Positions 1-56,368 of a stretch of 56,368 nucleotides of DNA are shown in pieces. The notes under the pieces were generated by a model. That model was not told the DNA's origin. It saw only the letters and a program-made list of their open reading frames with translations, and ran no database searches. Source of the DNA: Candidatus Endomicrobium procryptotermitis. Its GTDB lineage: Bacteria > Elusimicrobiota > Endomicrobiia > Endomicrobiales > Endomicrobiaceae. The translations under genes were made by a program, and so were the position numbers. How positions within the stretch are numbered: position 1 is the first letter of the stretch; each line of letters opens with the position of its first letter. The stretch covers positions 1 through 56,368 of the forward strand of contig JAITIP010000030.1 in the NCBI GenBank assembly GCA_031279415.1, given 5' to 3'.

Positions 1-1
1 A

Positions 2-2242
2 TTACAACAATCCCTCTAACGTTAATTGTGCGTTTTTCCTTAAAGTCCAGCCGTTTTTGCCAGAACGGTAAGCTATATCTTCTAAAACACTTAATATTGT
101 TTGCTTTTTAGGCGTCGTCCCATTTTTCAACAGAGGCATGATATTTAAAACTATCTCATCAAAATCAACAACTTTATTCTCTCTTTCCATTCTCCTAAGA
201 TAACTTATAATATAGTATTTTATCCTCAATTTAACATCTATTTGCGCCGTGAACTTTTTGTTTTCTTTTATACTATATATTTCTGTTTCTTCATCATAAT
301 CAAATTTTTCAAGCAATAATGGCGTCAAATCTGAATACTCTTTTTTTAATAAATCTAAAAATCCCAGCTCTAACCCTTTAATAATCAATTCGTCATTTAT
401 TTGCTCCAAACTAGCTCCGTTGTTTTTTGCAATTATTCCCTCTATCGTCTGCATTACTATATCCGCTATCTTCATCCCTAGATTCGCTTTCATTATTGAT
501 TTCGGATTCTTTACTTTCCTGAAATTTATTATAAGCTGCCCCGATAAAACTGTAAATGGATTTTGTCTTTTCTTAAAACTTGTCTGTCCGTTTTTTTGCG
601 ACACTGCTCCCGCATATTCAAAACCACAACTTTCCGCAGTATCTATAATCAAATGCCAAAATTCAGGGTCTTTATGTGCAAAAACAAAAGATAACCACCT
701 ATCATATTTTAATACACGATACATTTCTTTTATGCTCTTTGATATTAATTCATTGTAATCCTCTTTTGTTTTATTATGCTCCCCACCTTCTATTGCTTCA
801 AGTTCATAATCTTCTTCGCTGACTTTTAAATCAAGCCATGCGTTCCACATTACAGATAAATCTAAATAAGGAATTTTTTTCCCGTATGGAGGATCCGTGT
901 AAATATAGTCAACTGTTTCATTCTTTATAAATGATAAATCCGTTGCCGTACCTTTGACAATTTGAATATTGTCAATCGTCTGCTCATTGATGAAATACTC
1001 TATTTCTTTTTTGGCTTCTAATATGCGTTTAAATCTGAGTTCAAAATATTTGATTATATTAAGATTTGAAGGTTGAGGAGCGTTTCTATATCTAAAATAT
1101 CTAAAAACAGATTCTCCTCCGCCAAATTCCCCACCGACAGCATACCAAGTTTTATTTGCTCTTCCTATAATACCTGAAAATATTAACAATAAAGAATCTC
1201 TTATATTTTTATCTTTCTGCTTTAAAATTGTTGATTTTAACAATGCAAGTTTTGCTGTCTGCTCATCGCTAAATAGCTTGTCCACTGTATCAACGTCAGA
1301 ACTTTTTGGCAGTGCAAGTTTTCTAGGCAATGGATATTTCTTCAAGGACTGTTTAATTTCTTTTTCTGTTTTCGGCTCTTTCTCTATATATTCTTGCTTT
1401 ACTTGGCTAAATGCTGCACCTAATTCAGACACTTTAACTGGCGATATTAAAGATTTTACTAAAAATACAGCCATCGGATTTAAATCTATGTTTATCGCTT
1501 TTCGCCCATTCATTAACGCTTCTATTGCCGTTACGCCCGAACCGCCAAAAGGGTCTAACACTATATCCCCTTTTTGCGTAAAATTTTTTATATATTCTGC
1601 GACAACATTCCATACTTGTCGTGTAAAATATCCATGAACTCCACAATGTCTTTTTGCTGCTCTTTTTTTTACTTCAATCTCATCTAATAAAGGCCTATTC
1701 CCATAATCAAAACTATTCCTATATTTTTTACACGGCTCATAAACAAAATCTTTCCCACTGTGAAAACTATCAGACGAAATGTAATATTTCAACTTTTCCC
1801 AATTGTCGTTTATATCTTCTATCGCAAAAAATAAAATTGGCCTCTCCAATATTGAAGTTCTAAAAAGTGAAAACTCTCTGCCATTGCATAAAGCAAAATA
1901 TAAACTCCTTATTTCAGGATGCATCGCATAACTGTATACCTGCTCAATATTTCCACCGCTTATAATATTTTCTTTCGGCGCTTTCGCATCTATAACACAA
2001 GAATATTTCCCTTCTATTTCTAACAAATAATCAGGAATTATTGGAATTTCTTTTTGTTGACTCCCTATTTTCAATTTAAAACTTTTACTGCGCACTATGC
2101 TTTCTTGTCTATACCCCAAACTTTTCAGCAAAGGCAAAATTATCTCTTCCCTGACACTGTCTTCTTTAAAATCCAAGTTTTTAAAAAGTTCCTTAAATTT
2201 TAATTTATTAAATTCAGGAACTATATAATCTACCTTTGGCAT
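2..2242 (-). CDS. PD-(D/E)XK nuclease-DNA methyltransferase fusion (single-chain restriction-modification candidate)
   Basis: The N-terminal ~180 residues look like the HsdR_N nuclease domain: a Pro-Asp at 74-75 and an Asp-Ala-Lys at 89-91 form a PD-(D/E)XK signature (numbering from the upstream ATG at 2254). An amino-methyltransferase follows, with SAM motif DPFGGSG at 234-240 and catalytic DPPYG at 454-458. The ~200 residues between them and the C-terminal ~170 residues could hold target recognition. The stop codon is inside the window, so the C-terminus is complete. I prefer the ATG at 2242, because GGAG lies 6 nt upstream and the ATG at 2254 has no Shine-Dalgarno. By architecture it could cut and methylate DNA in one chain (type IIG-like). 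It could also be a methyltransferase with an inactive nuclease domain. No separate R or S gene is visible nearby. Confidence 0.8.
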   Translation of the reverse strand: MPKVDYIVPEFNKLKFKELFKNLDFKEDSVREEIILPLLKSLGYRQESIVRSKSFKLKIGSQQKEIPIIPDYLLEIEGKYSCVIDAKAPKENIISGGNIEQVYSYAMHPEIRSLYFALCNGREFSLFRTSILERPILFFAIEDINDNWEKLKYYISSDSFHSGKDFVYEPCKKYRNSFDYGNRPLLDEIEVKKRAAKRHCGVHGYFTRQVWNVVAEYIKNFTQKGDIVLDPFGGSGVTAIEALMNGRKAINIDLNPMAVFLVKSLISPVKVSELGAAFSQVKQEYIEKEPKTEKEIKQSLKKYPLPRKLALPKSSDVDTVDKLFSDEQTAKLALLKSTILKQKDKNIRDSLLLIFSGIIGRANKTWYAVGGEFGGGESVFRYFRYRNAPQPSNLNIIKYFELRFKRILEAKKEIEYFINEQTIDNIQIVKGTATDLSFIKNETVDYIYTDPPYGKKIPYLDLSVMWNAWLDLKVSEEDYELEAIEGGEHNKTKEDYNELISKSIKEMYRVLKYDRWLSFVFAHKDPEFWHLIIDTAESCGFEYAGAVSQKNGQTSFKKRQNPFTVLSGQLIINFRKVKNPKSIMKANLGMKIADIVMQTIEGIIAKNNGASLEQINDELIIKGLELGFLDLLKKEYSDLTPLLLEKFDYDEETEIYSIKENKKFTAQIDVKLRIKYYIISYLRRMERENKVVDFDEIVLNIMPLLKNGTTPKKQTILSVLEDIAYRSGKNGWTLRKNAQLTLEGLL

Positions 2243-2297
2243 TTCCAGCTCCATTTTAGAGGTATTTTTGTTTTTATTAAAATAGTGTTTTTTACCT

Positions 2298-3458
2298 TTA
2301 TACAGCGTTTTTATTATATTTACGCTCTAAATACATCAAAATTTTAGCCAGGAAGCTTCTTTTAAAATCTACCGCTTTGTATGGACAGAGTTCATGACAG
2401 CAAAAACAGCTTATGCATTTTTCGTCTGTCACTGAAGGATATTTTTCGTTATCTTTTCTTTTTATGGCTTTTACTGGACAGGATTTCGCACAAAACATGC
2501 ATCCAACGCATTTTGAAATATCAATTACCGGCCTAATCCATAAAAATTTGCCTATGATTTTTACCAGAGGTTTCGGCACTATATCAAGTGCTTTGGTTTG
2601 TGGAAACGAAAATTTATTTAAATTGAAATCTCCTGGAAGCACGCCAACAATCGACAAGCGGGTTAAATCTTTTTCTTTTATGTCCAAATTTTTGAAAACA
2701 TGGTTTTTTGATATATTTCCACCTAAAAAACTAAAAAGAAAAACGTCAAGCATAAGCGTGTCTGTAGAAGCCGCTATTAAATCGGCTTTCCTTATATCGC
2801 CAGAACTAGGACCATTGCCTTCCATAGCCAAAATCCCGTCAATCAAAGTAAATCTTATTTTATTTTTTAAAAATAAATATATATTGGACAAAAGACGGGC
2901 AAAATCGGCATTCTTTGAAGCGTATTTGTGATATTCAACTTTTATCATGCCGGGAATACAGCCATATAAATTTTTAATTCCGGCAGTAAAAGCCATAAGA
3001 GAATGAGTTTTCAATTTTGGAAGATTTATTATGCCGTCGCAGTCCAAAACCGCTTTTGAAAAAAGTACTTTTTTAATATTTGCATCGTTAACATCGATTT
3101 TATGAGACCCTGCGGATTCAAAGCTTATAAGTTCGACATTTTCTTCTCTGCAAACATCCGACATGCCGGTAACTTTCCACAAATTATTTATATCCAACGA
3201 ATATATTCCACCCGGACTGTCTCCAACTGAGACAACCGCCCCAACACTTTTTACAAGACGTATTATGGCTCTCACTATTTCTGGATGAGTAGTAACGGCT
3301 TTATCAGGAGTTTTAGCGCTTAGAAGATTGGGTTTGATGAGAATTTTTTCGCCCGGCTTTATAAACGACGAAATTCCGCCTAGAAGATTTAACGTTTCCC
3401 TGACGGCACTATCTGCTTTGTCATAGCCGCAGCATTTTAAAAGGCTTATTTTTGTCAT
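2298..3458 (-). CDS. DUF362 domain protein with C-terminal 2x[4Fe-4S] ferredoxin domain
   Basis: About 300 residues of DUF362-type sequence (near the N-terminus: GEKILIKPNLL, then THPEIVRAI, VGDSPGG) are followed by two ferredoxin motifs, CVGCMFCAKSCP and CISCFCCHELCP. This fits binding of two [4Fe-4S] clusters. The family is widespread in anaerobes and its role is not established; an electron-transfer or iron-sulfur enzyme role is inferred. The frame is open further upstream into smc. The ATG at 3458 gives the usual family N-terminus (MTKISLLKC) and starts 1 nt after the smc stop, so the two genes are probably co-transcribed. No clear Shine-Dalgarno precedes it; translational coupling to smc is plausible. 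Confidence 0.85.
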   Translation of the reverse strand: MTKISLLKCCGYDKADSAVRETLNLLGGISSFIKPGEKILIKPNLLSAKTPDKAVTTHPEIVRAIIRLVKSVGAVVSVGDSPGGIYSLDINNLWKVTGMSDVCREENVELISFESAGSHKIDVNDANIKKVLFSKAVLDCDGIINLPKLKTHSLMAFTAGIKNLYGCIPGMIKVEYHKYASKNADFARLLSNIYLFLKNKIRFTLIDGILAMEGNGPSSGDIRKADLIAASTDTLMLDVFLFSFLGGNISKNHVFKNLDIKEKDLTRLSIVGVLPGDFNLNKFSFPQTKALDIVPKPLVKIIGKFLWIRPVIDISKCVGCMFCAKSCPVKAIKRKDNEKYPSVTDEKCISCFCCHELCPYKAVDFKRSFLAKILMYLERKYNKNAV

Positions 3459-3459
3459 C

Positions 3460-6400
3460 TTAACCGACGGATGTCTCTTGGGAATTGTCATCTTTATTGA
3501 TTCTAACCGAAATAATTTTCGACACACCGTGTTCTTCCATAGTAACTCCGTAAAGAATATCCGCCATCTCCATAGTTCGCTTATTGTGCGTAACGACCAA
3601 AAATTGCGTTTTTGAAGAAAATTCTTTTATCATCGCTATGTATCTTCCCACATTGGCGTCATCAAGAGACGCGTCAACTTCATCCAGTATACAGAAAGGA
3701 GAAGGTTTTACCATAAAAAAAGCAAAAAGCAGAGCTACCGCAGTTAAAGCTTTTTCTCCTCCGGAGCATAAGGAAATATTTTGAAGCTTCTTTCCGGGAG
3801 GCTGTGCATAAATGTCAACCCCGCTCTCAAGAAGATTGTTTTCATCGGTCAGCATTAGATCGGCTTCCCCTCCGCCGAAAAGCTTTCTGTAGAGATCTTT
3901 AAAATTGCCTCTGACAACATCAAACGTTTTCCTAAAATTCTCTATTGTAGATGTATTTATTTTCTTTATAACTTCATGCAAATCGTCTTTGGCTTTGAGC
4001 AAATCACGCTGCTGGGTCAATAAAAAATTGTATCTCTGTTCCAAAGCATCGTACTCTTCCTGCGCGGCCAAATTTACAGAACCTAACGATTCCATTTTTC
4101 TTTTTATTTTGTTTATTTCCTCATGATTAACTTCTACTCCGTCATAATCATTTTTTATCTCTTCATAGGGCTTGCCGTAAGTTTCAATAAGACGTTTTTG
4201 TAAATCGCTTTTTTGGTATTCAAAATTTTTCAAATCAACCTGCATGGCGGTCATTTCGGTGTTCAAATCGTCAACTTTATTTCGCATTTCGTGACATTGC
4301 GCAGTTTTTTCATCTATGCTGTCCTGAAAATTTTGCTTGTCATTTAGTGAAACCTGAATTAACGCTTCTTTTTGCGACTGTTCTTCGTAGTGCCGGCGGA
4401 TTTGCACGGTTTCGGTTTCCTGCGAGGTTAAAAGCTCTGAAAGCTTTGCTTCATTTTCGGCAGTTTTATTTATGGCATATTCTATCTGCCGTTTTATGTT
4501 TTCTATATTGTCGAAAATATACTGTCGGCCTTTCTGTTTATTTCCCATTTCGGAAGCTTTTTTATCCCATGCGCTTCGCGCGTCCATCATAAGCGGAGCG
4601 ATTTCCTCCTCTTCTTTTCTTACGAAAATTATCTCGCTTTCGGCATTTTTCAATTCTTTGTAAAGAGCATTTTCTTCATCGTCAATTTTTGTTATCCGTT
4701 CGTCAAAAATGGAAATTTTTTCGCTAAGCGAGCCGATATCTCCACTTTTTGAATCGATTTCTTTTTTATGCCTGTTTATCTCATCAACCGTATTTTTTAT
4801 GTCGTTTCTTTTCTCTTCAATCTGCTCCCGCCTGCTTTCAATCTGTGTTTTAATTTTTACCGTATCAAAGCTGAATTTTTCTTTTTCAAGTCTGGAATTT
4901 ATCTGATATTCATCAATGCTCTCTATTTCAGATTGAACCAAAGTGATTTCTACTCTAATTTCGGCACTTTTCTCCCGAAGTCTTTTAATCTGATCTTCGA
5001 TTAAAACAGGTTTTTCAAACGAACTTTTTCCACCGCCCTGAACTATGACGTTTCCGTAAACTTTTGAACCTGAAGTTATAATATTTGCACATATAAATTT
5101 AATTATTTTTTCATTTTCCGAAGAATATCTGATATACTTTATAAGTTCTGTAAAACCCATCGGCAATCCCAGCGCAGGTGAACCCTGCCCTTGCGGAATT
5201 TTTTCTTCAATGATAAATGAAAGCCTGCAAAGCCCGTTATCTTCCAAAAACTTTATGGCTTCTTCAGCTTTTGCCGAATCTGTGCAGACCAAATAGTTAA
5301 GTTTTTCTCCTAAAGCCGAAGCTATAAGTTCGTCTTTATCGTCATCTGAATCTATTAAGCTGCTTACCGGGCCCCTTGCTATACCTAAGTTTAACACGGA
5401 TCTTATGGCGGAACGCAGCGGATCGCGTTGATCAAATTCCTGAAGAGTGGCGATTCTTGATTCATTTGAAGCAAGATTTTCTTTAAGCGCGGAAAGTCTG
5501 CTTTCCAAATCGTTTGTTTTTTCTTCATTTTCCAAAACGGTTTTATTTATTTCTTCTTTTTTTGACTCAATTAAAATTAAAGATTCGTTTGCAGCGGCAA
5601 GTTCCGCTTTGATAGCGGAAATTTCGCGGTTTGCAGGTTCTATTTCGCTTTCAAGCCTTGCGATTATTCTATTTAAAGAAGCCATTTCGGCGTCAAGATG
5701 TATTTTCGTTTCGGAAAATTCGGCCTTTGAATTTATCAGGGTTTCCTTTTCTGTTTCAAGTTCAGAAAGCCTTGAACGTATTGCTGTTTCCTGAGTTTCT
5801 ATTTCCAAAAGTCTAGATTTTATCGAATTATAGCGCTGCTCTTTTTCTTTATATATTTTCTCAAGATTTTCAGTTTCTGCCACAAGAGAGCTGTCATCGG
5901 TATTGATCGAATTTAACTGCTCTTCATATTGAATGACTTTTCCCCTGTTAATTTCAAGCTCTTGGGAAAGAGCTTCCTGTTCAGCTCTTATTTCCGACTC
6001 TCTTTGAGCGGAATTCCGTATTATTTGATCGGCAACGCCTATTTTGGTTTTTATGTCGCTTAATTCTCTGTTAATATTTACATATTGTTCGTTTTTTTCA
6101 TCCAGAGAAAGACGCATTTCCTGAATGTCGGCGTCCAGACGGTTTGCCGAAGTATTATTTTCTTCGAACTCTTTTATCTTTGGATCGAGTTCTTTTTTTA
6201 ATCTGTCAATCTCATTATTTCCGTAAGCAATGTGCTGCACAAGCGCGGCGGTTTCGTATTTGGCAATATCTTCCTGATATTTTTTATATTGTTTGGCTTT
6301 TTTTGCGGCAATATCTAAAGCCGCAATCTGATGTTTATGTATTGCAAGAGAGTCGGATAAACGCGACATGTCTATGTCGATTTTTTCAAGCCTTCTTAAA

Positions 6401-6930
6401 GTCTCTTCTCTTCTGACTTTATATTTTGCCACACCTGCGGTCTCTTCGAAAAGTTCTCTTCTGTCTTCGGGTTTTGCAGTAGTAAGAAAATCTACTTTCC
6501 CCTGCTCTATTATGGAATATCCGTCGGAACCTATTCCCGTATCTAAAAACATATCTTTTATGTCTTTAAGCCTACAGTGCGTCTTATTTATAAAGTATTC
6601 GCTTTCTCCACTTCTAAAAAGCCTTCTTGTTACGGTCACTTCAGAGTAATCTATAGGCAGGACATTTTGCGAATTGTCAAATGTAAGAGAAACTTCCGCC
6701 ATACCTGTAGTAGCTCTTGTCTGTGTCCCGCCAAAAATAACTTCCTGCATTTGAGAACTTCTCATGGATTTTGCGCGCTGTTCTCCTAGGCACCAACGTA
6801 TAGCATCCGATATATTGGATTTGCCACAGCCGTTAGGTCCTATAATGCCGGATATGTCTTTTTCAAAGCTTAAAACGGTTCTGTCGGCAAAAGATTTAAA
6901 ACCGCATACTTCGATTTTTTTTAAATACAT
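3460..6930 (-). CDS. smc: Chromosome segregation protein SMC
   Basis: Structural maintenance of chromosomes ATPase that compacts and helps segregate the nucleoid, normally with ScpA/ScpB (not seen here). At 1156 residues it has the usual length. Walker A GPNGCGKS is at 31-38, and the C-terminal head carries the ABC signature CSGGEKAL followed by Walker B with ILDEVDASLDD. Between the heads are two long coiled-coil arms (rich in E, K, R, I) around a hinge at roughly residues 500-640. The start has a purine-rich GGAAAA upstream. The gene is preceded by two small unknown genes on the same strand and followed directly by the DUF362 gene. Confidence 0.97.
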   Translation of the reverse strand: MYLKKIEVCGFKSFADRTVLSFEKDISGIIGPNGCGKSNISDAIRWCLGEQRAKSMRSSQMQEVIFGGTQTRATTGMAEVSLTFDNSQNVLPIDYSEVTVTRRLFRSGESEYFINKTHCRLKDIKDMFLDTGIGSDGYSIIEQGKVDFLTTAKPEDRRELFEETAGVAKYKVRREETLRRLEKIDIDMSRLSDSLAIHKHQIAALDIAAKKAKQYKKYQEDIAKYETAALVQHIAYGNNEIDRLKKELDPKIKEFEENNTSANRLDADIQEMRLSLDEKNEQYVNINRELSDIKTKIGVADQIIRNSAQRESEIRAEQEALSQELEINRGKVIQYEEQLNSINTDDSSLVAETENLEKIYKEKEQRYNSIKSRLLEIETQETAIRSRLSELETEKETLINSKAEFSETKIHLDAEMASLNRIIARLESEIEPANREISAIKAELAAANESLILIESKKEEINKTVLENEEKTNDLESRLSALKENLASNESRIATLQEFDQRDPLRSAIRSVLNLGIARGPVSSLIDSDDDKDELIASALGEKLNYLVCTDSAKAEEAIKFLEDNGLCRLSFIIEEKIPQGQGSPALGLPMGFTELIKYIRYSSENEKIIKFICANIITSGSKVYGNVIVQGGGKSSFEKPVLIEDQIKRLREKSAEIRVEITLVQSEIESIDEYQINSRLEKEKFSFDTVKIKTQIESRREQIEEKRNDIKNTVDEINRHKKEIDSKSGDIGSLSEKISIFDERITKIDDEENALYKELKNAESEIIFVRKEEEEIAPLMMDARSAWDKKASEMGNKQKGRQYIFDNIENIKRQIEYAINKTAENEAKLSELLTSQETETVQIRRHYEEQSQKEALIQVSLNDKQNFQDSIDEKTAQCHEMRNKVDDLNTEMTAMQVDLKNFEYQKSDLQKRLIETYGKPYEEIKNDYDGVEVNHEEINKIKRKMESLGSVNLAAQEEYDALEQRYNFLLTQQRDLLKAKDDLHEVIKKINTSTIENFRKTFDVVRGNFKDLYRKLFGGGEADLMLTDENNLLESGVDIYAQPPGKKLQNISLCSGGEKALTAVALLFAFFMVKPSPFCILDEVDASLDDANVGRYIAMIKEFSSKTQFLVVTHNKRTMEMADILYGVTMEEHGVSKIISVRINKDDNSQETSVG

Positions 6931-6974
6931 TATTTTTTCCGTGATTTCATGATTTATTTATATCGGCAAGAGAT

Positions 6975-7169
6975 TCAATATTCTTCTGGAGAAAGCCCTG
7001 CATAAGCTTTTCTGAGCCTGTCCTGATAATCATCATCTTCGTTTTTACTTAAAACCGTAGCTATCAAAACAAAAGTGGAATAAGCAAATGCCGCAAAAAT
7101 ACAGAGTTTGCCTATATCTTTGTAAAGTCCGCTTATTCCGTCAGTAGTATTTTTTTTTCTAATCAGCAT
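6975..7169 (-). CDS. Small single-pass membrane protein, unknown function
   Basis: A 64-residue protein with a short basic N-terminus, one hydrophobic segment (about residues 21-41, containing CIFAAFAYSTFVLIATVL) and a charged C-terminal tail (EDDDYQDRLRKAYAGLSPEEY). I do not recognise the family. The ATG at 7169 overlaps the preceding gene's stop (ATGcTGA). An AGGA lies about 10 nt upstream; a GTG at 7178 in the same frame is the alternative start. The overlap suggests translational coupling to the lysine-rich protein upstream. The acidic tail would sit on one membrane face; orientation cannot be read with certainty. Confidence 0.65.
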   Translation of the reverse strand: MLIRKKNTTDGISGLYKDIGKLCIFAAFAYSTFVLIATVLSKNEDDDYQDRLRKAYAGLSPEEY

Positions 7170-7624
7170 ATTCTGCACTTCCTAGGAGCAGTTTCCATGA
7201 TAAGATTTCCGCCGGGATCCATAAGCCTTACAACTATAAAATAATCGTCCTTTGCGAAATATGTCCAGTCAAACCACCAATATCCCGCGTCATATCTGCA
7301 AGGCTGCCATTCGCCGTTATTAAACGAAATTTCAACATACCCATCAGTTGATGCACCCACTCTTATTGCATAATGATTGCCGTATATCGTCTCCATATCT
7401 ATCGGATGATCTATTACTATATATGCATTCGGGTAATTGTTAACCTCAGTTTTTATTTCTTTAGTTTCCTCTACAGATTTCATTTTCTTGGCATCAGAGG
7501 TTTTTGTCGTCTTTTTTCTTGTTTTTGTCTTTGTCTTTTTTGCAGTGGTTTTATTTTTTATTTCATTCTTTTCTTCAGAATCGGATATAGTCGTAACTTT
7601 TTTCTTTGATACCTTCATTGCCAT
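7163..7624 (-). CDS. Lysine/threonine-rich N-terminus plus small beta-rich domain, unknown function
   Basis: 153 residues. Residues 1-55 are low complexity and strongly basic (runs of K, T, E). The rest looks like a compact beta-sandwich with many aromatics (YWWFDWTYF around 113-121), ending in a Cys-rich CRIC. The C-terminal half loosely resembles carbohydrate-binding or Ig-like modules, but I cannot name a family. There is no signal peptide, so it is probably cytoplasmic; the basic tail could bind nucleic acid, which would suit its place upstream of smc. The start is well supported by GGAGG 7 nt upstream of the ATG at 7624. It is co-directional and overlapping with the small membrane protein that follows. 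Confidence 0.75.
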   Translation of the reverse strand: MAMKVSKKKVTTISDSEEKNEIKNKTTAKKTKTKTRKKTTKTSDAKKMKSVEETKEIKTEVNNYPNAYIVIDHPIDMETIYGNHYAIRVGASTDGYVEISFNNGEWQPCRYDAGYWWFDWTYFAKDDYFIVVRLMDPGGNLIMETAPRKCRIC

Positions 7625-7644
7625 TTCTTTTCCTCCGCAAAAGT

Positions 7645-7683
7645 TTTTATAGTATTTGATTTTACAAACTTTTCACTATAAAA
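7645..7683. repeat. 9-bp inverted repeat between two operons
   Basis: TTTTATAGT (7645-7653) and its exact complement ACTATAAAA (7675-7683) are separated by 21 nt. The repeat lies between the end of the ceramide-like operon and the next gene, and its right arm overlaps the -35 box of the promoter proposed here. An operator is possible. It is AT-only and has no T-run directly after it, so an intrinsic terminator is less likely. Confidence 0.35.
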
Positions 7684-7687
7684 TCAA
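7659..7687 (-). promoter_or_regulatory. Candidate sigma70-type promoter for the 7163-7624 gene and smc
   Basis: On the minus strand TTGATT (7682-7687) and TAAAAT (7659-7664) are separated by 17 nt, about 35 nt upstream of the start at 7624. It would drive the lysine-rich gene, the small membrane protein, smc and the DUF362 gene, which all lie close together. This is sequence similarity only. Confidence 0.4.
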
Positions 7688-7693
7688 TTATTA

Positions 7694-8806
7694 TTAAGCA
7701 CCATATATGCTGTACTTTTTATATATTTTTCCATTCATCATTTCGGCGGTACGCCGCGTCATGACATTGTCATCAAGTACCCATGAAAGCTCACAATGTT
7801 TATACCCGTTTTTTAAAGCGTTTTTCAGCCCTTTTTCATACATTATAGCTTCAATACCTTTATGTCTGTACTCTTTTATCACTCCCATGACCATAAGTCT
7901 GAGTCTGTCGATTTTATTCTTATAATACAGATATTTGAAGATACCAAAAGGTAAAAGACTTCCATTAAGCTTTTTTAGTACCTGATTATAATCTGGCAAA
8001 GAAATAAGCATTCCGACAGGCACACCAGAAAGCGATGCTATTATTATCATATCAGGATCGAGAAGCGGCTTCATTTTTGAAGCCAACACTGCAAACTCCT
8101 CATCGCTCCAAGGAACAAAACCCCAATTTTTTTCCCAAGCTCTATTATATATGGATATCGCGGATTTTAAATCTTCGTCAAAAGTATCTTTGCCTAGCGA
8201 TTTCACTTTTAGAGTCGGGAGCTTTTTTTTTGCCATTTGTACTACTTTTTCAAGACGCCCAAGTCTTGAATCCCCAGTAACATCCATATCATAGGCATAA
8301 AGTTCTTTTATTTTTTTGAGTCCTGATTTTTCCGCAATACTGAGATAGTACTGCGGCGTATAACTCATCATAAGAGCAGGAGGCAAATCAAAACCTTCCG
8401 ACAGAAAACCGAGTTCGTCATTTGTAGATGGATTCATCGGCCCCATCATTTTATTTATGCCTTTTTCGTTAAGCCAGTTTTTTACGGCATCAAAAAGAGC
8501 CTTTGCTGTAACATCATCATCAATGCATTCAAAAAAACCGAAAAAACCGCAGTTGTCATCTTGAAAATTTATATAATTGTAATCAATTATAGCCGCTATC
8601 CTACCTGTTATCCTTCCGTTTTCATCATAAGCAAGAAAAAGCTGTTTTTTTGCATGAAGCCAAAAAGGATTTTTGTCATCCGACAAAATTTCTATCGTAT
8701 CGGATATAAGAGGTGCTACCCAAGGGCTTTTTTTTGAATAAATCTTCCATGGAAAACGGATGAATTGCCTGAACTGTCTCGAGGTTTCGACTTTAGAAAT
8801 TCTCAT
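7694..8806 (-). CDS. GNAT-fold N-acyltransferase, candidate bacterial ceramide synthase
   Basis: A 370-residue protein of the large GNAT-like type. The C-terminal third carries the acyl-CoA-binding-like segment (VMGVIKEYRHKGIEAIMYEKGLK), and the N-terminal half includes KSPWVAPL and MMGPMNPSTNDELGFL, typical of the long GNAT-related family that in Caulobacter includes the ceramide synthase bCerS. In that pathway the enzyme N-acylates the sphingoid base. The start at 8806 has AGGA about 7 nt upstream. The gene follows the serine palmitoyltransferase-like gene by 26 nt on the same strand, which is the main reason for the proposed role. Without that context it would be called only a GNAT protein. 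Confidence 0.7.
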   Translation of the reverse strand: MRISKVETSRQFRQFIRFPWKIYSKKSPWVAPLISDTIEILSDDKNPFWLHAKKQLFLAYDENGRITGRIAAIIDYNYINFQDDNCGFFGFFECIDDDVTAKALFDAVKNWLNEKGINKMMGPMNPSTNDELGFLSEGFDLPPALMMSYTPQYYLSIAEKSGLKKIKELYAYDMDVTGDSRLGRLEKVVQMAKKKLPTLKVKSLGKDTFDEDLKSAISIYNRAWEKNWGFVPWSDEEFAVLASKMKPLLDPDMIIIASLSGVPVGMLISLPDYNQVLKKLNGSLLPFGIFKYLYYKNKIDRLRLMVMGVIKEYRHKGIEAIMYEKGLKNALKNGYKHCELSWVLDDNVMTRRTAEMMNGKIYKKYSIYGA

Positions 8807-8832
8807 GTTCTTATCCTGCCGTGTATATATGT

Positions 8833-10020
8833 TTAAGAGATTATGCCCAGAGCTTTGCCGACTTTTGAAAACTTGTCAAGGATAAAGTTCAGATGTTCAT
8901 CCGTATGGGTTGCCATGTAGCTTGTTCTTATTATCGCCTGCCCTTCGGGAACAGCCGGAGTGACTACTGGAGAAGCAAACACGCCTTCGTCAAAAAGCAT
9001 CTTCCACATTTTAAAAGCCGTCAAATCACTGCCTACAGTTAAAGGTACTATCGGCGACTGAGAATTGTTTGTTTTATAGCCCATAGACTGAAAAGCCGTT
9101 TTCATTTTTTTGGAGTTTTCCATAAGTTTCATTCTTCTTTCGGGTTCCTGAATTATTAAATCTAAAGCCGTATCTATCGCACCTACACACGCAGGAGGAA
9201 GGCTTGCGGTAAAAATCATTGATCTTGATGCATGTTTTATATAATCTATCACTTCGTTTCTGCTTGCGATAAAACCGCCTATCGATGCCAAAGATTTTGA
9301 AGCAGTTGCCATCAAAACGTCAACATCTTCTTCTATATTAAAGTGAGAGCCAGTTCCTCTGCCATTTTCGCCTATTACGCCAAGTGAGTGTGCTTCGTCA
9401 ACATAAACTTTTGCTCCATATTTTTTTGCAAGTTTTGAAATTTCAGGCAAGTTTGCTATGTCGCCTTCCATACTGAATATGCCGTCAACTACTATAAGCA
9501 TTCCCCTTCCCTGATTTTTTGCAAGCTGTCTTTCAAGATCGGACATATCATTATGCCTAAATCTTGCCATTTCTCCGAAAGAAAGGCGGCAGCCGTCAAT
9601 AATGGAAGCATGGTCAAGTTTATCGGTTATTATGACTTCGCCTTTTCCCACAAGGCTGGAAATAGCACCTAAATTCGAATGATGCCCCGTAGTAAAAAGA
9701 ACGGCTGACTCTTTATTGATAAATTTTGCAAATTTCTTTTCGACTTTCTCATGCAGATCGCTTGTTCCGTTAAGAAATCTTGAACCCGTTCCCGAAGTTC
9801 CATATTTCTTTACAGCTTCTATTGAAGATTCTATTACTTTAGGATGGCTTGCAAGTCCAAGATAATTATTTGAACAGACAACGATTTTTTTCTTACCGTC
9901 AACTACAGTTTCCGGACCCTGCTGCGATTCTACTGTATGAAAATATGGATAAAATCCGGATTTTTTAAGTTCGTTGGCATCATGGAAGTTGAGACATTTC
10001 TCAAAAATATCAGAACTCAT
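8833..10020 (-). CDS. spt: Serine palmitoyltransferase-like alpha-oxoamine synthase
   Basis: A PLP-dependent alpha-oxoamine synthase of 395 residues. Features favouring serine palmitoyltransferase over BioF or Kbl are the N-terminal GFYPYF (22-27) before a QGPE segment, DEAHSLGVIG (208-217) followed by GTGSHF, and SKSLASIGGF (241-250) with the predicted PLP lysine K242. His137 in DHAS should stack on the PLP ring. The family reaction condenses serine with a long-chain acyl thioester to 3-keto-sphinganine in the cytoplasm. The start at 10020 has GGGAG 9 nt upstream. Flanking genes (an SDR upstream, a GNAT acyltransferase downstream) supply the two next steps of ceramide synthesis. Kbl (glycine C-acetyltransferase) is the main alternative; no threonine dehydrogenase is adjacent. 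Confidence 0.82.
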   Translation of the reverse strand: MSSDIFEKCLNFHDANELKKSGFYPYFHTVESQQGPETVVDGKKKIVVCSNNYLGLASHPKVIESSIEAVKKYGTSGTGSRFLNGTSDLHEKVEKKFAKFINKESAVLFTTGHHSNLGAISSLVGKGEVIITDKLDHASIIDGCRLSFGEMARFRHNDMSDLERQLAKNQGRGMLIVVDGIFSMEGDIANLPEISKLAKKYGAKVYVDEAHSLGVIGENGRGTGSHFNIEEDVDVLMATASKSLASIGGFIASRNEVIDYIKHASRSMIFTASLPPACVGAIDTALDLIIQEPERRMKLMENSKKMKTAFQSMGYKTNNSQSPIVPLTVGSDLTAFKMWKMLFDEGVFASPVVTPAVPEGQAIIRTSYMATHTDEHLNFILDKFSKVGKALGIIS

Positions 10021-10044
10021 TTGAACGATCTCCCTTTTTGCATA

Positions 10045-11025
10045 CTAAAAAAATTTATTATTTAAATACCAATTATATGTTATTTTAGAAGCAATTTCAA
10101 GTTTGGTAAACTCAATACCTAAATCAACCCGGGCGCAAGTATTATCGGCAATCCAGTATTCTTGGAGCATTTCGTTTATTTTTTGCTTATTAAGCACCGC
10201 AGGCTTTCCTGTGATATATGAGAACGACTGGGCTGCCATGCCTGCAAACTTAAAAACAAAATCCGGAATCGGTATAGGCATAGCTGTTCTGCCTACGGCT
10301 TTGGAAATTACCTGTCCCACCTGTGACCACGTGTAAGGCGTTTCCTCAGCAAGATAATATGTCCTATTATCGCTTTTTTTGTTATCAAGACATGTACAAA
10401 CGCATCGTGCTACATCTTTTACATATACCAGTTGCAAAACCCTTTTTTCAACTGTAAAAGGTCTTAAATGTTTGTTTACAAGATTGAAAAATATAAAAAT
10501 ATCTTTATCCCTCGGACCATAAACCGACGCTGGTCTTAATATTGTATAGGGAATTTTCCCCAAAAAGAGTTCCTGTATTTCTTCTTCGGCTGCAATCTTA
10601 CTCAAACCGTAATCCGAAACAGGTGTTTCTTCTTCATTAAGTTTTTTTGGATTTGCGGAACTGCCAGGACCCATAGCTGCCTGAGATGAAATAAAAATGA
10701 ACTTTTTTAATGATGGATTCATTTTTAAAACGGCATTACATAGGTTTTTGGTATACTCGACATTGCCTTTAAAATAATCTTCTCTGTTAAAAGCTCTTAC
10801 GCGGCCGGCACAATGCACTATTATGTCAATATTTTTTACGCATATTTCTAAAAATTTTATGTCGTTTAAATCTCCGTATTTAAAAAAAACCGGCAGATGA
10901 CTTATCCACGACAAGTCCGATGTTTTTCTTACGACACAGGTAACCTGGTGCTTTTTAGACAATAATGCTTCAACTATATGACTACCTATAAAACCGTTAG
11001 ACCCAGTAACAAGCACCTTTAGCAT
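10045..11025 (-). CDS. Extended SDR (NAD-dependent epimerase/dehydratase family), candidate ceramide reductase
   Basis: 326 residues with a Rossmann glycine motif TGSNGFIGS at 7-15 and the SDR catalytic Tyr139-x3-Lys143 (YGLSK). The C-terminal ~100 residues form a variable substrate domain. By homology type it could be a sugar epimerase or a keto-reductase. Beside the spt-like and GNAT genes it matches the CerR position in Caulobacter-type clusters, reducing the 3-keto group. The ATG at 11025 is chosen because GGGAG lies 6 nt upstream; an in-frame ATG at 11046 lies 1 nt past the hypE stop and lacks a ribosome site. There is no promoter-sized gap after hypE, so co-transcription with the hyp genes is likely. 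Confidence 0.75.
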   Translation of the reverse strand: MLKVLVTGSNGFIGSHIVEALLSKKHQVTCVVRKTSDLSWISHLPVFFKYGDLNDIKFLEICVKNIDIIVHCAGRVRAFNREDYFKGNVEYTKNLCNAVLKMNPSLKKFIFISSQAAMGPGSSANPKKLNEEETPVSDYGLSKIAAEEEIQELFLGKIPYTILRPASVYGPRDKDIFIFFNLVNKHLRPFTVEKRVLQLVYVKDVARCVCTCLDNKKSDNRTYYLAEETPYTWSQVGQVISKAVGRTAMPIPIPDFVFKFAGMAAQSFSYITGKPAVLNKQKINEMLQEYWIADNTCARVDLGIEFTKLEIASKITYNWYLNNKFF

Positions 11026-11047
11026 AATATTCTCCCTCTGCTGCATA

Positions 11048-12049
11048 TCAGCAGATTCTCGGTAATTGTTCAGTATCGATATTAAGAATTTTTCTCAGAT
11101 TTCCCGAAACGGTTTTTACCCATACCCCTTTAGGATCTTTCACGACTTTCCCTATAACCGCAGCTTTTTTCCCTAAAGAATTTTTTTTGTATGCTGTAAT
11201 AACTTTTCCTGTATCGGACTCTTTCTGAAAAGAAATCATCTTTCCTTCATTCGGCATATATAAAGGATCTAAACCAAGTATTCTGCAAAAAGCCGCCACA
11301 TTATTTGCCATAGGAATTTTGTCATATTCTATTATTATGCCGACATTGGAACTTTCGGCAATTTCATTAAGAACCGCCGCAGCTCCACCTCGGGTCGGAT
11401 CTCTCATAACGCGAACGTCAGGGCATACTTTTAAAATATCCTGCACCAAAAAATTTAAACAAGCGCAATCACTTTTTATTGAAGATTTAAAACCAAAATC
11501 ATTTCTTGAAAGCATGACGGCTGCTCCGTGCTCTGCTATATTTCCGCTCACTATTATAGTATCTCCATATTTTGCGTTTGAGCCAGAAAGATTGATTTTT
11601 TTTCCGATAATTCCTATCGCACTCGTATTGATAAATATTGCGTCAACCTCGCCTTTTTTCATGACTTTCGTATCCCCGGTAACTATATTGACGCCTGCCA
11701 GCTTTGCCTGTTTTGCCATTGAAAACGTTATTTTTTGCAAATCTTTTACAGGAAAACCTTCTTCTATAACCGCCGCAGCAGATAAAGCCAAAGGTCGTGC
11801 ACCCATCATCGAAATATCGTTAACGCTTCCGCAAACAGCAAGTTTTCCTATGTCCCCGCCTTTAAAAAAAATCGGATTTATGACAAATGAATCCGTAGCA
11901 AAAGCAAGTTTCATATTTTTTATTTTTAAAACAGCTCCGTCGTCAAGAGGATTCAGTTCTTTATTTGAAAACACTTTTTTAAAAACTTTGTTTATAAGTT
12001 CTTTGGATGCGTTGCCTCCGGCACCATGTGCCAAGGTTATTTTATCCAT
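11048..12049 (-). CDS. hypE: Hydrogenase maturation protein HypE
   Basis: Dehydrates the carbamoyl group on its C-terminal cysteine to a thiocyanate, the source of the cyanide ligands of the [NiFe]-hydrogenase active site. The protein is 333 residues, starts MDKITLAHGAGG and ends PRIC, whose last residue is the carbamoylated Cys. The PurM-like ATP-binding fold is seen in DDGAVL (near 40) and RDPTRGG (near 215). The start at 12049 overlaps the hypD stop by 8 nt; longer in-frame starts would run deep into hypD and are not needed. It works with HypF upstream in the same operon. Confidence 0.95.
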   Translation of the reverse strand: MDKITLAHGAGGNASKELINKVFKKVFSNKELNPLDDGAVLKIKNMKLAFATDSFVINPIFFKGGDIGKLAVCGSVNDISMMGARPLALSAAAVIEEGFPVKDLQKITFSMAKQAKLAGVNIVTGDTKVMKKGEVDAIFINTSAIGIIGKKINLSGSNAKYGDTIIVSGNIAEHGAAVMLSRNDFGFKSSIKSDCACLNFLVQDILKVCPDVRVMRDPTRGGAAAVLNEIAESSNVGIIIEYDKIPMANNVAAFCRILGLDPLYMPNEGKMISFQKESDTGKVITAYKKNSLGKKAAVIGKVVKDPKGVWVKTVSGNLRKILNIDTEQLPRIC

Positions 12050-13109
12050 CGTATTTTCCGTATTTGTAATATGCGCTGCAAACACCTTCGGAAGAAACCA
12101 TGCACGGACCCAAAGGTTTTAACGGAGTACATTTTTTTCCGAAAAAGCCGCAGCCATAAGGATTTATTTTTCCTCTCATTATATCTCCACATCTGCAGGG
12201 CTCTTTTTTATTCATGTCTTTTTCATCTTTAACTTGAAATTTGATGTCTGCATCAAAAGTGGCATATTTTTTGTTCAACCTAAATCCGCTTTTTTTTATA
12301 CAACCGAGCCCGCGCCATATGTCATCTTTCAAATCAAACACTTCCGATATCAAATTTTTAGCTTTAATGTTTCCTTCTTCGTTTACAACCGCCTTATATA
12401 TATTTTTAAATCCGCATGAGCGCGATTTGATATTTTTAATCAAAAAATCTATGGCTTCTACTATTTCTTTTTTTGAAAAACCCGTTACTGCACAGGATAT
12501 TTTATATTTTTCTGCCACATATCTAAAAGCGCCGGCACCGGCTATGGCAGCAACATTTCCGGGGAGAATAAACCCGTTTATATCAAAATCATCATCAGAA
12601 ACAAGCATGTTTAAAGCCGGAAAAATACTTTTAAACATCGAAAAAACAGAAATATTTTTGATTTTTTTTTCATAAGCTTCTTTTATGACTGCCGCCGCGG
12701 CAGGTAATGTAGTCTCAAAACCAGCTCCGATAAAGACAACTTCTTTTTCCGGATTTGCCTCGGCGATTTTCAAAGGGTCATATACGCAATAAATTACCCT
12801 GACATCAGCCCCTTTCAAAATTTCCAATTCAAGAGATGAGGTAAACGCCGGAACTCTAAGCATATCGCCGAATGTCGCAATTACTATATTTTTATTTTTT
12901 AACAAGTGCAGGCATTGTTCCAAGCGATTTGAAGGAGTTACACAAACAGGACAACCAGGACCTGAAATAAGTTCCGTTCCAACAAAATAATCGCGCAGTC
13001 CGTATCTGGCTATCGTCATAGTATGCGTACCGCATACTTCCATTATTTTTATCCCTTTAGAAAGACGATAGGATTGTCTTGTCGTCTTTTTTGATTCTTC
13101 AGCCGGCAC
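12042..13109 (-). CDS. hypD: Hydrogenase maturation protein HypD
   Basis: Scaffold with a [4Fe-4S] cluster on which the Fe(CN)2CO unit is assembled together with HypC. Hallmarks are MEVCGTHTMTIARYGLR (starting at 23), SGPGCPVCVTP (about 49-59) and the Cys-rich C-terminus with CRCGDIMRGKINPYGC and GPCMVSSEGVC. Length is 355 residues, as usual. The start is a GTG at 13109, supported by AAGGAG 7 nt upstream, and overlaps the end of the LOG gene by 11 nt. This tight packing argues for one transcript from hypC to hypE. Confidence 0.95.
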   Translation of the reverse strand: MPAEESKKTTRQSYRLSKGIKIMEVCGTHTMTIARYGLRDYFVGTELISGPGCPVCVTPSNRLEQCLHLLKNKNIVIATFGDMLRVPAFTSSLELEILKGADVRVIYCVYDPLKIAEANPEKEVVFIGAGFETTLPAAAAVIKEAYEKKIKNISVFSMFKSIFPALNMLVSDDDFDINGFILPGNVAAIAGAGAFRYVAEKYKISCAVTGFSKKEIVEAIDFLIKNIKSRSCGFKNIYKAVVNEEGNIKAKNLISEVFDLKDDIWRGLGCIKKSGFRLNKKYATFDADIKFQVKDEKDMNKKEPCRCGDIMRGKINPYGCGFFGKKCTPLKPLGPCMVSSEGVCSAYYKYGKYDG

Positions 13110-13701
13110 AGGGCTGCTCCTTGGTTTCTTTTGTCCATTTATCTATTTGTCCAGGATGTATAAAGGAACGGCATCTTTGAAAGGCGTCTTCAAGAGAATC
13201 CGTTACGATAAGCATGTCAAAGTGTTCCTTCTTAAAAAATTTTTCTTCAATGCTTTTTTGTAAAAACTTTATGAAATCATCAAAATATCCGTTTACGTTT
13301 ATTAAAGCGCAGGCTTTTTTATGTATGCACAGTTGTGACCACGTAAGTACTTCGGCAAGTTCGTCTATAGTCCCTATTCCCCCGGGTAACACAAAAAAAT
13401 AATCAGCAAGTTCGTACATCTTATTTTTGCGTTCATGCATATTTTTTGTTACAATCAGCGAGTTTAAACCATTATGACAAACTTCAATATCTTTTAGCTG
13501 CTGCGGTATAATGCCGATAACTTTTGCGCTGTTTTCAAGAACGGAATTTGCCAAAACTCCCATAAGCCCGACCTTTCCACCACCGTAGACCAATTCGGCA
13601 TTTTCATTTGCAATAAGTTTCCCTAGTTCTACCGCGGTTTCTATAAACTTTTTGTCTTTTCCCAGACTGGAACCGCAGAAAACACATACTTTTTCACTCA
13701 C
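13099..13701 (-). CDS. LOG family nucleotide phosphoribohydrolase
   Basis: A 200-residue Rossmann-like protein with the LOG motifs YGGGKVGLMG (about 39-48) and PGGIGTIDEL (about 106-115; the PGGxGTxxE active-site signature). Known members release the base from nucleoside 5'-monophosphates, including cytokinin precursors, and are often misannotated as lysine decarboxylase. The gene sits between hypC (whose stop it abuts at 13701) and hypD (11-nt overlap), so it is part of the hydrogenase maturation transcript, although no link of LOG to hydrogenases is known to me. Confidence 0.88.
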   Translation of the reverse strand: MSEKVCVFCGSSLGKDKKFIETAVELGKLIANENAELVYGGGKVGLMGVLANSVLENSAKVIGIIPQQLKDIEVCHNGLNSLIVTKNMHERKNKMYELADYFFVLPGGIGTIDELAEVLTWSQLCIHKKACALINVNGYFDDFIKFLQKSIEEKFFKKEHFDMLIVTDSLEDAFQRCRSFIHPGQIDKWTKETKEQPCAG

Positions 13702-13919
13702 TATATCAACCCCGACTCTTTTGACGCATCTACAATATCTTTAGCGTCTTTTTTAGAAAGTTTGCTAATGGCAAAACCGGCATGTACTAAAACGTAATCG
13801 CCCAATTTTAAATTGTCCAAAAGCGTTATTTTTATTTCGGATTTAATTCCTCCAAAATCAATCTCAGCTGTACTTGAATCAACTATTTTTAATATTTTCC
13901 CAACTGTTGCAAGACACAT
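13701..13919 (-). CDS. hypC: Hydrogenase assembly chaperone HypC
   Basis: A 72-residue chaperone of the HypC/HupF family that carries the Fe(CN)2CO unit with HypD and delivers it to the hydrogenase large subunit. The essential Cys2 is present (MCLATVG); the family usually has MCLAxPG, so a Val replaces the common Pro. The middle (GDYVLVHAGFAISKL) is the usual beta-barrel signature. The start at 13919 lies 1 nt after the stop of the HEAT lipoprotein gene. No large subunit is in the window, so the client hydrogenase must be elsewhere. Confidence 0.93.
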   Translation of the reverse strand: MCLATVGKILKIVDSSTAEIDFGGIKSEIKITLLDNLKLGDYVLVHAGFAISKLSKKDAKDIVDASKESGLI

Positions 13920-13920
13920 T

Positions 13921-15090
13921 TTACCTTTTTGCCTTATATATTTTATCGTAAGCTTTTTTTGCTTCTTGGCGAACTTCTTTGTTGGTATCTTTACTCGAAA
14001 GATTACTCAAAAAAGTTAAAGCGGAGCTTGCCGATTTGCCCATATCCGACAATTCCGCTATAGCTCTAAGTTTTACATCTATATTGTTATGTTTGAGAAG
14101 ATTTATAAGACCTGGGATGGCTTCATTTGAAGGCTTCCCCACTCTTGTCAAAGCATTGGCGGAAGCAATTCTGATAGTATGATTTTTATCTTGAAGCAAA
14201 GGAATTAATACGGGAACTGCATCATTAGCCTGATTTCCCATAGCTGCAAAAGTGTCTATCGTCGCAATTCTTATAATGTTTGGATTTTTACCGTCTGTCA
14301 AAGCTGCTAATTGCGAGACAGTACTTTTTGCAGCAGCACCTATATCCGATATGGCCTTCTTTGCTAAATCTCTTATTTCTTCCTGTCTTGTAAGCATTTT
14401 AATTAAAGCAGGAACGGTTTCATTGGCACCACCTTTTAAAATTCCAAAATTCTTTATAGCTTCTGCTACGACTACAATATTTTCGTCATTAAGGCGTTCC
14501 AGCATTTTATCAATAGCTCCTGACGACTTAAGATTTAGTGCATCAAAAGTACCGAGAGTTTCCAAGGCCGCTTTTCTTATTCCGAAATAATCATTATCAA
14601 GATACTCTGCAACTGTTCCTGCGCAAAAAGAAGCAGGTTTTCCTATTCTTGCAAGCGCATTTAAATGATCTATTTTTACATAATTATTACCTTCGGCAAT
14701 ACGTTTCAATATTTCACTGATAACTTCCGTTCTTCCGTTCCCAATATCTTTAATCACATCGGAAGCCATATCTCTTACATTTTTGCTGTAAGAAAGCATA
14801 GAAACCAACTCTCTTACCCCGTAAGCAGGATTCGCTTCAATGACTTTTTTATATCCCTGAATGGCGCCCTGAAAATCTTTTTTTACAAGTTTAATGTCGG
14901 CGACAGATTTTAAAGATACTATATCTCCCGGTTTCTTTTTAAGTATCGCTTCATATATCACCAGTGCTTCGTCATATTTTCCTTCTCTGAGAAGAGAATT
15001 TGCTTTTTCAGGAGTATTTCTTTCTACACATGCAAATAAAAATAATAAACTTAGAAGCATAAAATGTAAAAACTTAAATTTGCCTATCAT
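13921..15090 (-). CDS. HEAT-repeat lipoprotein inside the hyp operon
   Basis: 389 residues. A type II signal peptide with lipobox Leu-Phe-Ala-Cys (18-21) predicts lipidation at Cys21 and attachment to a membrane outside the cytoplasm. Residues ~30-90 look like TPR repeats (NSLLREGKYDEALVIYE). From ~100 to the end there are about seven HEAT/PBS-lyase-type repeats of ~37 residues (for example AVPALIxLL...AxxALxxIG). Such proteins are usually protein-binding scaffolds; the partner is unknown. It is followed by hypC after 1 nt, so it is co-transcribed with hydrogenase maturation genes. Only weak purine-rich sequence precedes the ATG. Confidence 0.85.
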   Translation of the reverse strand: MIGKFKFLHFMLLSLLFLFACVERNTPEKANSLLREGKYDEALVIYEAILKKKPGDIVSLKSVADIKLVKKDFQGAIQGYKKVIEANPAYGVRELVSMLSYSKNVRDMASDVIKDIGNGRTEVISEILKRIAEGNNYVKIDHLNALARIGKPASFCAGTVAEYLDNDYFGIRKAALETLGTFDALNLKSSGAIDKMLERLNDENIVVVAEAIKNFGILKGGANETVPALIKMLTRQEEIRDLAKKAISDIGAAAKSTVSQLAALTDGKNPNIIRIATIDTFAAMGNQANDAVPVLIPLLQDKNHTIRIASANALTRVGKPSNEAIPGLINLLKHNNIDVKLRAIAELSDMGKSASSALTFLSNLSSKDTNKEVRQEAKKAYDKIYKAKR

Positions 15091-15176
15091 ATCATTTCTC
15101 TTTTATATTAATAAAAATTTTTCAGAATTATCCCTTTAAATCTTGGTAAGATGGGGCGACAGTATTATTAAATATC

Positions 15177-16388
15177 CTACTCGCCAAAAACAATTTTAGT
15201 TTTCATGATTTCTTCGCGATATTTTATTTTCATACGCAAGTATTCCATTGGTCTATCGCCTTTTGTCCTATTGCAATGAGGGCATAATAACTGATAGTTT
15301 TCATAGTAATCCCCGCCTCCCTTAACTTTAGGAATAATATGGTCTATTTCAAATTGGAAAATATCCATTTTAACGCCGCAAGCTCTGCACATTCCTTGTT
15401 GGTCTGCATAAAGCCGTTGTTTTACAGGCTGATTTATAGGTTCTTCTTTAATGTCTGTACGTTTTGGAGGTTTATCCGCTGCAACAAAATCACTAAACAA
15501 CCCTGCATCGTCGCTTAAGCGGTCAATCAACACATTAACTGACTGTTTTTCAATGTCAATACCTATCCATTTTCTACCTAATTGCTGCGCAGCAACGCAT
15601 GAGGTCGCACAGCCGCAAAATGGGTCAAACACTATGTCGCCTTCATTTGATGAGGCTTTTATAATGCGGCGCAAAAGAGCAAGTGGCTTTTGTGTGGGAT
15701 AACCCGTTTTTTCTTTACTAAAACTTTTAATTGCGATAGAATCTAATACATCCCCGTTATTACAATTCCAAGTATCCTCTATTGGAATACCGTTCCCTGT
15801 AGGTTTTTTACCATCTCTGCGGACATAGTTTTGAGGATATGTTATGTATTCTTTATTAAATACAAAATTATCACTTTTTGTATAATATAAAATTATATCA
15901 TGATTTCTAATAAATTTGCCTGCTTGTGTTTTATACCCTGAAACCCACCCAATTCGCCACACAATTTCATTTCTAAAATTACCTTTCCCAAAGATTTCAT
16001 CTAACAGCGCTTTTAAATAATGGCTTGCAGTCGGGTCGCAATGCAGATACATACTGCCTGTATCTTTCAAAATGCGATACATTTCTATAATTCGTTGTGC
16101 CATATAAGTTAAATATGCTTTCATCGCTTTGCTGTGCATCACACCAACAGATGAAATAAATGTTGTCAATACAGGATATTTGTCCGCCATAGTTTCTAAA
16201 TAAGATTCGTCAATATCTTCCCAACTCCACATATCTTTAAAACTTGCACCTGCGGCTTTTGTCCCAATGGGAGCGCAATACATACGTTTAGAATTAAATG
16301 GCGGATCTAAATAAATCAAATCCACAGATTGACTGTTCATCCCGTTCATAATATATAGATTGTCATTTGTGTATAATGTGTTTTTCAT
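15177..16388 (-). CDS. Beta-class DNA amino-methyltransferase fused to HNH nuclease domain
   Basis: 403 residues. Catalytic DPPF at 28-31 precedes SAM motif DPFCGC at 255-260, the circularly permuted beta order of N4-cytosine/N6-adenine methyltransferases. Target recognition probably lies at ~120-230. The C-terminus is an HNH domain: Cys334/Cys337 and Cys369/Cys372 should hold a structural zinc, with Asp349-His350, Asn364 and Asn373 forming the HNH core. The chain could both methylate and cleave DNA, or the HNH could be a nickase or inactive. The start overlaps hypF by 26 nt and has no Shine-Dalgarno. The N-terminus from ATG 16388 matches the family (LYTNDNLYIM). Its place between hypF and the HEAT-hypC genes suggests insertion into an existing operon. 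Confidence 0.88.
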   Translation of the reverse strand: MKNTLYTNDNLYIMNGMNSQSVDLIYLDPPFNSKRMYCAPIGTKAAGASFKDMWSWEDIDESYLETMADKYPVLTTFISSVGVMHSKAMKAYLTYMAQRIIEMYRILKDTGSMYLHCDPTASHYLKALLDEIFGKGNFRNEIVWRIGWVSGYKTQAGKFIRNHDIILYYTKSDNFVFNKEYITYPQNYVRRDGKKPTGNGIPIEDTWNCNNGDVLDSIAIKSFSKEKTGYPTQKPLALLRRIIKASSNEGDIVFDPFCGCATSCVAAQQLGRKWIGIDIEKQSVNVLIDRLSDDAGLFSDFVAADKPPKRTDIKEEPINQPVKQRLYADQQGMCRACGVKMDIFQFEIDHIIPKVKGGGDYYENYQLLCPHCNRTKGDRPMEYLRMKIKYREEIMKTKIVFGE

Positions 16389-18624
16389 TTTTATTTTTTA
16401 AAATTAAATTATTTATATATGCCTGACCCAGACATAGACCTCCATCATTTATAGGAATTTGTTTATTGTAATAAATATCAAAGCCCAATGACAACAGTTT
16501 TTTTCCGATACTGTTTAATAAATATACATTCTGAAATACTCCTCCGCCAAGAGCTATTTGTTTTATTTTATGTTTTTTTGCTGTTTTTACGACAATATCG
16601 GCAATCGTGTTGTGAAATTTAGCGCTTATACATTCAACTGGAATTCTGCTTTTAATATTTTCTAAAATCCCTTTTAATAATTTCGATATATCAATTATGC
16701 CATTTTCTATATTATATCCATAACATTCTGACGTTTTATATGTATCTGCCGCTGACTCTAAAGCGATGGCAGCTTCCGCTTCAAAAGTGGATATATTTTT
16801 TATTCCGAGCAAAGAAGATACGGCATCAAATATCCTGCCAGCACTTGATGTCAAAGGCGAATTGACATTATTTTCAATTATTTTAATTATGGTTTTATAG
16901 TCATATTTTTTTAAATGTGTGGGCATATATTGTAAAAGATTGTATTTATAGAGAAGAGAGACTGCCAAACGCCATACTTCTTTTACGCATACGTCTCCAC
17001 CTGGAAGACAAAAATAACCGAAATGTCCAGCTCTTTTAAATTTTTGTTTTGAATACAAAATAAACTCGCCACCCCAAATATTTCCATCTTCGCCATAGCC
17101 GTTTCCGTCAAATATAAAACCCAAAACATCCCCGTTTAAATTATGTTCGACGATTACCGACGCCATATGCGCATAATGATGCCAAACAAAATTTACTTTT
17201 TTATAATGCTGCTTTGCATACAAGCTCGAATAATATGTCGGATGCGCATCACAAACTGAAATCATCGGATTTATATCAAGAAAAGATTTCATTTTATTTA
17301 TGCTTTCACTGTAAAATTTTAAATTCGCGTTTTCTGCCAAATCGCCAACGTACTGTGAAAGATAGGCATTGCCTTTTCTTATGAAACAAAAATTATTTTT
17401 TAAATCTCCGCCAGCTGCAAACATATCCGTGCCAATGCCGGTTTTTACTGGCATTGGAACATATCCTCTACTTCTTCTTATAATTATTTTCTCTTTGCCT
17501 CCAGGCAAAAATTTTACGATTGAATCATCCGCTCTGTTTTCTATATCTCTGTCATGCGTGAGAAAATAATCAGCTGTTTTGTTGAGATTTTCAAAAGCTT
17601 CTTTTTCATTAATGGATATAGGCTCATCGATTTTATTCCCCGAAGTCATTACAAGAAGCGGTATCTTTTCCATTAAAAGATAGTGAAGCGGCGCATACGG
17701 CAGCATTATTCCCAACGACGAATTATCTGGTGCAAGCATATCAAGCATAGGTATTTTAACCTTTTTTTTTAAAAGAACTATCGGTGCACTTTTTGACAGT
17801 AATTCCGCTTTTTCATACTTATTTATAAAACAAAGGTTCTCGGCGATTCTTATATTAGTCATAACTGCGAAAGGTTTATGAGGTCTTTGTTTTCTTTTTC
17901 TTAATTTATTTACGGCTCTCGGATTTGAAGCGTCGCAGCACAGATGATAGCCGCCTATACTTTTAACGGCTAAAATTTTACCCGTTTTTAAAAACTTGAC
18001 TGAGTCCGTTAAAGCTTGATTTCTATATGATAAAAGTTCTTTATCACGAGTAAACAAAGACAATTTAGGTCCACATTTATGACAGGCGTTTGGTTGAGCA
18101 TGAAGCCTCCTGTTTGAAGAATTGTTGTATTCACGCAGACAATCGCCGCACATGGAAAACTTATTCATCGTGGTATTTTTTCTGTCATAAGGAAGTTTTT
18201 TGATTATCGAAAAACGTGGACCACATTTTATGCAGTTTATAAAAGGGTACAAATATCTTCTGTCGGTATTTGAAAACAATTCCTTTCTACAGTCATTGCA
18301 TAAAGCCAAATCATACGGAAAATCGGAAATTATTTCGGTTTTTTTACTTTTACTGATTGTAAAATTCAAAAATTTTTTAGGAACGATTTCTTTAACAAAA
18401 TATTCTGCGTCGAAATCGGATTTTCTCAATTCCAAAACAAACTTTTTCAAATCGCATTTTTTCCCACAGGCTGTAATTTGTACGCCTATACCGGTATTGC
18501 ACACAAAACCCGTTAAATTATTTTTAACGGCAAGATTATAAACAAAAGGTCTAAAGCCCAGCCCCTGTACTGTACCGTAGACTTCAATTAAGAAAGCATT
18601 ACTCCCCTTCGATATTTTTAACAT
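16363..18624 (-). CDS. hypF: Carbamoyltransferase HypF
   Basis: Makes carbamoyl-AMP from carbamoyl phosphate and ATP and transfers the carbamoyl group to HypE. Domains in order: acylphosphatase-like (VYGTVQGLGFRPF, early), two zinc-finger pairs (CNDC...CIKC and CGDC...CHKC, ~residues 110-190), YrdC-like (KSIGGYHLCCDA to ~380), and a Kae1-like C-terminal domain with the metal-binding HHYAHMASV. Length is about 753 residues, as usual. The start is uncertain: ATG 18624 gives the usual short lead before the acylphosphatase motif; ATG 18633 and a TTG at 18645 are also in frame. It overlaps the end of hypA. Confidence 0.93.
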   Translation of the reverse strand: MLKISKGSNAFLIEVYGTVQGLGFRPFVYNLAVKNNLTGFVCNTGIGVQITACGKKCDLKKFVLELRKSDFDAEYFVKEIVPKKFLNFTISKSKKTEIISDFPYDLALCNDCRKELFSNTDRRYLYPFINCIKCGPRFSIIKKLPYDRKNTTMNKFSMCGDCLREYNNSSNRRLHAQPNACHKCGPKLSLFTRDKELLSYRNQALTDSVKFLKTGKILAVKSIGGYHLCCDASNPRAVNKLRKRKQRPHKPFAVMTNIRIAENLCFINKYEKAELLSKSAPIVLLKKKVKIPMLDMLAPDNSSLGIMLPYAPLHYLLMEKIPLLVMTSGNKIDEPISINEKEAFENLNKTADYFLTHDRDIENRADDSIVKFLPGGKEKIIIRRSRGYVPMPVKTGIGTDMFAAGGDLKNNFCFIRKGNAYLSQYVGDLAENANLKFYSESINKMKSFLDINPMISVCDAHPTYYSSLYAKQHYKKVNFVWHHYAHMASVIVEHNLNGDVLGFIFDGNGYGEDGNIWGGEFILYSKQKFKRAGHFGYFCLPGGDVCVKEVWRLAVSLLYKYNLLQYMPTHLKKYDYKTIIKIIENNVNSPLTSSAGRIFDAVSSLLGIKNISTFEAEAAIALESAADTYKTSECYGYNIENGIIDISKLLKGILENIKSRIPVECISAKFHNTIADIVVKTAKKHKIKQIALGGGVFQNVYLLNSIGKKLLSLGFDIYYNKQIPINDGGLCLGQAYINNLILKNKNEKHIIHK

Positions 18625-18949
18625 ACACTTCATGACCTGAAACAATCTTTATGTCGTTTGCTCCGCAATGAGGACACGTTAAATATTCCATTTGCGAAGG
18701 TCTTATCTCTTCTAAACATAAATTGCATTGAGCTGCAAGCGGCACGATTTCATATTCGATTACCGCATCTTTGGCAACTGCGTTTTCGACAAATATATGA
18801 TCTACAAAAGAGTGATTTAGAAAATCCTTTTCAATCCCCGAAGCCGTTCCTAAAACTACTGTTATTTTTGTTATTTTTGCCAAATTATTTTTCTCAGCCT
18901 CACTTAAAATCACTTTCCACAAATCTCTGGCAATACCGTGCTCATGCAT
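18599..18949 (-). CDS. hypA: Hydrogenase/urease nickel incorporation protein HypA
   Basis: 116-residue nickel chaperone that delivers Ni to the hydrogenase large subunit, normally with HypB (not in this window). The N-terminus must be Met-His because His2 binds nickel; the ATG at 18949 gives MHEHGIARDL and has AAGGAGG 9 nt upstream. The in-frame ATG at 18958 directly abuts that ribosome site and would bury the nickel motif, so it is rejected. A structural zinc site is seen as CNLC (about 74-77) and CPHC (about 91-94). It is the first gene of the hyp operon. Confidence 0.94.
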   Translation of the reverse strand: MHEHGIARDLWKVILSEAEKNNLAKITKITVVLGTASGIEKDFLNHSFVDHIFVENAVAKDAVIEYEIVPLAAQCNLCLEEIRPSQMEYLTCPHCGANDIKIVSGHEVYVKNIEGE

Positions 18950-18981
18950 CAGCAGCATCCTCCTTATAAGTTTTAATAATT

Positions 18982-18987
18982 ATTATA
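18982..18987 (-). promoter_or_regulatory. Candidate -10 box upstream of hypA
   Basis: A perfect TATAAT on the minus strand lies 32 nt upstream of the hypA start, so transcription would begin near 18975. No good -35 hexamer is found at 16-18 nt, so the site may need an activator, which would suit a hydrogenase operon. It would drive hypA through the ceramide-like genes. Confidence 0.4.
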
Positions 18988-19067
18988 CGAAAATATCACT
19001 TAACGGTTTGCAGAAAATGATAGCATATTCTAAAATTTAACTAAAGGGAACTCTGTGCTATACAAGA

Positions 19068-19096
19068 CAAAAAACTCCGCTTTTACTCGGAGTTTT
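19068..19096 (-). terminator. Intrinsic terminator after tRNA-Gly
   Basis: On the minus strand AAAACTCCG (19088-19096) pairs with CGGAGTTTT, loop of about 8 nt, followed by further T residues. It lies 17 nt past the tRNA-Gly gene and should end the secG-tRNA-Leu-tRNA-Gly transcript before the hyp operon. Confidence 0.8.
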
Positions 19097-19112
19097 CATT
19101 TTATTCATTATA

Positions 19113-19184
19113 AGCGGGCGATGGGACTTGAACCCACGACCTTCTCGTTGGCAACGAGACGTTCTACCGCTGAACTACACCCGC
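19113..19184 (-). tRNA. tRNA-Gly (GCC)
   Basis: The minus strand folds into a cloverleaf: 7-bp acceptor GCGGGTG/CGCCCGC, D-loop with AGCGGTAGA, anticodon loop TTGCCAA giving anticodon GCC, and T-arm GGGTTCAAGTCCC. The discriminator base is U73, as usual for bacterial tRNA-Gly. The 3' CCA is not encoded. A terminator hairpin follows. Confidence 0.97.
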
Positions 19185-19269
19185 AAATAAAGCAAATTTT
19201 TATTTATACTCGAAGGCACGATTTGAACAATATTTATTTCTCATGCTTCTTTATCATCGCCGAATTTTA

Positions 19270-19351
19270 TGCTGAGGGCGGGACTTGAACCCGCATCCCG
19301 TTAAGGACACGCCCCTCAAACGTGCGCGTATGCCAATTCCGCCACCTCAGC
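19270..19351 (-). tRNA. tRNA-Leu (GAG)
   Basis: The minus strand gives acceptor GCTGAGG/CCTCAGC, D-arm GGCGGAATTGGCA, anticodon stem CACGT/GCGTG with loop TTGAGGG (anticodon GAG), a long variable arm typical of leucine tRNAs, and T-arm CGGGTTCAAGTCCCG. Discriminator A73 fits leucine. CCA is not encoded. It begins 11 nt after the secG stop and is probably processed from the secG transcript. Confidence 0.97.
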
Positions 19352-19362
19352 GTAATTTGCCG

Positions 19363-19671
19363 TTACTGAACAGGCTCCTGCGGAACTGCTATAGGCAGAT
19401 TAGAGAGCTGGTTTACCACTGACATCATGCTCATGTTTGTAGAAACTTTCGTGAGCGTCAAAGAAGTAAACATAAAAATACATGCCATAGCTACTGTCAG
19501 CTTCTTTATGAATGCCATTCCCGAAGGGGCATTAAATATTTGATCTGATCCGCCTCCACCAAAAATACCCGCCATACCGCCGCTCTTTCCAGCTTGCAAA
19601 AGAACAACAAGTATTAAACCCAAACAAACCGCATAATGTGCAAATTGTAATGCATAATATATTATATTCAT
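19363..19671 (-). CDS. secG: Preprotein translocase subunit SecG
   Basis: 102-residue inner-membrane subunit of the SecYEG channel. It has two hydrophobic segments (about 5-25 and 55-75) around the family loop LLQAGKSGGMAGIFGGGGSDQIFNAPSG. The C-terminal tail (80-102) is polar. No Shine-Dalgarno precedes the ATG; a consensus promoter ends only 8 nt before it, so the message may be leaderless. secA is in the same window (27.9-30.6 kb), and the downstream tRNA genes appear to share this transcript. Confidence 0.93.
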   Translation of the reverse strand: MNIIYYALQFAHYAVCLGLILVVLLQAGKSGGMAGIFGGGGSDQIFNAPSGMAFIKKLTVAMACIFMFTSLTLTKVSTNMSMMSVVNQLSNLPIAVPQEPVQ

Positions 19672-19679
19672 ATTGTGTG

Positions 19680-19708
19680 ATTATACTACAAAACCGTTTA
19701 TTTGTCAA
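19680..19708 (-). promoter_or_regulatory. Consensus sigma70 promoter of secG and tRNA-Leu/Gly
   Basis: TTGACA (19703-19708), a 17-nt spacer, and TATAAT (19680-19685) on the minus strand: a full match to the sigma70 consensus. The ATG of secG starts 8 nt after the -10 box, so the predicted first nucleotide falls within 0-2 nt of the start codon. Confidence 0.85.
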
Positions 19709-19793
19709 ACTAACAGTTTTTTCCGTTATAAAGCCAAAAAATATTTTAATTTTTTTGCAGTGTCGCCGAAAAACCACGAAAAATCATTGTCTA

Positions 19794-21041
19794 TTATTTT
19801 TCCGGAAGAGCTTCAATTCCTGGAAGTTCTTTTCCTTCCAAAAATTCTAAAGAAGCTCCACCGCCGGTTGAAATATGTGAAATCTTTTTATCAACACCTG
19901 CTTTCTTTACAGCAGAGACCGAATCTCCTCCTCCAACAACGGAAGTCGCTCCTTCTCCAGTAGCTTCCGCTACGAGTTTGGCTATTTCGACTGTTCCTTT
20001 TGAAAATCTGTCGATTTCAAATATCCCCAAAGGTCCGTTCCAAACTACCGTTTTAGCCGACTTGATGGTTTCGGCAAATTCTTCAATGGATTTCGGACCT
20101 ATATCAACGCCCATAAAATCTTCGGGAATAGCTTCGTCAGCTGTAATGTTAATGACAGCATCCGACGGAACCGCTTTGTTTGCAAAATCGACTTTATTTG
20201 CGATGACATGATCGACTGGCAAGAGAAAATCTATTTTTTTTTCTTTTGCTTTTTTAAGAAGTTCCGCAGCCAAGTCAAGTTTATCGTCTTCAACTAAAGA
20301 AGTGCCTGTGCTTACTCCCTGCGATTTCAAAAACGTATATGCCATAGCACCACCGATAATTATCGCGTTTACTTTATTTAAAAGATTTTCTATGACATTT
20401 ATCTTATCTGAAACTTTTGCTCCACCCAAAATCGCAAGAAATGGTCTTGCGGGATTGTCAAGAGCTTCGCCTAAAAATTTCAATTCTTTTTCCACCAAAA
20501 AGCCCGCGGCTGCGTCTTTTAGGTATTTTACTACTCCGGCAGTCGAAGCGTGCGACCTATGCACCGTTCCAAAAGCGTCCTGAACAAAAACTTCACCCAA
20601 AGAAGCAAGCTCTTTCGCAAAAGCGTCCATAGCGGCTTTATCTTTTTCCCCTGCAGAATTCTTGCCTTCCTCTTCGGGATGAAATCTGAGATTTTCAAGC
20701 AAAAGAATTTCGCCGGGTTTTAAATCCGCAGCAGCTTTTTTTGACTCTTGACTTATGCAGTCTCCATCTATAAATTTGACTGGTCTTCCTATCAATTCGC
20801 TTAAACGCGGCGCAACAGGCTTTAAACTCATTTCTGCTGCCACTTTTCCTTTCGGTCTGCCCAAATGAGCCATGAGAATTATTGCAGCATTTTGTTCCAA
20901 AAGATATTGTACCGTCGGAAGAGTTGCAGCTATTCTTTTATCGTTTGTAATATTGAGATTAGCGTCAAGAGGCACGTTATAATCTACTCTCACCAAAACT
21001 TTTTTACCTTTTACATCAATGTCTTTAAGCGTTTTTTTCAT
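19794..21041 (-). CDS. pgk: Phosphoglycerate kinase
   Basis: Converts 1,3-bisphosphoglycerate and ADP to 3-phosphoglycerate and ATP in glycolysis. 415 residues with the signature VLVRVDYNVPLD (20-31), the substrate-binding HLGRPKG (about 59-65), and the C-terminal nucleotide segment VVGGGDSVSA and STGGGASLEFLEGK. The start at 21041 has AAGG about 7 nt upstream. It follows gap on the same strand, but a terminator-like hairpin separates the two, so expression may be lower than gap or come from readthrough. Confidence 0.98.
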   Translation of the reverse strand: MKKTLKDIDVKGKKVLVRVDYNVPLDANLNITNDKRIAATLPTVQYLLEQNAAIILMAHLGRPKGKVAAEMSLKPVAPRLSELIGRPVKFIDGDCISQESKKAAADLKPGEILLLENLRFHPEEEGKNSAGEKDKAAMDAFAKELASLGEVFVQDAFGTVHRSHASTAGVVKYLKDAAAGFLVEKELKFLGEALDNPARPFLAILGGAKVSDKINVIENLLNKVNAIIIGGAMAYTFLKSQGVSTGTSLVEDDKLDLAAELLKKAKEKKIDFLLPVDHVIANKVDFANKAVPSDAVINITADEAIPEDFMGVDIGPKSIEEFAETIKSAKTVVWNGPLGIFEIDRFSKGTVEIAKLVAEATGEGATSVVGGGDSVSAVKKAGVDKKISHISTGGGASLEFLEGKELPGIEALPEK

Positions 21042-21068
21042 AAATTACCTTCTTTTTAATAGTAATTT

Positions 21069-21112
21069 TTTAAAAAATCGGGCTCAGCCGAGATTTACGG
21101 CCAAACCCGATT
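21069..21112 (-). terminator. Two-tier hairpin between gap and pgk
   Basis: On the minus strand an outer stem AATCGGG/CCCGATT encloses an inner stem GGCCG/CGGCT; the outer stem runs straight into a T-run. It lies 36 nt past the gap stop and about 35 nt before pgk. It may act as a full or partial terminator. Confidence 0.75.
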
Positions 21113-21148
21113 AAAATTAAAGCAAGATATTTTTACATAACATCGTAA

Positions 21149-22165
21149 TTATTTTACTTCTGCAAAATATTTTATTGTTCTGACCATCTGGCTTGTGTAA
21201 CTGTTTTCGTTGTCATACCATGAGACGACCTGAACTTGATACGTATCGTCATCAACTTTAATTGCCGTCGTCTGAGTAGCATCAAACAAAGAACCGTAAG
21301 CTATTCCTATGACATCAGATGATACCAGCTCTTCTTCAGTATATCCAAAAGATTCATTAGAGGCTTTTTTCATAGCGGCATTTATAGAATCTTTTGTTAT
21401 GTCTTTGCCTTTTACGACTGCTATCAAAATTGTGCTTGAACCTGTTTTTACAGGAACTCTCTGTGCAGAACCGATAAGTTTTTTGTTAAGCTCTGGAATT
21501 ACCAAACCTATCGCCTTTGCAGCTCCCGTTGAATTCGGGACAATATTTTCTGCAGCGGCTCTTGCTCTTCTCAAATCTCCTTTGGGATGAGGTCCATCAA
21601 GCGTCATTTGATCGCCTGTATAAGCATGAATCGTAATCATGATACCGCTCTGAACGGCTGCATAATCGTTGAGCGCTTTTGCCATAGGGGCAAGGCAGTT
21701 TGTCGTGCATGAAGCAGCTGAAATTATATTGTCTTTGGCAGTCAGTATTTTATGATTGACATTATATACTACCGTAGGAATATCGTCCCCTGCAGGAGCT
21801 GAAATGACGACTTTCTTTGCGCCTGCATCGATATGAGCCTGAGATTTTGCTTTTGACGTATAAAATCCGGTACATTCAAGCACTACGTCAACGCCAAGCT
21901 TTCTCCACGGAAGAGCTTTTGCATCTTTTTCCGCATAAATCGTGATTTCTTTTCCATCAACAATAATAGAATTGTCGGTAAATTTTATTTTGTCAGCAAG
22001 AGCGTATGTTCCCTGAGCCGAATCATATTTCAATAAATGAGCCAGCATTTTAGGGCTTGTCAAATCGTTAATAGCAACGACTTCATACCCTTCTACGCCG
22101 AACATCTGTCTGAACGACAATCTTCCAATTCTTCCGAAACCGTTAATTGCAACTTTTACTGCCAT
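21149..22165 (-). CDS. gap: Glyceraldehyde-3-phosphate dehydrogenase
   Basis: Oxidises glyceraldehyde 3-phosphate to 1,3-bisphosphoglycerate with NAD. 338 residues with the NAD fold INGFGRIGR at 7-15, the active site [12 protein letters not shown] (Cys near 154, His in HAYTGDQ) and the C-terminal SWYDNENSY. The ATG at 22165 has AGGAGG 6 nt upstream. It has its own promoter (22232-22260) and an end hairpin, so it can be transcribed alone at a high level. Confidence 0.98.
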
Positions 22166-22231
22166 GATGATCCTCCTGATATGGTTATTTGTAAATAAAT
22201 AGGTTGGGCTATTTAAAATCTATTGACAATG

Positions 22232-22260
22232 ATAATATAAAATAATAAAAACCTTGTCAA
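22232..22260 (-). promoter_or_regulatory. Sigma70-type promoter of gap
   Basis: TTGACA (22255-22260), 17-nt spacer, TATTAT (22232-22237) on the minus strand. Predicted start near 22225 gives a leader of about 60 nt ending in a strong AGGAGG ribosome site. Confidence 0.75.
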
Positions 22261-22275
22261 ATTAACAAAAAAAGA

Positions 22276-23371
22276 CTAAATACTCTTTTTTTTATTTTCG
22301 AGTTTCCAATTAAGATAAGCACTTATAAAACCGTCAATATCGCCATCCATGACCGCTGCAACTTGAGATGTTTCATATCCCGTACGGGTATCTTTGACAA
22401 GCTGATAAGGCATAAAAATGTATGAGCGTATCTGGCTGCCCCATTCTATCGAACCTTTTTCACTGTAATGTTTTTCGTATGAAGCTCTTTGTTTCTCGCG
22501 TTCAAGTTCGTAAAGTTTTGCTTTAAGAAGTTTCATGGCGGTGGCGCGGTTTTTTATCTGCGAACGATCATTTTGTGACTGTACTATTATTCCTGTAGGA
22601 AAATGCGTGATTCTTACCGCTGAATCCGTCTTGTTTATATGCTGTCCGCCGGCTCCGGAAGCTCTATAAGTGTCAATTCTGATGTCCTTGTCATCAATAG
22701 TTATGTTTATGCCGTCGTCAATTTCCGGAATAACGTCAATTGAAGCAAAAGACGTATGCCTTCTTTTATTGGCGTCAAAAGGAGAAATTCTGACAAGCCT
22801 GTGAACGCCTATTTCCGACTGCAAAAACCCGTATGCGTACCCGCCTTTTATTATCATAGTCAAACTTTTTATGCCTGCTTCATCGCCGTCAAGGCTGTCT
22901 ACGACTTCCGTTTCAAAACCTTTATCTTCTGCCCACCTCGAATACATTCTAACAAGCATCTGAGCCCAATCGCACGATTCCGTCCCGCCGGCACCTGAAT
23001 GTATTGACATAATCGCGTTATTTCTGTCATGTTCTCCATCGAGTTTTGTCTTCGTTTCAAAAACTGATAAAACCTTTTCAAGTTTTCTGCTTCCATTTTC
23101 AACGTCTTTCAAAAGTTCTTTATCATTTTCACTTTCGGCAAGTTCTTTTAACTCGATTAAATCTTTTATTCGCATGTCTATGTCATGCCAAAGAGTGCAT
23201 ATGTTTTTTAGCGCATCAAGTGCAGACATAGTTTTTTTTGCTTTGTTTTGATCGTTCCAAAAATAAGGATCTGAAATTTCAATCTCAAGTCCTTTGATTT
23301 GTTCTAATTTTGCGTCAATATCAAAGAGACCTCCTTAATCCGTCGATTCTTTCCTTTTGTGTTTCAAGCAT
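22276..23371 (-). CDS. prfB: Peptide chain release factor 2, made by programmed +1 frameshift
   Basis: Releases the peptide at UGA and UAA stop codons. The real start is ATG 23371 (AGGAG 6 nt upstream). Sixteen codons lead to CTT TGA; a +1 shift over the T at 23323 joins the main frame, giving a protein of 364 residues (E. coli RF2 has 365). The joined N-terminus reads through LDIDAKLEQI and DPYFWND, as in other RF2. Codon recognition motif SPF is near 196-198 and the catalytic GGQ near 241-243. A start at 23229 would lose 47 residues and is rejected. The gene overlaps the end of the preceding lnt copy by 37 nt. Confidence 0.95.
23321..23336 (-). promoter_or_regulatory. RF2 autoregulatory frameshift site
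   Basis: Minus strand AGGAGG, 3 nt, CTTTGA. The in-frame TGA (23323-23321) stops the short frame unless RF2 is scarce; the internal Shine-Dalgarno-like AGGAGG stimulates the +1 slip on CTT. Arrangement and spacing match the E. coli prfB site. Confidence 0.93.
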
Positions 23372-24882
23372 TGTACACTCCTAATTATTAGTATCACTAT
23401 AAATAAAAAAACCATTACCAAAGCGCATAATTTTACGAACAAATCTCCGTGCAAAGTATAAAAAGACAGATAATCATTCTGTAGGAATTCTCCACTTATT
23501 AACGCCGATTTCATCACTTTAGTCGAATTAGTAATTCTCCCCGAAGCTTCGATTATCCCGGAAACTCCGGAATTTGCCGCTATAATCACAGCTTTTCTGT
23601 TTTCAACAGCTCTGAAAATATTCATCATAAAATGCTGATACGGTGCTGCTGTGTCGAAAAACCATGCATCATTAGTATGATTTGTTAAAACTTTCGCTCC
23701 GTTAAGGCAGAACCTTCTGGAAATATCGGGAAAAAAGTTTTCCGAACAAAGAGTGGCTCCTGAATATATTTTATTATCGGTAAAAATTTTTGCATCTTTT
23801 CCTTCTACAAAATTTCCGAGTTCGTTTAAGACTCCGAAAAACCTACTTAAAAACTTTTGAAAAGGAACATATTCCCCGAAAGGAACAAGATGACTTTTTT
23901 TGTGAATAGCAGTATATCCCTCGACATCAGGCCTGAAAGAAAAAATAGCATTAAAAAATCTGCCGCTTCCATCACTGTATGGAGCACCTATAATACTGAA
24001 TCCTCCCGCAGTCTGCGTTATTCTTTTTACCGTTTTATATGTCTGCTTATCCCAAGGCAAAAAATCCGGCAGAGCAGTTTCCGGCCATGCTATCAAATCC
24101 GGTTTAACTTCGGAAGCTTCAAAAGCATATTTTTCAAGATCGAACAAGATATCGTCTTTATAACTTTGATCCCATTTTTTATATTGATCAACATTAGGCT
24201 GTACTATAACCGCCGTAAAAGTTTCATCTCCAAAATACTTAAATTTGTCCAGTCTGAACACGCCAAAAACAGAAACCAAGACAATAAGAAGAAAAGCGGT
24301 CAATAAATATTTATTTCCTTTATTGCTGGAAATCCAGAAATAAAAAAACATATTGCATATTACTAATAAGAAAGATATTCCATAAACTGCACTAAATTCC
24401 GCTATTTGTATTATTTCAGTAAATTCATACTGGGAGTATCCTATAAGCATCCATGGAAAACCAGTTAAAAGGTAGGTGCGTGCATATTCCAGCAACACCC
24501 ATGCACAAGCCGCAAAAACAGATATAACCCATGTACAGGAAAAATATCTTTTTGATACATTAACAAAAAAACTCCAGACTGCCCAATATAAACTGAGATA
24601 CACCCAAAGCGCACACGAAGCGGCAAAAGCCTGGACATAAGAATCCGTGTTAAATTTCAGCATAGGAATAAGCCAGTAAAGACCAACGGCATTAAAAACA
24701 AATCCGGATGCAAAACCAAATATAAGCGAATTTTGTACAGAGGAATGCATTAAAATGCTGACTAAAGGGATAAGCGCTATCCATGCTAAAAAGAACAGAT
24801 TCATTTTTGGAAAAGACACGGCAAGTGCAGCTCCGCTCAATGTACTTAATATAATATATTTACAAGTTTGCCTTAGCGCCAT
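23335..24882 (-). CDS. lnt: Apolipoprotein N-acyltransferase, copy 1 of 3
   Basis: Transfers an acyl chain to the N-terminal Cys of lipoproteins at the periplasmic face of the inner membrane. 515 residues: about six to eight N-terminal transmembrane segments (to ~residue 210), a nitrilase-like periplasmic domain, and a final transmembrane segment. The triad is present: Glu268 (WPE), Lys329 (before SHLVPFGEY), Cys379 (LCSEN). This copy keeps the standard WPETALP motif, unlike the other two. Start ATG 24882 aligns with the N-termini of its paralogues (CKYI..., then SFPK) and overlaps copy 2 by 23 nt; an ATG at 24939 would add 19 residues. Confidence 0.92.
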   Translation of the reverse strand: MALRQTCKYIILSTLSGAALAVSFPKMNLFFLAWIALIPLVSILMHSSVQNSLIFGFASGFVFNAVGLYWLIPMLKFNTDSYVQAFAASCALWVYLSLYWAVWSFFVNVSKRYFSCTWVISVFAACAWVLLEYARTYLLTGFPWMLIGYSQYEFTEIIQIAEFSAVYGISFLLVICNMFFYFWISSNKGNKYLLTAFLLIVLVSVFGVFRLDKFKYFGDETFTAVIVQPNVDQYKKWDQSYKDDILFDLEKYAFEASEVKPDLIAWPETALPDFLPWDKQTYKTVKRITQTAGGFSIIGAPYSDGSGRFFNAIFSFRPDVEGYTAIHKKSHLVPFGEYVPFQKFLSRFFGVLNELGNFVEGKDAKIFTDNKIYSGATLCSENFFPDISRRFCLNGAKVLTNHTNDAWFFDTAAPYQHFMMNIFRAVENRKAVIIAANSGVSGIIEASGRITNSTKVMKSALISGEFLQNDYLSFYTLHGDLFVKLCALVMVFLFIVILIIRSVQCLKHKRKESTD

Positions 24883-26386
24883 TTTTTGATTTATACCTTT
24901 TGAAAAAAGTAACCGCCATAAAAAGCGCGACAAAAACAATACATATTTTTATAAAAACATCTCCATAAAGCACATAAAAAGATTTATAATTATTTTGAAA
25001 AAAAGTCCCTGTTATCAATGTGCGTTCGTAAACTTTTGAAGAAACGTTTATTTTTCCAGAAGCATCTATTATTGCCGACACTCCGGTATTTGCGGCAATT
25101 ATTACCGCTTTGCGGCTTTCAACCGCTCGGAAAACATTTGCAGAAAAATGTTTATACGGAGCCGAAGAATCAAGAAACCATGCATCATTTGTATGGTTGG
25201 TTAAAACCTTTGCTCCCGATAAAACAAAGCGGCTTACGATATCGGGAAACAGATTTTCTGAACAAATTAAAGCACCTACTGAAAGTTCGCCGTCACTAAA
25301 AACATTTGTATCACTGCCTTCAATTGAATCATCATTTTTATCAGCTATATCAAAAAAATCCGCTACCCATCTCGGTATAGGCATATATTCACCAAAAGGT
25401 ATGAGATGATTCTTAAAGTGCATATCTCGATAACCGCCTGCACCGTCAAAATAAAAAACTGCATTAAACAGATTTCCCAGTCCGTCTAAATACGGAGCTC
25501 CTATAATATTGAATCCTCCCGCCGTTTTTGTGATTTTATCAGCAAATACGTAAGAGACATCATCGGCAGGAATCAAATTTATTATTTCACTTTCCGACCA
25601 TACATTAAGATCTGCTCCGATTTTTGACAATTCGATTGCAAAATCATCAAGAATTTTTGATGTTTCCAACTTATAAGAGTTGTCAAGTTTTTTATACTGT
25701 TCTATATTGGATTGCACCACGGCTGCAGTATGTTCTTTTTCTCCAAAATCCTGAAATAAGTGGTATCTGATTATTCCGAAAATAAGAACTGCGCAGAAAA
25801 TAAACACTGCCGAGGCAATGTAAGATTTTTTTTTATCCGCTATGCCGAAATACAACAAGCCATTTATAAGTATTATTACAAAAGAAATTCCATAAATGCC
25901 GGTAAATTCTGAAATTTGTACAATATATGTAAATAAATATTGGCTATAACTTATAATAAGCCACGGCCATTGTCCCAATATATAAGTGCGTATATACTCA
26001 ATAATTATCCATAAGCATGCGGACAAAATAATAAATAACCAGGGTTTTGAACAATATTTTTTTATAATTGCACAAAACAGTCCCCATAAACCCCAATACG
26101 CCGCAAAATAAGCACAAAATGCAGTATAAAATATTATTGAAATCGCATAATCTTCGGAAAATAAATAGATGGTATCAACCAGCCAATAGTTAGCTTGCGC
26201 ATTAAAAACAACACCTGCTAAAAAAGCATAAAAAAATGAAGAAACAGCAGACGATCTAAAAATTACGCAAATAAGAGGAACAAAAGCAACCCAAGTCAAA
26301 AAAATAAAATTGGTTTTAGGGAAAGATGCAGCGAGCGCAATACCCGTAAATATGCATAATGCAATATATTTATAAATTTGTCTCAT
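24860..26386 (-). CDS. lnt: Apolipoprotein N-acyltransferase paralogue, copy 2 of 3
   Basis: 508 residues with the same layout as its neighbours: N-terminal membrane bundle to ~210, nitrilase-like domain with Glu265, Lys325 and Cys375, and a C-terminal hydrophobic segment. The residue before the catalytic Glu is Ser (WSESEIINLIPAD) where typical Lnt has Pro, and this whole block is shared with copy 3. It overlaps copy 3 upstream by 17 nt and copy 1 downstream by 23 nt, so the three are translated from one message. It could have a different acyl donor or acceptor preference. Confidence 0.88.
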   Translation of the reverse strand: MRQIYKYIALCIFTGIALAASFPKTNFIFLTWVAFVPLICVIFRSSAVSSFFYAFLAGVVFNAQANYWLVDTIYLFSEDYAISIIFYTAFCAYFAAYWGLWGLFCAIIKKYCSKPWLFIILSACLWIIIEYIRTYILGQWPWLIISYSQYLFTYIVQISEFTGIYGISFVIILINGLLYFGIADKKKSYIASAVFIFCAVLIFGIIRYHLFQDFGEKEHTAAVVQSNIEQYKKLDNSYKLETSKILDDFAIELSKIGADLNVWSESEIINLIPADDVSYVFADKITKTAGGFNIIGAPYLDGLGNLFNAVFYFDGAGGYRDMHFKNHLIPFGEYMPIPRWVADFFDIADKNDDSIEGSDTNVFSDGELSVGALICSENLFPDIVSRFVLSGAKVLTNHTNDAWFLDSSAPYKHFSANVFRAVESRKAVIIAANTGVSAIIDASGKINVSSKVYERTLITGTFFQNNYKSFYVLYGDVFIKICIVFVALFMAVTFFKRYKSKNGAKANL

Positions 26387-27902
26387 TGCTATTTTTTAAT
26401 ATATGCCTTCTTAAAAAAACAATTATGACAAAAAAGAAAATAAAAAATATACAAATGACAGAAAAAACATCTCCGTAAAGCATATAAAAAGTCAGATAGT
26501 CGTTTTGGTAAAAAGTTCCGGTTATTATCGCTCTTTCGTAAACGCCCGTCGAAACAGCTATTTTTCCCGATGCGTCTATTATGGCTGAAACTCCAGTATT
26601 TGCGGCAACTATTATCGCTTTACGGCTTTCTACTGCTCTGATCACATTTGCCATGAAGTGTTTGTACGGCCCAGACGAATCTAAAAACCATGCATCATTG
26701 CTGTTGCTTGTCAAAACTTTCGCTCCGGCTAAAACAAACCGCCTGCTGAGTTCAGGAAAGAAATTTTCCGTGCATATCAGAGAACCTGCGTAAATATCTC
26801 CATCGGTAAAAACAACAGTGTCATAGCCTTTGACTTTATTTAAATCAATATTATCCGCGCCTATTGTAATATATTTCGATAAACCAAGCGGCAGATATTC
26901 GCCGAAAGGGATAAGATGATTTTTTGTATGCATCGAAACATATCCGCCGTTGCCGTCAAAATAGAATACTGCTCCGAACAGTCTTCCGGTGCCGTCAAGA
27001 TACGGAGCGCCTATGATATTGAATCCTCCCGCCGTTTTTGCAATTTTATCCGCAAAAATATAGGATTCTATGTCAGCAGGAATAAGATTTATTATCTCGC
27101 TTTCTGACCATACGTTAAGATCTGCACCTATTTCTGACAATTTTTCCGCAGCTTCTTCAAGTTTCAAAGTTGTCTCGGTTTTATACGAATTATCGAGTTT
27201 TTTATATTGTTCGATATTAGACTGTACAGCTGCCACGGTATATTCTTTATCACCGAAATTTCTGAACGAATTGTATCTGAATATTCCGAAAATCACTACA
27301 AAAACAAATAAAGCTGCCGCGGCAAGCAGATAAGTTTTTTTTCTTTTGAAAACCGCAAAATATAAAAATCCATTTATAAGCATTATGACAAAAGAAACGC
27401 CGTAAACGCCCGTAAATTCCGCTATCTGTATTATATATGTAAACAAATATTGGCTGTAGCCTAATAATGTCCAGGGCCAGCCTGTCAAAGCGTATGTTTT
27501 TATATATTCAAGAACAACCCACAGACAAGCCGACACAAGTACAAAAAGCCACGGTTTATAACAGTATCGTTTTATAAATGAAGAAAGCGCTCCCCAGATA
27601 CCCCAGTATAATGAAAAATATAAACAAAGCGCGCCGTAAAAAAAGAACGCGATAAAATAATTGCCGGACAACAGCCGCACACTGTCGAGAACAAAGAAAA
27701 CGCATAGCATATTTGCAACCAAGCTGGACAGAAAAGTGTAAAAGAAAGACTGCCTGACAGAAGAGTTAAAAATAATATGAAAAAGAGGAATTAAGGCTGC
27801 CCACATTAAAAAAAACAGGTTTATTTTTGGAAAAGAAAAAGCTGACAAAAACCCTGTAGATATGCTAAGCAATATGAAAAGATTCTTTTGTTTTAATTTC
27901 AT
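26370..27902 (-). CDS. lnt: Apolipoprotein N-acyltransferase paralogue, copy 3 of 3
   Basis: 510 residues, membrane bundle to ~210 then the nitrilase-like domain with Glu267, Lys327 (before NHLIPFGEY) and Cys377 (ICTEN). The catalytic triad is therefore complete. It is closer to copy 2 than to copy 1 (shared QSNIEQYKKLDNSYK and WSESEIINLIPAD), which suggests two successive duplications. It starts 33 nt after the secA stop with a weak AGG about 9 nt before the ATG. Confidence 0.88.
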   Translation of the reverse strand: MKLKQKNLFILLSISTGFLSAFSFPKINLFFLMWAALIPLFHIIFNSSVRQSFFYTFLSSLVANMLCVFFVLDSVRLLSGNYFIAFFFYGALCLYFSLYWGIWGALSSFIKRYCYKPWLFVLVSACLWVVLEYIKTYALTGWPWTLLGYSQYLFTYIIQIAEFTGVYGVSFVIMLINGFLYFAVFKRKKTYLLAAAALFVFVVIFGIFRYNSFRNFGDKEYTVAAVQSNIEQYKKLDNSYKTETTLKLEEAAEKLSEIGADLNVWSESEIINLIPADIESYIFADKIAKTAGGFNIIGAPYLDGTGRLFGAVFYFDGNGGYVSMHTKNHLIPFGEYLPLGLSKYITIGADNIDLNKVKGYDTVVFTDGDIYAGSLICTENFFPELSRRFVLAGAKVLTSNSNDAWFLDSSGPYKHFMANVIRAVESRKAIIVAANTGVSAIIDASGKIAVSTGVYERAIITGTFYQNDYLTFYMLYGDVFSVICIFFIFFFVIIVFLRRHILKNSNETNL

Positions 27903-27935
27903 TATAAAAACCTAATACTTAACTATGCTGCAAAA

Positions 27936-30566
27936 CTAAAGGTTTGCTCCGCAGCATTTTTTATATTTTTTACCGCTGCCACAAGGACACGGATCGTTCC
28001 TTCCTATTTTATTTATGTCTCCAGCTTTAATTTTTTTATTTTGTTTGCTATCCAAGACTAAATTATGATTAATTTTATTTCCCTGCCCTTTTAAAGCCGC
28101 ATCCTGAAGCGGTTTCATGATTCCCTGCGGTCTTATTTCGACATGAACTTTAAATATGTATTCTATCGTGCTTTCTCTTATTCTTTTCATCATCGACTCA
28201 AACAAGGCAAAAGACTCTCTCTGATATTCTATTTTTGGATCTTTCTGAGCATAGGCTCTAAACCCTATTCCTCTTCTCACTTGATCGAGTTCATACAAGT
28301 GATCTTTCCATGAAGAATCTATCATTTGCAGTAATACCATTCTCTGAATATGCGATAATAGCTCAGGAGTAAGCTGCTCTTTTCTTTTTTCATAAGATTC
28401 CATTACTTTTTCGTAAATGTCTTCTTTTAAAGCATCTTGAGTTATGTAATTTAAAGCATCTTCATTTTCCAGTTTATATTTTATCGTAAAAGTTCTTTGC
28501 AGCCAGGCTTCTATGCTTGCCCAATCCCATTCTTCTGCATATTTTGCCGAAGCCCAAAGCTGAACTTTTTCGTCAACGGACTCATTTATCATGTCTTTAA
28601 TCGTGTCGGTTACGTCTTCGCCTTCAAGAATTTCATTTCTAAGTCTGTAAACAGCTTCTCTTTGTTTGTTCATGACATTATCGAAATCTATGAGCTGTTT
28701 TCTTATGTCAAAATTCATGCCTTCTACTTTTCTCTGCGCACCTTCGACGGCTTTAGATATCCACGGATGCTGAATGTCTTCACCCCTTTTAAGTCCGAGT
28801 TTATCCATCATATAAGCCATTCTGTCAGAACCGAAAAGCCTCATCAGTTCGTCTTCCATAGAGAGAAAAAACCGAGAAGAACCTGGATCGCCCTGCCTTC
28901 CGGCACGGCCTCTGAGCTGATTATCGATTCTTCGCGATTCATGTCTTTCTGTACCTATTATGTGCAGCCCTCCGAAAGATTTAACTTCTTCATTTTGTAC
29001 TGGATCTCCCGCACCGAGAACTATATCTGTACCTCTTCCCGCCATATTTGTCGCTATGGTTACCGCACTTTTTGCTCCTGCCTGAGCGATAATTTGCGCT
29101 TCAAGTTCATGATATTTTGCATTTAAAACCTGATGCGGAATTCCTTTCTTTCTTAACATTGAAGCGATTTTTTCAGATTTTTCAATCGATCTCGTTCCGA
29201 CCAAAACGGGCTGCCCTTTTCTCCAGCACTGTTCAACCTCATTTACAATGGCTTCATCTTTTTCCTGCTCAGTTTTATAAATTACATCTGGAAAATCTTT
29301 TCTTATCATCGGATTATTCGTCGGAACTTCCACGACTCCGAGTTTATAAATTTCCCAAAATTCTGCCGATTCCGTTGAAGCCGTACCCGTCATACCAGAA
29401 ATTTTGTCATACATTCTGAAAAAATTCTGAAATGTGATCGTCGCAAGAGTTTGATTCTCTTCGGCTATTTTCAAATTTTCTTTTGCTTCTACAGCTTGAT
29501 GAAGACCGTCTGACCATCTTCTTCCGGGCATAAGCCTCCCTGTAAATTCGTCAACGATTATCACTTCGCCGTCTTTTACGACATATTCCACATCTCTGTG
29601 ATACAAATTATGCGCTCTTACCGCCTGCGTCAAATGATGTACCCATTCCGACTGCAAATCGTCATAAATATTTTTAATTCCCAAAACTTTTTCGGCTTTT
29701 TGTATCCCCTGCTCCGTCATGACTACGGTATGATTTTTTTCATCAACCAAATAATCGTATCCGACGGACAAATCGACGCCGTCATATTTCGCTTTTATTT
29801 CTTCCGCTTCGGTGATTTTTCTGCCTTTTAAGAGAGGCACTATTCTGTTGCATACGTAATATTTGTCCGTTGCCTGATCTCCAGCTCCAGAAATAATCAA
29901 AGGCGTTCTAGCTTCATCGATTAGAATCGAATCGACTTCATCTATAATCGCGTAATTAAGCGGCCGCAAAACTCTGTCTTCTTTGGTAATAACCATATTG
30001 TCCCTTAGATAGTCGAAACCGAGCTCGTTATTAGTAACATAAGTTATATCGCATTTATAAGCCGACCGCCTTTCTTCATTAGAAATATCATGCGAAACAT
30101 TTCCTACGGTAAGTCCCAATTTTTCATGTATCGAACCCATCCACTCTTTATCCCTTTTCGCTAAATAGTCATTTACTGTAACAATATGCACGCCTTTTCC
30201 CGGCAAAGCATTTAAATACGAAGCGAGCGTGGCAACTAAAGTTTTGCCTTCGCCAGTACGCATTTCTGCTATTTTGCCTTTATGTAAAATGTATCCGCCT
30301 ATAAGCTGAACGTCAAAATGTCTGAGACCTATAGTCCTGATGGAAGCTTCTCTTACACATGCAAAAGCTTCAGGAAGAATATCATCGAGAGTCTCGCCTT
30401 TCGTAAGTCTTTCCCTGAACTCCGCTGTTTTTGCTTTCAGTTCTTCATCAGAAAGTTTTTGAATTGAGGTCTCCAATTCGTTAATTTTTTCCACTATCGG
30501 CTTTATCGCCTTAATGTCTCTTTCATTTTGAGAACCAAAAATTGCGCTCAAAATACTTTTTAACAT
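27936..30566 (-). CDS. secA: Preprotein translocase ATPase SecA
   Basis: Motor that drives preproteins through SecYEG. 876 residues: DEAD-type motor with Walker [14 protein letters not shown] (about 103-115) and Walker [14 protein letters not shown] (about 209-221), the second nucleotide fold with [10 protein letters not shown] and [12 protein letters not shown], the helical scaffold, and a C-terminal zinc tail [15 protein letters not shown] for SecB or ribosome contact. The start has AAGGGG about 8 nt upstream. A TATAAT (30605-30610) lies 39 nt before the start but without a clear -35. Confidence 0.98.
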
Positions 30567-30656
30567 TTATTTTCCCCTTAAATAAATTATTTTATTAAAC
30601 AATAATTATATAATTTATTAAGATAAAAAAGAAGCTTTAGAAGCACAAAAAATTTA

Positions 30657-31742
30657 CTATTTCATGAAATGCGACATGATTACATTTGAGATAAAAATCA
30701 TATTTTTTGGAAGTTTGACTCTGCCGTTTTCATTTATAAGCTTATTTTCCCTGAGAAGCTTTTGAAGAGCTTTTTTGTTTGACTCATTTTTAAAGGTATT
30801 TATGTCGGCGCCTTTATCAAGCAGGCGTAGTCCAAGCATTATTGCCTCCGCTTCATAATCTGTGTCATCTATAAAGTCATTTTCCTGTTTTACCGGCAAT
30901 CCTTTCACAATCAGTTCCATATATTTATCAACGTCTATGATGTTTAAATATCTGAATCGGTTTTCATAGCCGGCGGCACCCGCACCGACAGCTATATATT
31001 CAAAGTTGCGCCAATAATTGCCATTATGCAGCGATTCTTTTCCGAGTTTCGCCCAATTCGATATCTCATAATGATTAAAACTATTGTCAGCCAAAATTTT
31101 TACGGCTACTTCATACATCTCTCTCTGTAAATCTTCGTCAACAGAAATGCCAGAATTAAAAAAAGGAGTATGTTCTTCAATATTTAAAGGATAAAGCGAA
31201 ACGTGTCCGCAGCCAAATTTTACGGCCGTGTTCAAATCGTTCTCCCAATCAGAAACAGACTGTCCAGGTAAACCGTAAATCAAATCCAAATTAAAATTGT
31301 CAAATCCAGATTTAACGGCGGATTCATAGGCTTTTTCGAATGTAGCAAAATTATGAACTCTACCTATTTTTTTCAACATCTCGTCATCAACCGACTGAAG
31401 TCCCATGCTCAGCCTATTTACCCCAAATTCTTTAAGAATTTTAAGTTTATCGCATGACGTAGATTCTGGGTTTAATTCAAAAGTGAACTCTTTTAACGAT
31501 CTCGTTTCGAAATTATCATTTACGGCTTTAAGAAGCGTTGAGATTTGTCTCTCGGAAAGTACTGAAGGAGTGCCTCCTCCGATATAAGCGGTGTCAATTT
31601 TTCTGTTTTTATGCTGCCCACAGTGCATAGACAGCGATTGCACATACTGTGAAGCTTTTTTTTCTTCGTATTCAACGGAGAAAAAATCACAGTAAAAACA
31701 TTTTTGTTTGCAAAATGGTATGTGAATATATAATCCGAGCAT
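30657..31742 (-). CDS. hemW: HemW-like radical SAM protein (heme chaperone/coproporphyrinogen dehydrogenase family)
   Basis: 361 residues with the radical SAM cysteines in HIPFCKQKCFYCDF, IGGGTPS, and the HemW C-terminal domain. Family members bind heme and may insert it into target proteins; some were long annotated as anaerobic coproporphyrinogen oxidases. ATG 31742 gives the standard short N-terminus (MLGLYIHIPFC) but has no Shine-Dalgarno, and a terminator-like hairpin ends at this codon. An ATG at 31784, next to the upstream stop and with GGA 8 nt ahead, would add 14 residues and put the hairpin inside the coding region. The start is unsettled. Confidence 0.85.
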   Translation of the reverse strand: MLGLYIHIPFCKQKCFYCDFFSVEYEEKKASQYVQSLSMHCGQHKNRKIDTAYIGGGTPSVLSERQISTLLKAVNDNFETRSLKEFTFELNPESTSCDKLKILKEFGVNRLSMGLQSVDDEMLKKIGRVHNFATFEKAYESAVKSGFDNFNLDLIYGLPGQSVSDWENDLNTAVKFGCGHVSLYPLNIEEHTPFFNSGISVDEDLQREMYEVAVKILADNSFNHYEISNWAKLGKESLHNGNYWRNFEYIAVGAGAAGYENRFRYLNIIDVDKYMELIVKGLPVKQENDFIDDTDYEAEAIMLGLRLLDKGADINTFKNESNKKALQKLLRENKLINENGRVKLPKNMIFISNVIMSHFMK

Positions 31743-31772
31743 ATAAAAAAGCGCCGTTTTTCTAGACGGCAC
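31743..31772 (-). terminator. Terminator-like hairpin at the hemW start
   Basis: Minus strand GTGCCGT (31772-31766) pairs with ACGGCGC (31757-31751, one G-U pair), loop 8 nt, then TTTTTTAT immediately before the ATG at 31742. It lies 13 nt past the SPFH gene stop, so it may end that transcript or attenuate hemW. Confidence 0.7.
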
Positions 31773-31784
31773 TTTTGAACACAT

Positions 31785-32720
31785 TTATTTTTCCACTATT
31801 TTTGGAAGTTTTGCAGGATCTTTAAAAAGCTCCGCAATACCGCCTATTGAAGCTGTAACTCCAGTAGTTTCCAAAGGCAAAAATATTTTAGTTGCTTTTC
31901 CATCGGCAACTTTAGACAGAGCTTCAAGATATTTTATCGCGATAAGATCATTCGTGGGGTTTCCGTCATGGATTGCATTGTACACTACCTCAATTTGATA
32001 TTTTTCGGCTTCGGCAACTTTCCTGATGGCTTCTGCTTCGCCTGTAGCTTCAAGAACCTGCTTTTCTTTCGTCGCTTCCGCTTCAAGAATAACAGCTTGT
32101 TTTGTTCCTTCAGCTTTAAGAATCGCAGCCTGCCTCAAACCTTCGGCTTCCAGAATATTCGCCCTCTTTTCTCTTTCGGCTTTCATCTGTTTTGACATTG
32201 CATCGGTAATATCTCTTGGCGGGTCGATTTTCTGTATTTCAACTCTTGTAACTTTAACGCCCCATTTATCAGTAGCCTCATCCATAACGACTCTCAATTG
32301 CGTGTTTATCTTTTCTCTTGACGTAAGAGTACTGTCCAATTCCATATCACCTATAACATTTCTAAGATTTGTCTGCGCAAGCTTTAAAGCCGCAAGAGCA
32401 AAATTCGCGATATTATAGACGACTCTGAAAGGGTCGGTTATCTGAAAATAAATAATAGCGTCAACAACTACTGTAACGTTATCTTTAGTTATAACACTTT
32501 GAGGTGGGACGTCAATAACCTGTTCTCTCATGTCGACTTTTCTAAGATTCTGGAAGAAAGGAATGATAATCGCTACTCCCGGATCTTCAGTTTTACTGTA
32601 TTTTCCCAAAGTTTCCACAAGACCCTTTTCATGCTGCCTTATAATGTTTACCGAACTTGCAACTAAAATAATAACCGCAAAAACAATTACTAAAATTAAC
32701 ATCAGTATCCCGCTTCCCAT
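31785..32720 (-). CDS. SPFH/band 7 (stomatin, QmcA-like) membrane protein
   Basis: 311 residues. One N-terminal transmembrane segment (about 4-24) is followed by an SPFH domain (about 25-190, with [16 protein letters not shown] and [15 protein letters not shown]) and a coiled-coil stretch rich in A, E, K (190-250). Such proteins form ring assemblies linked to membrane microdomains or FtsH control. ATG 32720 follows AAGGAGG by 5 nt; a GTG at 32726 touches that site and is rejected. The NfeD-like gene lies directly upstream, the usual SPFH/NfeD pairing. Confidence 0.92.
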
Positions 32721-32738
32721 AAACACCTCCTTAAAAAT

Positions 32739-33164
32739 TCATTTTTTCCTTACTATAACTCTTGTTCCTTTTACAGAAATTATTTCCACAATACTCCCTT
32801 TTTCTATCTCTTCACTTTCAGAAAAAGCGCTCCATATCTCACCCATAACTTTCACAAAACCTTGAGTTTTTTTGGAAATTTTTTCCGTAGCTATGGCCTC
32901 TTTCCCTATTATCGCATCAATATTGGATTTCTCCGTATTGACATTTTTCATATATTTTTTTAAAAGAGGTCTTATAAACAAAACTGAAAGTACTGACGCG
33001 ACAGAAAATATTATTATCTGAATCCATATTCCCGCTCCCAAAACGGAAGCTATTCCCGCAAAAATCGAACCTGCCGCAAGACAAGTAAAGAAAAATAAAG
33101 ACACGGTGGCAATTTCAAGAATCGCAAGAATTAGGGCAGCAATAATCCATATTATCCAGCTCAT
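32739..33164 (-). CDS. NfeD-like membrane protein
   Basis: 141 residues: three to four hydrophobic segments in the first 80 residues (starting MSWIIWIIAALILAI), then a soluble OB-fold domain of about 55 residues typical of NfeD (IIGKEAIATEKI, ending GTRVIVRK). Family members partner with SPFH proteins. ATG 33164 is supported by GAGGAGG 5 nt upstream. A longer frame to 33212 would overlap lepB and is not used. Confidence 0.88.
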   Translation of the reverse strand: MSWIIWIIAALILAILEIATVSLFFFTCLAAGSIFAGIASVLGAGIWIQIIIFSVASVLSVLFIRPLLKKYMKNVNTEKSNIDAIIGKEAIATEKISKKTQGFVKVMGEIWSAFSESEEIEKGSIVEIISVKGTRVIVRKK

Positions 33165-33181
33165 GATTTCCTCCTCTATTC

Positions 33182-33952
33182 TTATATTATTCTTATGCGT
33201 TTTAAAGGCCAATAAAGAAGTAGCGCCTTTCCCTTTATATATTTATCTGGCAAAGGTCCCCAAAAGCGTGAATCAAAAGAATAATCCCTATTATCACCAA
33301 GCATCATGTACGAATTTGCTGGAACGGCGACGGGTCCAAAATTGTCTCTCATAAAAGTTGGAGGAACTGTTGTAAACTTACCGTTTTCCCATGCCTGCTG
33401 ATATTCTGTTTCACTGTTGAATAGGTTAAAACTTTGAAAAATAGACGGATCTGAATAGCTTATATATGGCTCGTCAACCGGTACTCCATTGACAAATAGT
33501 TTTTTATCTTTTATCTCGACTATATCTCCCGCAACGGCGACACATCTTTTAATATAATCTTTCTTAATTCCCGCTTCTCTTTCCGATACAGTCAAAGCTT
33601 GAGTCGGACATTTGAAAACGACTATATCTCCTCTTACAATGTTTTTTATGGCAAAAATTCTCTTACCATCGCTGAAAGGCACATGAAAACCATAAATGAA
33701 TTTATTTACAAATAGATGATCTCCTTCAAGAAGAGTTGTTCTCATGCTTCCGGAAGGAATTTTGAAAGCCTGAATAAAGAAAAACATTAAAATTGACGCT
33801 ATTATGAGAGCAGACCATGCCGTATCTACCCACGAATAAACGTTTTTAAACAAACTCTGTGAAACTTTTCCCGTAAACTTATTCTTTATCAACAGCATAA
33901 ACATTGCAACACAGAAAAGAATACAACCCGCGATAAAAAGTTTAACTTCCAT
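33182..33952 (-). CDS. lepB: Signal peptidase I
   Basis: Cleaves signal peptides at the outer face of the inner membrane. 256 residues with two hydrophobic N-terminal segments (about 3-22 and 43-63). The catalytic Ser69 lies in PSGSM and Lys135 in KRCVAVAGD. GDNRDYSFDSRFWG is the conserved C-terminal box. AAAGGAG lies 6 nt before the start at 33952. Together with SecA, SecG and Lnt it completes much of the export and lipoprotein route in this window. Confidence 0.96.
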   Translation of the reverse strand: MEVKLFIAGCILFCVAMFMLLIKNKFTGKVSQSLFKNVYSWVDTAWSALIIASILMFFFIQAFKIPSGSMRTTLLEGDHLFVNKFIYGFHVPFSDGKRIFAIKNIVRGDIVVFKCPTQALTVSEREAGIKKDYIKRCVAVAGDIVEIKDKKLFVNGVPVDEPYISYSDPSIFQSFNLFNSETEYQQAWENGKFTTVPPTFMRDNFGPVAVPANSYMMLGDNRDYSFDSRFWGPLPDKYIKGKALLLYWPLKRIRII

Positions 33953-33983
33953 TTTTTCTCCTTTAGTACGAAATCAATTTCTG

Positions 33984-35774
33984 TCAATCATCTATTTTTA
34001 ATACGGCAATAAACGCTTCAGGTGGAATCTCTACTCTCCCGAACTGTCTCATTTTACGTTTTCCTTCTTTCTGTTTTTCCAGCAGTTTTCTTTTTCTCGT
34101 TATGTCTCCACCGTAACATTTTGCCAAAACGTCTTTTCTTACGGCAGAAATCGTTTCTCTAGCTATAATTTTATTGTTTACTCTTGCCTGTATTGGAATT
34201 TCAAACATATGTCTCGGAATTATTCCGCGTAGTTTTTCCGTAAGATAATGCGCGGCATTTTGCACTTTGTCTTTATGTACTATAACGGTAAAAGCATCAA
34301 CGACTTCTCCGTTAATCATAATTTCAAGTTTAACTAAATCTCCAGGCTGCGGCTCTATATGCTCATAATCAAAAGAGGCATACCCTTTTGACACTGACTT
34401 TAATGCATCGTAAAAACCGACTATTATTTCCGCAAGAGGTAGATGATATTTCAGTACTATTATTTTTGCATTCAGATATTTCATTTGTATTTGTTTTCCC
34501 CTTCTTTTCTGGCACAAATCTAAAATAGCGCCGAGATAATCTACTGGGGAGATAATTGCCGCCTCGACATAAGGTTCCCAAATTTCTGAAATTTCTGAGT
34601 TGTTAAGAAATTTAGCGGGATTATCTATAGTTACAAACTGACCTTTAAGCGTTTTGACTTTATACACGACATTCGGCGATGTCACCAAAAGGCTCAACCC
34701 AAACTCCCTTTCGAGTCTTTCTTTGACTATCTCAAGATGAAGAGAACCCAGAAAGCCACATCTGAAACCAAATCCCAATGCTACTGAGGTTTCTGGAAAA
34801 TAAACCAAAGAGGAATCAGAAAGTCTCAGTTTTTCCAAAGCACTTTTTAATGCATCATAATCGGAAGTGCTGTTAGGATATAAACCAGCAAAAACAAAAG
34901 GATGTATTTCTTTATATCCCGGATGCTGATTTTTCGTAGGTTTTGCGCTGTCGGTTATCGTGTCTCCAATTTTTATGTCGTGTATGTCTTTTATTCCAGC
35001 AACCATGTATCCGACTTCTCCCGAAGACAAACTGTCGGACTCAATCGGCCTTATTCTCATATATCCGACTTCCAAAACGTCATATTCCACATCAGAAGCT
35101 ATAAATCTTATTTTCATTCCTTTTCGGATACTTCCATCAAAAACTCTTATTATGACAATAACGCCCCTGTAGGAATCATAAAACGAATCAAAAATTATTG
35201 CAGACAAAGGTTCGTCTAAGACAACTTTTGCCGGAGGAATGTTTTCAACGATGGAATATACGATTTCGTCGATGCCTATCCCTTCTTTCGCACTTGCGAG
35301 TATCGGCTCTGCATCAACGTTCAAACCTTCTTTCATCTGCTCGTAAGTGCTGTCAACGTCAGCGGTAGGCAAATCGATTTTATTTATAACTGGAATTATT
35401 TTGAGGCTCGCGTTTTTTGCAAGCATGGTATTGGCAAGCGTCTGTGCTTCAACGCCTTGTGTGGCGTCTATTACCAAAAGAGCTCCTTCACATGCCGCAA
35501 GAGCGCGCGAAACCTCATAGGTAAAATCGACATGACCCGGAGTGTCTATAAGATTTAAAATATATTTTTTTCCGTTTTTGTCAGTATAATTCATTCTTAC
35601 GGCTTTCGCTTTAATTGTAATCCCTCTTTCCCTTTCAAGCTCCATTCCGTCAAGAATCTGATCTTTCATCTCTCTTTTGGATATTGTTCCTGTATATTCA
35701 AGAAGCCTATCGGCCAAAGTGCTCTTACCGTGATCGATGTGCGCTATAATACAAAAATTTCTTATGTTAGACAT
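33984..35774 (-). CDS. lepA: Elongation factor 4 (LepA)
   Basis: Ribosome-bound translational GTPase of 596 residues. G1 AHIDHGKS (about 10-17), the DTPGH box and NKID box of the G domain are present, followed by EF-G-like domains II, III and V and the LepA-specific C-terminal domain (CYGGDITRKRKLLEKQKEGK). It lies 31 nt upstream of lepB on the same strand, the classical lepA-lepB order. A weak, distant purine stretch is the only ribosome site seen. Confidence 0.98.
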   Translation of the reverse strand: MSNIRNFCIIAHIDHGKSTLADRLLEYTGTISKREMKDQILDGMELERERGITIKAKAVRMNYTDKNGKKYILNLIDTPGHVDFTYEVSRALAACEGALLVIDATQGVEAQTLANTMLAKNASLKIIPVINKIDLPTADVDSTYEQMKEGLNVDAEPILASAKEGIGIDEIVYSIVENIPPAKVVLDEPLSAIIFDSFYDSYRGVIVIIRVFDGSIRKGMKIRFIASDVEYDVLEVGYMRIRPIESDSLSSGEVGYMVAGIKDIHDIKIGDTITDSAKPTKNQHPGYKEIHPFVFAGLYPNSTSDYDALKSALEKLRLSDSSLVYFPETSVALGFGFRCGFLGSLHLEIVKERLEREFGLSLLVTSPNVVYKVKTLKGQFVTIDNPAKFLNNSEISEIWEPYVEAAIISPVDYLGAILDLCQKRRGKQIQMKYLNAKIIVLKYHLPLAEIIVGFYDALKSVSKGYASFDYEHIEPQPGDLVKLEIMINGEVVDAFTVIVHKDKVQNAAHYLTEKLRGIIPRHMFEIPIQARVNNKIIARETISAVRKDVLAKCYGGDITRKRKLLEKQKEGKRKMRQFGRVEIPPEAFIAVLKIDD

Positions 35775-35796
35775 TGCTTTTTATTTTCCCACCTGC

Positions 35797-37548
35797 CTAA
35801 TACATTTCTTTGCTTTTTAATTTTTTCATAATTTTAGTTATCGACTCTTTATCCTTACATTTTAAAATCTGGTCTGCCGCTTCCTTTGCATCTTCATAAG
35901 AAATGCTTCTTATGACTTTTTTAATTTTCGGTATCTGCGCCGGAGAAACGCTGAATTCATCAAGCCCCATTCCCAATAACAGAATAGCGTAGTAAGGATC
36001 GCCGGCCATTTCTCCACACATACCTACGTCTATTCCGGAGTCATGCCCTGCATCTATTATTCTTTTTATAAGCCTTAAAATAGCAGGATGTGAAGGTTCG
36101 TACAAATGCGTGACATTTTCGTTTACTCTGTCAACCGCAAGAGTATATTGGATGAGATCATTTGTTCCTATGGAAATAAAATCCAGCTCTTTTGACAGAA
36201 CATCCGCGATAATCGCAGCGGAAGGAACCTCTATCATCGCTCCGACTTCTATGTTTTCATCGAATTTGATATTTTCTGAATGCAGGCTCTTTTTCACTTT
36301 TTCAAGTATCTTATTTGCTTCCCTGAGTTCTTCAAGCCCGGAAATCATCGGATACATAAGCTTTATTTTGCCTTCAGCTGAAGCTCTTAAAATTCCTCTC
36401 AGCTGATCGATAAATATTTCTGGATATTTTAAACAAAGTCTTATCGCGCGCAGTCCCATAAAAGGGTTCTGCTCTCTTTTCATATTTAAAAATCCAAGAT
36501 TGGTAAGCTTGTCTCCTCCCAAATCTATGCTTCTGACAATAACGCTGTGAGGCATCATCATTTTAGCGACTTCCATATAGCTTTGATAATGATCTTTTTC
36601 CGAAGGCATAGTGCTGCGGTTAAAAAACATAAACTCGCTTCTGTATAGACCTATTCCGCTTGCTCCGTTATTTATAACGGATTTTACTTCATCGGGGTTG
36701 TCTATATTTGCCAAAAGCTGCACTGTATGTTTATCTGTAGTTTCCGCAGGCAAATCTTTCAGTTTTGCAAGCTCTTTGCTTTTTGCCGCCTGTATGTCAA
36801 GTTCTTTTTTATAATTGGCTATCGTCTCTTCGGTAGGATTTAATATTACAAGCCCCTGATTTCCGTCAACGATAATCACGCCTCCCGACAATGCGTTTGC
36901 CGAAATGCTTCTTAATCCTACGACCGCCGGTATTTCAAGGCTTTGCGCCACAATGGCCGTATGCGAGGTTTTACCACCTATATCGGTCGCAAAAGCTTTA
37001 ACGAATTTTTCTCTTATTGCCACGGTGTCCGCCGGAGTCAGATTATGCGAAACGACTATCGACTCATTATCAATATTTGAAAGAGTTCTCTTTTCTTTAC
37101 CCAGCAGATTTTCAAGTATTTTTTTTGTAACGTCTTGTATATCTTGTTTTCTTTCCCTGAAGTAGTCATCTTCTATGGCGTCAAAAGAGCGTATGATTTT
37201 ATCCAAAACTTTAAATACGGCATACTCGGCGTTCACTCCATCTTCCACCATTTTTACGACATCTTTTTTCATCACAGGATCGTCAAGAATCATTAAGTGA
37301 ACATCGGCGATTTTCGCATAATTTTCACCCAAAAGACTGTTGATTTTCTGATATGTCGTTTTAAGTTCGGCTCTCGTTTTTTCGATGGCTTCGTCTAAAC
37401 GTTTTAATTCACCGGCGCGCTCATTTTTCGGTATTTCTTTGTGTATAAGAAAATATTCATCATCTTCAAGCAAAAATACCTTTCCGATAGCTATGCCTGG
37501 AGAGGCCGCAACACCTTTTAAAATAATATTTTTCTTTGTTAAGTGCAT
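35797..37548 (-). CDS. ptsI: PTS enzyme I
   Basis: Phosphoenolpyruvate-protein phosphotransferase, the entry point of the PTS: it takes phosphate from PEP on His196 (GGKTSHTAI) and passes it to HPr. 583 residues with the helical HPr-binding part inside the N-terminal half and the C-terminal PEP-binding barrel (GLYRSEFMF, GTNDLIQYTLAVDR, CGEMAGDP). AGGAG lies 5 nt before the start. It follows ptsH by 8 nt. Confidence 0.97.
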   Translation of the reverse strand: MHLTKKNIILKGVAASPGIAIGKVFLLEDDEYFLIHKEIPKNERAGELKRLDEAIEKTRAELKTTYQKINSLLGENYAKIADVHLMILDDPVMKKDVVKMVEDGVNAEYAVFKVLDKIIRSFDAIEDDYFRERKQDIQDVTKKILENLLGKEKRTLSNIDNESIVVSHNLTPADTVAIREKFVKAFATDIGGKTSHTAIVAQSLEIPAVVGLRSISANALSGGVIIVDGNQGLVILNPTEETIANYKKELDIQAAKSKELAKLKDLPAETTDKHTVQLLANIDNPDEVKSVINNGASGIGLYRSEFMFFNRSTMPSEKDHYQSYMEVAKMMMPHSVIVRSIDLGGDKLTNLGFLNMKREQNPFMGLRAIRLCLKYPEIFIDQLRGILRASAEGKIKLMYPMISGLEELREANKILEKVKKSLHSENIKFDENIEVGAMIEVPSAAIIADVLSKELDFISIGTNDLIQYTLAVDRVNENVTHLYEPSHPAILRLIKRIIDAGHDSGIDVGMCGEMAGDPYYAILLLGMGLDEFSVSPAQIPKIKKVIRSISYEDAKEAADQILKCKDKESITKIMKKLKSKEMY

Positions 37549-37556
37549 ATTTTCTC

Positions 37557-37820
37557 CTATTCCACCAAATCCGAATTAAAAAGTTCTTCTATGGAATTCA
37601 AAGCTTCTATTTCGTCAGGTCCTTCCGCTACAAATTTAAGTTCGCTGCCGAACGCCGCCGCCAAAGTCATTACTCCCATAATGCTTTTGGCGTCAACTTC
37701 AAAATCATCTTTTAAAATTTTGACGTTTGACTGAAATTTTGAAGAAGTCTGCACAAGCTTAGCCGCAGGTCTGGCATGCAGCCCCATTTTGTTTGAAACC
37801 TTAATTATTTTTTCTTTCAT
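37557..37820 (-). CDS. ptsH: Phosphocarrier protein HPr
   Basis: 87-residue PTS carrier. His15 (MGLHARPA) accepts phosphate from enzyme I and Ser46 (DAKSIMGV) is the target of HPr kinase, whose gene lies at 44 kb. Both residues are intact, so the protein can serve transport and signalling. A slightly acidic C-terminal extension (EELFNSDLVE) is present. It starts 1 nt after the IID gene and is followed by ptsI. Confidence 0.96.
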   Translation of the reverse strand: MKEKIIKVSNKMGLHARPAAKLVQTSSKFQSNVKILKDDFEVDAKSIMGVMTLAAAFGSELKFVAEGPDEIEALNSIEELFNSDLVE

Positions 37821-37821
37821 T

Positions 37822-38604
37822 TCATAATCCTAAATATGAGATTAACACGCACAGTAAAACTACGCTGTAAAACATAAAAGTCGCACTCAAACGTCCGAAA
37901 ATCATCGAGAAAACAAGCAGTGTTCCGAATATAAGAGTGTCCGGCACTTTTGCTGCAAAAAAATTCGTACTTAGTGGGCTAACAAAAATCATAAAATAAA
38001 CAACCAAAGAGGCAATCACTAAAAGAAGACCGGCATATCTGGACATATCTCCTAGAAATTTAATTTCAAGTTTAGGGATTACTATAAGCATTTCTCTGTC
38101 AAGCTTGAAGCTTATAAAAAAAAGCCAGTATCTAATCGGTATATGCACGCAGTTGTAAGTAAACAAAAAAATCAAAGGCACAATCCAGCAATAAGCGGGA
38201 TCTAAAACCCGCGAAAACAAAATCACGAAAAAAATGCTCAAAAAAGCTGTAAGCGGACGCAGCGTGCCCCAGAAAAATGAATCTCCTATTGCTGCCAAGG
38301 GACCTGACATAACGCTTTTTATAAAATTAACGTCCGGCAGTTTTTTGCCCATACCTTCGTCTTCGGCTATTTCTTTTTCGGCATTTGCAGCTATGGCAAC
38401 TATTATATTTGCCATGTAAGGATGTGTATTAAAAAAACCCGTATGTCGCATAAGCGCTTCTTTTTTTCTATCAGGATTTAAATAAACCTTATCCAAAAAA
38501 GGCTTCAATATAAAAAGAAAACCTATATTTTGAAGCCTTTCAAAATTCCACAAAGCTTGTATAAAAAAAGTTTTTAGAAACATTTTTCCATATATTTTAA
38601 ACAT
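37822..38604 (-). CDS. PTS mannose-family transporter subunit IID
   Basis: 260-residue membrane subunit that forms the sugar channel together with IIC. The conserved N-terminal part (ALWNFERLQNIGFLF), MSGPLAAIGDSFFWGTLRPL in the middle and several hydrophobic helices in the C-terminal half identify the family. Family members carry mannose, glucose, sorbose or N-acetylgalactosamine; specificity cannot be read from the sequence. AAGG lies 5 nt before the start at 38604, 2 nt after the IIC gene. Confidence 0.92.
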   Translation of the reverse strand: MFKIYGKMFLKTFFIQALWNFERLQNIGFLFILKPFLDKVYLNPDRKKEALMRHTGFFNTHPYMANIIVAIAANAEKEIAEDEGMGKKLPDVNFIKSVMSGPLAAIGDSFFWGTLRPLTAFLSIFFVILFSRVLDPAYCWIVPLIFLFTYNCVHIPIRYWLFFISFKLDREMLIVIPKLEIKFLGDMSRYAGLLLVIASLVVYFMIFVSPLSTNFFAAKVPDTLIFGTLLVFSMIFGRLSATFMFYSVVLLCVLISYLGL

Positions 38605-38606
38605 TT

Positions 38607-39248
38607 TTACCTTTTAATAAAGGGAAGTCGGATATTTTTAAAATTATACAGGACCGAACCAAACCCTAAAATTGGAAGAAGATACCATGCCTTTTTTAAT
38701 CCAGCTATCACAAAAGCCGGAATCTGCAAATATATAAGCTGAAATATTACGCCGCCCAAAAACATTACTATAAGATAAAAAATAAAAGCTCTCAACAAAA
38801 ATAAAAACAAACTAAAAAATACTCCTGCATTAATTTTCCATTCTTTCCCTTCTTTAATACCATTTTCAACCCATTTCATAATTCTTATATTCATATTTCT
38901 TCCATTGATGTCTATTTCTTTATAAAAATAAGCGAATGGAACGGCAAACAGTAATGCGCAAATTGCGGCTTCTTGTATTGAAGGATAATATTTGCATGCC
39001 CAAAATGTCGCGTTTATGCTGATTGACGCAATATCAATAGGCACTGCAGTTCCCAAAGGTATCGAGTTAATCCATACCATTTCAACTATCATTCCTATCC
39101 AAAGACCTATGCTTATGTCTCCCATAAGATAACCGAATAGCGGAGCGCAAAAAATAGGACGACATATCATAAACTGTCCGAATGCCGTAACGTCCATACT
39201 GCAAACAGCGGCAATAAACGCCAAAATTACAATGTTTTCTATGATCAT
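38607..39248 (-). CDS. PTS mannose-family transporter subunit IIC
   Basis: 213-residue membrane protein, shorter than the usual ~250, with about six hydrophobic segments. The motif GLWIGMIVEMVWINSIPLG matches the IIC substrate region, and the N-terminus (MDVTAFGQFMICRPI) matches as well. It overlaps the GH57 gene by 4 nt, so a sugar-acting enzyme is translationally coupled to the transporter. Confidence 0.9.
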   Translation of the reverse strand: MIIENIVILAFIAAVCSMDVTAFGQFMICRPIFCAPLFGYLMGDISIGLWIGMIVEMVWINSIPLGTAVPIDIASISINATFWACKYYPSIQEAAICALLFAVPFAYFYKEIDINGRNMNIRIMKWVENGIKEGKEWKINAGVFFSLFLFLLRAFIFYLIVMFLGGVIFQLIYLQIPAFVIAGLKKAWYLLPILGFGSVLYNFKNIRLPFIKR

Positions 39249-41311
39249 ATTTTTATATGTACCGACGTTTCTATCTCAAAATTAAAAGATTCTTCAGGCT
39301 TTAACGATTTCCTTACCAATGCTACGGCAGCACTTCCCTGATAAGTTTTTTCATAACCACTTTCGGAATTCGAAACAGTCTCTATCGGAACAATCCACAT
39401 ATCGCATTTTTGCGATAAAGTGATTTCAACTTCGATTTTAAAAAAATCATCATATCGCTTCCATACCGATATATCTTTTAAATCGGCGTTATCATCACCG
39501 GTTTTTGAAGAAAAAGCAAAAACCTGTTCTGGAGCAAAACACAAATCAATTTCCCACTCAGAGATATTTATTATTTCATAATGCACACTATACCCGCATT
39601 GAGAAGGAATTATTGTTTTAATTAATTTTATATCGCTGCCCGATACTTTCCCGATTCTTTCCAATATAAGCTTTGGATAAGAAATTTTGGCTTTATATTT
39701 TCCAAGTACGAAATCTCCCAGCTCCTGAAACCTAACAAAAGCAAAATCCTCACGTTTAGTTTCTATTGCAAGAAAATGATCAACTAAAGAAATTCTTCTG
39801 TGCCAATCATACGAAAGATATTTGTCAAGCCCGGCTTCTTTTACTTTGACTTCATTACTATGAATGGTATGCGCTTCCTGTTCATTATCGTTAGCAATAA
39901 CGGCATTGGCAATATTATCGCGGAGATTTTTATGATAAGATTCATACCGTCTCGTAAGTACGTCTAGAAGATTGTGATTTATCTTTAAAATATCAAACTC
40001 AAAAATTCCGCCGCCAAGTCCTGCTTTAACGTATATATTCTGGCTCTTGCTTTCATATAAATATTCATCTTCCATATCACAATCAAAATCAAAAACCGTC
40101 CATGACGGATGTTTTAAAAACGACTTATTATACGTATTTTCCGCTTGAAGCAAAGAATTGTAAACGGCATTTCTTAAATGAGGAAGATACAAGCCGCCGA
40201 AAACACCGTGCCAGTAAGCGCAATTGCACTGTCCAGAATATAAGCTGTCCAGAACTTTTTCCGAATTAGGCTTTTTATTGTCCATATATTTTTTTATTTT
40301 ATCGCTTACATACAACATTTTTTTGTGCATATTATTTGATTCATCATATTTGCTCAAAAAATTACGCCAAAAACCGCCGCGCAAAAATATTCTGGCTTCA
40401 TTATCTGTACCATATCTTCCCAAAACATTTTCGAACTTTTGCTGAGTATCAGAAGGAAGCGCCCATTCGGACATTTCAAAATACGAAGCACAAGGCAGAT
40501 AAACCCTTCCGGAGGATTTCTGCATCTTTAAAATTTCCGAAAAACCGGCAGTTTCGACTATATCAGAATTTTCCTCGAGAACGGCAAGAAATTTTTCAAG
40601 CCAGCCGTTTTCATAGACGTGTTTGTTTGTGCCCGGCCACATGCCGAATTTTTCACCGTCATCGGCCATAACCAAAATGTGATATTGTTCAGCCGGTTGC
40701 GAAACAATGCTTTTGAAATAGTTTAGGGTGTTTTCTATAGATTGAAAAGGAATCAAATACCTCAATCTTTGACTTATCGGAAAAATATTTAAGCGGTATC
40801 CCTGCTCTTCGGTAGTATAATATCCTCTTAAATTTTCAGCATCCATTCCGGCAGCGGCAAAAGAAGCGTCATCAAGCACCGTGTACTCTATTCCCGCTTC
40901 ACACAAAAATTTTGCAAATCCCGGCTCCCAGACTCTTTCAGCAAGCCATACACCGTTAGCTTCTTCGCATCCAAATTTATTTTTTAAATAATTCGTAAGC
41001 TTTTTTATCTGCCCTATTTTATCTCTGTCCGGAATCGAAACCATTATAGGCTCATAATATCCTCCGGAAAGAATTTCCAAATTTCCGGAAGAGACAAGCT
41101 TTTTGACATTTTTTATGTAATCGGGATGTTCTTTAGACATATACTCCCAAAGCATGCCACTGGCGTGCATGCTCCATTTTATCGATGGATGATTAAGCAT
41201 GACCTGCATAAAAGGTTTATACGAAACCTGATAAGCTTTTTCAAAAACCCAGCCAAAATTTCCTACGGGCTGATGATTGTGCGTACAAAAAATAAATTTT
41301 ACCTTGCTCAT
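39245..41311 (-). CDS. GH57 family enzyme (4-alpha-glucanotransferase/alpha-amylase type)
   Basis: 688 residues without a signal peptide, so probably cytoplasmic. GH57 motifs in order: HNHQP at 11-15, GGYYEP at 83-88, WLAERVWEP with the predicted nucleophile Glu125, and DDGEKFG with the acid/base Asp at 217 or 218. The C-terminal half matches the beta-rich domains found in the 4-alpha-glucanotransferase branch. It acts on alpha-1,4-glucans such as glycogen or maltodextrins. It sits between PTS IIB and IIC, overlapping IIC by 4 nt, so its product pool and PTS sugar uptake are likely controlled together. Alpha-amylase activity cannot be excluded. Confidence 0.9.
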   Translation of the reverse strand: MSKVKFIFCTHNHQPVGNFGWVFEKAYQVSYKPFMQVMLNHPSIKWSMHASGMLWEYMSKEHPDYIKNVKKLVSSGNLEILSGGYYEPIMVSIPDRDKIGQIKKLTNYLKNKFGCEEANGVWLAERVWEPGFAKFLCEAGIEYTVLDDASFAAAGMDAENLRGYYTTEEQGYRLNIFPISQRLRYLIPFQSIENTLNYFKSIVSQPAEQYHILVMADDGEKFGMWPGTNKHVYENGWLEKFLAVLEENSDIVETAGFSEILKMQKSSGRVYLPCASYFEMSEWALPSDTQQKFENVLGRYGTDNEARIFLRGGFWRNFLSKYDESNNMHKKMLYVSDKIKKYMDNKKPNSEKVLDSLYSGQCNCAYWHGVFGGLYLPHLRNAVYNSLLQAENTYNKSFLKHPSWTVFDFDCDMEDEYLYESKSQNIYVKAGLGGGIFEFDILKINHNLLDVLTRRYESYHKNLRDNIANAVIANDNEQEAHTIHSNEVKVKEAGLDKYLSYDWHRRISLVDHFLAIETKREDFAFVRFQELGDFVLGKYKAKISYPKLILERIGKVSGSDIKLIKTIIPSQCGYSVHYEIINISEWEIDLCFAPEQVFAFSSKTGDDNADLKDISVWKRYDDFFKIEVEITLSQKCDMWIVPIETVSNSESGYEKTYQGSAAVALVRKSLKPEESFNFEIETSVHIKI

Positions 41312-41317
41312 TTTAAT

Positions 41318-41818
41318 TTACCTGTTATTTAATGCACATTCCTTTTCGATTATACGGAAAACATCTATTCTGTCGTCATCCGGTAAAATTCTTCCTTCTA
41401 TTTCAATTCCCTTGTGGTGAATTTTTTCTAAAGCCTCTACGTCTTTATTGTCTACAGACAAATTGCAAAGAAGCTGTTTTTTCCCATCAGAAAAATGCAT
41501 GCCGCCTACATTTACCGATTTGATTCCGACGCCATTTTCTATCATATCCAAAACATCGGAAGGGTTCGAAAAAAGAAACATCGTTTTTGTTCTGTCATAT
41601 TTTCCGTATAAAGCGTTAACGGAAACGTCTTCTACCGTTTCTATCTCCAGCTCGACATTGCTCGGAACCGCCATCGTCAAAAGCATCTGCTGCATGCGGT
41701 CGTTGGCTACTTCATCGGACACTACAACAATTTTATTTATGTCTATAACTTTAAGCCATCCTTGAACTATTTGACCATGCACAAGCCGATCGTCAATTCT
41801 TACAAGTTCAATCGTCAT
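41318..41818 (-). CDS. PTS mannose-family subunit IIB
   Basis: 166-residue cytoplasmic phosphocarrier. The phosphorylated residue is His14 in VRIDDRLVHGQ, the family signature. It takes phosphate from IIA and gives it to the sugar entering through IIC/IID. ATG 41818 is chosen over a TTG at 41824: the AAGGGG lies 9 nt before the ATG but only 3 nt before the TTG. It lies 16 nt after the IIA gene. Confidence 0.94.
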   Translation of the reverse strand: MTIELVRIDDRLVHGQIVQGWLKVIDINKIVVVSDEVANDRMQQMLLTMAVPSNVELEIETVEDVSVNALYGKYDRTKTMFLFSNPSDVLDMIENGVGIKSVNVGGMHFSDGKKQLLCNLSVDNKDVEALEKIHHKGIEIEGRILPDDDRIDVFRIIEKECALNNR

Positions 41819-41833
41819 AAACAAATACCCCTT

Positions 41834-42244
41834 TTATTTCATCTTGCTAAGCAGCATCTTTTTTACATTAATTACGCTTTTCTGTCCATCGATAAACACT
41901 TTATCGGCAAGCTCGGAAACGTCTTTTGCCGTCTTGACAGCAAATAAAGCTGACAACACCATAGGAAGATTTACCCCAGCCAAAATTTCCGTATTAAAAG
42001 ATCTGCACGTCGGCGCTGCTGCATTACATGGCGTTCCGCCAATCATATCCGTAAGAATCAAGACCCCATCTTCATCGCTTATATTTTTAAGCAAAGAGTC
42101 AATTTTTACCTGCATATTGGCAAGACTATCCTGTGATCCTCTGTTTAAAGCATAAATATTCGGATGTTTTCCCGCAATCATCTCGGCAGAACTCAAAAGT
42201 TTCTGTGCAAGTTCCCCGTGAGCGACAATAATAATTTTAATCAT
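41834..42244 (-). CDS. PTS mannose-family subunit IIA
   Basis: 136-residue IIA protein with the phosphorylated His9 in IIIVAHGELA and the segment LTDMIGGTPCNAA. IIA and IIB are separate proteins here rather than the fused ManX. It overlaps the YvcK-like gene by 4 nt, tying the transporter to a regulator of carbon metabolism and cell wall precursors. Confidence 0.94.
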   Translation of the reverse strand: MIKIIIVAHGELAQKLLSSAEMIAGKHPNIYALNRGSQDSLANMQVKIDSLLKNISDEDGVLILTDMIGGTPCNAAAPTCRSFNTEILAGVNLPMVLSALFAVKTAKDVSELADKVFIDGQKSVINVKKMLLSKMK

Positions 42245-43182
42245 TTCCTATTTTCCTTAATTATTTTCATTAAAGCTTTTACCAGTTTAAAACTGTCGTG
42301 GCGGGCGTAAATTTCATTGGAAAACAGGATGTTTTTTACTGTCTTTATTTTTACTTTATCAGCTTCAACCTGATATGAGCCGTATTTTTTATATCTTGCA
42401 GCGACATTATTCGGAATTTTTCCTCTGTTGATCAAAACGCAATCTATGATTCCTTCATAAGAATGCTTTTCTATCGCATTAATATGATCGGAGAGTTTAT
42501 AATCTGTAGTTTCTCCGGGCTGCGTCATAATATTGCATACGTATATTTTATAAGCTCTGGACGATTTTACCGCGTCAACAACGCCGTCTATCAAGAAATT
42601 AACTATTATTGAAGTATACAAAGAGCCAGGTCCGAAAATCATAACGTCGGCATTTTTCAATGTTTCCAGCACTTCAGGTGCAGCAGGTGGATAAAAAGGA
42701 TCCAGCGTTATTCTTCCGATTCTTTTGTTCGCTTTTGATATCAGACTTTCGCCTCTTATTATTTCCCTGTTTTCAAGTTCTGCTTCCAGAGTGATGTTTG
42801 AAAGAGTCGCAGGCAAAACTTTCCCTCTTATCGCCAACACTTCTCCGCTTTTGGCTATGGCATTGTCAAATCCACCGGAAATTGCGGACATCGCAGTCAA
42901 AAACAAATTGCCAAACGAATGCCCTGCGAGAGTTCCTTTGGCGGGAAACCTGTATTGAAAAAGCCTCGACATCAAGCTTTCCTCTTCCGAAAGAGCGACC
43001 AGACAATTTCTTATATCGCCCGGAGGCAGCACTCCCAATTCACTTCTGAGTATCCCCGAACTTCCACCGTCGTCTGCAACATTAACTATGGCAACGATGT
43101 CGCCGAAATATTTTTTCAATCCTCTCAGAAGTGTCGATAACCCACTTCCTCCACCCAAAGCGGCAATGCTTAAATTTTCCAC
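42241..43182 (-). CDS. yvcK: YvcK/CofD-like gluconeogenesis factor
   Basis: About 313 residues of the YvcK family, which in Bacillus binds UDP-sugars and is needed on gluconeogenic carbon. Motifs: ALGGGSGLSTLLRGLK at the N-terminus, VADDGGSSG, GDIRNCLVAL and FGPGSLYTSI. Start: GTG 43182, 1 nt after the rapZ stop with GGA about 7 nt upstream, gives the usual short lead before the glycine motif. An ATG at 43218 with AAGG close by would add 12 residues and overlap rapZ by 35 nt. The rapZ-yvcK pairing is common. Confidence 0.9.
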   Translation of the reverse strand: MENLSIAALGGGSGLSTLLRGLKKYFGDIVAIVNVADDGGSSGILRSELGVLPPGDIRNCLVALSEEESLMSRLFQYRFPAKGTLAGHSFGNLFLTAMSAISGGFDNAIAKSGEVLAIRGKVLPATLSNITLEAELENREIIRGESLISKANKRIGRITLDPFYPPAAPEVLETLKNADVMIFGPGSLYTSIIVNFLIDGVVDAVKSSRAYKIYVCNIMTQPGETTDYKLSDHINAIEKHSYEGIIDCVLINRGKIPNNVAARYKKYGSYQVEADKVKIKTVKNILFSNEIYARHDSFKLVKALMKIIKENRK

Positions 43183-43183
43183 A

Positions 43184-44044
43184 TTATTTTCCACGTAAAA
43201 TATCTCTGTGACTGACATTTACCTTATATTTTCTGTTTTTCAAAAAATCTGCAAGCTCTTCCACAGTAAAAACCGACCTGTGCCTTCCGCCCGTACAACC
43301 AACGGCTATCGTAAGATGACTTTTTCCTTCTTTAATATATCCTGGAAGAGTTTTTTCTATAAGTTTTGAAAATATATTGAAAAAAGACAAAAATTCTTTT
43401 TGTTTTCTTATGTAATCTTTTACCGCTTTGTCGCATCCCGTTTTAAATTTCAACTCATGCACATAGTTGGGATTAGTGATAAAACGCACATCAAAAACTA
43501 TGTCAGCATCAGAAGGAATGCTGTATTTATAACCGAAAGAAGTTACTGAAATATTTAAATTTTCTTTTTTTGCGGACGTCCCCGTAAACTTTGAAATCCT
43601 GTCTTTAAGTTCTCCGATGGTCATATTCGATGTATCGATAACTTCATCCGCTATTACAAAAATTTTATCTATCACTTTTCTTTCAAGTTTTATACCCTCC
43701 ATAACAGAATTGCTAAGTGGATGTTTCCGCCGCGTTTCGGAATATCTTTTGATAAGAACGTTTTTATCGGAATTAAAAAAAATTATTCTGTAATCTATCT
43801 TTTTATTCTTTAATATTTTAAGAATGTCCGTGATGGAATTTATCGACTTTCCTGCTCTGGCATCCACGCTCATTGCCACATTTTTATATTTTTCCGGATT
43901 TTTCAAGCATATGTCAATGAAATCTCCCGTCATTTGAAGAGGCATATTGTCAACACAGATAAAACCAAAATCTTCAAAAATTTTGAGCGCCTGGCTTTTC
44001 CCCGCGCCCGACATGCCCGATACTATATAGAACTTTGTCTTCAT
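43184..44044 (-). CDS. rapZ: RNase adapter protein RapZ
   Basis: 286 residues. Walker A GMSGAGKS at 10-17 and the C-terminal GCTGGRHRSVF identify RapZ. In E. coli it senses glucosamine-6-phosphate and directs RNase E to the sRNA GlmZ, so controlling amino-sugar and envelope precursor synthesis; in other bacteria its role is less clear. It overlaps hprK by 4 nt, and lies in the conserved hprK-rapZ-yvcK order. Confidence 0.94.
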   Translation of the reverse strand: MKTKFYIVSGMSGAGKSQALKIFEDFGFICVDNMPLQMTGDFIDICLKNPEKYKNVAMSVDARAGKSINSITDILKILKNKKIDYRIIFFNSDKNVLIKRYSETRRKHPLSNSVMEGIKLERKVIDKIFVIADEVIDTSNMTIGELKDRISKFTGTSAKKENLNISVTSFGYKYSIPSDADIVFDVRFITNPNYVHELKFKTGCDKAVKDYIRKQKEFLSFFNIFSKLIEKTLPGYIKEGKSHLTIAVGCTGGRHRSVFTVEELADFLKNRKYKVNVSHRDILRGK

Positions 44045-44985
44045 ATTTTTTCTTTTGTAGAAATGATTTTTTGAAGTTTATTGCTTAAATCTTTCGCCGT
44101 AAAAAGACCTTTATTTTTAAGCCTCTGGTTAAGGCTGGCAGTTTCAACCAATATTGCAAGATTTCTTCCCGGTCCTACGGGAATAGTAACTTCTGGAACT
44201 CTTACCCCAAGTATATCTGCAAAATATTCGTCGATTCCCACTCTTTCGTACTTTTTAACCGATTCCCACTCTTCGAGTTTTATTACTAGCTCAATATGCG
44301 ATTCATCAAGAATGTTCCCTATGCCGAATAGATTTCTGACGTCGATAATGCCCACGCCTCTTACTTCAATCAAATGTTTAGTTATTTCAAGTCCCGAACC
44401 GACCAAAGTCCTTCCCGAGCGTTTTTTTATATCTACTATGTCGTCAGCAACAAGCATATGTCCTCTTTTTACAAGCTCAAGAGCGCATTCGGACTTTCCG
44501 ATCCCGGCTTTTCCGACTATCAACACTCCAAGCCCATAAACATTTGTGAGAACGCCGTGTAGTTTTATTGAAGAAGCAAGTTTCCCTTCAAGATAATAAA
44601 TCAAGTCACCTATAAATGATGATGAGTTTAAAGTAGTTTTTATTAAAGGCACTTCAAGATCCGAAAATACTTTTATCATAAATTCGGAAGGTTTCAAATT
44701 CCTTGTCAAAATGCAACATGTAGAGTTTTTATGCGAGAAAATATTTTGAAGAAACTCAAACTGTTTCTCGCCAGGCAAAGAGCTTAAATACGTATATTCA
44801 CCTGTTCCTATTACCTGAGTTCTTTCATAAGGAAAATGCTCAAAATAACCTGTAAATGCAAGACCCGGCCTATTAATATCGGAAACAGTGATTTTTCTGT
44901 CCAAGCCGCCTTTTCCAGTCAAAAGTTCAAGCTTTAAATCTTCGCTTTTTTCTTTTAAGAGAGTGCCCACATCCAAAAGCGGCAT
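44041..44985 (-). CDS. hprK: HPr kinase/phosphorylase
   Basis: 314 residues. Phosphorylates HPr on Ser46 in response to metabolite levels and removes it again. An N-terminal regulatory domain (about 1-130) is followed by the kinase core with GKAGIGKS at 158-165, the phosphorylase-linked His143, and the signature HLIEVRGVGIIDVRNLFG. No CcpA gene is seen, so the HPr-Ser-P output in this Gram-negative may differ from that of Firmicutes. It overlaps the EIIA-Ntr-like gene by 1 nt. Confidence 0.95.
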   Translation of the reverse strand: MPLLDVGTLLKEKSEDLKLELLTGKGGLDRKITVSDINRPGLAFTGYFEHFPYERTQVIGTGEYTYLSSLPGEKQFEFLQNIFSHKNSTCCILTRNLKPSEFMIKVFSDLEVPLIKTTLNSSSFIGDLIYYLEGKLASSIKLHGVLTNVYGLGVLIVGKAGIGKSECALELVKRGHMLVADDIVDIKKRSGRTLVGSGLEITKHLIEVRGVGIIDVRNLFGIGNILDESHIELVIKLEEWESVKKYERVGIDEYFADILGVRVPEVTIPVGPGRNLAILVETASLNQRLKNKGLFTAKDLSNKLQKIISTKEKI

Positions 44986-45443
44986 TAATAAGAGTCCTCT
45001 TGTTGTATGATCTTTATTATTTCTTCTTTTGCTTTTGCGTCTCTTATAGCCTGTCTTAAAAATTTATCTTTAAAAAGCCTAGATATTCTCGACAGCGCCT
45101 TAAGATGCTGCCCCGCGACTTCAACCGGACCTACCAAAAGAAAAATGATATGAACTGGCTCACCGTCAAGAGAATTAAACTCTATGCCTTTATGAGAGAT
45201 CCCGAGAGCACCTACCTGCTCCTGTAAAACGTCGGTTTTTCCGTGCGGAATCGCGACGCCCTGCCCTATGCCGGTGGAACCGAGTTTTTCGCGCTCTAAC
45301 ACGACTTCAATAATTTCATCAGTCTTTTTAACTTTTTTTGTAGCTTTCAGCATCTCCACAAGCTCTACAATCGCAGATTTCTTGTCTGTAGCTTTGAGCT
45401 CAACATTAATTGAATCCGAACTTAAAAAATCCATAATCTTCAT
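44985..45443 (-). CDS. ptsN: PTS EIIA (fructose/nitrogen-type) regulatory protein
   Basis: 152 residues with the phosphorylated His67 in GVAIPHGKT. It is a stand-alone EIIA domain without EIIB/EIIC partners beside it, as for regulatory EIIA-Ntr. Such proteins tie PTS phosphate flow to potassium, nitrogen or envelope stress responses. GGAGG lies 7 nt before the start. No rpoN is present next to it, but the hpf-ptsN-rapZ order recalls the E. coli rpoN operon. Confidence 0.9.
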   Translation of the reverse strand: MKIMDFLSSDSINVELKATDKKSAIVELVEMLKATKKVKKTDEIIEVVLEREKLGSTGIGQGVAIPHGKTDVLQEQVGALGISHKGIEFNSLDGEPVHIIFLLVGPVEVAGQHLKALSRISRLFKDKFLRQAIRDAKAKEEIIKIIQQEDSY

Positions 45444-45478
45444 TTTCTATCCTCCGCTGATTATTCTTATATCGTTTT

Positions 45479-46036
45479 TTATCTTACTTCTTCGGGTTCA
45501 AGTAAAATGAGCGAACCGCCATCACTGCGGTACAACGCGTTTACCTTGTCGGTTTTACTATTTAAAAACATATACACTTTATATCCCAAAATGTCCATTT
45601 CACTTATAGCTTCTTCTATGCTAACGGGCTTTAAATCAAAGCGTTTAATTTCCGAAATTTTCGTTCTCGAATCTTCCATGGTATCATAAGAAAACACTTC
45701 CGATAAAGAACTTTTCTTTTCTTTGGAAACTTCAAGATTTTCTTTTCTGTGTATTTTTGAAATTTCTTTCCGCTTTCTGAGTTGTTTTTCAAGTTTATCT
45801 ACGGTGAGATCTATTGACGCGTAAAGATCGGGAGATTGCTCTTTTGCCCTGAAAGTCATCTTGCCGACATGAAAATTGATTTCCGTTATCTGTCTGTTTT
45901 TCTCAACCGATAAAATAACATGAGACCAAACGCTATCACCGTCAAAGAATTTGCCGGACTTTGAAACCTTTTTACGCACATAAGAATCAATTGCGCTGGT
46001 AAGTTTAAGATGTCTTGCCGTAATGTTAATCTGCAT
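45479..46036 (-). CDS. hpf: Ribosome hibernation promoting factor (long form)
   Basis: 185 residues. The N-terminal ~100 residues are the S30AE/YfiA fold (MQINITARHLKLT...AIDSYVRKKV). A basic linker and the C-terminal dimerisation domain (~125-180, with IVRIKRFDLKPVS-like sequence and MDILGYKVYMFLN) make it a long HPF that forms 100S ribosome dimers in stationary phase. AAAGGAG lies 6 nt before the start. Confidence 0.94.
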   Translation of the reverse strand: MQINITARHLKLTSAIDSYVRKKVSKSGKFFDGDSVWSHVILSVEKNRQITEINFHVGKMTFRAKEQSPDLYASIDLTVDKLEKQLRKRKEISKIHRKENLEVSKEKKSSLSEVFSYDTMEDSRTKISEIKRFDLKPVSIEEAISEMDILGYKVYMFLNSKTDKVNALYRSDGGSLILLEPEEVR

Positions 46037-46083
46037 TTTATATCTCCTTTTATATCAAATTCTTTCACTGATTTCAACGCTTT

Positions 46084-46803
46084 TTACATCTTAAAATTTT
46101 CTCCGAGATATACTTTTTTTGCCTTTGGATTTTCAAGAAGCTCTTTAGCATTTCCTTCCAGAAGTATTTTGCCTTCATAAATTATATATGCTCTGTCTAT
46201 AATTTCAAGAGTCTCTCTTACATTGTGATCGGTAATGAGTATCCCCAAATCTCTGGTCTTAAGTTTCGCTATTATTCCCTGAATATCCGAAACGGTTATC
46301 GGATCTATTCCTACAAAAGGTTCGTCAAGAAGCAAAAATTTTGGGTCGTTTACCAATGCTCTGGCAATTTCAAGCCTTCTTTTTTCGCCGCCGGAAAGAG
46401 TAATGCTGAGCTGCTTTCTGAGTTTGGTAAGACCGAAATCCTCAAGTAGATTGTTGACTTTCTCCTTTTGCACTTTTTTTGAAACCGGGAGCATTTGAGC
46501 AATCGCGGACAAATTATTTTCAACGCTGAGACCTCTAAATATGGAAGGTTCCTGTGAAAGATAACCGACGCCAGCCCTCGAACGCTGATACATCGGCCAA
46601 TTTGTTATCTCTTTATCATCGAGATAAATGCTGCCATCATAGGGTTTAATAAGCCCGACCGTCATATAAAACGTAGTTGTTTTTCCCGCGCCATTAGGAC
46701 CCAAAAGTCCCACGACTTCTCCCTGCTTAACGTGAATATTCACTCCGTTTACAACCATTCTGTACTTATATTTCTTAAAAAGTTCTTCTGCTCTCAATAT
46801 CAT
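46084..46803 (-). CDS. lptB: LPS export ABC transporter ATPase LptB
   Basis: 239-residue ATPase that powers LPS extraction from the inner membrane with LptF/LptG. Walker A GPNGAGKTTT (about 35-44), signature LSGGEKRRLEIARAL and Walker B LLLDEPFVGIDP are present, and the N-terminal and Q-loop sequences are LptB-like. It overlaps lptA by 4 nt. LptF and LptG are not in the window. Confidence 0.96.
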   Translation of the reverse strand: MILRAEELFKKYKYRMVVNGVNIHVKQGEVVGLLGPNGAGKTTTFYMTVGLIKPYDGSIYLDDKEITNWPMYQRSRAGVGYLSQEPSIFRGLSVENNLSAIAQMLPVSKKVQKEKVNNLLEDFGLTKLRKQLSITLSGGEKRRLEIARALVNDPKFLLLDEPFVGIDPITVSDIQGIIAKLKTRDLGILITDHNVRETLEIIDRAYIIYEGKILLEGNAKELLENPKAKKVYLGENFKM

Positions 46804-47561
46804 TTTATTTCATCTTCCATTTCAATCTTTCCAGTAACTTTACCATTCATTAATATTTTTTTATTATCGTCAGAATTATAGAAAGTCATTTTGTCGGCTT
46901 CATAGAGACCTTTTCTTCCATCATAATAAACGTCCGCAACCGGCCTTTTTTTGTCTTTTACCGTGACAACGCTTGACGTTTTTTTATAGAAAACCGCATT
47001 ATCCGAAACAATCGTTCCTGAAGAAGTTATTATTTCTACATCTTTATAAGCGCTCAGCATTTCGAGGTTCTTGTCCAGATATATCTCTTTGGCGTTTAAC
47101 ATAAGAGGCATTTGAGAATCTTTCATAAAATATTCCACAAAAGTCTTTTTTCCCCAAAGTTTTCCTTTTTCGCCTTTTAAATCGTATGACGCGAAATCGC
47201 CGTAAGCTTTTACGAGTTCATTTTCATCGGTTTTCGAAAACAGTTTTACATTTCCGGAAGCATTAACGAGTTCTTTTGTTTTATCGTACGTCATTTTATA
47301 GGCTTCTATCGTATTTTTTCCGTTAACAGCTTTTGAATTGCCTCTGGAAATTGTAATATCTCCTGATCTCCTTATTTCCATCTCATCGCCAGTTATAACG
47401 GTTTTTTTTGAAGAAAAACCTTCGGCAAAGGATAAAACAAAAAAACAAAACAACAAAACTAACGAACTAAAGATTCTTATTAAGTTCAACTCTTTGTTTT
47501 TTAATGATAATTTTTTCAAGATTTGTATCCGCCTCAAATCCTTTGCCATAAACGATTTCAT
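46800..47561 (-). CDS. lptA: LPS transport periplasmic protein LptA (OstA-like)
   Basis: Forms the periplasmic bridge that carries LPS to the outer membrane. After an N-terminal signal peptide (hydrophobic core RIFSSLVLLFCFFVLSFA) comes a beta-jellyroll of OstA repeats (GDEMEIRR, NASGNVKLF, SAYKDVEI, MNGKVTGKI). The start is uncertain: ATG 47561 has AAGG 4 nt upstream and gives a long basic n-region; ATG 47549 is in frame; a TTG at 47489 would give a normal short signal peptide and overlap lptC far less. Usual members are ~180 residues; the repeat part here is ~205. Confidence 0.85.
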   Translation of the reverse strand: MKSFMAKDLRRIQILKKLSLKNKELNLIRIFSSLVLLFCFFVLSFAEGFSSKKTVITGDEMEIRRSGDITISRGNSKAVNGKNTIEAYKMTYDKTKELVNASGNVKLFSKTDENELVKAYGDFASYDLKGEKGKLWGKKTFVEYFMKDSQMPLMLNAKEIYLDKNLEMLSAYKDVEIITSSGTIVSDNAVFYKKTSSVVTVKDKKRPVADVYYDGRKGLYEADKMTFYNSDDNKKILMNGKVTGKIEMEDEIK

Positions 47562-48009
47562 TCCGCCTTGTCAATTTGACATTATTGTTACTGAAAACGA
47601 CATTTTTTTTGGCATTATATTGTAAATCTGTCGTTTGAAGATGTTCGTTATTAGCGCTGTCAACCGTACATTTGCCATAGCCTAAAACGTCATAAGTATC
47701 CAAATCTATAGCGGCGGATTCAGTTACAAGTGTCGAAACATATTCGCCGTTTTTATAAAATTTAATTTTCGGCAATTTTAAAACGGCTTCTTTTTTTTCT
47801 TCGTTAATAATTGCAGAGTCCGATTCCAAAACCATTTTAAGTTTTCCCTCTTCTGTTTCGGTTATCGTAAACTGCTCGACCAACTGTTCGACCATCAGCG
47901 GAGTTTTTTCAATAACAGTTTTTTCCTGTCTGCAGCCGAAACATAAAATAAAAACTGCAAAAACCGCCGCGTAAAATTTAATTTTTCTTCTTTGTTTTCC
48001 ATCTTTCAT
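47467..48009 (-). CDS. lptC: LptC-like LPS transport protein
   Basis: 180 residues, placed just before lptA and lptB. A basic N-terminus and one hydrophobic segment (about 12-25) end in FILCFGC, so Cys26 could be lipidated, although the residue at -3 is Cys rather than Leu and the lipobox is imperfect. The rest is a beta-jellyroll rich in repeats (ESDSAIINEEKKEAVL, TESAAIDLDTYDVLGYGKCTV). LptC is normally held by a transmembrane helix. It overlaps the lpxL-like gene by 32 nt. Confidence 0.85.
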   Translation of the reverse strand: MKDGKQRRKIKFYAAVFAVFILCFGCRQEKTVIEKTPLMVEQLVEQFTITETEEGKLKMVLESDSAIINEEKKEAVLKLPKIKFYKNGEYVSTLVTESAAIDLDTYDVLGYGKCTVDSANNEHLQTTDLQYNAKKNVVFSNNNVKLTRRNEIVYGKGFEADTNLEKIIIKKQRVELNKNL

Positions 48010-48892
48010 GGAACCACACCCATTGTTCAGGATATCTTTTTATATGCTCTTCCAAGACCAAAGAAGCTTTTTGAGTAAGATTTATCACGTCTTTATCGAA
48101 ATCTCCGCAAGTCTCTATTGTCAACGGTCCAGAAACGACGGTTTTGTGTCCGTATTTGTCGATTCTTTGATCTATGCCGACTAAAACTTCCGCGCCCGTC
48201 TTTAAAGCTAAAACCGCAAGTCCAGAAGGCGTCCATGCTGGTCTGTCAAAAAAGTTTACAAAAACGCCAGGAACGCTTGTATCCTGATCTATAAGCATGG
48301 CTATTATTTCACCTCTTTTGAGAGCTTTAAGAAGTTTTTTGCCCGTATCGGGAGCGTCTCTTAAAATAACACGAACATTTTTGCCCATCCTATAATTTAC
48401 GAGCATATCGTTCAATTCTTCTATATATATTTTTTTTGCTACAACGTTTACGGGAAAACCCATATCTGCAACCGCCGCAGCCGTAATTTCCCAGTTGCCG
48501 GTATGCGCGCTTACAAAAAGTATACCTTTTCCCCTTTTTATCCCTTCTTTTATAAGATGGCTATTTTCAATGACGGAAATGCTTCTTAAAAAGGCGGGAT
48601 CGATTTTTGGAAAATTGGCAAACTCAAAAAAATTTTTTGCCTGATTTATAAAAATTTCTTTTGTTATAGCGGCTATCTCTTTTTTAGTTTTTTTCTGGAA
48701 AACCCTTTTTAAATTTTGCTTAGCTCTGACCCTTGCACTTATCGCAAAATAATAAGCCAGTATGCCAAAAATTTTCGCAAGTATGGTAACGGAAAATCTG
48801 TAAGGCAAAAATAAAACTATCACTGTGGCAAAATACGCACCGTAATAATAGCATTTCCTTCTGACGTTTTTAAATATCGCGGTTATTTTCAT
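47978..48892 (-). CDS. Lipid A biosynthesis acyltransferase (LpxL/LpxM family)
   Basis: 304 residues. Adds a secondary acyl chain to the Kdo-lipid A precursor at the inner face of the inner membrane. An N-terminal hydrophobic segment (about 18-30) anchors it. The HX4E active site is His130-Glu135 (SAHTGNWE), followed by the family segments DQDTSVPGVFVNFF and GADVLVGI-like sequence. ATGA overlap with kdsC (4 nt). LpxL or LpxM cannot be told apart here. Confidence 0.92.
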   Translation of the reverse strand: MKITAIFKNVRRKCYYYGAYFATVIVLFLPYRFSVTILAKIFGILAYYFAISARVRAKQNLKRVFQKKTKKEIAAITKEIFINQAKNFFEFANFPKIDPAFLRSISVIENSHLIKEGIKRGKGILFVSAHTGNWEITAAAVADMGFPVNVVAKKIYIEELNDMLVNYRMGKNVRVILRDAPDTGKKLLKALKRGEIIAMLIDQDTSVPGVFVNFFDRPAWTPSGLAVLALKTGAEVLVGIDQRIDKYGHKTVVSGPLTIETCGDFDKDVINLTQKASLVLEEHIKRYPEQWVWFHERWKTKKKN

Positions 48893-49428
48893 TTATATTT
48901 TTCTAAAACTTCTTTCCACTTGCCATTAGCTTTCAAAAGCGTTTCAATAACATCTCTGACAACACCTTCGCCGCCTTTAAAAGAAGAAACCATATCTGCA
49001 TGTTTTTTAACTTCCTCTACGGCATCCAATGGACATGCCGCAAAGCCCGCAAGCATCATTACCGGAATATCCACTATATCGTCACCGATATAAGCCGCTT
49101 CACAGGCTTTAATTCCGGCTTTGCGCAATATGTCGTTAAAAGCGGTTTTCTTGACCATACAGTCTTGCACCAAATAATTTATTCCCATACTTTCGGCACG
49201 ACATTTTACCTGTTCGGACTCTCTTCCGGTAATCCACGCCGTTTTTATAGGAGGCACTATCTGTTTAAGCTCATGATAACCGAGACCGTCTTTGACATTC
49301 CACAATTTAATTTCTTCTCCATTGTTAAAAACTATAATTTCGCCGCGCGTTAAAACGCCATCGACATCACAGGCAATAAGTTTAATGCCTTTGGCCTTTT
49401 TAATCAGCTTAACTTTGGACTGCGTCAT
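48889..49428 (-). CDS. kdsC: 3-deoxy-D-manno-octulosonate-8-phosphate phosphatase KdsC
   Basis: 179-residue HAD-family phosphatase that removes phosphate from Kdo-8-phosphate. Motif DVDGVLT (start of the HAD site) is near 21-27, with the C-terminal GDDIVDIPVM for Mg binding. There is no cap domain, as usual for KdsC tetramers. ATG 49428 (AGGGG 7 nt upstream) is preferred over a TTG at 49446. The start overlaps the end of the small membrane protein gene by 20 nt. Confidence 0.95.
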   Translation of the reverse strand: MTQSKVKLIKKAKGIKLIACDVDGVLTRGEIIVFNNGEEIKLWNVKDGLGYHELKQIVPPIKTAWITGRESEQVKCRAESMGINYLVQDCMVKKTAFNDILRKAGIKACEAAYIGDDIVDIPVMMLAGFAACPLDAVEEVKKHADMVSSFKGGEGVVRDVIETLLKANGKWKEVLEKYK

Positions 49429-49684
49429 TTTGCTGCCCCTGTTCAATTTGTTTAGGCTGTTCTGCTCTTATTTCTTTTTTTGATTTATCCAGCCACGGCG
49501 TTATCTCCGGAGGAAGTTTTCTCATGTAAGGTTTTAAAATAATATTTAAAACAAAAAAAATAATTATCAAAATGACTAAAATAATAAACGCCGTAATGCT
49601 CATCCATCTATAAGTAGGTATCCACGGTCTGCTTTTATCTTTATTTGATAAATCTTTGGATTTGAAAAAATCAGTAATTTTCAT
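49409..49684 (-). CDS. Small single-pass membrane protein, unknown function
   Basis: 91 residues: a basic cytoplasmic N-terminus (about 1-28), one long hydrophobic segment (about 29-50, with ITAFIILVILIIIFFVLNIIL) and a charged, Gln-rich C-terminal tail. I do not recognise the family. It lies between kdsA and kdsC and overlaps both (4 nt with kdsA's stop side, 20 nt with kdsC), so it is translated with the Kdo genes and may be an accessory envelope protein. Confidence 0.75.
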   Translation of the reverse strand: MKITDFFKSKDLSNKDKSRPWIPTYRWMSITAFIILVILIIIFFVLNIILKPYMRKLPPEITPWLDKSKKEIRAEQPKQIEQGQQNDAVQS

Positions 49685-50505
49685 TTTACAGCCTTATCTA
49701 TTGCAATCGCTTGCTTAAGAATATCCTCTAAATATTTAAAATTAATACTGTTTGCTCCATCTGAAAGAGCCTTTTGTGGATTTTCATGCGTTTCAAGAAA
49801 AAGGGCCGCCACGCCGACCGCACACGCGGCTTTTGCCAAAGGCATTACGAATTCTCTGTCCCCGCCGCTTTTTATACCTTGTCCGCTAGGCAGCTGCACG
49901 CTGTGCGTAGCGTCAAAAATAACCGGAGACCCTGTTTTTTTCATTATTTCCAATCCTCTGAAATCGACAACTAAATTGTGGTAGCCAAAAGAAACTCCTC
50001 GCTCGGTTAAAGAAATTTTATTATTGCCGAACTTTTGCGCTTTTTTTATGGCATTGTCCATGTCCTCAGGGGCTAAAAACTGGCCTTTCTTAATATTTAT
50101 CGGTTTTCCAGTAAGAGCGCAGGCTTTTATTAAATCCGTCTGCCGTGACAAAAATGCCGGAATTTGTATCATGTCCACAATTTCACCGGCAATTCCCGCC
50201 TGCTCTTCTGTATGAACATCTGTAATAACCGGAAGATTTAGTGTTTCTTTGACTTTCGATAATATCTTAAGTCCTTCTTCAATTCCGGGTCCCCTATAAG
50301 ACGATATTGAAGAACGATTTGCTTTATCATAAGAAGCTTTAAAAATGAACGACACATTAAACTTATGGGCAATCTTTTGAAGTTTCGCCGCAATTACCAG
50401 CGTATGTTTTTCGCTTTCTATAACACATGGACCCGCAATCAAAACAAAAGGCAGATTGTTCGCCAACATTATATTCTTACCGATTTTAATTTTTTTATCT
50501 GACAT
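49681..50505 (-). CDS. kdsA: Kdo-8-phosphate synthase
   Basis: 2-dehydro-3-deoxyphosphooctonate aldolase: condenses PEP with arabinose 5-phosphate, the first committed Kdo step. 274 residues of TIM-barrel with AGPCVIESE (about 24-32), FKASYDKANRSS, KKGQFLAPED and the C-terminal LETHENPQKALSDG. It lies 22 nt after kdsB on the same strand, with kdsC further on. Confidence 0.97.
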   Translation of the reverse strand: MSDKKIKIGKNIMLANNLPFVLIAGPCVIESEKHTLVIAAKLQKIAHKFNVSFIFKASYDKANRSSISSYRGPGIEEGLKILSKVKETLNLPVITDVHTEEQAGIAGEIVDMIQIPAFLSRQTDLIKACALTGKPINIKKGQFLAPEDMDNAIKKAQKFGNNKISLTERGVSFGYHNLVVDFRGLEIMKKTGSPVIFDATHSVQLPSGQGIKSGGDREFVMPLAKAACAVGVAALFLETHENPQKALSDGANSINFKYLEDILKQAIAIDKAVK

Positions 50506-50527
50506 TTACATATCCTTTTATGCCGCT

Positions 50528-51256
50528 CTATCGTAAAAATTTTTCGACTTTGAAAATATCTTCCGGAATATCAACGCCTACTGAATCTTTGGCGGATACT
50601 ATAATTTTTATTCTTTTACCGCTTTCAAGGATTCTGAGCTGTTCAAGGTTTTCTGTTTTTTCAAGCAACGCGGTTTTCAATTTTGAGAAACTTATAAGAA
50701 AATTTTTTTTGTATCCATATATGCCCATATGCTTGAAATACTTGACATTTTTTATTTTATCCCTATTATAAGGTATAGCGGAACGTGAAAAATATAAAGC
50801 GTACCTATCTTTGTCGAAAACCGTTTTAACTATATTGGGATTATTTATGTCTTTTTCTTTTTTTATGGGAAAAACTGCTGTAACGCACTCGAGTTTCTTA
50901 TTTATTTTCAGTTCTTCAGAGATAGAATCTATCAAAGTAGTATCGATTAAAGGTTCATCACCCTGTACGTTAATAAAAATTTCGTAACCGCTTAAATATT
51001 TTGCAGCAGCAAAAGCCAATCTATCCGTTCCGCTTTTACAGGTTTTAGGTGTCATAAAAACTTCACAGCCAAAGTCTTCTACAACTTTATAAATTCTTGC
51101 ATCATCGGTAACCGCGGCAATTAAATCTATTTTTTTACACTTTCTGACTCTTTCAATGACATGACATATAAGAGCTTTCCCTTTTATTAAAGCCAAAGGC
51201 TTTCCCGGAAACCTACTTGAAGCATACCTCGAAGGAATAATAACTGCCGTTTTCAT
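50528..51256 (-). CDS. kdsB: CMP-Kdo synthetase
   Basis: 3-deoxy-manno-octulosonate cytidylyltransferase, activates Kdo with CTP for transfer to lipid A. 242 residues with IIPSRYASSRFPGKPLA at the N-terminus, FINVQGDEPLI near 95-105 and HMGIYGYKKNFL. It starts 1 nt after the heptose kinase gene. The set kdsA, kdsB and kdsC in one run covers Kdo from arabinose 5-phosphate to CMP-Kdo; a KdsD isomerase is not seen. Confidence 0.97.
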   Translation of the reverse strand: MKTAVIIPSRYASSRFPGKPLALIKGKALICHVIERVRKCKKIDLIAAVTDDARIYKVVEDFGCEVFMTPKTCKSGTDRLAFAAAKYLSGYEIFINVQGDEPLIDTTLIDSISEELKINKKLECVTAVFPIKKEKDINNPNIVKTVFDKDRYALYFSRSAIPYNRDKIKNVKYFKHMGIYGYKKNFLISFSKLKTALLEKTENLEQLRILESGKRIKIIVSAKDSVGVDIPEDIFKVEKFLR

Positions 51257-51257
51257 T

Positions 51258-52244
51258 TTATTTGCATTTGTAAAAGTCTATTATTGTTTTTTTAAGTTCG
51301 TCATGGCTAGTTGTTTCCGTACCGAATTTGGCAACGACTATACCTGCGGAAAAATTGGCAATTTCTGCGGCGCTTACCAAATCCGCTTTTGCGGCCAGGG
51401 CCAAAGTCATGGTAGAAATAACGGTGTCCCCAGCGCCAGTAACGTCATAAACTTCTTTAGCTCTCGTAGGTATTGTCGTAACTTTATTATTGGGCTGTAT
51501 CAAAGTCATCCCCATTTCGCCGCGCGTTATGAGAACGGAATCAGATTTTAACATTTTTAAAATCTTCTTTCCAAGATTTTCAATATCCTGTTCCGTAGCA
51601 ATATTTTTGGCATTCATGCCTTCAATCGCTTCTTTCGTGTTAGGCGTTATCGCTGTTACTTTTTTATATTTTTTGAAATTTTCTATTTTAGGGTCGACGG
51701 TAATCGGGATTTTATGTTTTTTCGCAAGAAAAATAGTTCTTTTTAAAACTTTTTGACTTATGACGCCTTTGCCGTAATCAGAAATTATTACTCCATCGGC
51801 TTTAGGCATAAGAGCTTCAACATTTTTTATTATTTTCAATTCGGTCGAATGTGAAAATATACCTTTAATTTCCCTGTCAACCCTTACTACTTGCTGATTT
51901 GTGGCGATAATTCTCGTCTTTATAATCGTCGGTCTGTTAGGGTCATAAACCAAATAATCCGAATTAATGCCTCTTTCCTTAAGCATATCAATCATGGCTC
52001 TTCCCGTATTATCTTCACCGATTGTGCTTACGATTATTGCTTTTGCTCCTAGAGAAGTAATATTGTTAGCGACATTTCCCGCGCCGCCTAAAGTTTTGGT
52101 TTCTTTTGTGATTTCGACTACGGGAACAGGCGCTTCTGGAGAAATTCTTGCGACTTTTCCCCATATGAACTTATCCACCATAGTATCGCCGATAACAAGA
52201 ATGGTCTGTTTCTCAAACAAGTTTAAAAAATTAATAAGTTTCAT
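51258..52244 (-). CDS. rfaE1: D-glycero-beta-D-manno-heptose-7-phosphate kinase (RfaE/HldE kinase domain)
   Basis: 328-residue PfkB-family kinase. N-terminal ILVIGDTMVDKFIWGKVARISPEAPVP-type start, GGAGNVANNI, and the C-terminal DVTGAGDTVIST ATP/anion-hole motif. In LPS core synthesis it phosphorylates heptose 7-phosphate to the 1,7-bisphosphate. The second domain of bifunctional HldE (the cytidylyl-type heptose nucleotidyltransferase) is missing, so that step must come from another gene. CGGAG lies 5 nt before the start; hldD lies upstream. Confidence 0.94.
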   Translation of the reverse strand: MKLINFLNLFEKQTILVIGDTMVDKFIWGKVARISPEAPVPVVEITKETKTLGGAGNVANNITSLGAKAIIVSTIGEDNTGRAMIDMLKERGINSDYLVYDPNRPTIIKTRIIATNQQVVRVDREIKGIFSHSTELKIIKNVEALMPKADGVIISDYGKGVISQKVLKRTIFLAKKHKIPITVDPKIENFKKYKKVTAITPNTKEAIEGMNAKNIATEQDIENLGKKILKMLKSDSVLITRGEMGMTLIQPNNKVTTIPTRAKEVYDVTGAGDTVISTMTLALAAKADLVSAAEIANFSAGIVVAKFGTETTSHDELKKTIIDFYKCK

Positions 52245-52260
52245 GAAGTCTCCGTATATT

Positions 52261-53223
52261 TTATAAATAAGATTTATTTTTTAAATAATCGCAATAATCT
52301 TTAACGGAATCTTCAAGTTCCATAAAAGGTTTGTCATATCCGGCCGCACGAAGTTTTGTCATATTGGCCTGCGTAAAATATTGATATTTAAGTTTAAGAT
52401 GTTCGGGCATTTCGATATATTCAGCGTTTTCTTTTTTTCCTAAGGAAATAAACATGGATTTCGCTATATCGTTCCACGTCCTCGCTTTTCCAGTGCCCAA
52501 ATTGAAAATGCCGGTCTTTGAAGGATTTTTAAGAAAAAACCAGATGACGTCGACAACATCTTTTATATAAACAAAATCTCTTTTCTGCCAGCCGTCCGCA
52601 TATTCCTCTTTATAAGATTTAAAGAGTTTTAAAACGCCTTTTTCAGCGACTTCATCATAACTTTTACATATGATGCTTCTCATATCGCCTTTATGATATT
52701 CGTTGGGGCCGAAAACATTAAAAAATTTTATTCCCACAGCTTTATCCATATACTTATTGCTCTGCAGCCATAAATCGAACATATGCTTCGAATATCCGTA
52801 CATATTCAGTGGAAAAAGTTTTATAAGTTTTGATTCTTCATCATCATAACCGTTTTCACCATCTCCATACGTCGCCGCAGAAGAAGCGTAAATAAACGGA
52901 ATCCCGAGTTCAAAAGCCCATAAAGCCATAACTTTTGAATATTCATAATTGTTTTTGATATAATAATTTGCGTCAGTCAGCGTCGTGGAGCTGCATGCTC
53001 CGAGATGCACTATAGCTTCGGGTTTGGGAACCTGTCTGTTAATTACGGCATTATAAAAATCATTTTTTTGTATATAGTCGTAATATTTTTTCCCTGCAAG
53101 ATTTTTCCACTTTTCCGACTCGTTTAAATGATCTACAACAAGCACGGTGTCTATGCCTTCTTTATTAAGTTTCCAGAGAAAACAGCTTCCTATAAAACCC
53201 GCGCCGCCAGTTAAAATTATCAT
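52261..53223 (-). CDS. hldD: ADP-L-glycero-D-manno-heptose-6-epimerase
   Basis: 320-residue extended SDR. Rossmann motif TGGAGFIGS at 5-13, the Tyr-x3-Lys site in YGYSKHMFD, and the HldD-specific KFFNVFGPNEYHKGDMRS segment. It inverts C6 of ADP-heptose for LPS core. ATG 53223 follows AAGGAG by 5 nt; the longer frame to 53238 is not needed. It is the first gene of the LPS run, right after the promoter at 53253-53280. Confidence 0.96.
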   Translation of the reverse strand: MIILTGGAGFIGSCFLWKLNKEGIDTVLVVDHLNESEKWKNLAGKKYYDYIQKNDFYNAVINRQVPKPEAIVHLGACSSTTLTDANYYIKNNYEYSKVMALWAFELGIPFIYASSAATYGDGENGYDDEESKLIKLFPLNMYGYSKHMFDLWLQSNKYMDKAVGIKFFNVFGPNEYHKGDMRSIICKSYDEVAEKGVLKLFKSYKEEYADGWQKRDFVYIKDVVDVIWFFLKNPSKTGIFNLGTGKARTWNDIAKSMFISLGKKENAEYIEMPEHLKLKYQYFTQANMTKLRAAGYDKPFMELEDSVKDYCDYLKNKSYL

Positions 53224-53252
53224 AAAAACTCCTTGCATTTTTAAAAATCTAT

Positions 53253-53280
53253 TTTATAAAACTCCCACATACTATGTCAA
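53253..53280 (-). promoter_or_regulatory. Sigma70-type promoter of the hldD-kds-lpt operon
   Basis: Minus strand TTGACA (53275-53280), 16-nt spacer, TATAAA (53253-53258). Transcription would start near 53246 with a leader of about 23 nt ending in AAGGAG. It is the only strong promoter found ahead of the long leftward run through the LPS and PTS genes. Confidence 0.7.
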
Positions 53281-53329
53281 TGAATTACATGGCGAAAAAT
53301 TACGAAAAGACCAAGATTTAGATGTTTAT

Positions 53330-53358
53330 TTGTAAAAAAAATTAATAAAATATATAAT
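53330..53358 (+). promoter_or_regulatory. Sigma70-type promoter of typA
   Basis: Plus strand TTGTAA (53330-53335), 17-nt spacer, TATAAT (53353-53358). Predicted start near 53365 gives a 65-nt leader that contains a terminator-like hairpin before the typA ATG. Confidence 0.65.
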
Positions 53359-53387
53359 ATTAAAAATTTATAAAAGGAAGAAAAATA

Positions 53388-53417
53388 CGACCCCGCAGAT
53401 TATGGGTCGCTTTTTTT
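53388..53417 (+). terminator. Attenuator-like hairpin in the typA leader
   Basis: CGACCC (53388-53393) pairs with GGGTCG (53404-53409), 10-nt loop, then a C and seven T's (53411-53417). It ends 12 nt before the typA ATG. It has all features of an intrinsic terminator and no rightward gene in front of it in this window. Confidence 0.7.
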
Positions 53418-53429
53418 AATTAATCAAAT

Positions 53430-55268
53430 ATGAAAAGAAATGACGTCAGAAATATAGCCATTATTGCACATGTTGATCATGGAAAAACGACAATTGTAGA
53501 TTCTTTGCTTAAATATGCAGGGCAATTCGACGTAAAAGTCGATGAAGCACAGGAAATGGTTTTAGACTCTAATCCTTTAGAGAGAGAAAGAGGAATTACA
53601 ATTCTTGCAAAATGTACTTCGGTAAATTTCAATGGAAATACAATCAATATTGTGGATACACCTGGACATGCGGATTTTGGCAGCGAAGTGGAAAGAGTTT
53701 TAAAAATGGTAGACGGTGCAATACTTATGGTAGACGCAGCCGAAGGTCCTATGCCGCAGACAAGATTTGTGCTTCGCAAAGCGCTGGCTTTGGGACTGTG
53801 CCCAATAGTCATTATCAATAAAATGGATAAACCACATATAAATCCCAGCAGCGTAATAGACGATGTCTTTGATTTGTTTATGAAACTCAGCGCAACAGAC
53901 GAACAGTTGGATTTCCCGATACTTTACGCTTCTGGACGTGACGGCTGGGCAAGCAGAGTAATGGAAGAAAAAGGCGTAAACATAAAACCTGTTTTTGACG
54001 CTGTATTTGAATATGTTCCTCCACCTGATGCCGATGATAGGAAACCCCTGCAAATGCAGATAACTATGCTTGACTACAATAATTTTCTCGGACATGTCGG
54101 AATAGGGAGAATTTTAAACGGTACTGTCAAAAAAGGACAACCCGTAGCTTTAGTTAACTCCAAAAAAGGCACATCTTCAGCAAAAATATCAAAAGCTGTA
54201 AGAATAGATAAATTTTTAGGACTTGGAAAGGTTGAAGTTGAACAAGCAAGGGCTGGAGATATAGTGTCAATAGCAGGACTTGAAGGCGTTGAAATTGGCG
54301 ATACGGTTTGCGGAATTTACGATATTTTACCGCTTCCTCCTCTTTCTATAGACGAACCTACTGTGTCCATGGATTTTCTTGTCAATGATTCACCTTTTGC
54401 AGGCCGCGAAGGAAAATTTTTAACAAGCCGTCATCTTAAAGAAAGACTTGAAAAAGAGGCGCAAACAAACGTCGGGCTTAAAGTCGAGCCTCTTTCAGGA
54501 GAAGGAAAGTTTAAAGTTTCGGGCAGAGGAGAACTTCATTTAACGATTTTAATTGAAACTATGCGCCGCGAAGGATTTGAACTTGCCGTATCTTCGCCGG
54601 AAGTAATTTACAAAGTAAAAAATGGACAACTTTGCGAGCCTATGGAATATTTGACGCTTGATATAGACAGCCAATATCAAGGCGCGATTTTTGAGCTTGT
54701 TGGGAAACGCTCTGCAAAACTTGAAAATATGGCAAGCGAAGGAGAAAATAGAATAAGATTAGAATATATAATTCCATCAAGAGCGCTGATAGGTTTTAAA
54801 AGCGAATTTCTAACAAATACCAGAGGAGAAGGTATAATGCATCACAGTTTTTACAATTACATGCCTAAAGTAAACATTTCAGATTTAAGAAAAAACGGAG
54901 TTTTTATAGCTTTGGAATCCGGCAAAACTACTGCTTATGCTCTGGATAATCTACAAAGCGGAGGCATTTTTTTTGTCGACCCCGGAGTTGAAGTTTATGC
55001 GGGAATGGTTGTGGGACAAAATTCAAGAGATAAAGATTTAGTCGTTAATCCATGTAAATTAAAAAAATTAAGCAATATGAGAAGCAAAGGTTCTGACGAC
55101 GCTCCTATGCTTATTCCTCCGATAAAATTCAGCCTTGAGCAAGCCGTTGAATATATTGCTCCCGACGAACTTGTAGAGGTAACGCCGTCATCGATAAGAC
55201 TCAGAAAAAAAATACTAAACCATTTGGCTAGAAAAAGAACGAGCAAAAATGAAGAGGAAGAAGAATAG
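53430..55268 (+). CDS. typA: Ribosome-associated GTPase TypA/BipA
   Basis: 612-residue translational GTPase linked to 50S assembly at low temperature and stress. G1 AHVDHGKTT (about 13-21), DTPGHADFG, NKMD and the EF-G-like domains II, III and V, plus the BipA C-terminal domain (MRSKGSDDAPMLIPP, about 550-564). The C-terminus is acidic and basic (RKRTSKNEEEEE). The start gives the usual N-terminus (RNIAIIAHVDHGKTT). No Shine-Dalgarno is seen in the 15 nt before it, and a terminator-like hairpin lies there instead. It is the only rightward gene in the window. Confidence 0.96.
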   Translation: MKRNDVRNIAIIAHVDHGKTTIVDSLLKYAGQFDVKVDEAQEMVLDSNPLERERGITILAKCTSVNFNGNTINIVDTPGHADFGSEVERVLKMVDGAILMVDAAEGPMPQTRFVLRKALALGLCPIVIINKMDKPHINPSSVIDDVFDLFMKLSATDEQLDFPILYASGRDGWASRVMEEKGVNIKPVFDAVFEYVPPPDADDRKPLQMQITMLDYNNFLGHVGIGRILNGTVKKGQPVALVNSKKGTSSAKISKAVRIDKFLGLGKVEVEQARAGDIVSIAGLEGVEIGDTVCGIYDILPLPPLSIDEPTVSMDFLVNDSPFAGREGKFLTSRHLKERLEKEAQTNVGLKVEPLSGEGKFKVSGRGELHLTILIETMRREGFELAVSSPEVIYKVKNGQLCEPMEYLTLDIDSQYQGAIFELVGKRSAKLENMASEGENRIRLEYIIPSRALIGFKSEFLTNTRGEGIMHHSFYNYMPKVNISDLRKNGVFIALESGKTTAYALDNLQSGGIFFVDPGVEVYAGMVVGQNSRDKDLVVNPCKLKKLSNMRSKGSDDAPMLIPPIKFSLEQAVEYIAPDELVEVTPSSIRLRKKILNHLARKRTSKNEEEEE

Positions 55269-55293
55269 CCGGGAATAAAAGGTTTATCGGGAA

Positions 55294-55327
55294 TGTCAAA
55301 AATATTGTGTAAAGTGTCCTTTTGACA
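55294..55327. repeat. 8-bp inverted repeat between typA and the OmpA-type gene
   Basis: TGTCAAAA (55294-55301) and TTTTGACA (55320-55327) flank ATATTGTGTAAAGTGTCC. The left part resembles the terminal inverted repeats of some IS256/mutator-type elements, but there is no transposase. It may be a remnant, or a bidirectional terminator-like element between converging genes; the stem is AT-rich. Confidence 0.3.
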
Positions 55328-55398
55328 ACATTTACTTTCTTTACATCTTTATACGATTCTGCTTTATCAAATTTCTTAGTCATTTCCAAGCTGCCAAG

Positions 55399-56368
55399 CT
55401 ACTCAATAATCACCACTACCCTTCTGTTTGCCATTCGGCCTGCCTCATTGTCATTTGCTGCTGCCGGTAAGACCGAAGACAGACCTGTATAATTTATCTT
55501 TTCAGCGGGAATTCCGTTATTTATAAATTCATCACACACTGCTTTTGCTCTTAATCTTGATAACTTCTTTGGCATTTGTTCCGTTGCATCCGCATGACCT
55601 TCTATTGATATTTTATTATATGTATATTTCTTTACCGCTTCACTTTGTTTTTCCAACTCTATTTTCCAATGCGGAGTTAATTCATATTTTCCCGACATAA
55701 ATTTTACTTCAAACGATTCTATTATCGGCTTTAACATTCTGTTTTCTATTTCTTTCTTTTTTTCATAAAGCTCTTCATCGGTGATTTCTCCTGAAATATT
55801 CTTTCTTTTCTCTTCTACCTTTTTTGCCTGAGCCAACTGCGCACTTCTCTTTTCAGTCAATATTTTTTCTTTCTCTATTTTTATTCTTACTTCCTCTTTC
55901 CTCTGCTCTTCTGCAAGCATTATTTCATACTCCATTATACGCGCGTCCTGCTTCACTTCTGGTTCTTTTTTAAACTTTTGATATTCCTGTTCCGCTTTTT
56001 TTATTCTCTTTGTACGTTCTTTTTCGGCTTTTATTTTTGCCTTCTCATAAGCTTTTATTTCGGCATCAATCTGTTTTTCCTCTTCTCTTGCTTTTTTCTT
56101 TGCCTCTGCGGCAAGCTTTTTCTCATAAGCATTTCTTTCTTTTTCCTCTTTCCTTGCCTGCTCTAAGTCAGCTTTTAATATTTCTCTTTCTTGTTGTTCT
56201 TCTTGTATTTTTGCTTTCTCGTAAGCTTTTATTTCTGCTTTTAAGCGTTCTGCTTCTTCTTTAGCTTTCCTTGCTTCTTCCTTTGCCTCTCTCTCTGTTT
56301 CCGCAATCTCTGCTTTTTCTTTTTCAATTTGCTGCTGTTGGGCTTTTGTCTTTTCTCTTTCTTCTTGT
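55399..56368 (-). CDS. OmpA-type C-terminal domain protein with long charged coiled coil (N-terminus outside window)
   Basis: The minus-strand frame stays open from the stop at 55399 to the window end, so at least 323 codons are present and the N-terminus is missing. A shorter reading that starts at a GTG (55956) would only be an internal Val. The first ~200 residues are almost pure E, K, A, R, Q coiled coil with a repeated block (AEIKAYEKAKI occurs twice, about 58 residues apart). The last ~110 residues are an OmpA/Pal-type peptidoglycan-binding domain (SIEGHADATE, LSRLRAKAV, GRMANRRVVVII). This suggests an envelope protein spanning the periplasm to the wall. Confidence 0.85.
   Translation of the reverse strand, partial: QEEREKTKAQQQQIEKEKAEIAETEREAKEEARKAKEEAERLKAEIKAYEKAKIQEEQQEREILKADLEQARKEEKERNAYEKKLAAEAKKKAREEEKQIDAEIKAYEKAKIKAEKERTKRIKKAEQEYQKFKKEPEVKQDARIMEYEIMLAEEQRKEEVRIKIEKEKILTEKRSAQLAQAKKVEEKRKNISGEITDEELYEKKKEIENRMLKPIIESFEVKFMSGKYELTPHWKIELEKQSEAVKKYTYNKISIEGHADATEQMPKKLSRLRAKAVCDEFINNGIPAEKINYTGLSSVLPAAANDNEAGRMANRRVVVIIE

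What the first reader, a model, noticed from the sequence alone, without database searches (positions are those of the whole stretch)
7694..11025. Three adjacent genes that look like a ceramide (sphingolipid) operon
In order of transcription: an extended SDR, a serine palmitoyltransferase-like enzyme with GFYPYF, GTGSHF and SKSLASIGGF motifs, and a long GNAT-type acyltransferase. This matches the ketoreductase, Spt and ceramide synthase steps known from the Caulobacter pathway. Sequence shows the motifs and the tight spacing (25 and 26 nt); the lipid product is inferred. No acyl carrier protein or phosphate/sugar head-group enzyme is next to them. Sphingolipid beside a complete-looking LPS gene set would be notable for such a bacterium.
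Basis: partly seen in the sequence, partly recalled or inferred. Interest (0 to 1): 0.85.

Follow-up and report, generated by a model that had tools for sequence, protein, structure and literature searches.

The report
Ceramide-synthesis operon in an Endomicrobium relative
Three neighbouring genes in this gut-type bacterium (phylum Elusimicrobiota) look like a complete kit for building ceramide, the core of sphingolipids, a membrane lipid long thought rare in bacteria, and the same kit recurs across most of the phylum, including a cultured species in which it could be tested directly.

Summary
In detail: on the minus strand an extended SDR (start 11025), a serine-palmitoyltransferase-like PLP enzyme and a 370-aa tandem-GNAT acyltransferase lie head to tail with gaps of 24 and 26 nt. 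A maximum-likelihood tree puts the central enzyme with all included SPTs (Bacteroidota and proteobacterial), across a 97-100% branch from BioF/Kbl; the genome's other such enzyme falls with BioF. The GNAT is homologous over its full length (33-34%) to E. coli BL21 YghO and its Sphingomonas counterpart, the acyltransferase of known ceramide loci. The SDR is the genome's best match to the BL21 CerR-type reductase. The trio is syntenic in Endomicrobium proavitum and widespread in Elusimicrobiota (SPT in 138 of 190 good genomes sampled); the SPT-GNAT pair is also adjacent in at least eight other phyla. In reduced Endomicrobiellum endosymbionts the genes are mostly kept or lost together, but Em. 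agilis and one relative keep SDR and GNAT beside a decayed spt. No dedicated ACP or head-group gene adjoins. The LPS genes are partial and about 35 kb away. Ceramide itself is inferred. This is a new member of a known kind; I found no open paper reporting it for this phylum.

The parts
10045..11025 (-). Extended SDR, CerR-like 3-keto reductase (ketosphinganine/oxidised-ceramide reductase)
   Evidence: Epimerase Pfam; GxxGxxG and YGLSK motifs; best match in the genome to the E. coli BL21 CerR-type reductase (2e-25); order conserved. ORF extends to 11046 from an upstream ATG.
8833..10020 (-). Serine palmitoyltransferase-like alpha-oxoamine synthase (Spt)
   Evidence: Best PDB matches are Sphingobacterium SPT 8guh/3a2b (2e-114); NCBIfam CFB SPT 504 bits (cut-off 640); SPT side of the tree; PLP-lysine motif TASKSLASIGG.
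7694..8806 (-). Tandem-GNAT acyltransferase, bacterial ceramide synthase (bCerS/aca, YghO) homologue
   Evidence: 33-34% full-length to YghO and Sphingomonas bCerS; AlphaFold2 model (pLDDT 92) is a tandem GNAT.
7163..7624 (-). Conserved 153-aa neighbour between GNAT and smc, no known family; probably linked by position only
   Evidence: No Pfam/NCBIfam match; conserved place in family and order.
11048..13109 (-). hypE and hypD, immediately upstream and possibly co-transcribed; not part of the pathway
   Evidence: TIGR02124 and TIGR00075 above cut-off; linkage conserved in several relatives.

Best explanation
The three genes encode a bacterial ceramide backbone pathway. Spt condenses L-serine with a long acyl thioester (acyl-CoA or the housekeeping acyl-ACP) to a 3-keto long-chain base; the tandem-GNAT bCerS N-acylates it; the SDR reduces the 3-keto group with NAD(P)H, giving (dihydro)ceramide for the envelope. 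The order of acylation and reduction is left open, as it is debated for Caulobacter. Shown here: gene anatomy, homology, tree position, synteny and joint loss. Inferred: substrates, product, envelope location. Unknown: head group and transport.
For: SPT side of a 97-100% branch from BioF/Kbl, with the genome's other such enzyme on the BioF side. PDB best hit SPT at 385 bits against 271 for E. coli Kbl and 251 for cysteate acyltransferase. GNAT and SDR match the acyltransferase and reductase of the E. coli BL21 locus, whose SPT was assayed in vitro and whose acyltransferase/reductase counterparts are required for dihydroceramide in Caulobacter (PMC9386255). Conserved order across the phylum and in Myxococcota, Acidobacteriota and others; SPT-GNAT also in Zixibacteria, Ignavibacteriota, Gemmatimonadota and Bacteroidota, and SPT-GNAT-reductase on Rubrobacter and Streptomyces plasmids. 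28 of 28 spt-bearing Endomicrobiellum genomes have both partners; of 14 without spt, 10 have no GNAT match and 11 no SDR match, and one more (G137) holds only broken remnants of both. A PAP2_3 protein sits beside the cluster in six loci of other phyla.
Against: No lipid data. The enzyme is 136 bits below NCBIfam's CFB SPT cut-off. Identity to characterised SPTs is only 38-50%, so serine over alanine, glycine or cysteate is not proven. No head-group enzyme next to the operon and no PAP2_3 protein above cut-off in the genome. One relative, G038, keeps spt at the locus without the neighbouring SDR and GNAT.
Confidence: 0.83

Rival explanations
1. The operon makes a sphingolipid analogue: the central enzyme uses alanine or glycine (1-deoxyceramides) or cysteate (capnine-type sulfonolipids) rather than serine, with the same acylation and reduction steps.
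For: Tree and homology cannot resolve the amino acid; 1-deoxysphingolipids were found in anoxic Black Sea water with many Spt-like bacteria (PMC11334938).
Against: Much stronger similarity to SPT (385 bits) than to the solved cysteate acyltransferase (251 bits).
Confidence: 0.09
2. The central enzyme is a glycine C-acetyltransferase (Kbl) or BioF and the neighbours are unrelated.
For: Same superfamily; NCBIfam glycine C-acetyltransferase/BioF-related models also score 331-417 bits.
Against: Opposite side of a well-supported branch, a separate BioF-like copy in the genome, phylum-wide linkage and joint loss with bCerS and CerR homologues.
Confidence: 0.03
3. A real sphingoid-base locus whose GNAT and SDR act in another step, for example N-acylation of a different amine or modification of a polar head.
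For: GNAT relatives also occur without a nearby SPT, e.g. in Aminicenantes and Clostridia bins; two endosymbionts keep GNAT and SDR after losing spt.
Against: Full-length homology to YghO/aca and the close pairing with SPT in most loci.
Confidence: 0.05

Closest known systems
Caulobacter/E. coli BL21 (rhodobacterial) ceramide locus: spt, acpR, aasR, epi/cerR, aca/bcerS (yghO)
   Same: Homologous Spt, reductase and N-acyltransferase; yghO and the BL21 reductase find the window genes as best matches in this genome.
   Different: No acpR or aasR next to the window operon; Spt only 38% identical and in a different SPT group; the genes here are one tight operon downstream of hypE.
Bacteroidota SPT (Sphingobacterium, Bacteroides, Parabacteroides)
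   Same: Closest characterised SPTs (45-50%); no dedicated ACP next to spt; shared MATHT C-terminal motif.
   Different: In the sampled Bacteroidales spt sits by a diacylglycerol-kinase-like gene, not by bcerS/cerR; the GNAT is only 27% identical to Bacteroidales relatives.
SDR-SPT-GNAT clusters in Myxococcota, Acidobacteriota and other uncultured-lineage genomes
   Same: Same three genes, often in the same order.
   Different: Several carry a neighbouring PAP2_3 protein, a candidate head-group enzyme, absent from the Endomicrobiaceae locus.

Membership tests
Bacterial serine palmitoyltransferase | Alpha-oxoamine synthase fold with PLP lysine and conserved Asp/His cofactor residues | tested here: met
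   Aminotran_1_2; VDEAH and TASKSLASIGG aligned with solved SPTs
Bacterial serine palmitoyltransferase | Groups with characterised SPTs and apart from BioF/Kbl | tested here: met
   Careful tree of 62 rows, branches 97/96 and 100/99
NCBIfam SPT equivalogs (NF047600, NF047599, NF047603) | Score above the curated cut-off | tested here: not met
   504 bits vs 640 (CFB), 398 vs 500 (BetaP), 319 vs 670 (AlphaP); CFB SPT is its best model but it is not a member of that curated equivalog
Bacterial serine palmitoyltransferase | Condenses L-serine with a long acyl thioester | not testable with these tools
   Needs enzyme assay
Bacterial ceramide synthase (bCerS/aca/YghO) | Full-length homology to YghO and Sphingomonas bCerS, best match in the genome | tested here: met
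   33-34% over about 370 residues; only match of YghO in the genome, 1.3e-60
Bacterial ceramide synthase (bCerS/aca/YghO) | N-acylation of a long-chain base | not testable with these tools
   Predicted fold is tandem GNAT with no close solved relative
CerR ceramide reductase | Extended SDR with NAD(P) motif, best match to known CerR in the genome | tested here: met
   2e-25 against 2e-4 for the next SDR; motifs
CerR ceramide reductase | Periplasmic location as in Caulobacter | tested here: inconclusive
   No obvious signal peptide by eye, but known CerR sequences also start at the Rossmann motif; location reported in PMC11087976
Rhodobacterial sphingolipid locus | Dedicated AcpR and AasR next to spt | tested here: not met
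   None among the neighbours scanned in the window
BioF or Kbl | Placement with BioF/Kbl | tested here: not met

The most novel reading that the evidence does not exclude
Some Endomicrobiellum endosymbionts (Em. agilis TA26 and one relative) have lost spt but keep intact bCerS and CerR homologues because they salvage long-chain bases or 3-keto bases from their flagellate host and re-acylate them, a bacterial counterpart of sphingolipid salvage.
Probability: 0.2. Interest if true: 0.65.

Novelty: new member of a known kind. Interest (0 to 1): 0.45.

Why it matters
Sphingolipids were regarded as rare in bacteria; a recent survey predicts them in up to 40 phyla, mostly on genomic grounds (PMC11334938). 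Here a phylum with cultured members carries a compact and widely conserved ceramide operon, so the prediction can be tested in one lipid extract of Endomicrobium proavitum or Elusimicrobium minutum. It also gives a natural series of loss, from free-living relatives with the whole pathway to protist endosymbionts with part of it or none, for asking what bacterial sphingolipids are for, in a lineage where LPS genes are also being lost.

Tried and rejected
Kbl/BioF: rejected by tree and by a separate BioF-like copy. Hopanoid-associated epimerase HpnA for the SDR: best NCBIfam name but 119 bits against a cut-off of 368. A mixed alignment of all GNATs could not be used for the genome scan; a closer set worked. 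Head-group hunt: flanks of distant Elusimicrobiota loci gave only unrelated or housekeeping neighbours, and PAP2_3 had no match above cut-off in this genome. Taxonomy of the Black Sea survey's 38 phyla is in supplements that could not be read, so a prior listing of Elusimicrobiota there is not excluded. The BL21 region was first fetched at the wrong coordinates.

Full report
What is in the window. Three minus-strand ORFs at 10045-11046, 8833-10020 and 7694-8806 encode an extended SDR, an alpha-oxoamine synthase and a long GNAT protein. Upstream are hypE, hypD and a LOG-family gene; downstream a 153-aa protein without known family, then smc (smc by similarity of the ORF, my reading).

Whose genome. 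The window is contig 30 of a 2.0 Mb genome. A same-family genome (G014) is one contig of 1,588,979 bp, exactly the published length of Endomicrobium proavitum (PMC4505116). So the organism belongs to Endomicrobiaceae, phylum Elusimicrobiota.

The central enzyme. Its best solved relatives are Sphingobacterium SPT (8guh, 3a2b; 2e-114, 385 bits), ahead of E. coli Kbl (271 bits) and cysteate acyltransferase (251 bits). NCBIfam scores it best with the Bacteroidota SPT model, 504 bits, but under that model's cut-off of 640; the E. proavitum enzyme scores the same (503), and true Bacteroidota SPTs score 684-700. In a careful ML tree of 62 sequences the window enzyme is on the side of all included SPTs (Bacteroides, Parabacteroides, Sphingobacterium, Sphingomonas, E. 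coli BL21), split by 97/96-100/99 support from BioF, Kbl and the Thermus enzyme; the genome's second copy (C3) is with BioF and scores best with BioF. The E. coli BioF was left out of that tree as a very long branch; in the quick tree with it the picture was the same. PLP-lysine and cofactor motifs are intact.

The acyltransferase. It has no close solved relative but is 33-34% identical over its whole length to E. coli BL21 YghO and to the Sphingomonas protein lying near spt, acp and a reductase. YghO finds only this protein in the genome (1.3e-60). PMC9386255 lists yghO (ECD_02850) and CC_1154 as the acyltransferase gene required for dihydroceramide biosynthesis, and shows in vitro activity of the BL21 SPT. 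The AlphaFold2 model (pLDDT 92) is a tandem GNAT, nearest solved folds about 10% identical.

The reductase. The BL21 reductase's best match in this genome is the window SDR (2e-25; next 2e-4). It has the Rossmann glycine motif and the YxxxK catalytic pair. Its tree with CerR-type sequences is weakly resolved and had one distant outgroup only, so the assignment rests on best match plus synteny.

Conservation. SDR-SPT-GNAT, often with hypE upstream and the 153-aa gene and smc downstream, recurs in E. proavitum and most relatives. Of 40 relatives' loci 35 have SPT directly upstream of GNAT and 25 the full order; of 80 named loci from the genome scan 47 and 26. Named phyla with the adjacent pair outside Elusimicrobiota include Zixibacteria, Ignavibacteriota, Myxococcota, Acidobacteriota, Bacteroidota, Gemmatimonadota, Thermodesulfobacteriota and Caldisericota (names as in the record titles of bins). 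A phylum-wide sample gives an SPT-level match (E <= 1e-105, stricter than the best BioF/Kbl-like copies) in 209 of 295 genomes, 138 of 190 good ones.

Joint loss. Among 42 Endomicrobiellum-genus (g8) genomes, all 28 with spt have GNAT and SDR matches. Of 14 without spt, 10 have no GNAT match and 11 no SDR match; G137 holds remnants of both with stops; G164 has part of a GNAT; only G011 and G026 keep both full-length. There, the space between intact SDR and GNAT holds a degraded remnant whose start still reads like Spt. Several of the spt-less genomes are very incomplete and the genomes are related, so these counts are soft.

Mechanism. Serine plus acyl thioester gives a 3-keto long-chain base; N-acylation and 3-keto reduction give (dihydro)ceramide. 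Caulobacter work disputes the order and places CerR in the periplasm (PMC11087976); sequence here does not settle it. Lack of a dedicated ACP is not a defect: AcpR/AasR co-occur with SPT in Rhodobacteria (PMC9386255), whereas the sampled Bacteroidota spt loci have none next to spt. Head group is unknown; in six loci of other phyla a PAP2_3 protein flanks the cluster, a family that from my own knowledge includes inositol-phosphorylceramide synthases, but none passes the cut-off in this genome.

LPS. The window has hldE-kinase, hldD, kdsA, kdsB, lptB and an LpxL-like gene at 46-53 kb, about 35 kb from the operon, and the Endomicrobiaceae survey reports no LptD (PMC11257099). It is not a complete set and not beside the operon, but the organism does appear to combine LPS genes with a ceramide operon.

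Novelty. The pathway is known and its wide genomic distribution was predicted (PMC11334938, 38 phyla). No open-licence paper held the words for Elusimicrobiota and serine palmitoyltransferase together, the co-mentions with sphingolipid or ceramide synthase that I could judge from titles and one look-up did not concern this, and the 2024 Endomicrobiaceae survey does not mention sphingolipids. It is a well-supported new member of a known kind, with an immediately testable prediction.

Noticed in passing
L056:7875-8589 and L057:9894-10138 (between SDR and GNAT): Decayed spt remnant between intact SDR and GNAT genes in two Endomicrobiellum endosymbionts, one of them Em. agilis TA26.
   Followed up: yes
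L212:6016-12883 (G038): Locus reads hypE-SPT-h153-smc with SDR and GNAT missing; only a distant GNAT (29%) elsewhere in that genome (L063).
   Followed up: partly
window 7163-7624: 153-aa protein with a Lys/Thr-rich start and a conserved aromatic C-terminal part, kept between GNAT and smc across the order, no known family.
   Followed up: partly
L189:9142-11523; also L164, L181, L188, L190, L198: PAP2_3-type protein next to the ceramide cluster in several uncultured-lineage loci: candidate head-group enzyme.
   Followed up: partly
window 15177-16388: 403-aa DNA-methyltransferase-like ORF that ends in an HNH-like CxxC...CxxC segment, apparently a methylase-HNH fusion (by eye).
   Followed up: no
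L083:9635-10579, L084:7060-7998, L086:1332-2276: A second, divergent SDR (about 25% to the window SDR) follows GNAT in some relatives.
   Followed up: no
L042:5007-6221 (Priestia megaterium plasmid): Plasmid-borne oxoamine synthase 49% identical to the window Spt, next to methyltransferase and acyltransferase-family genes.
   Followed up: no
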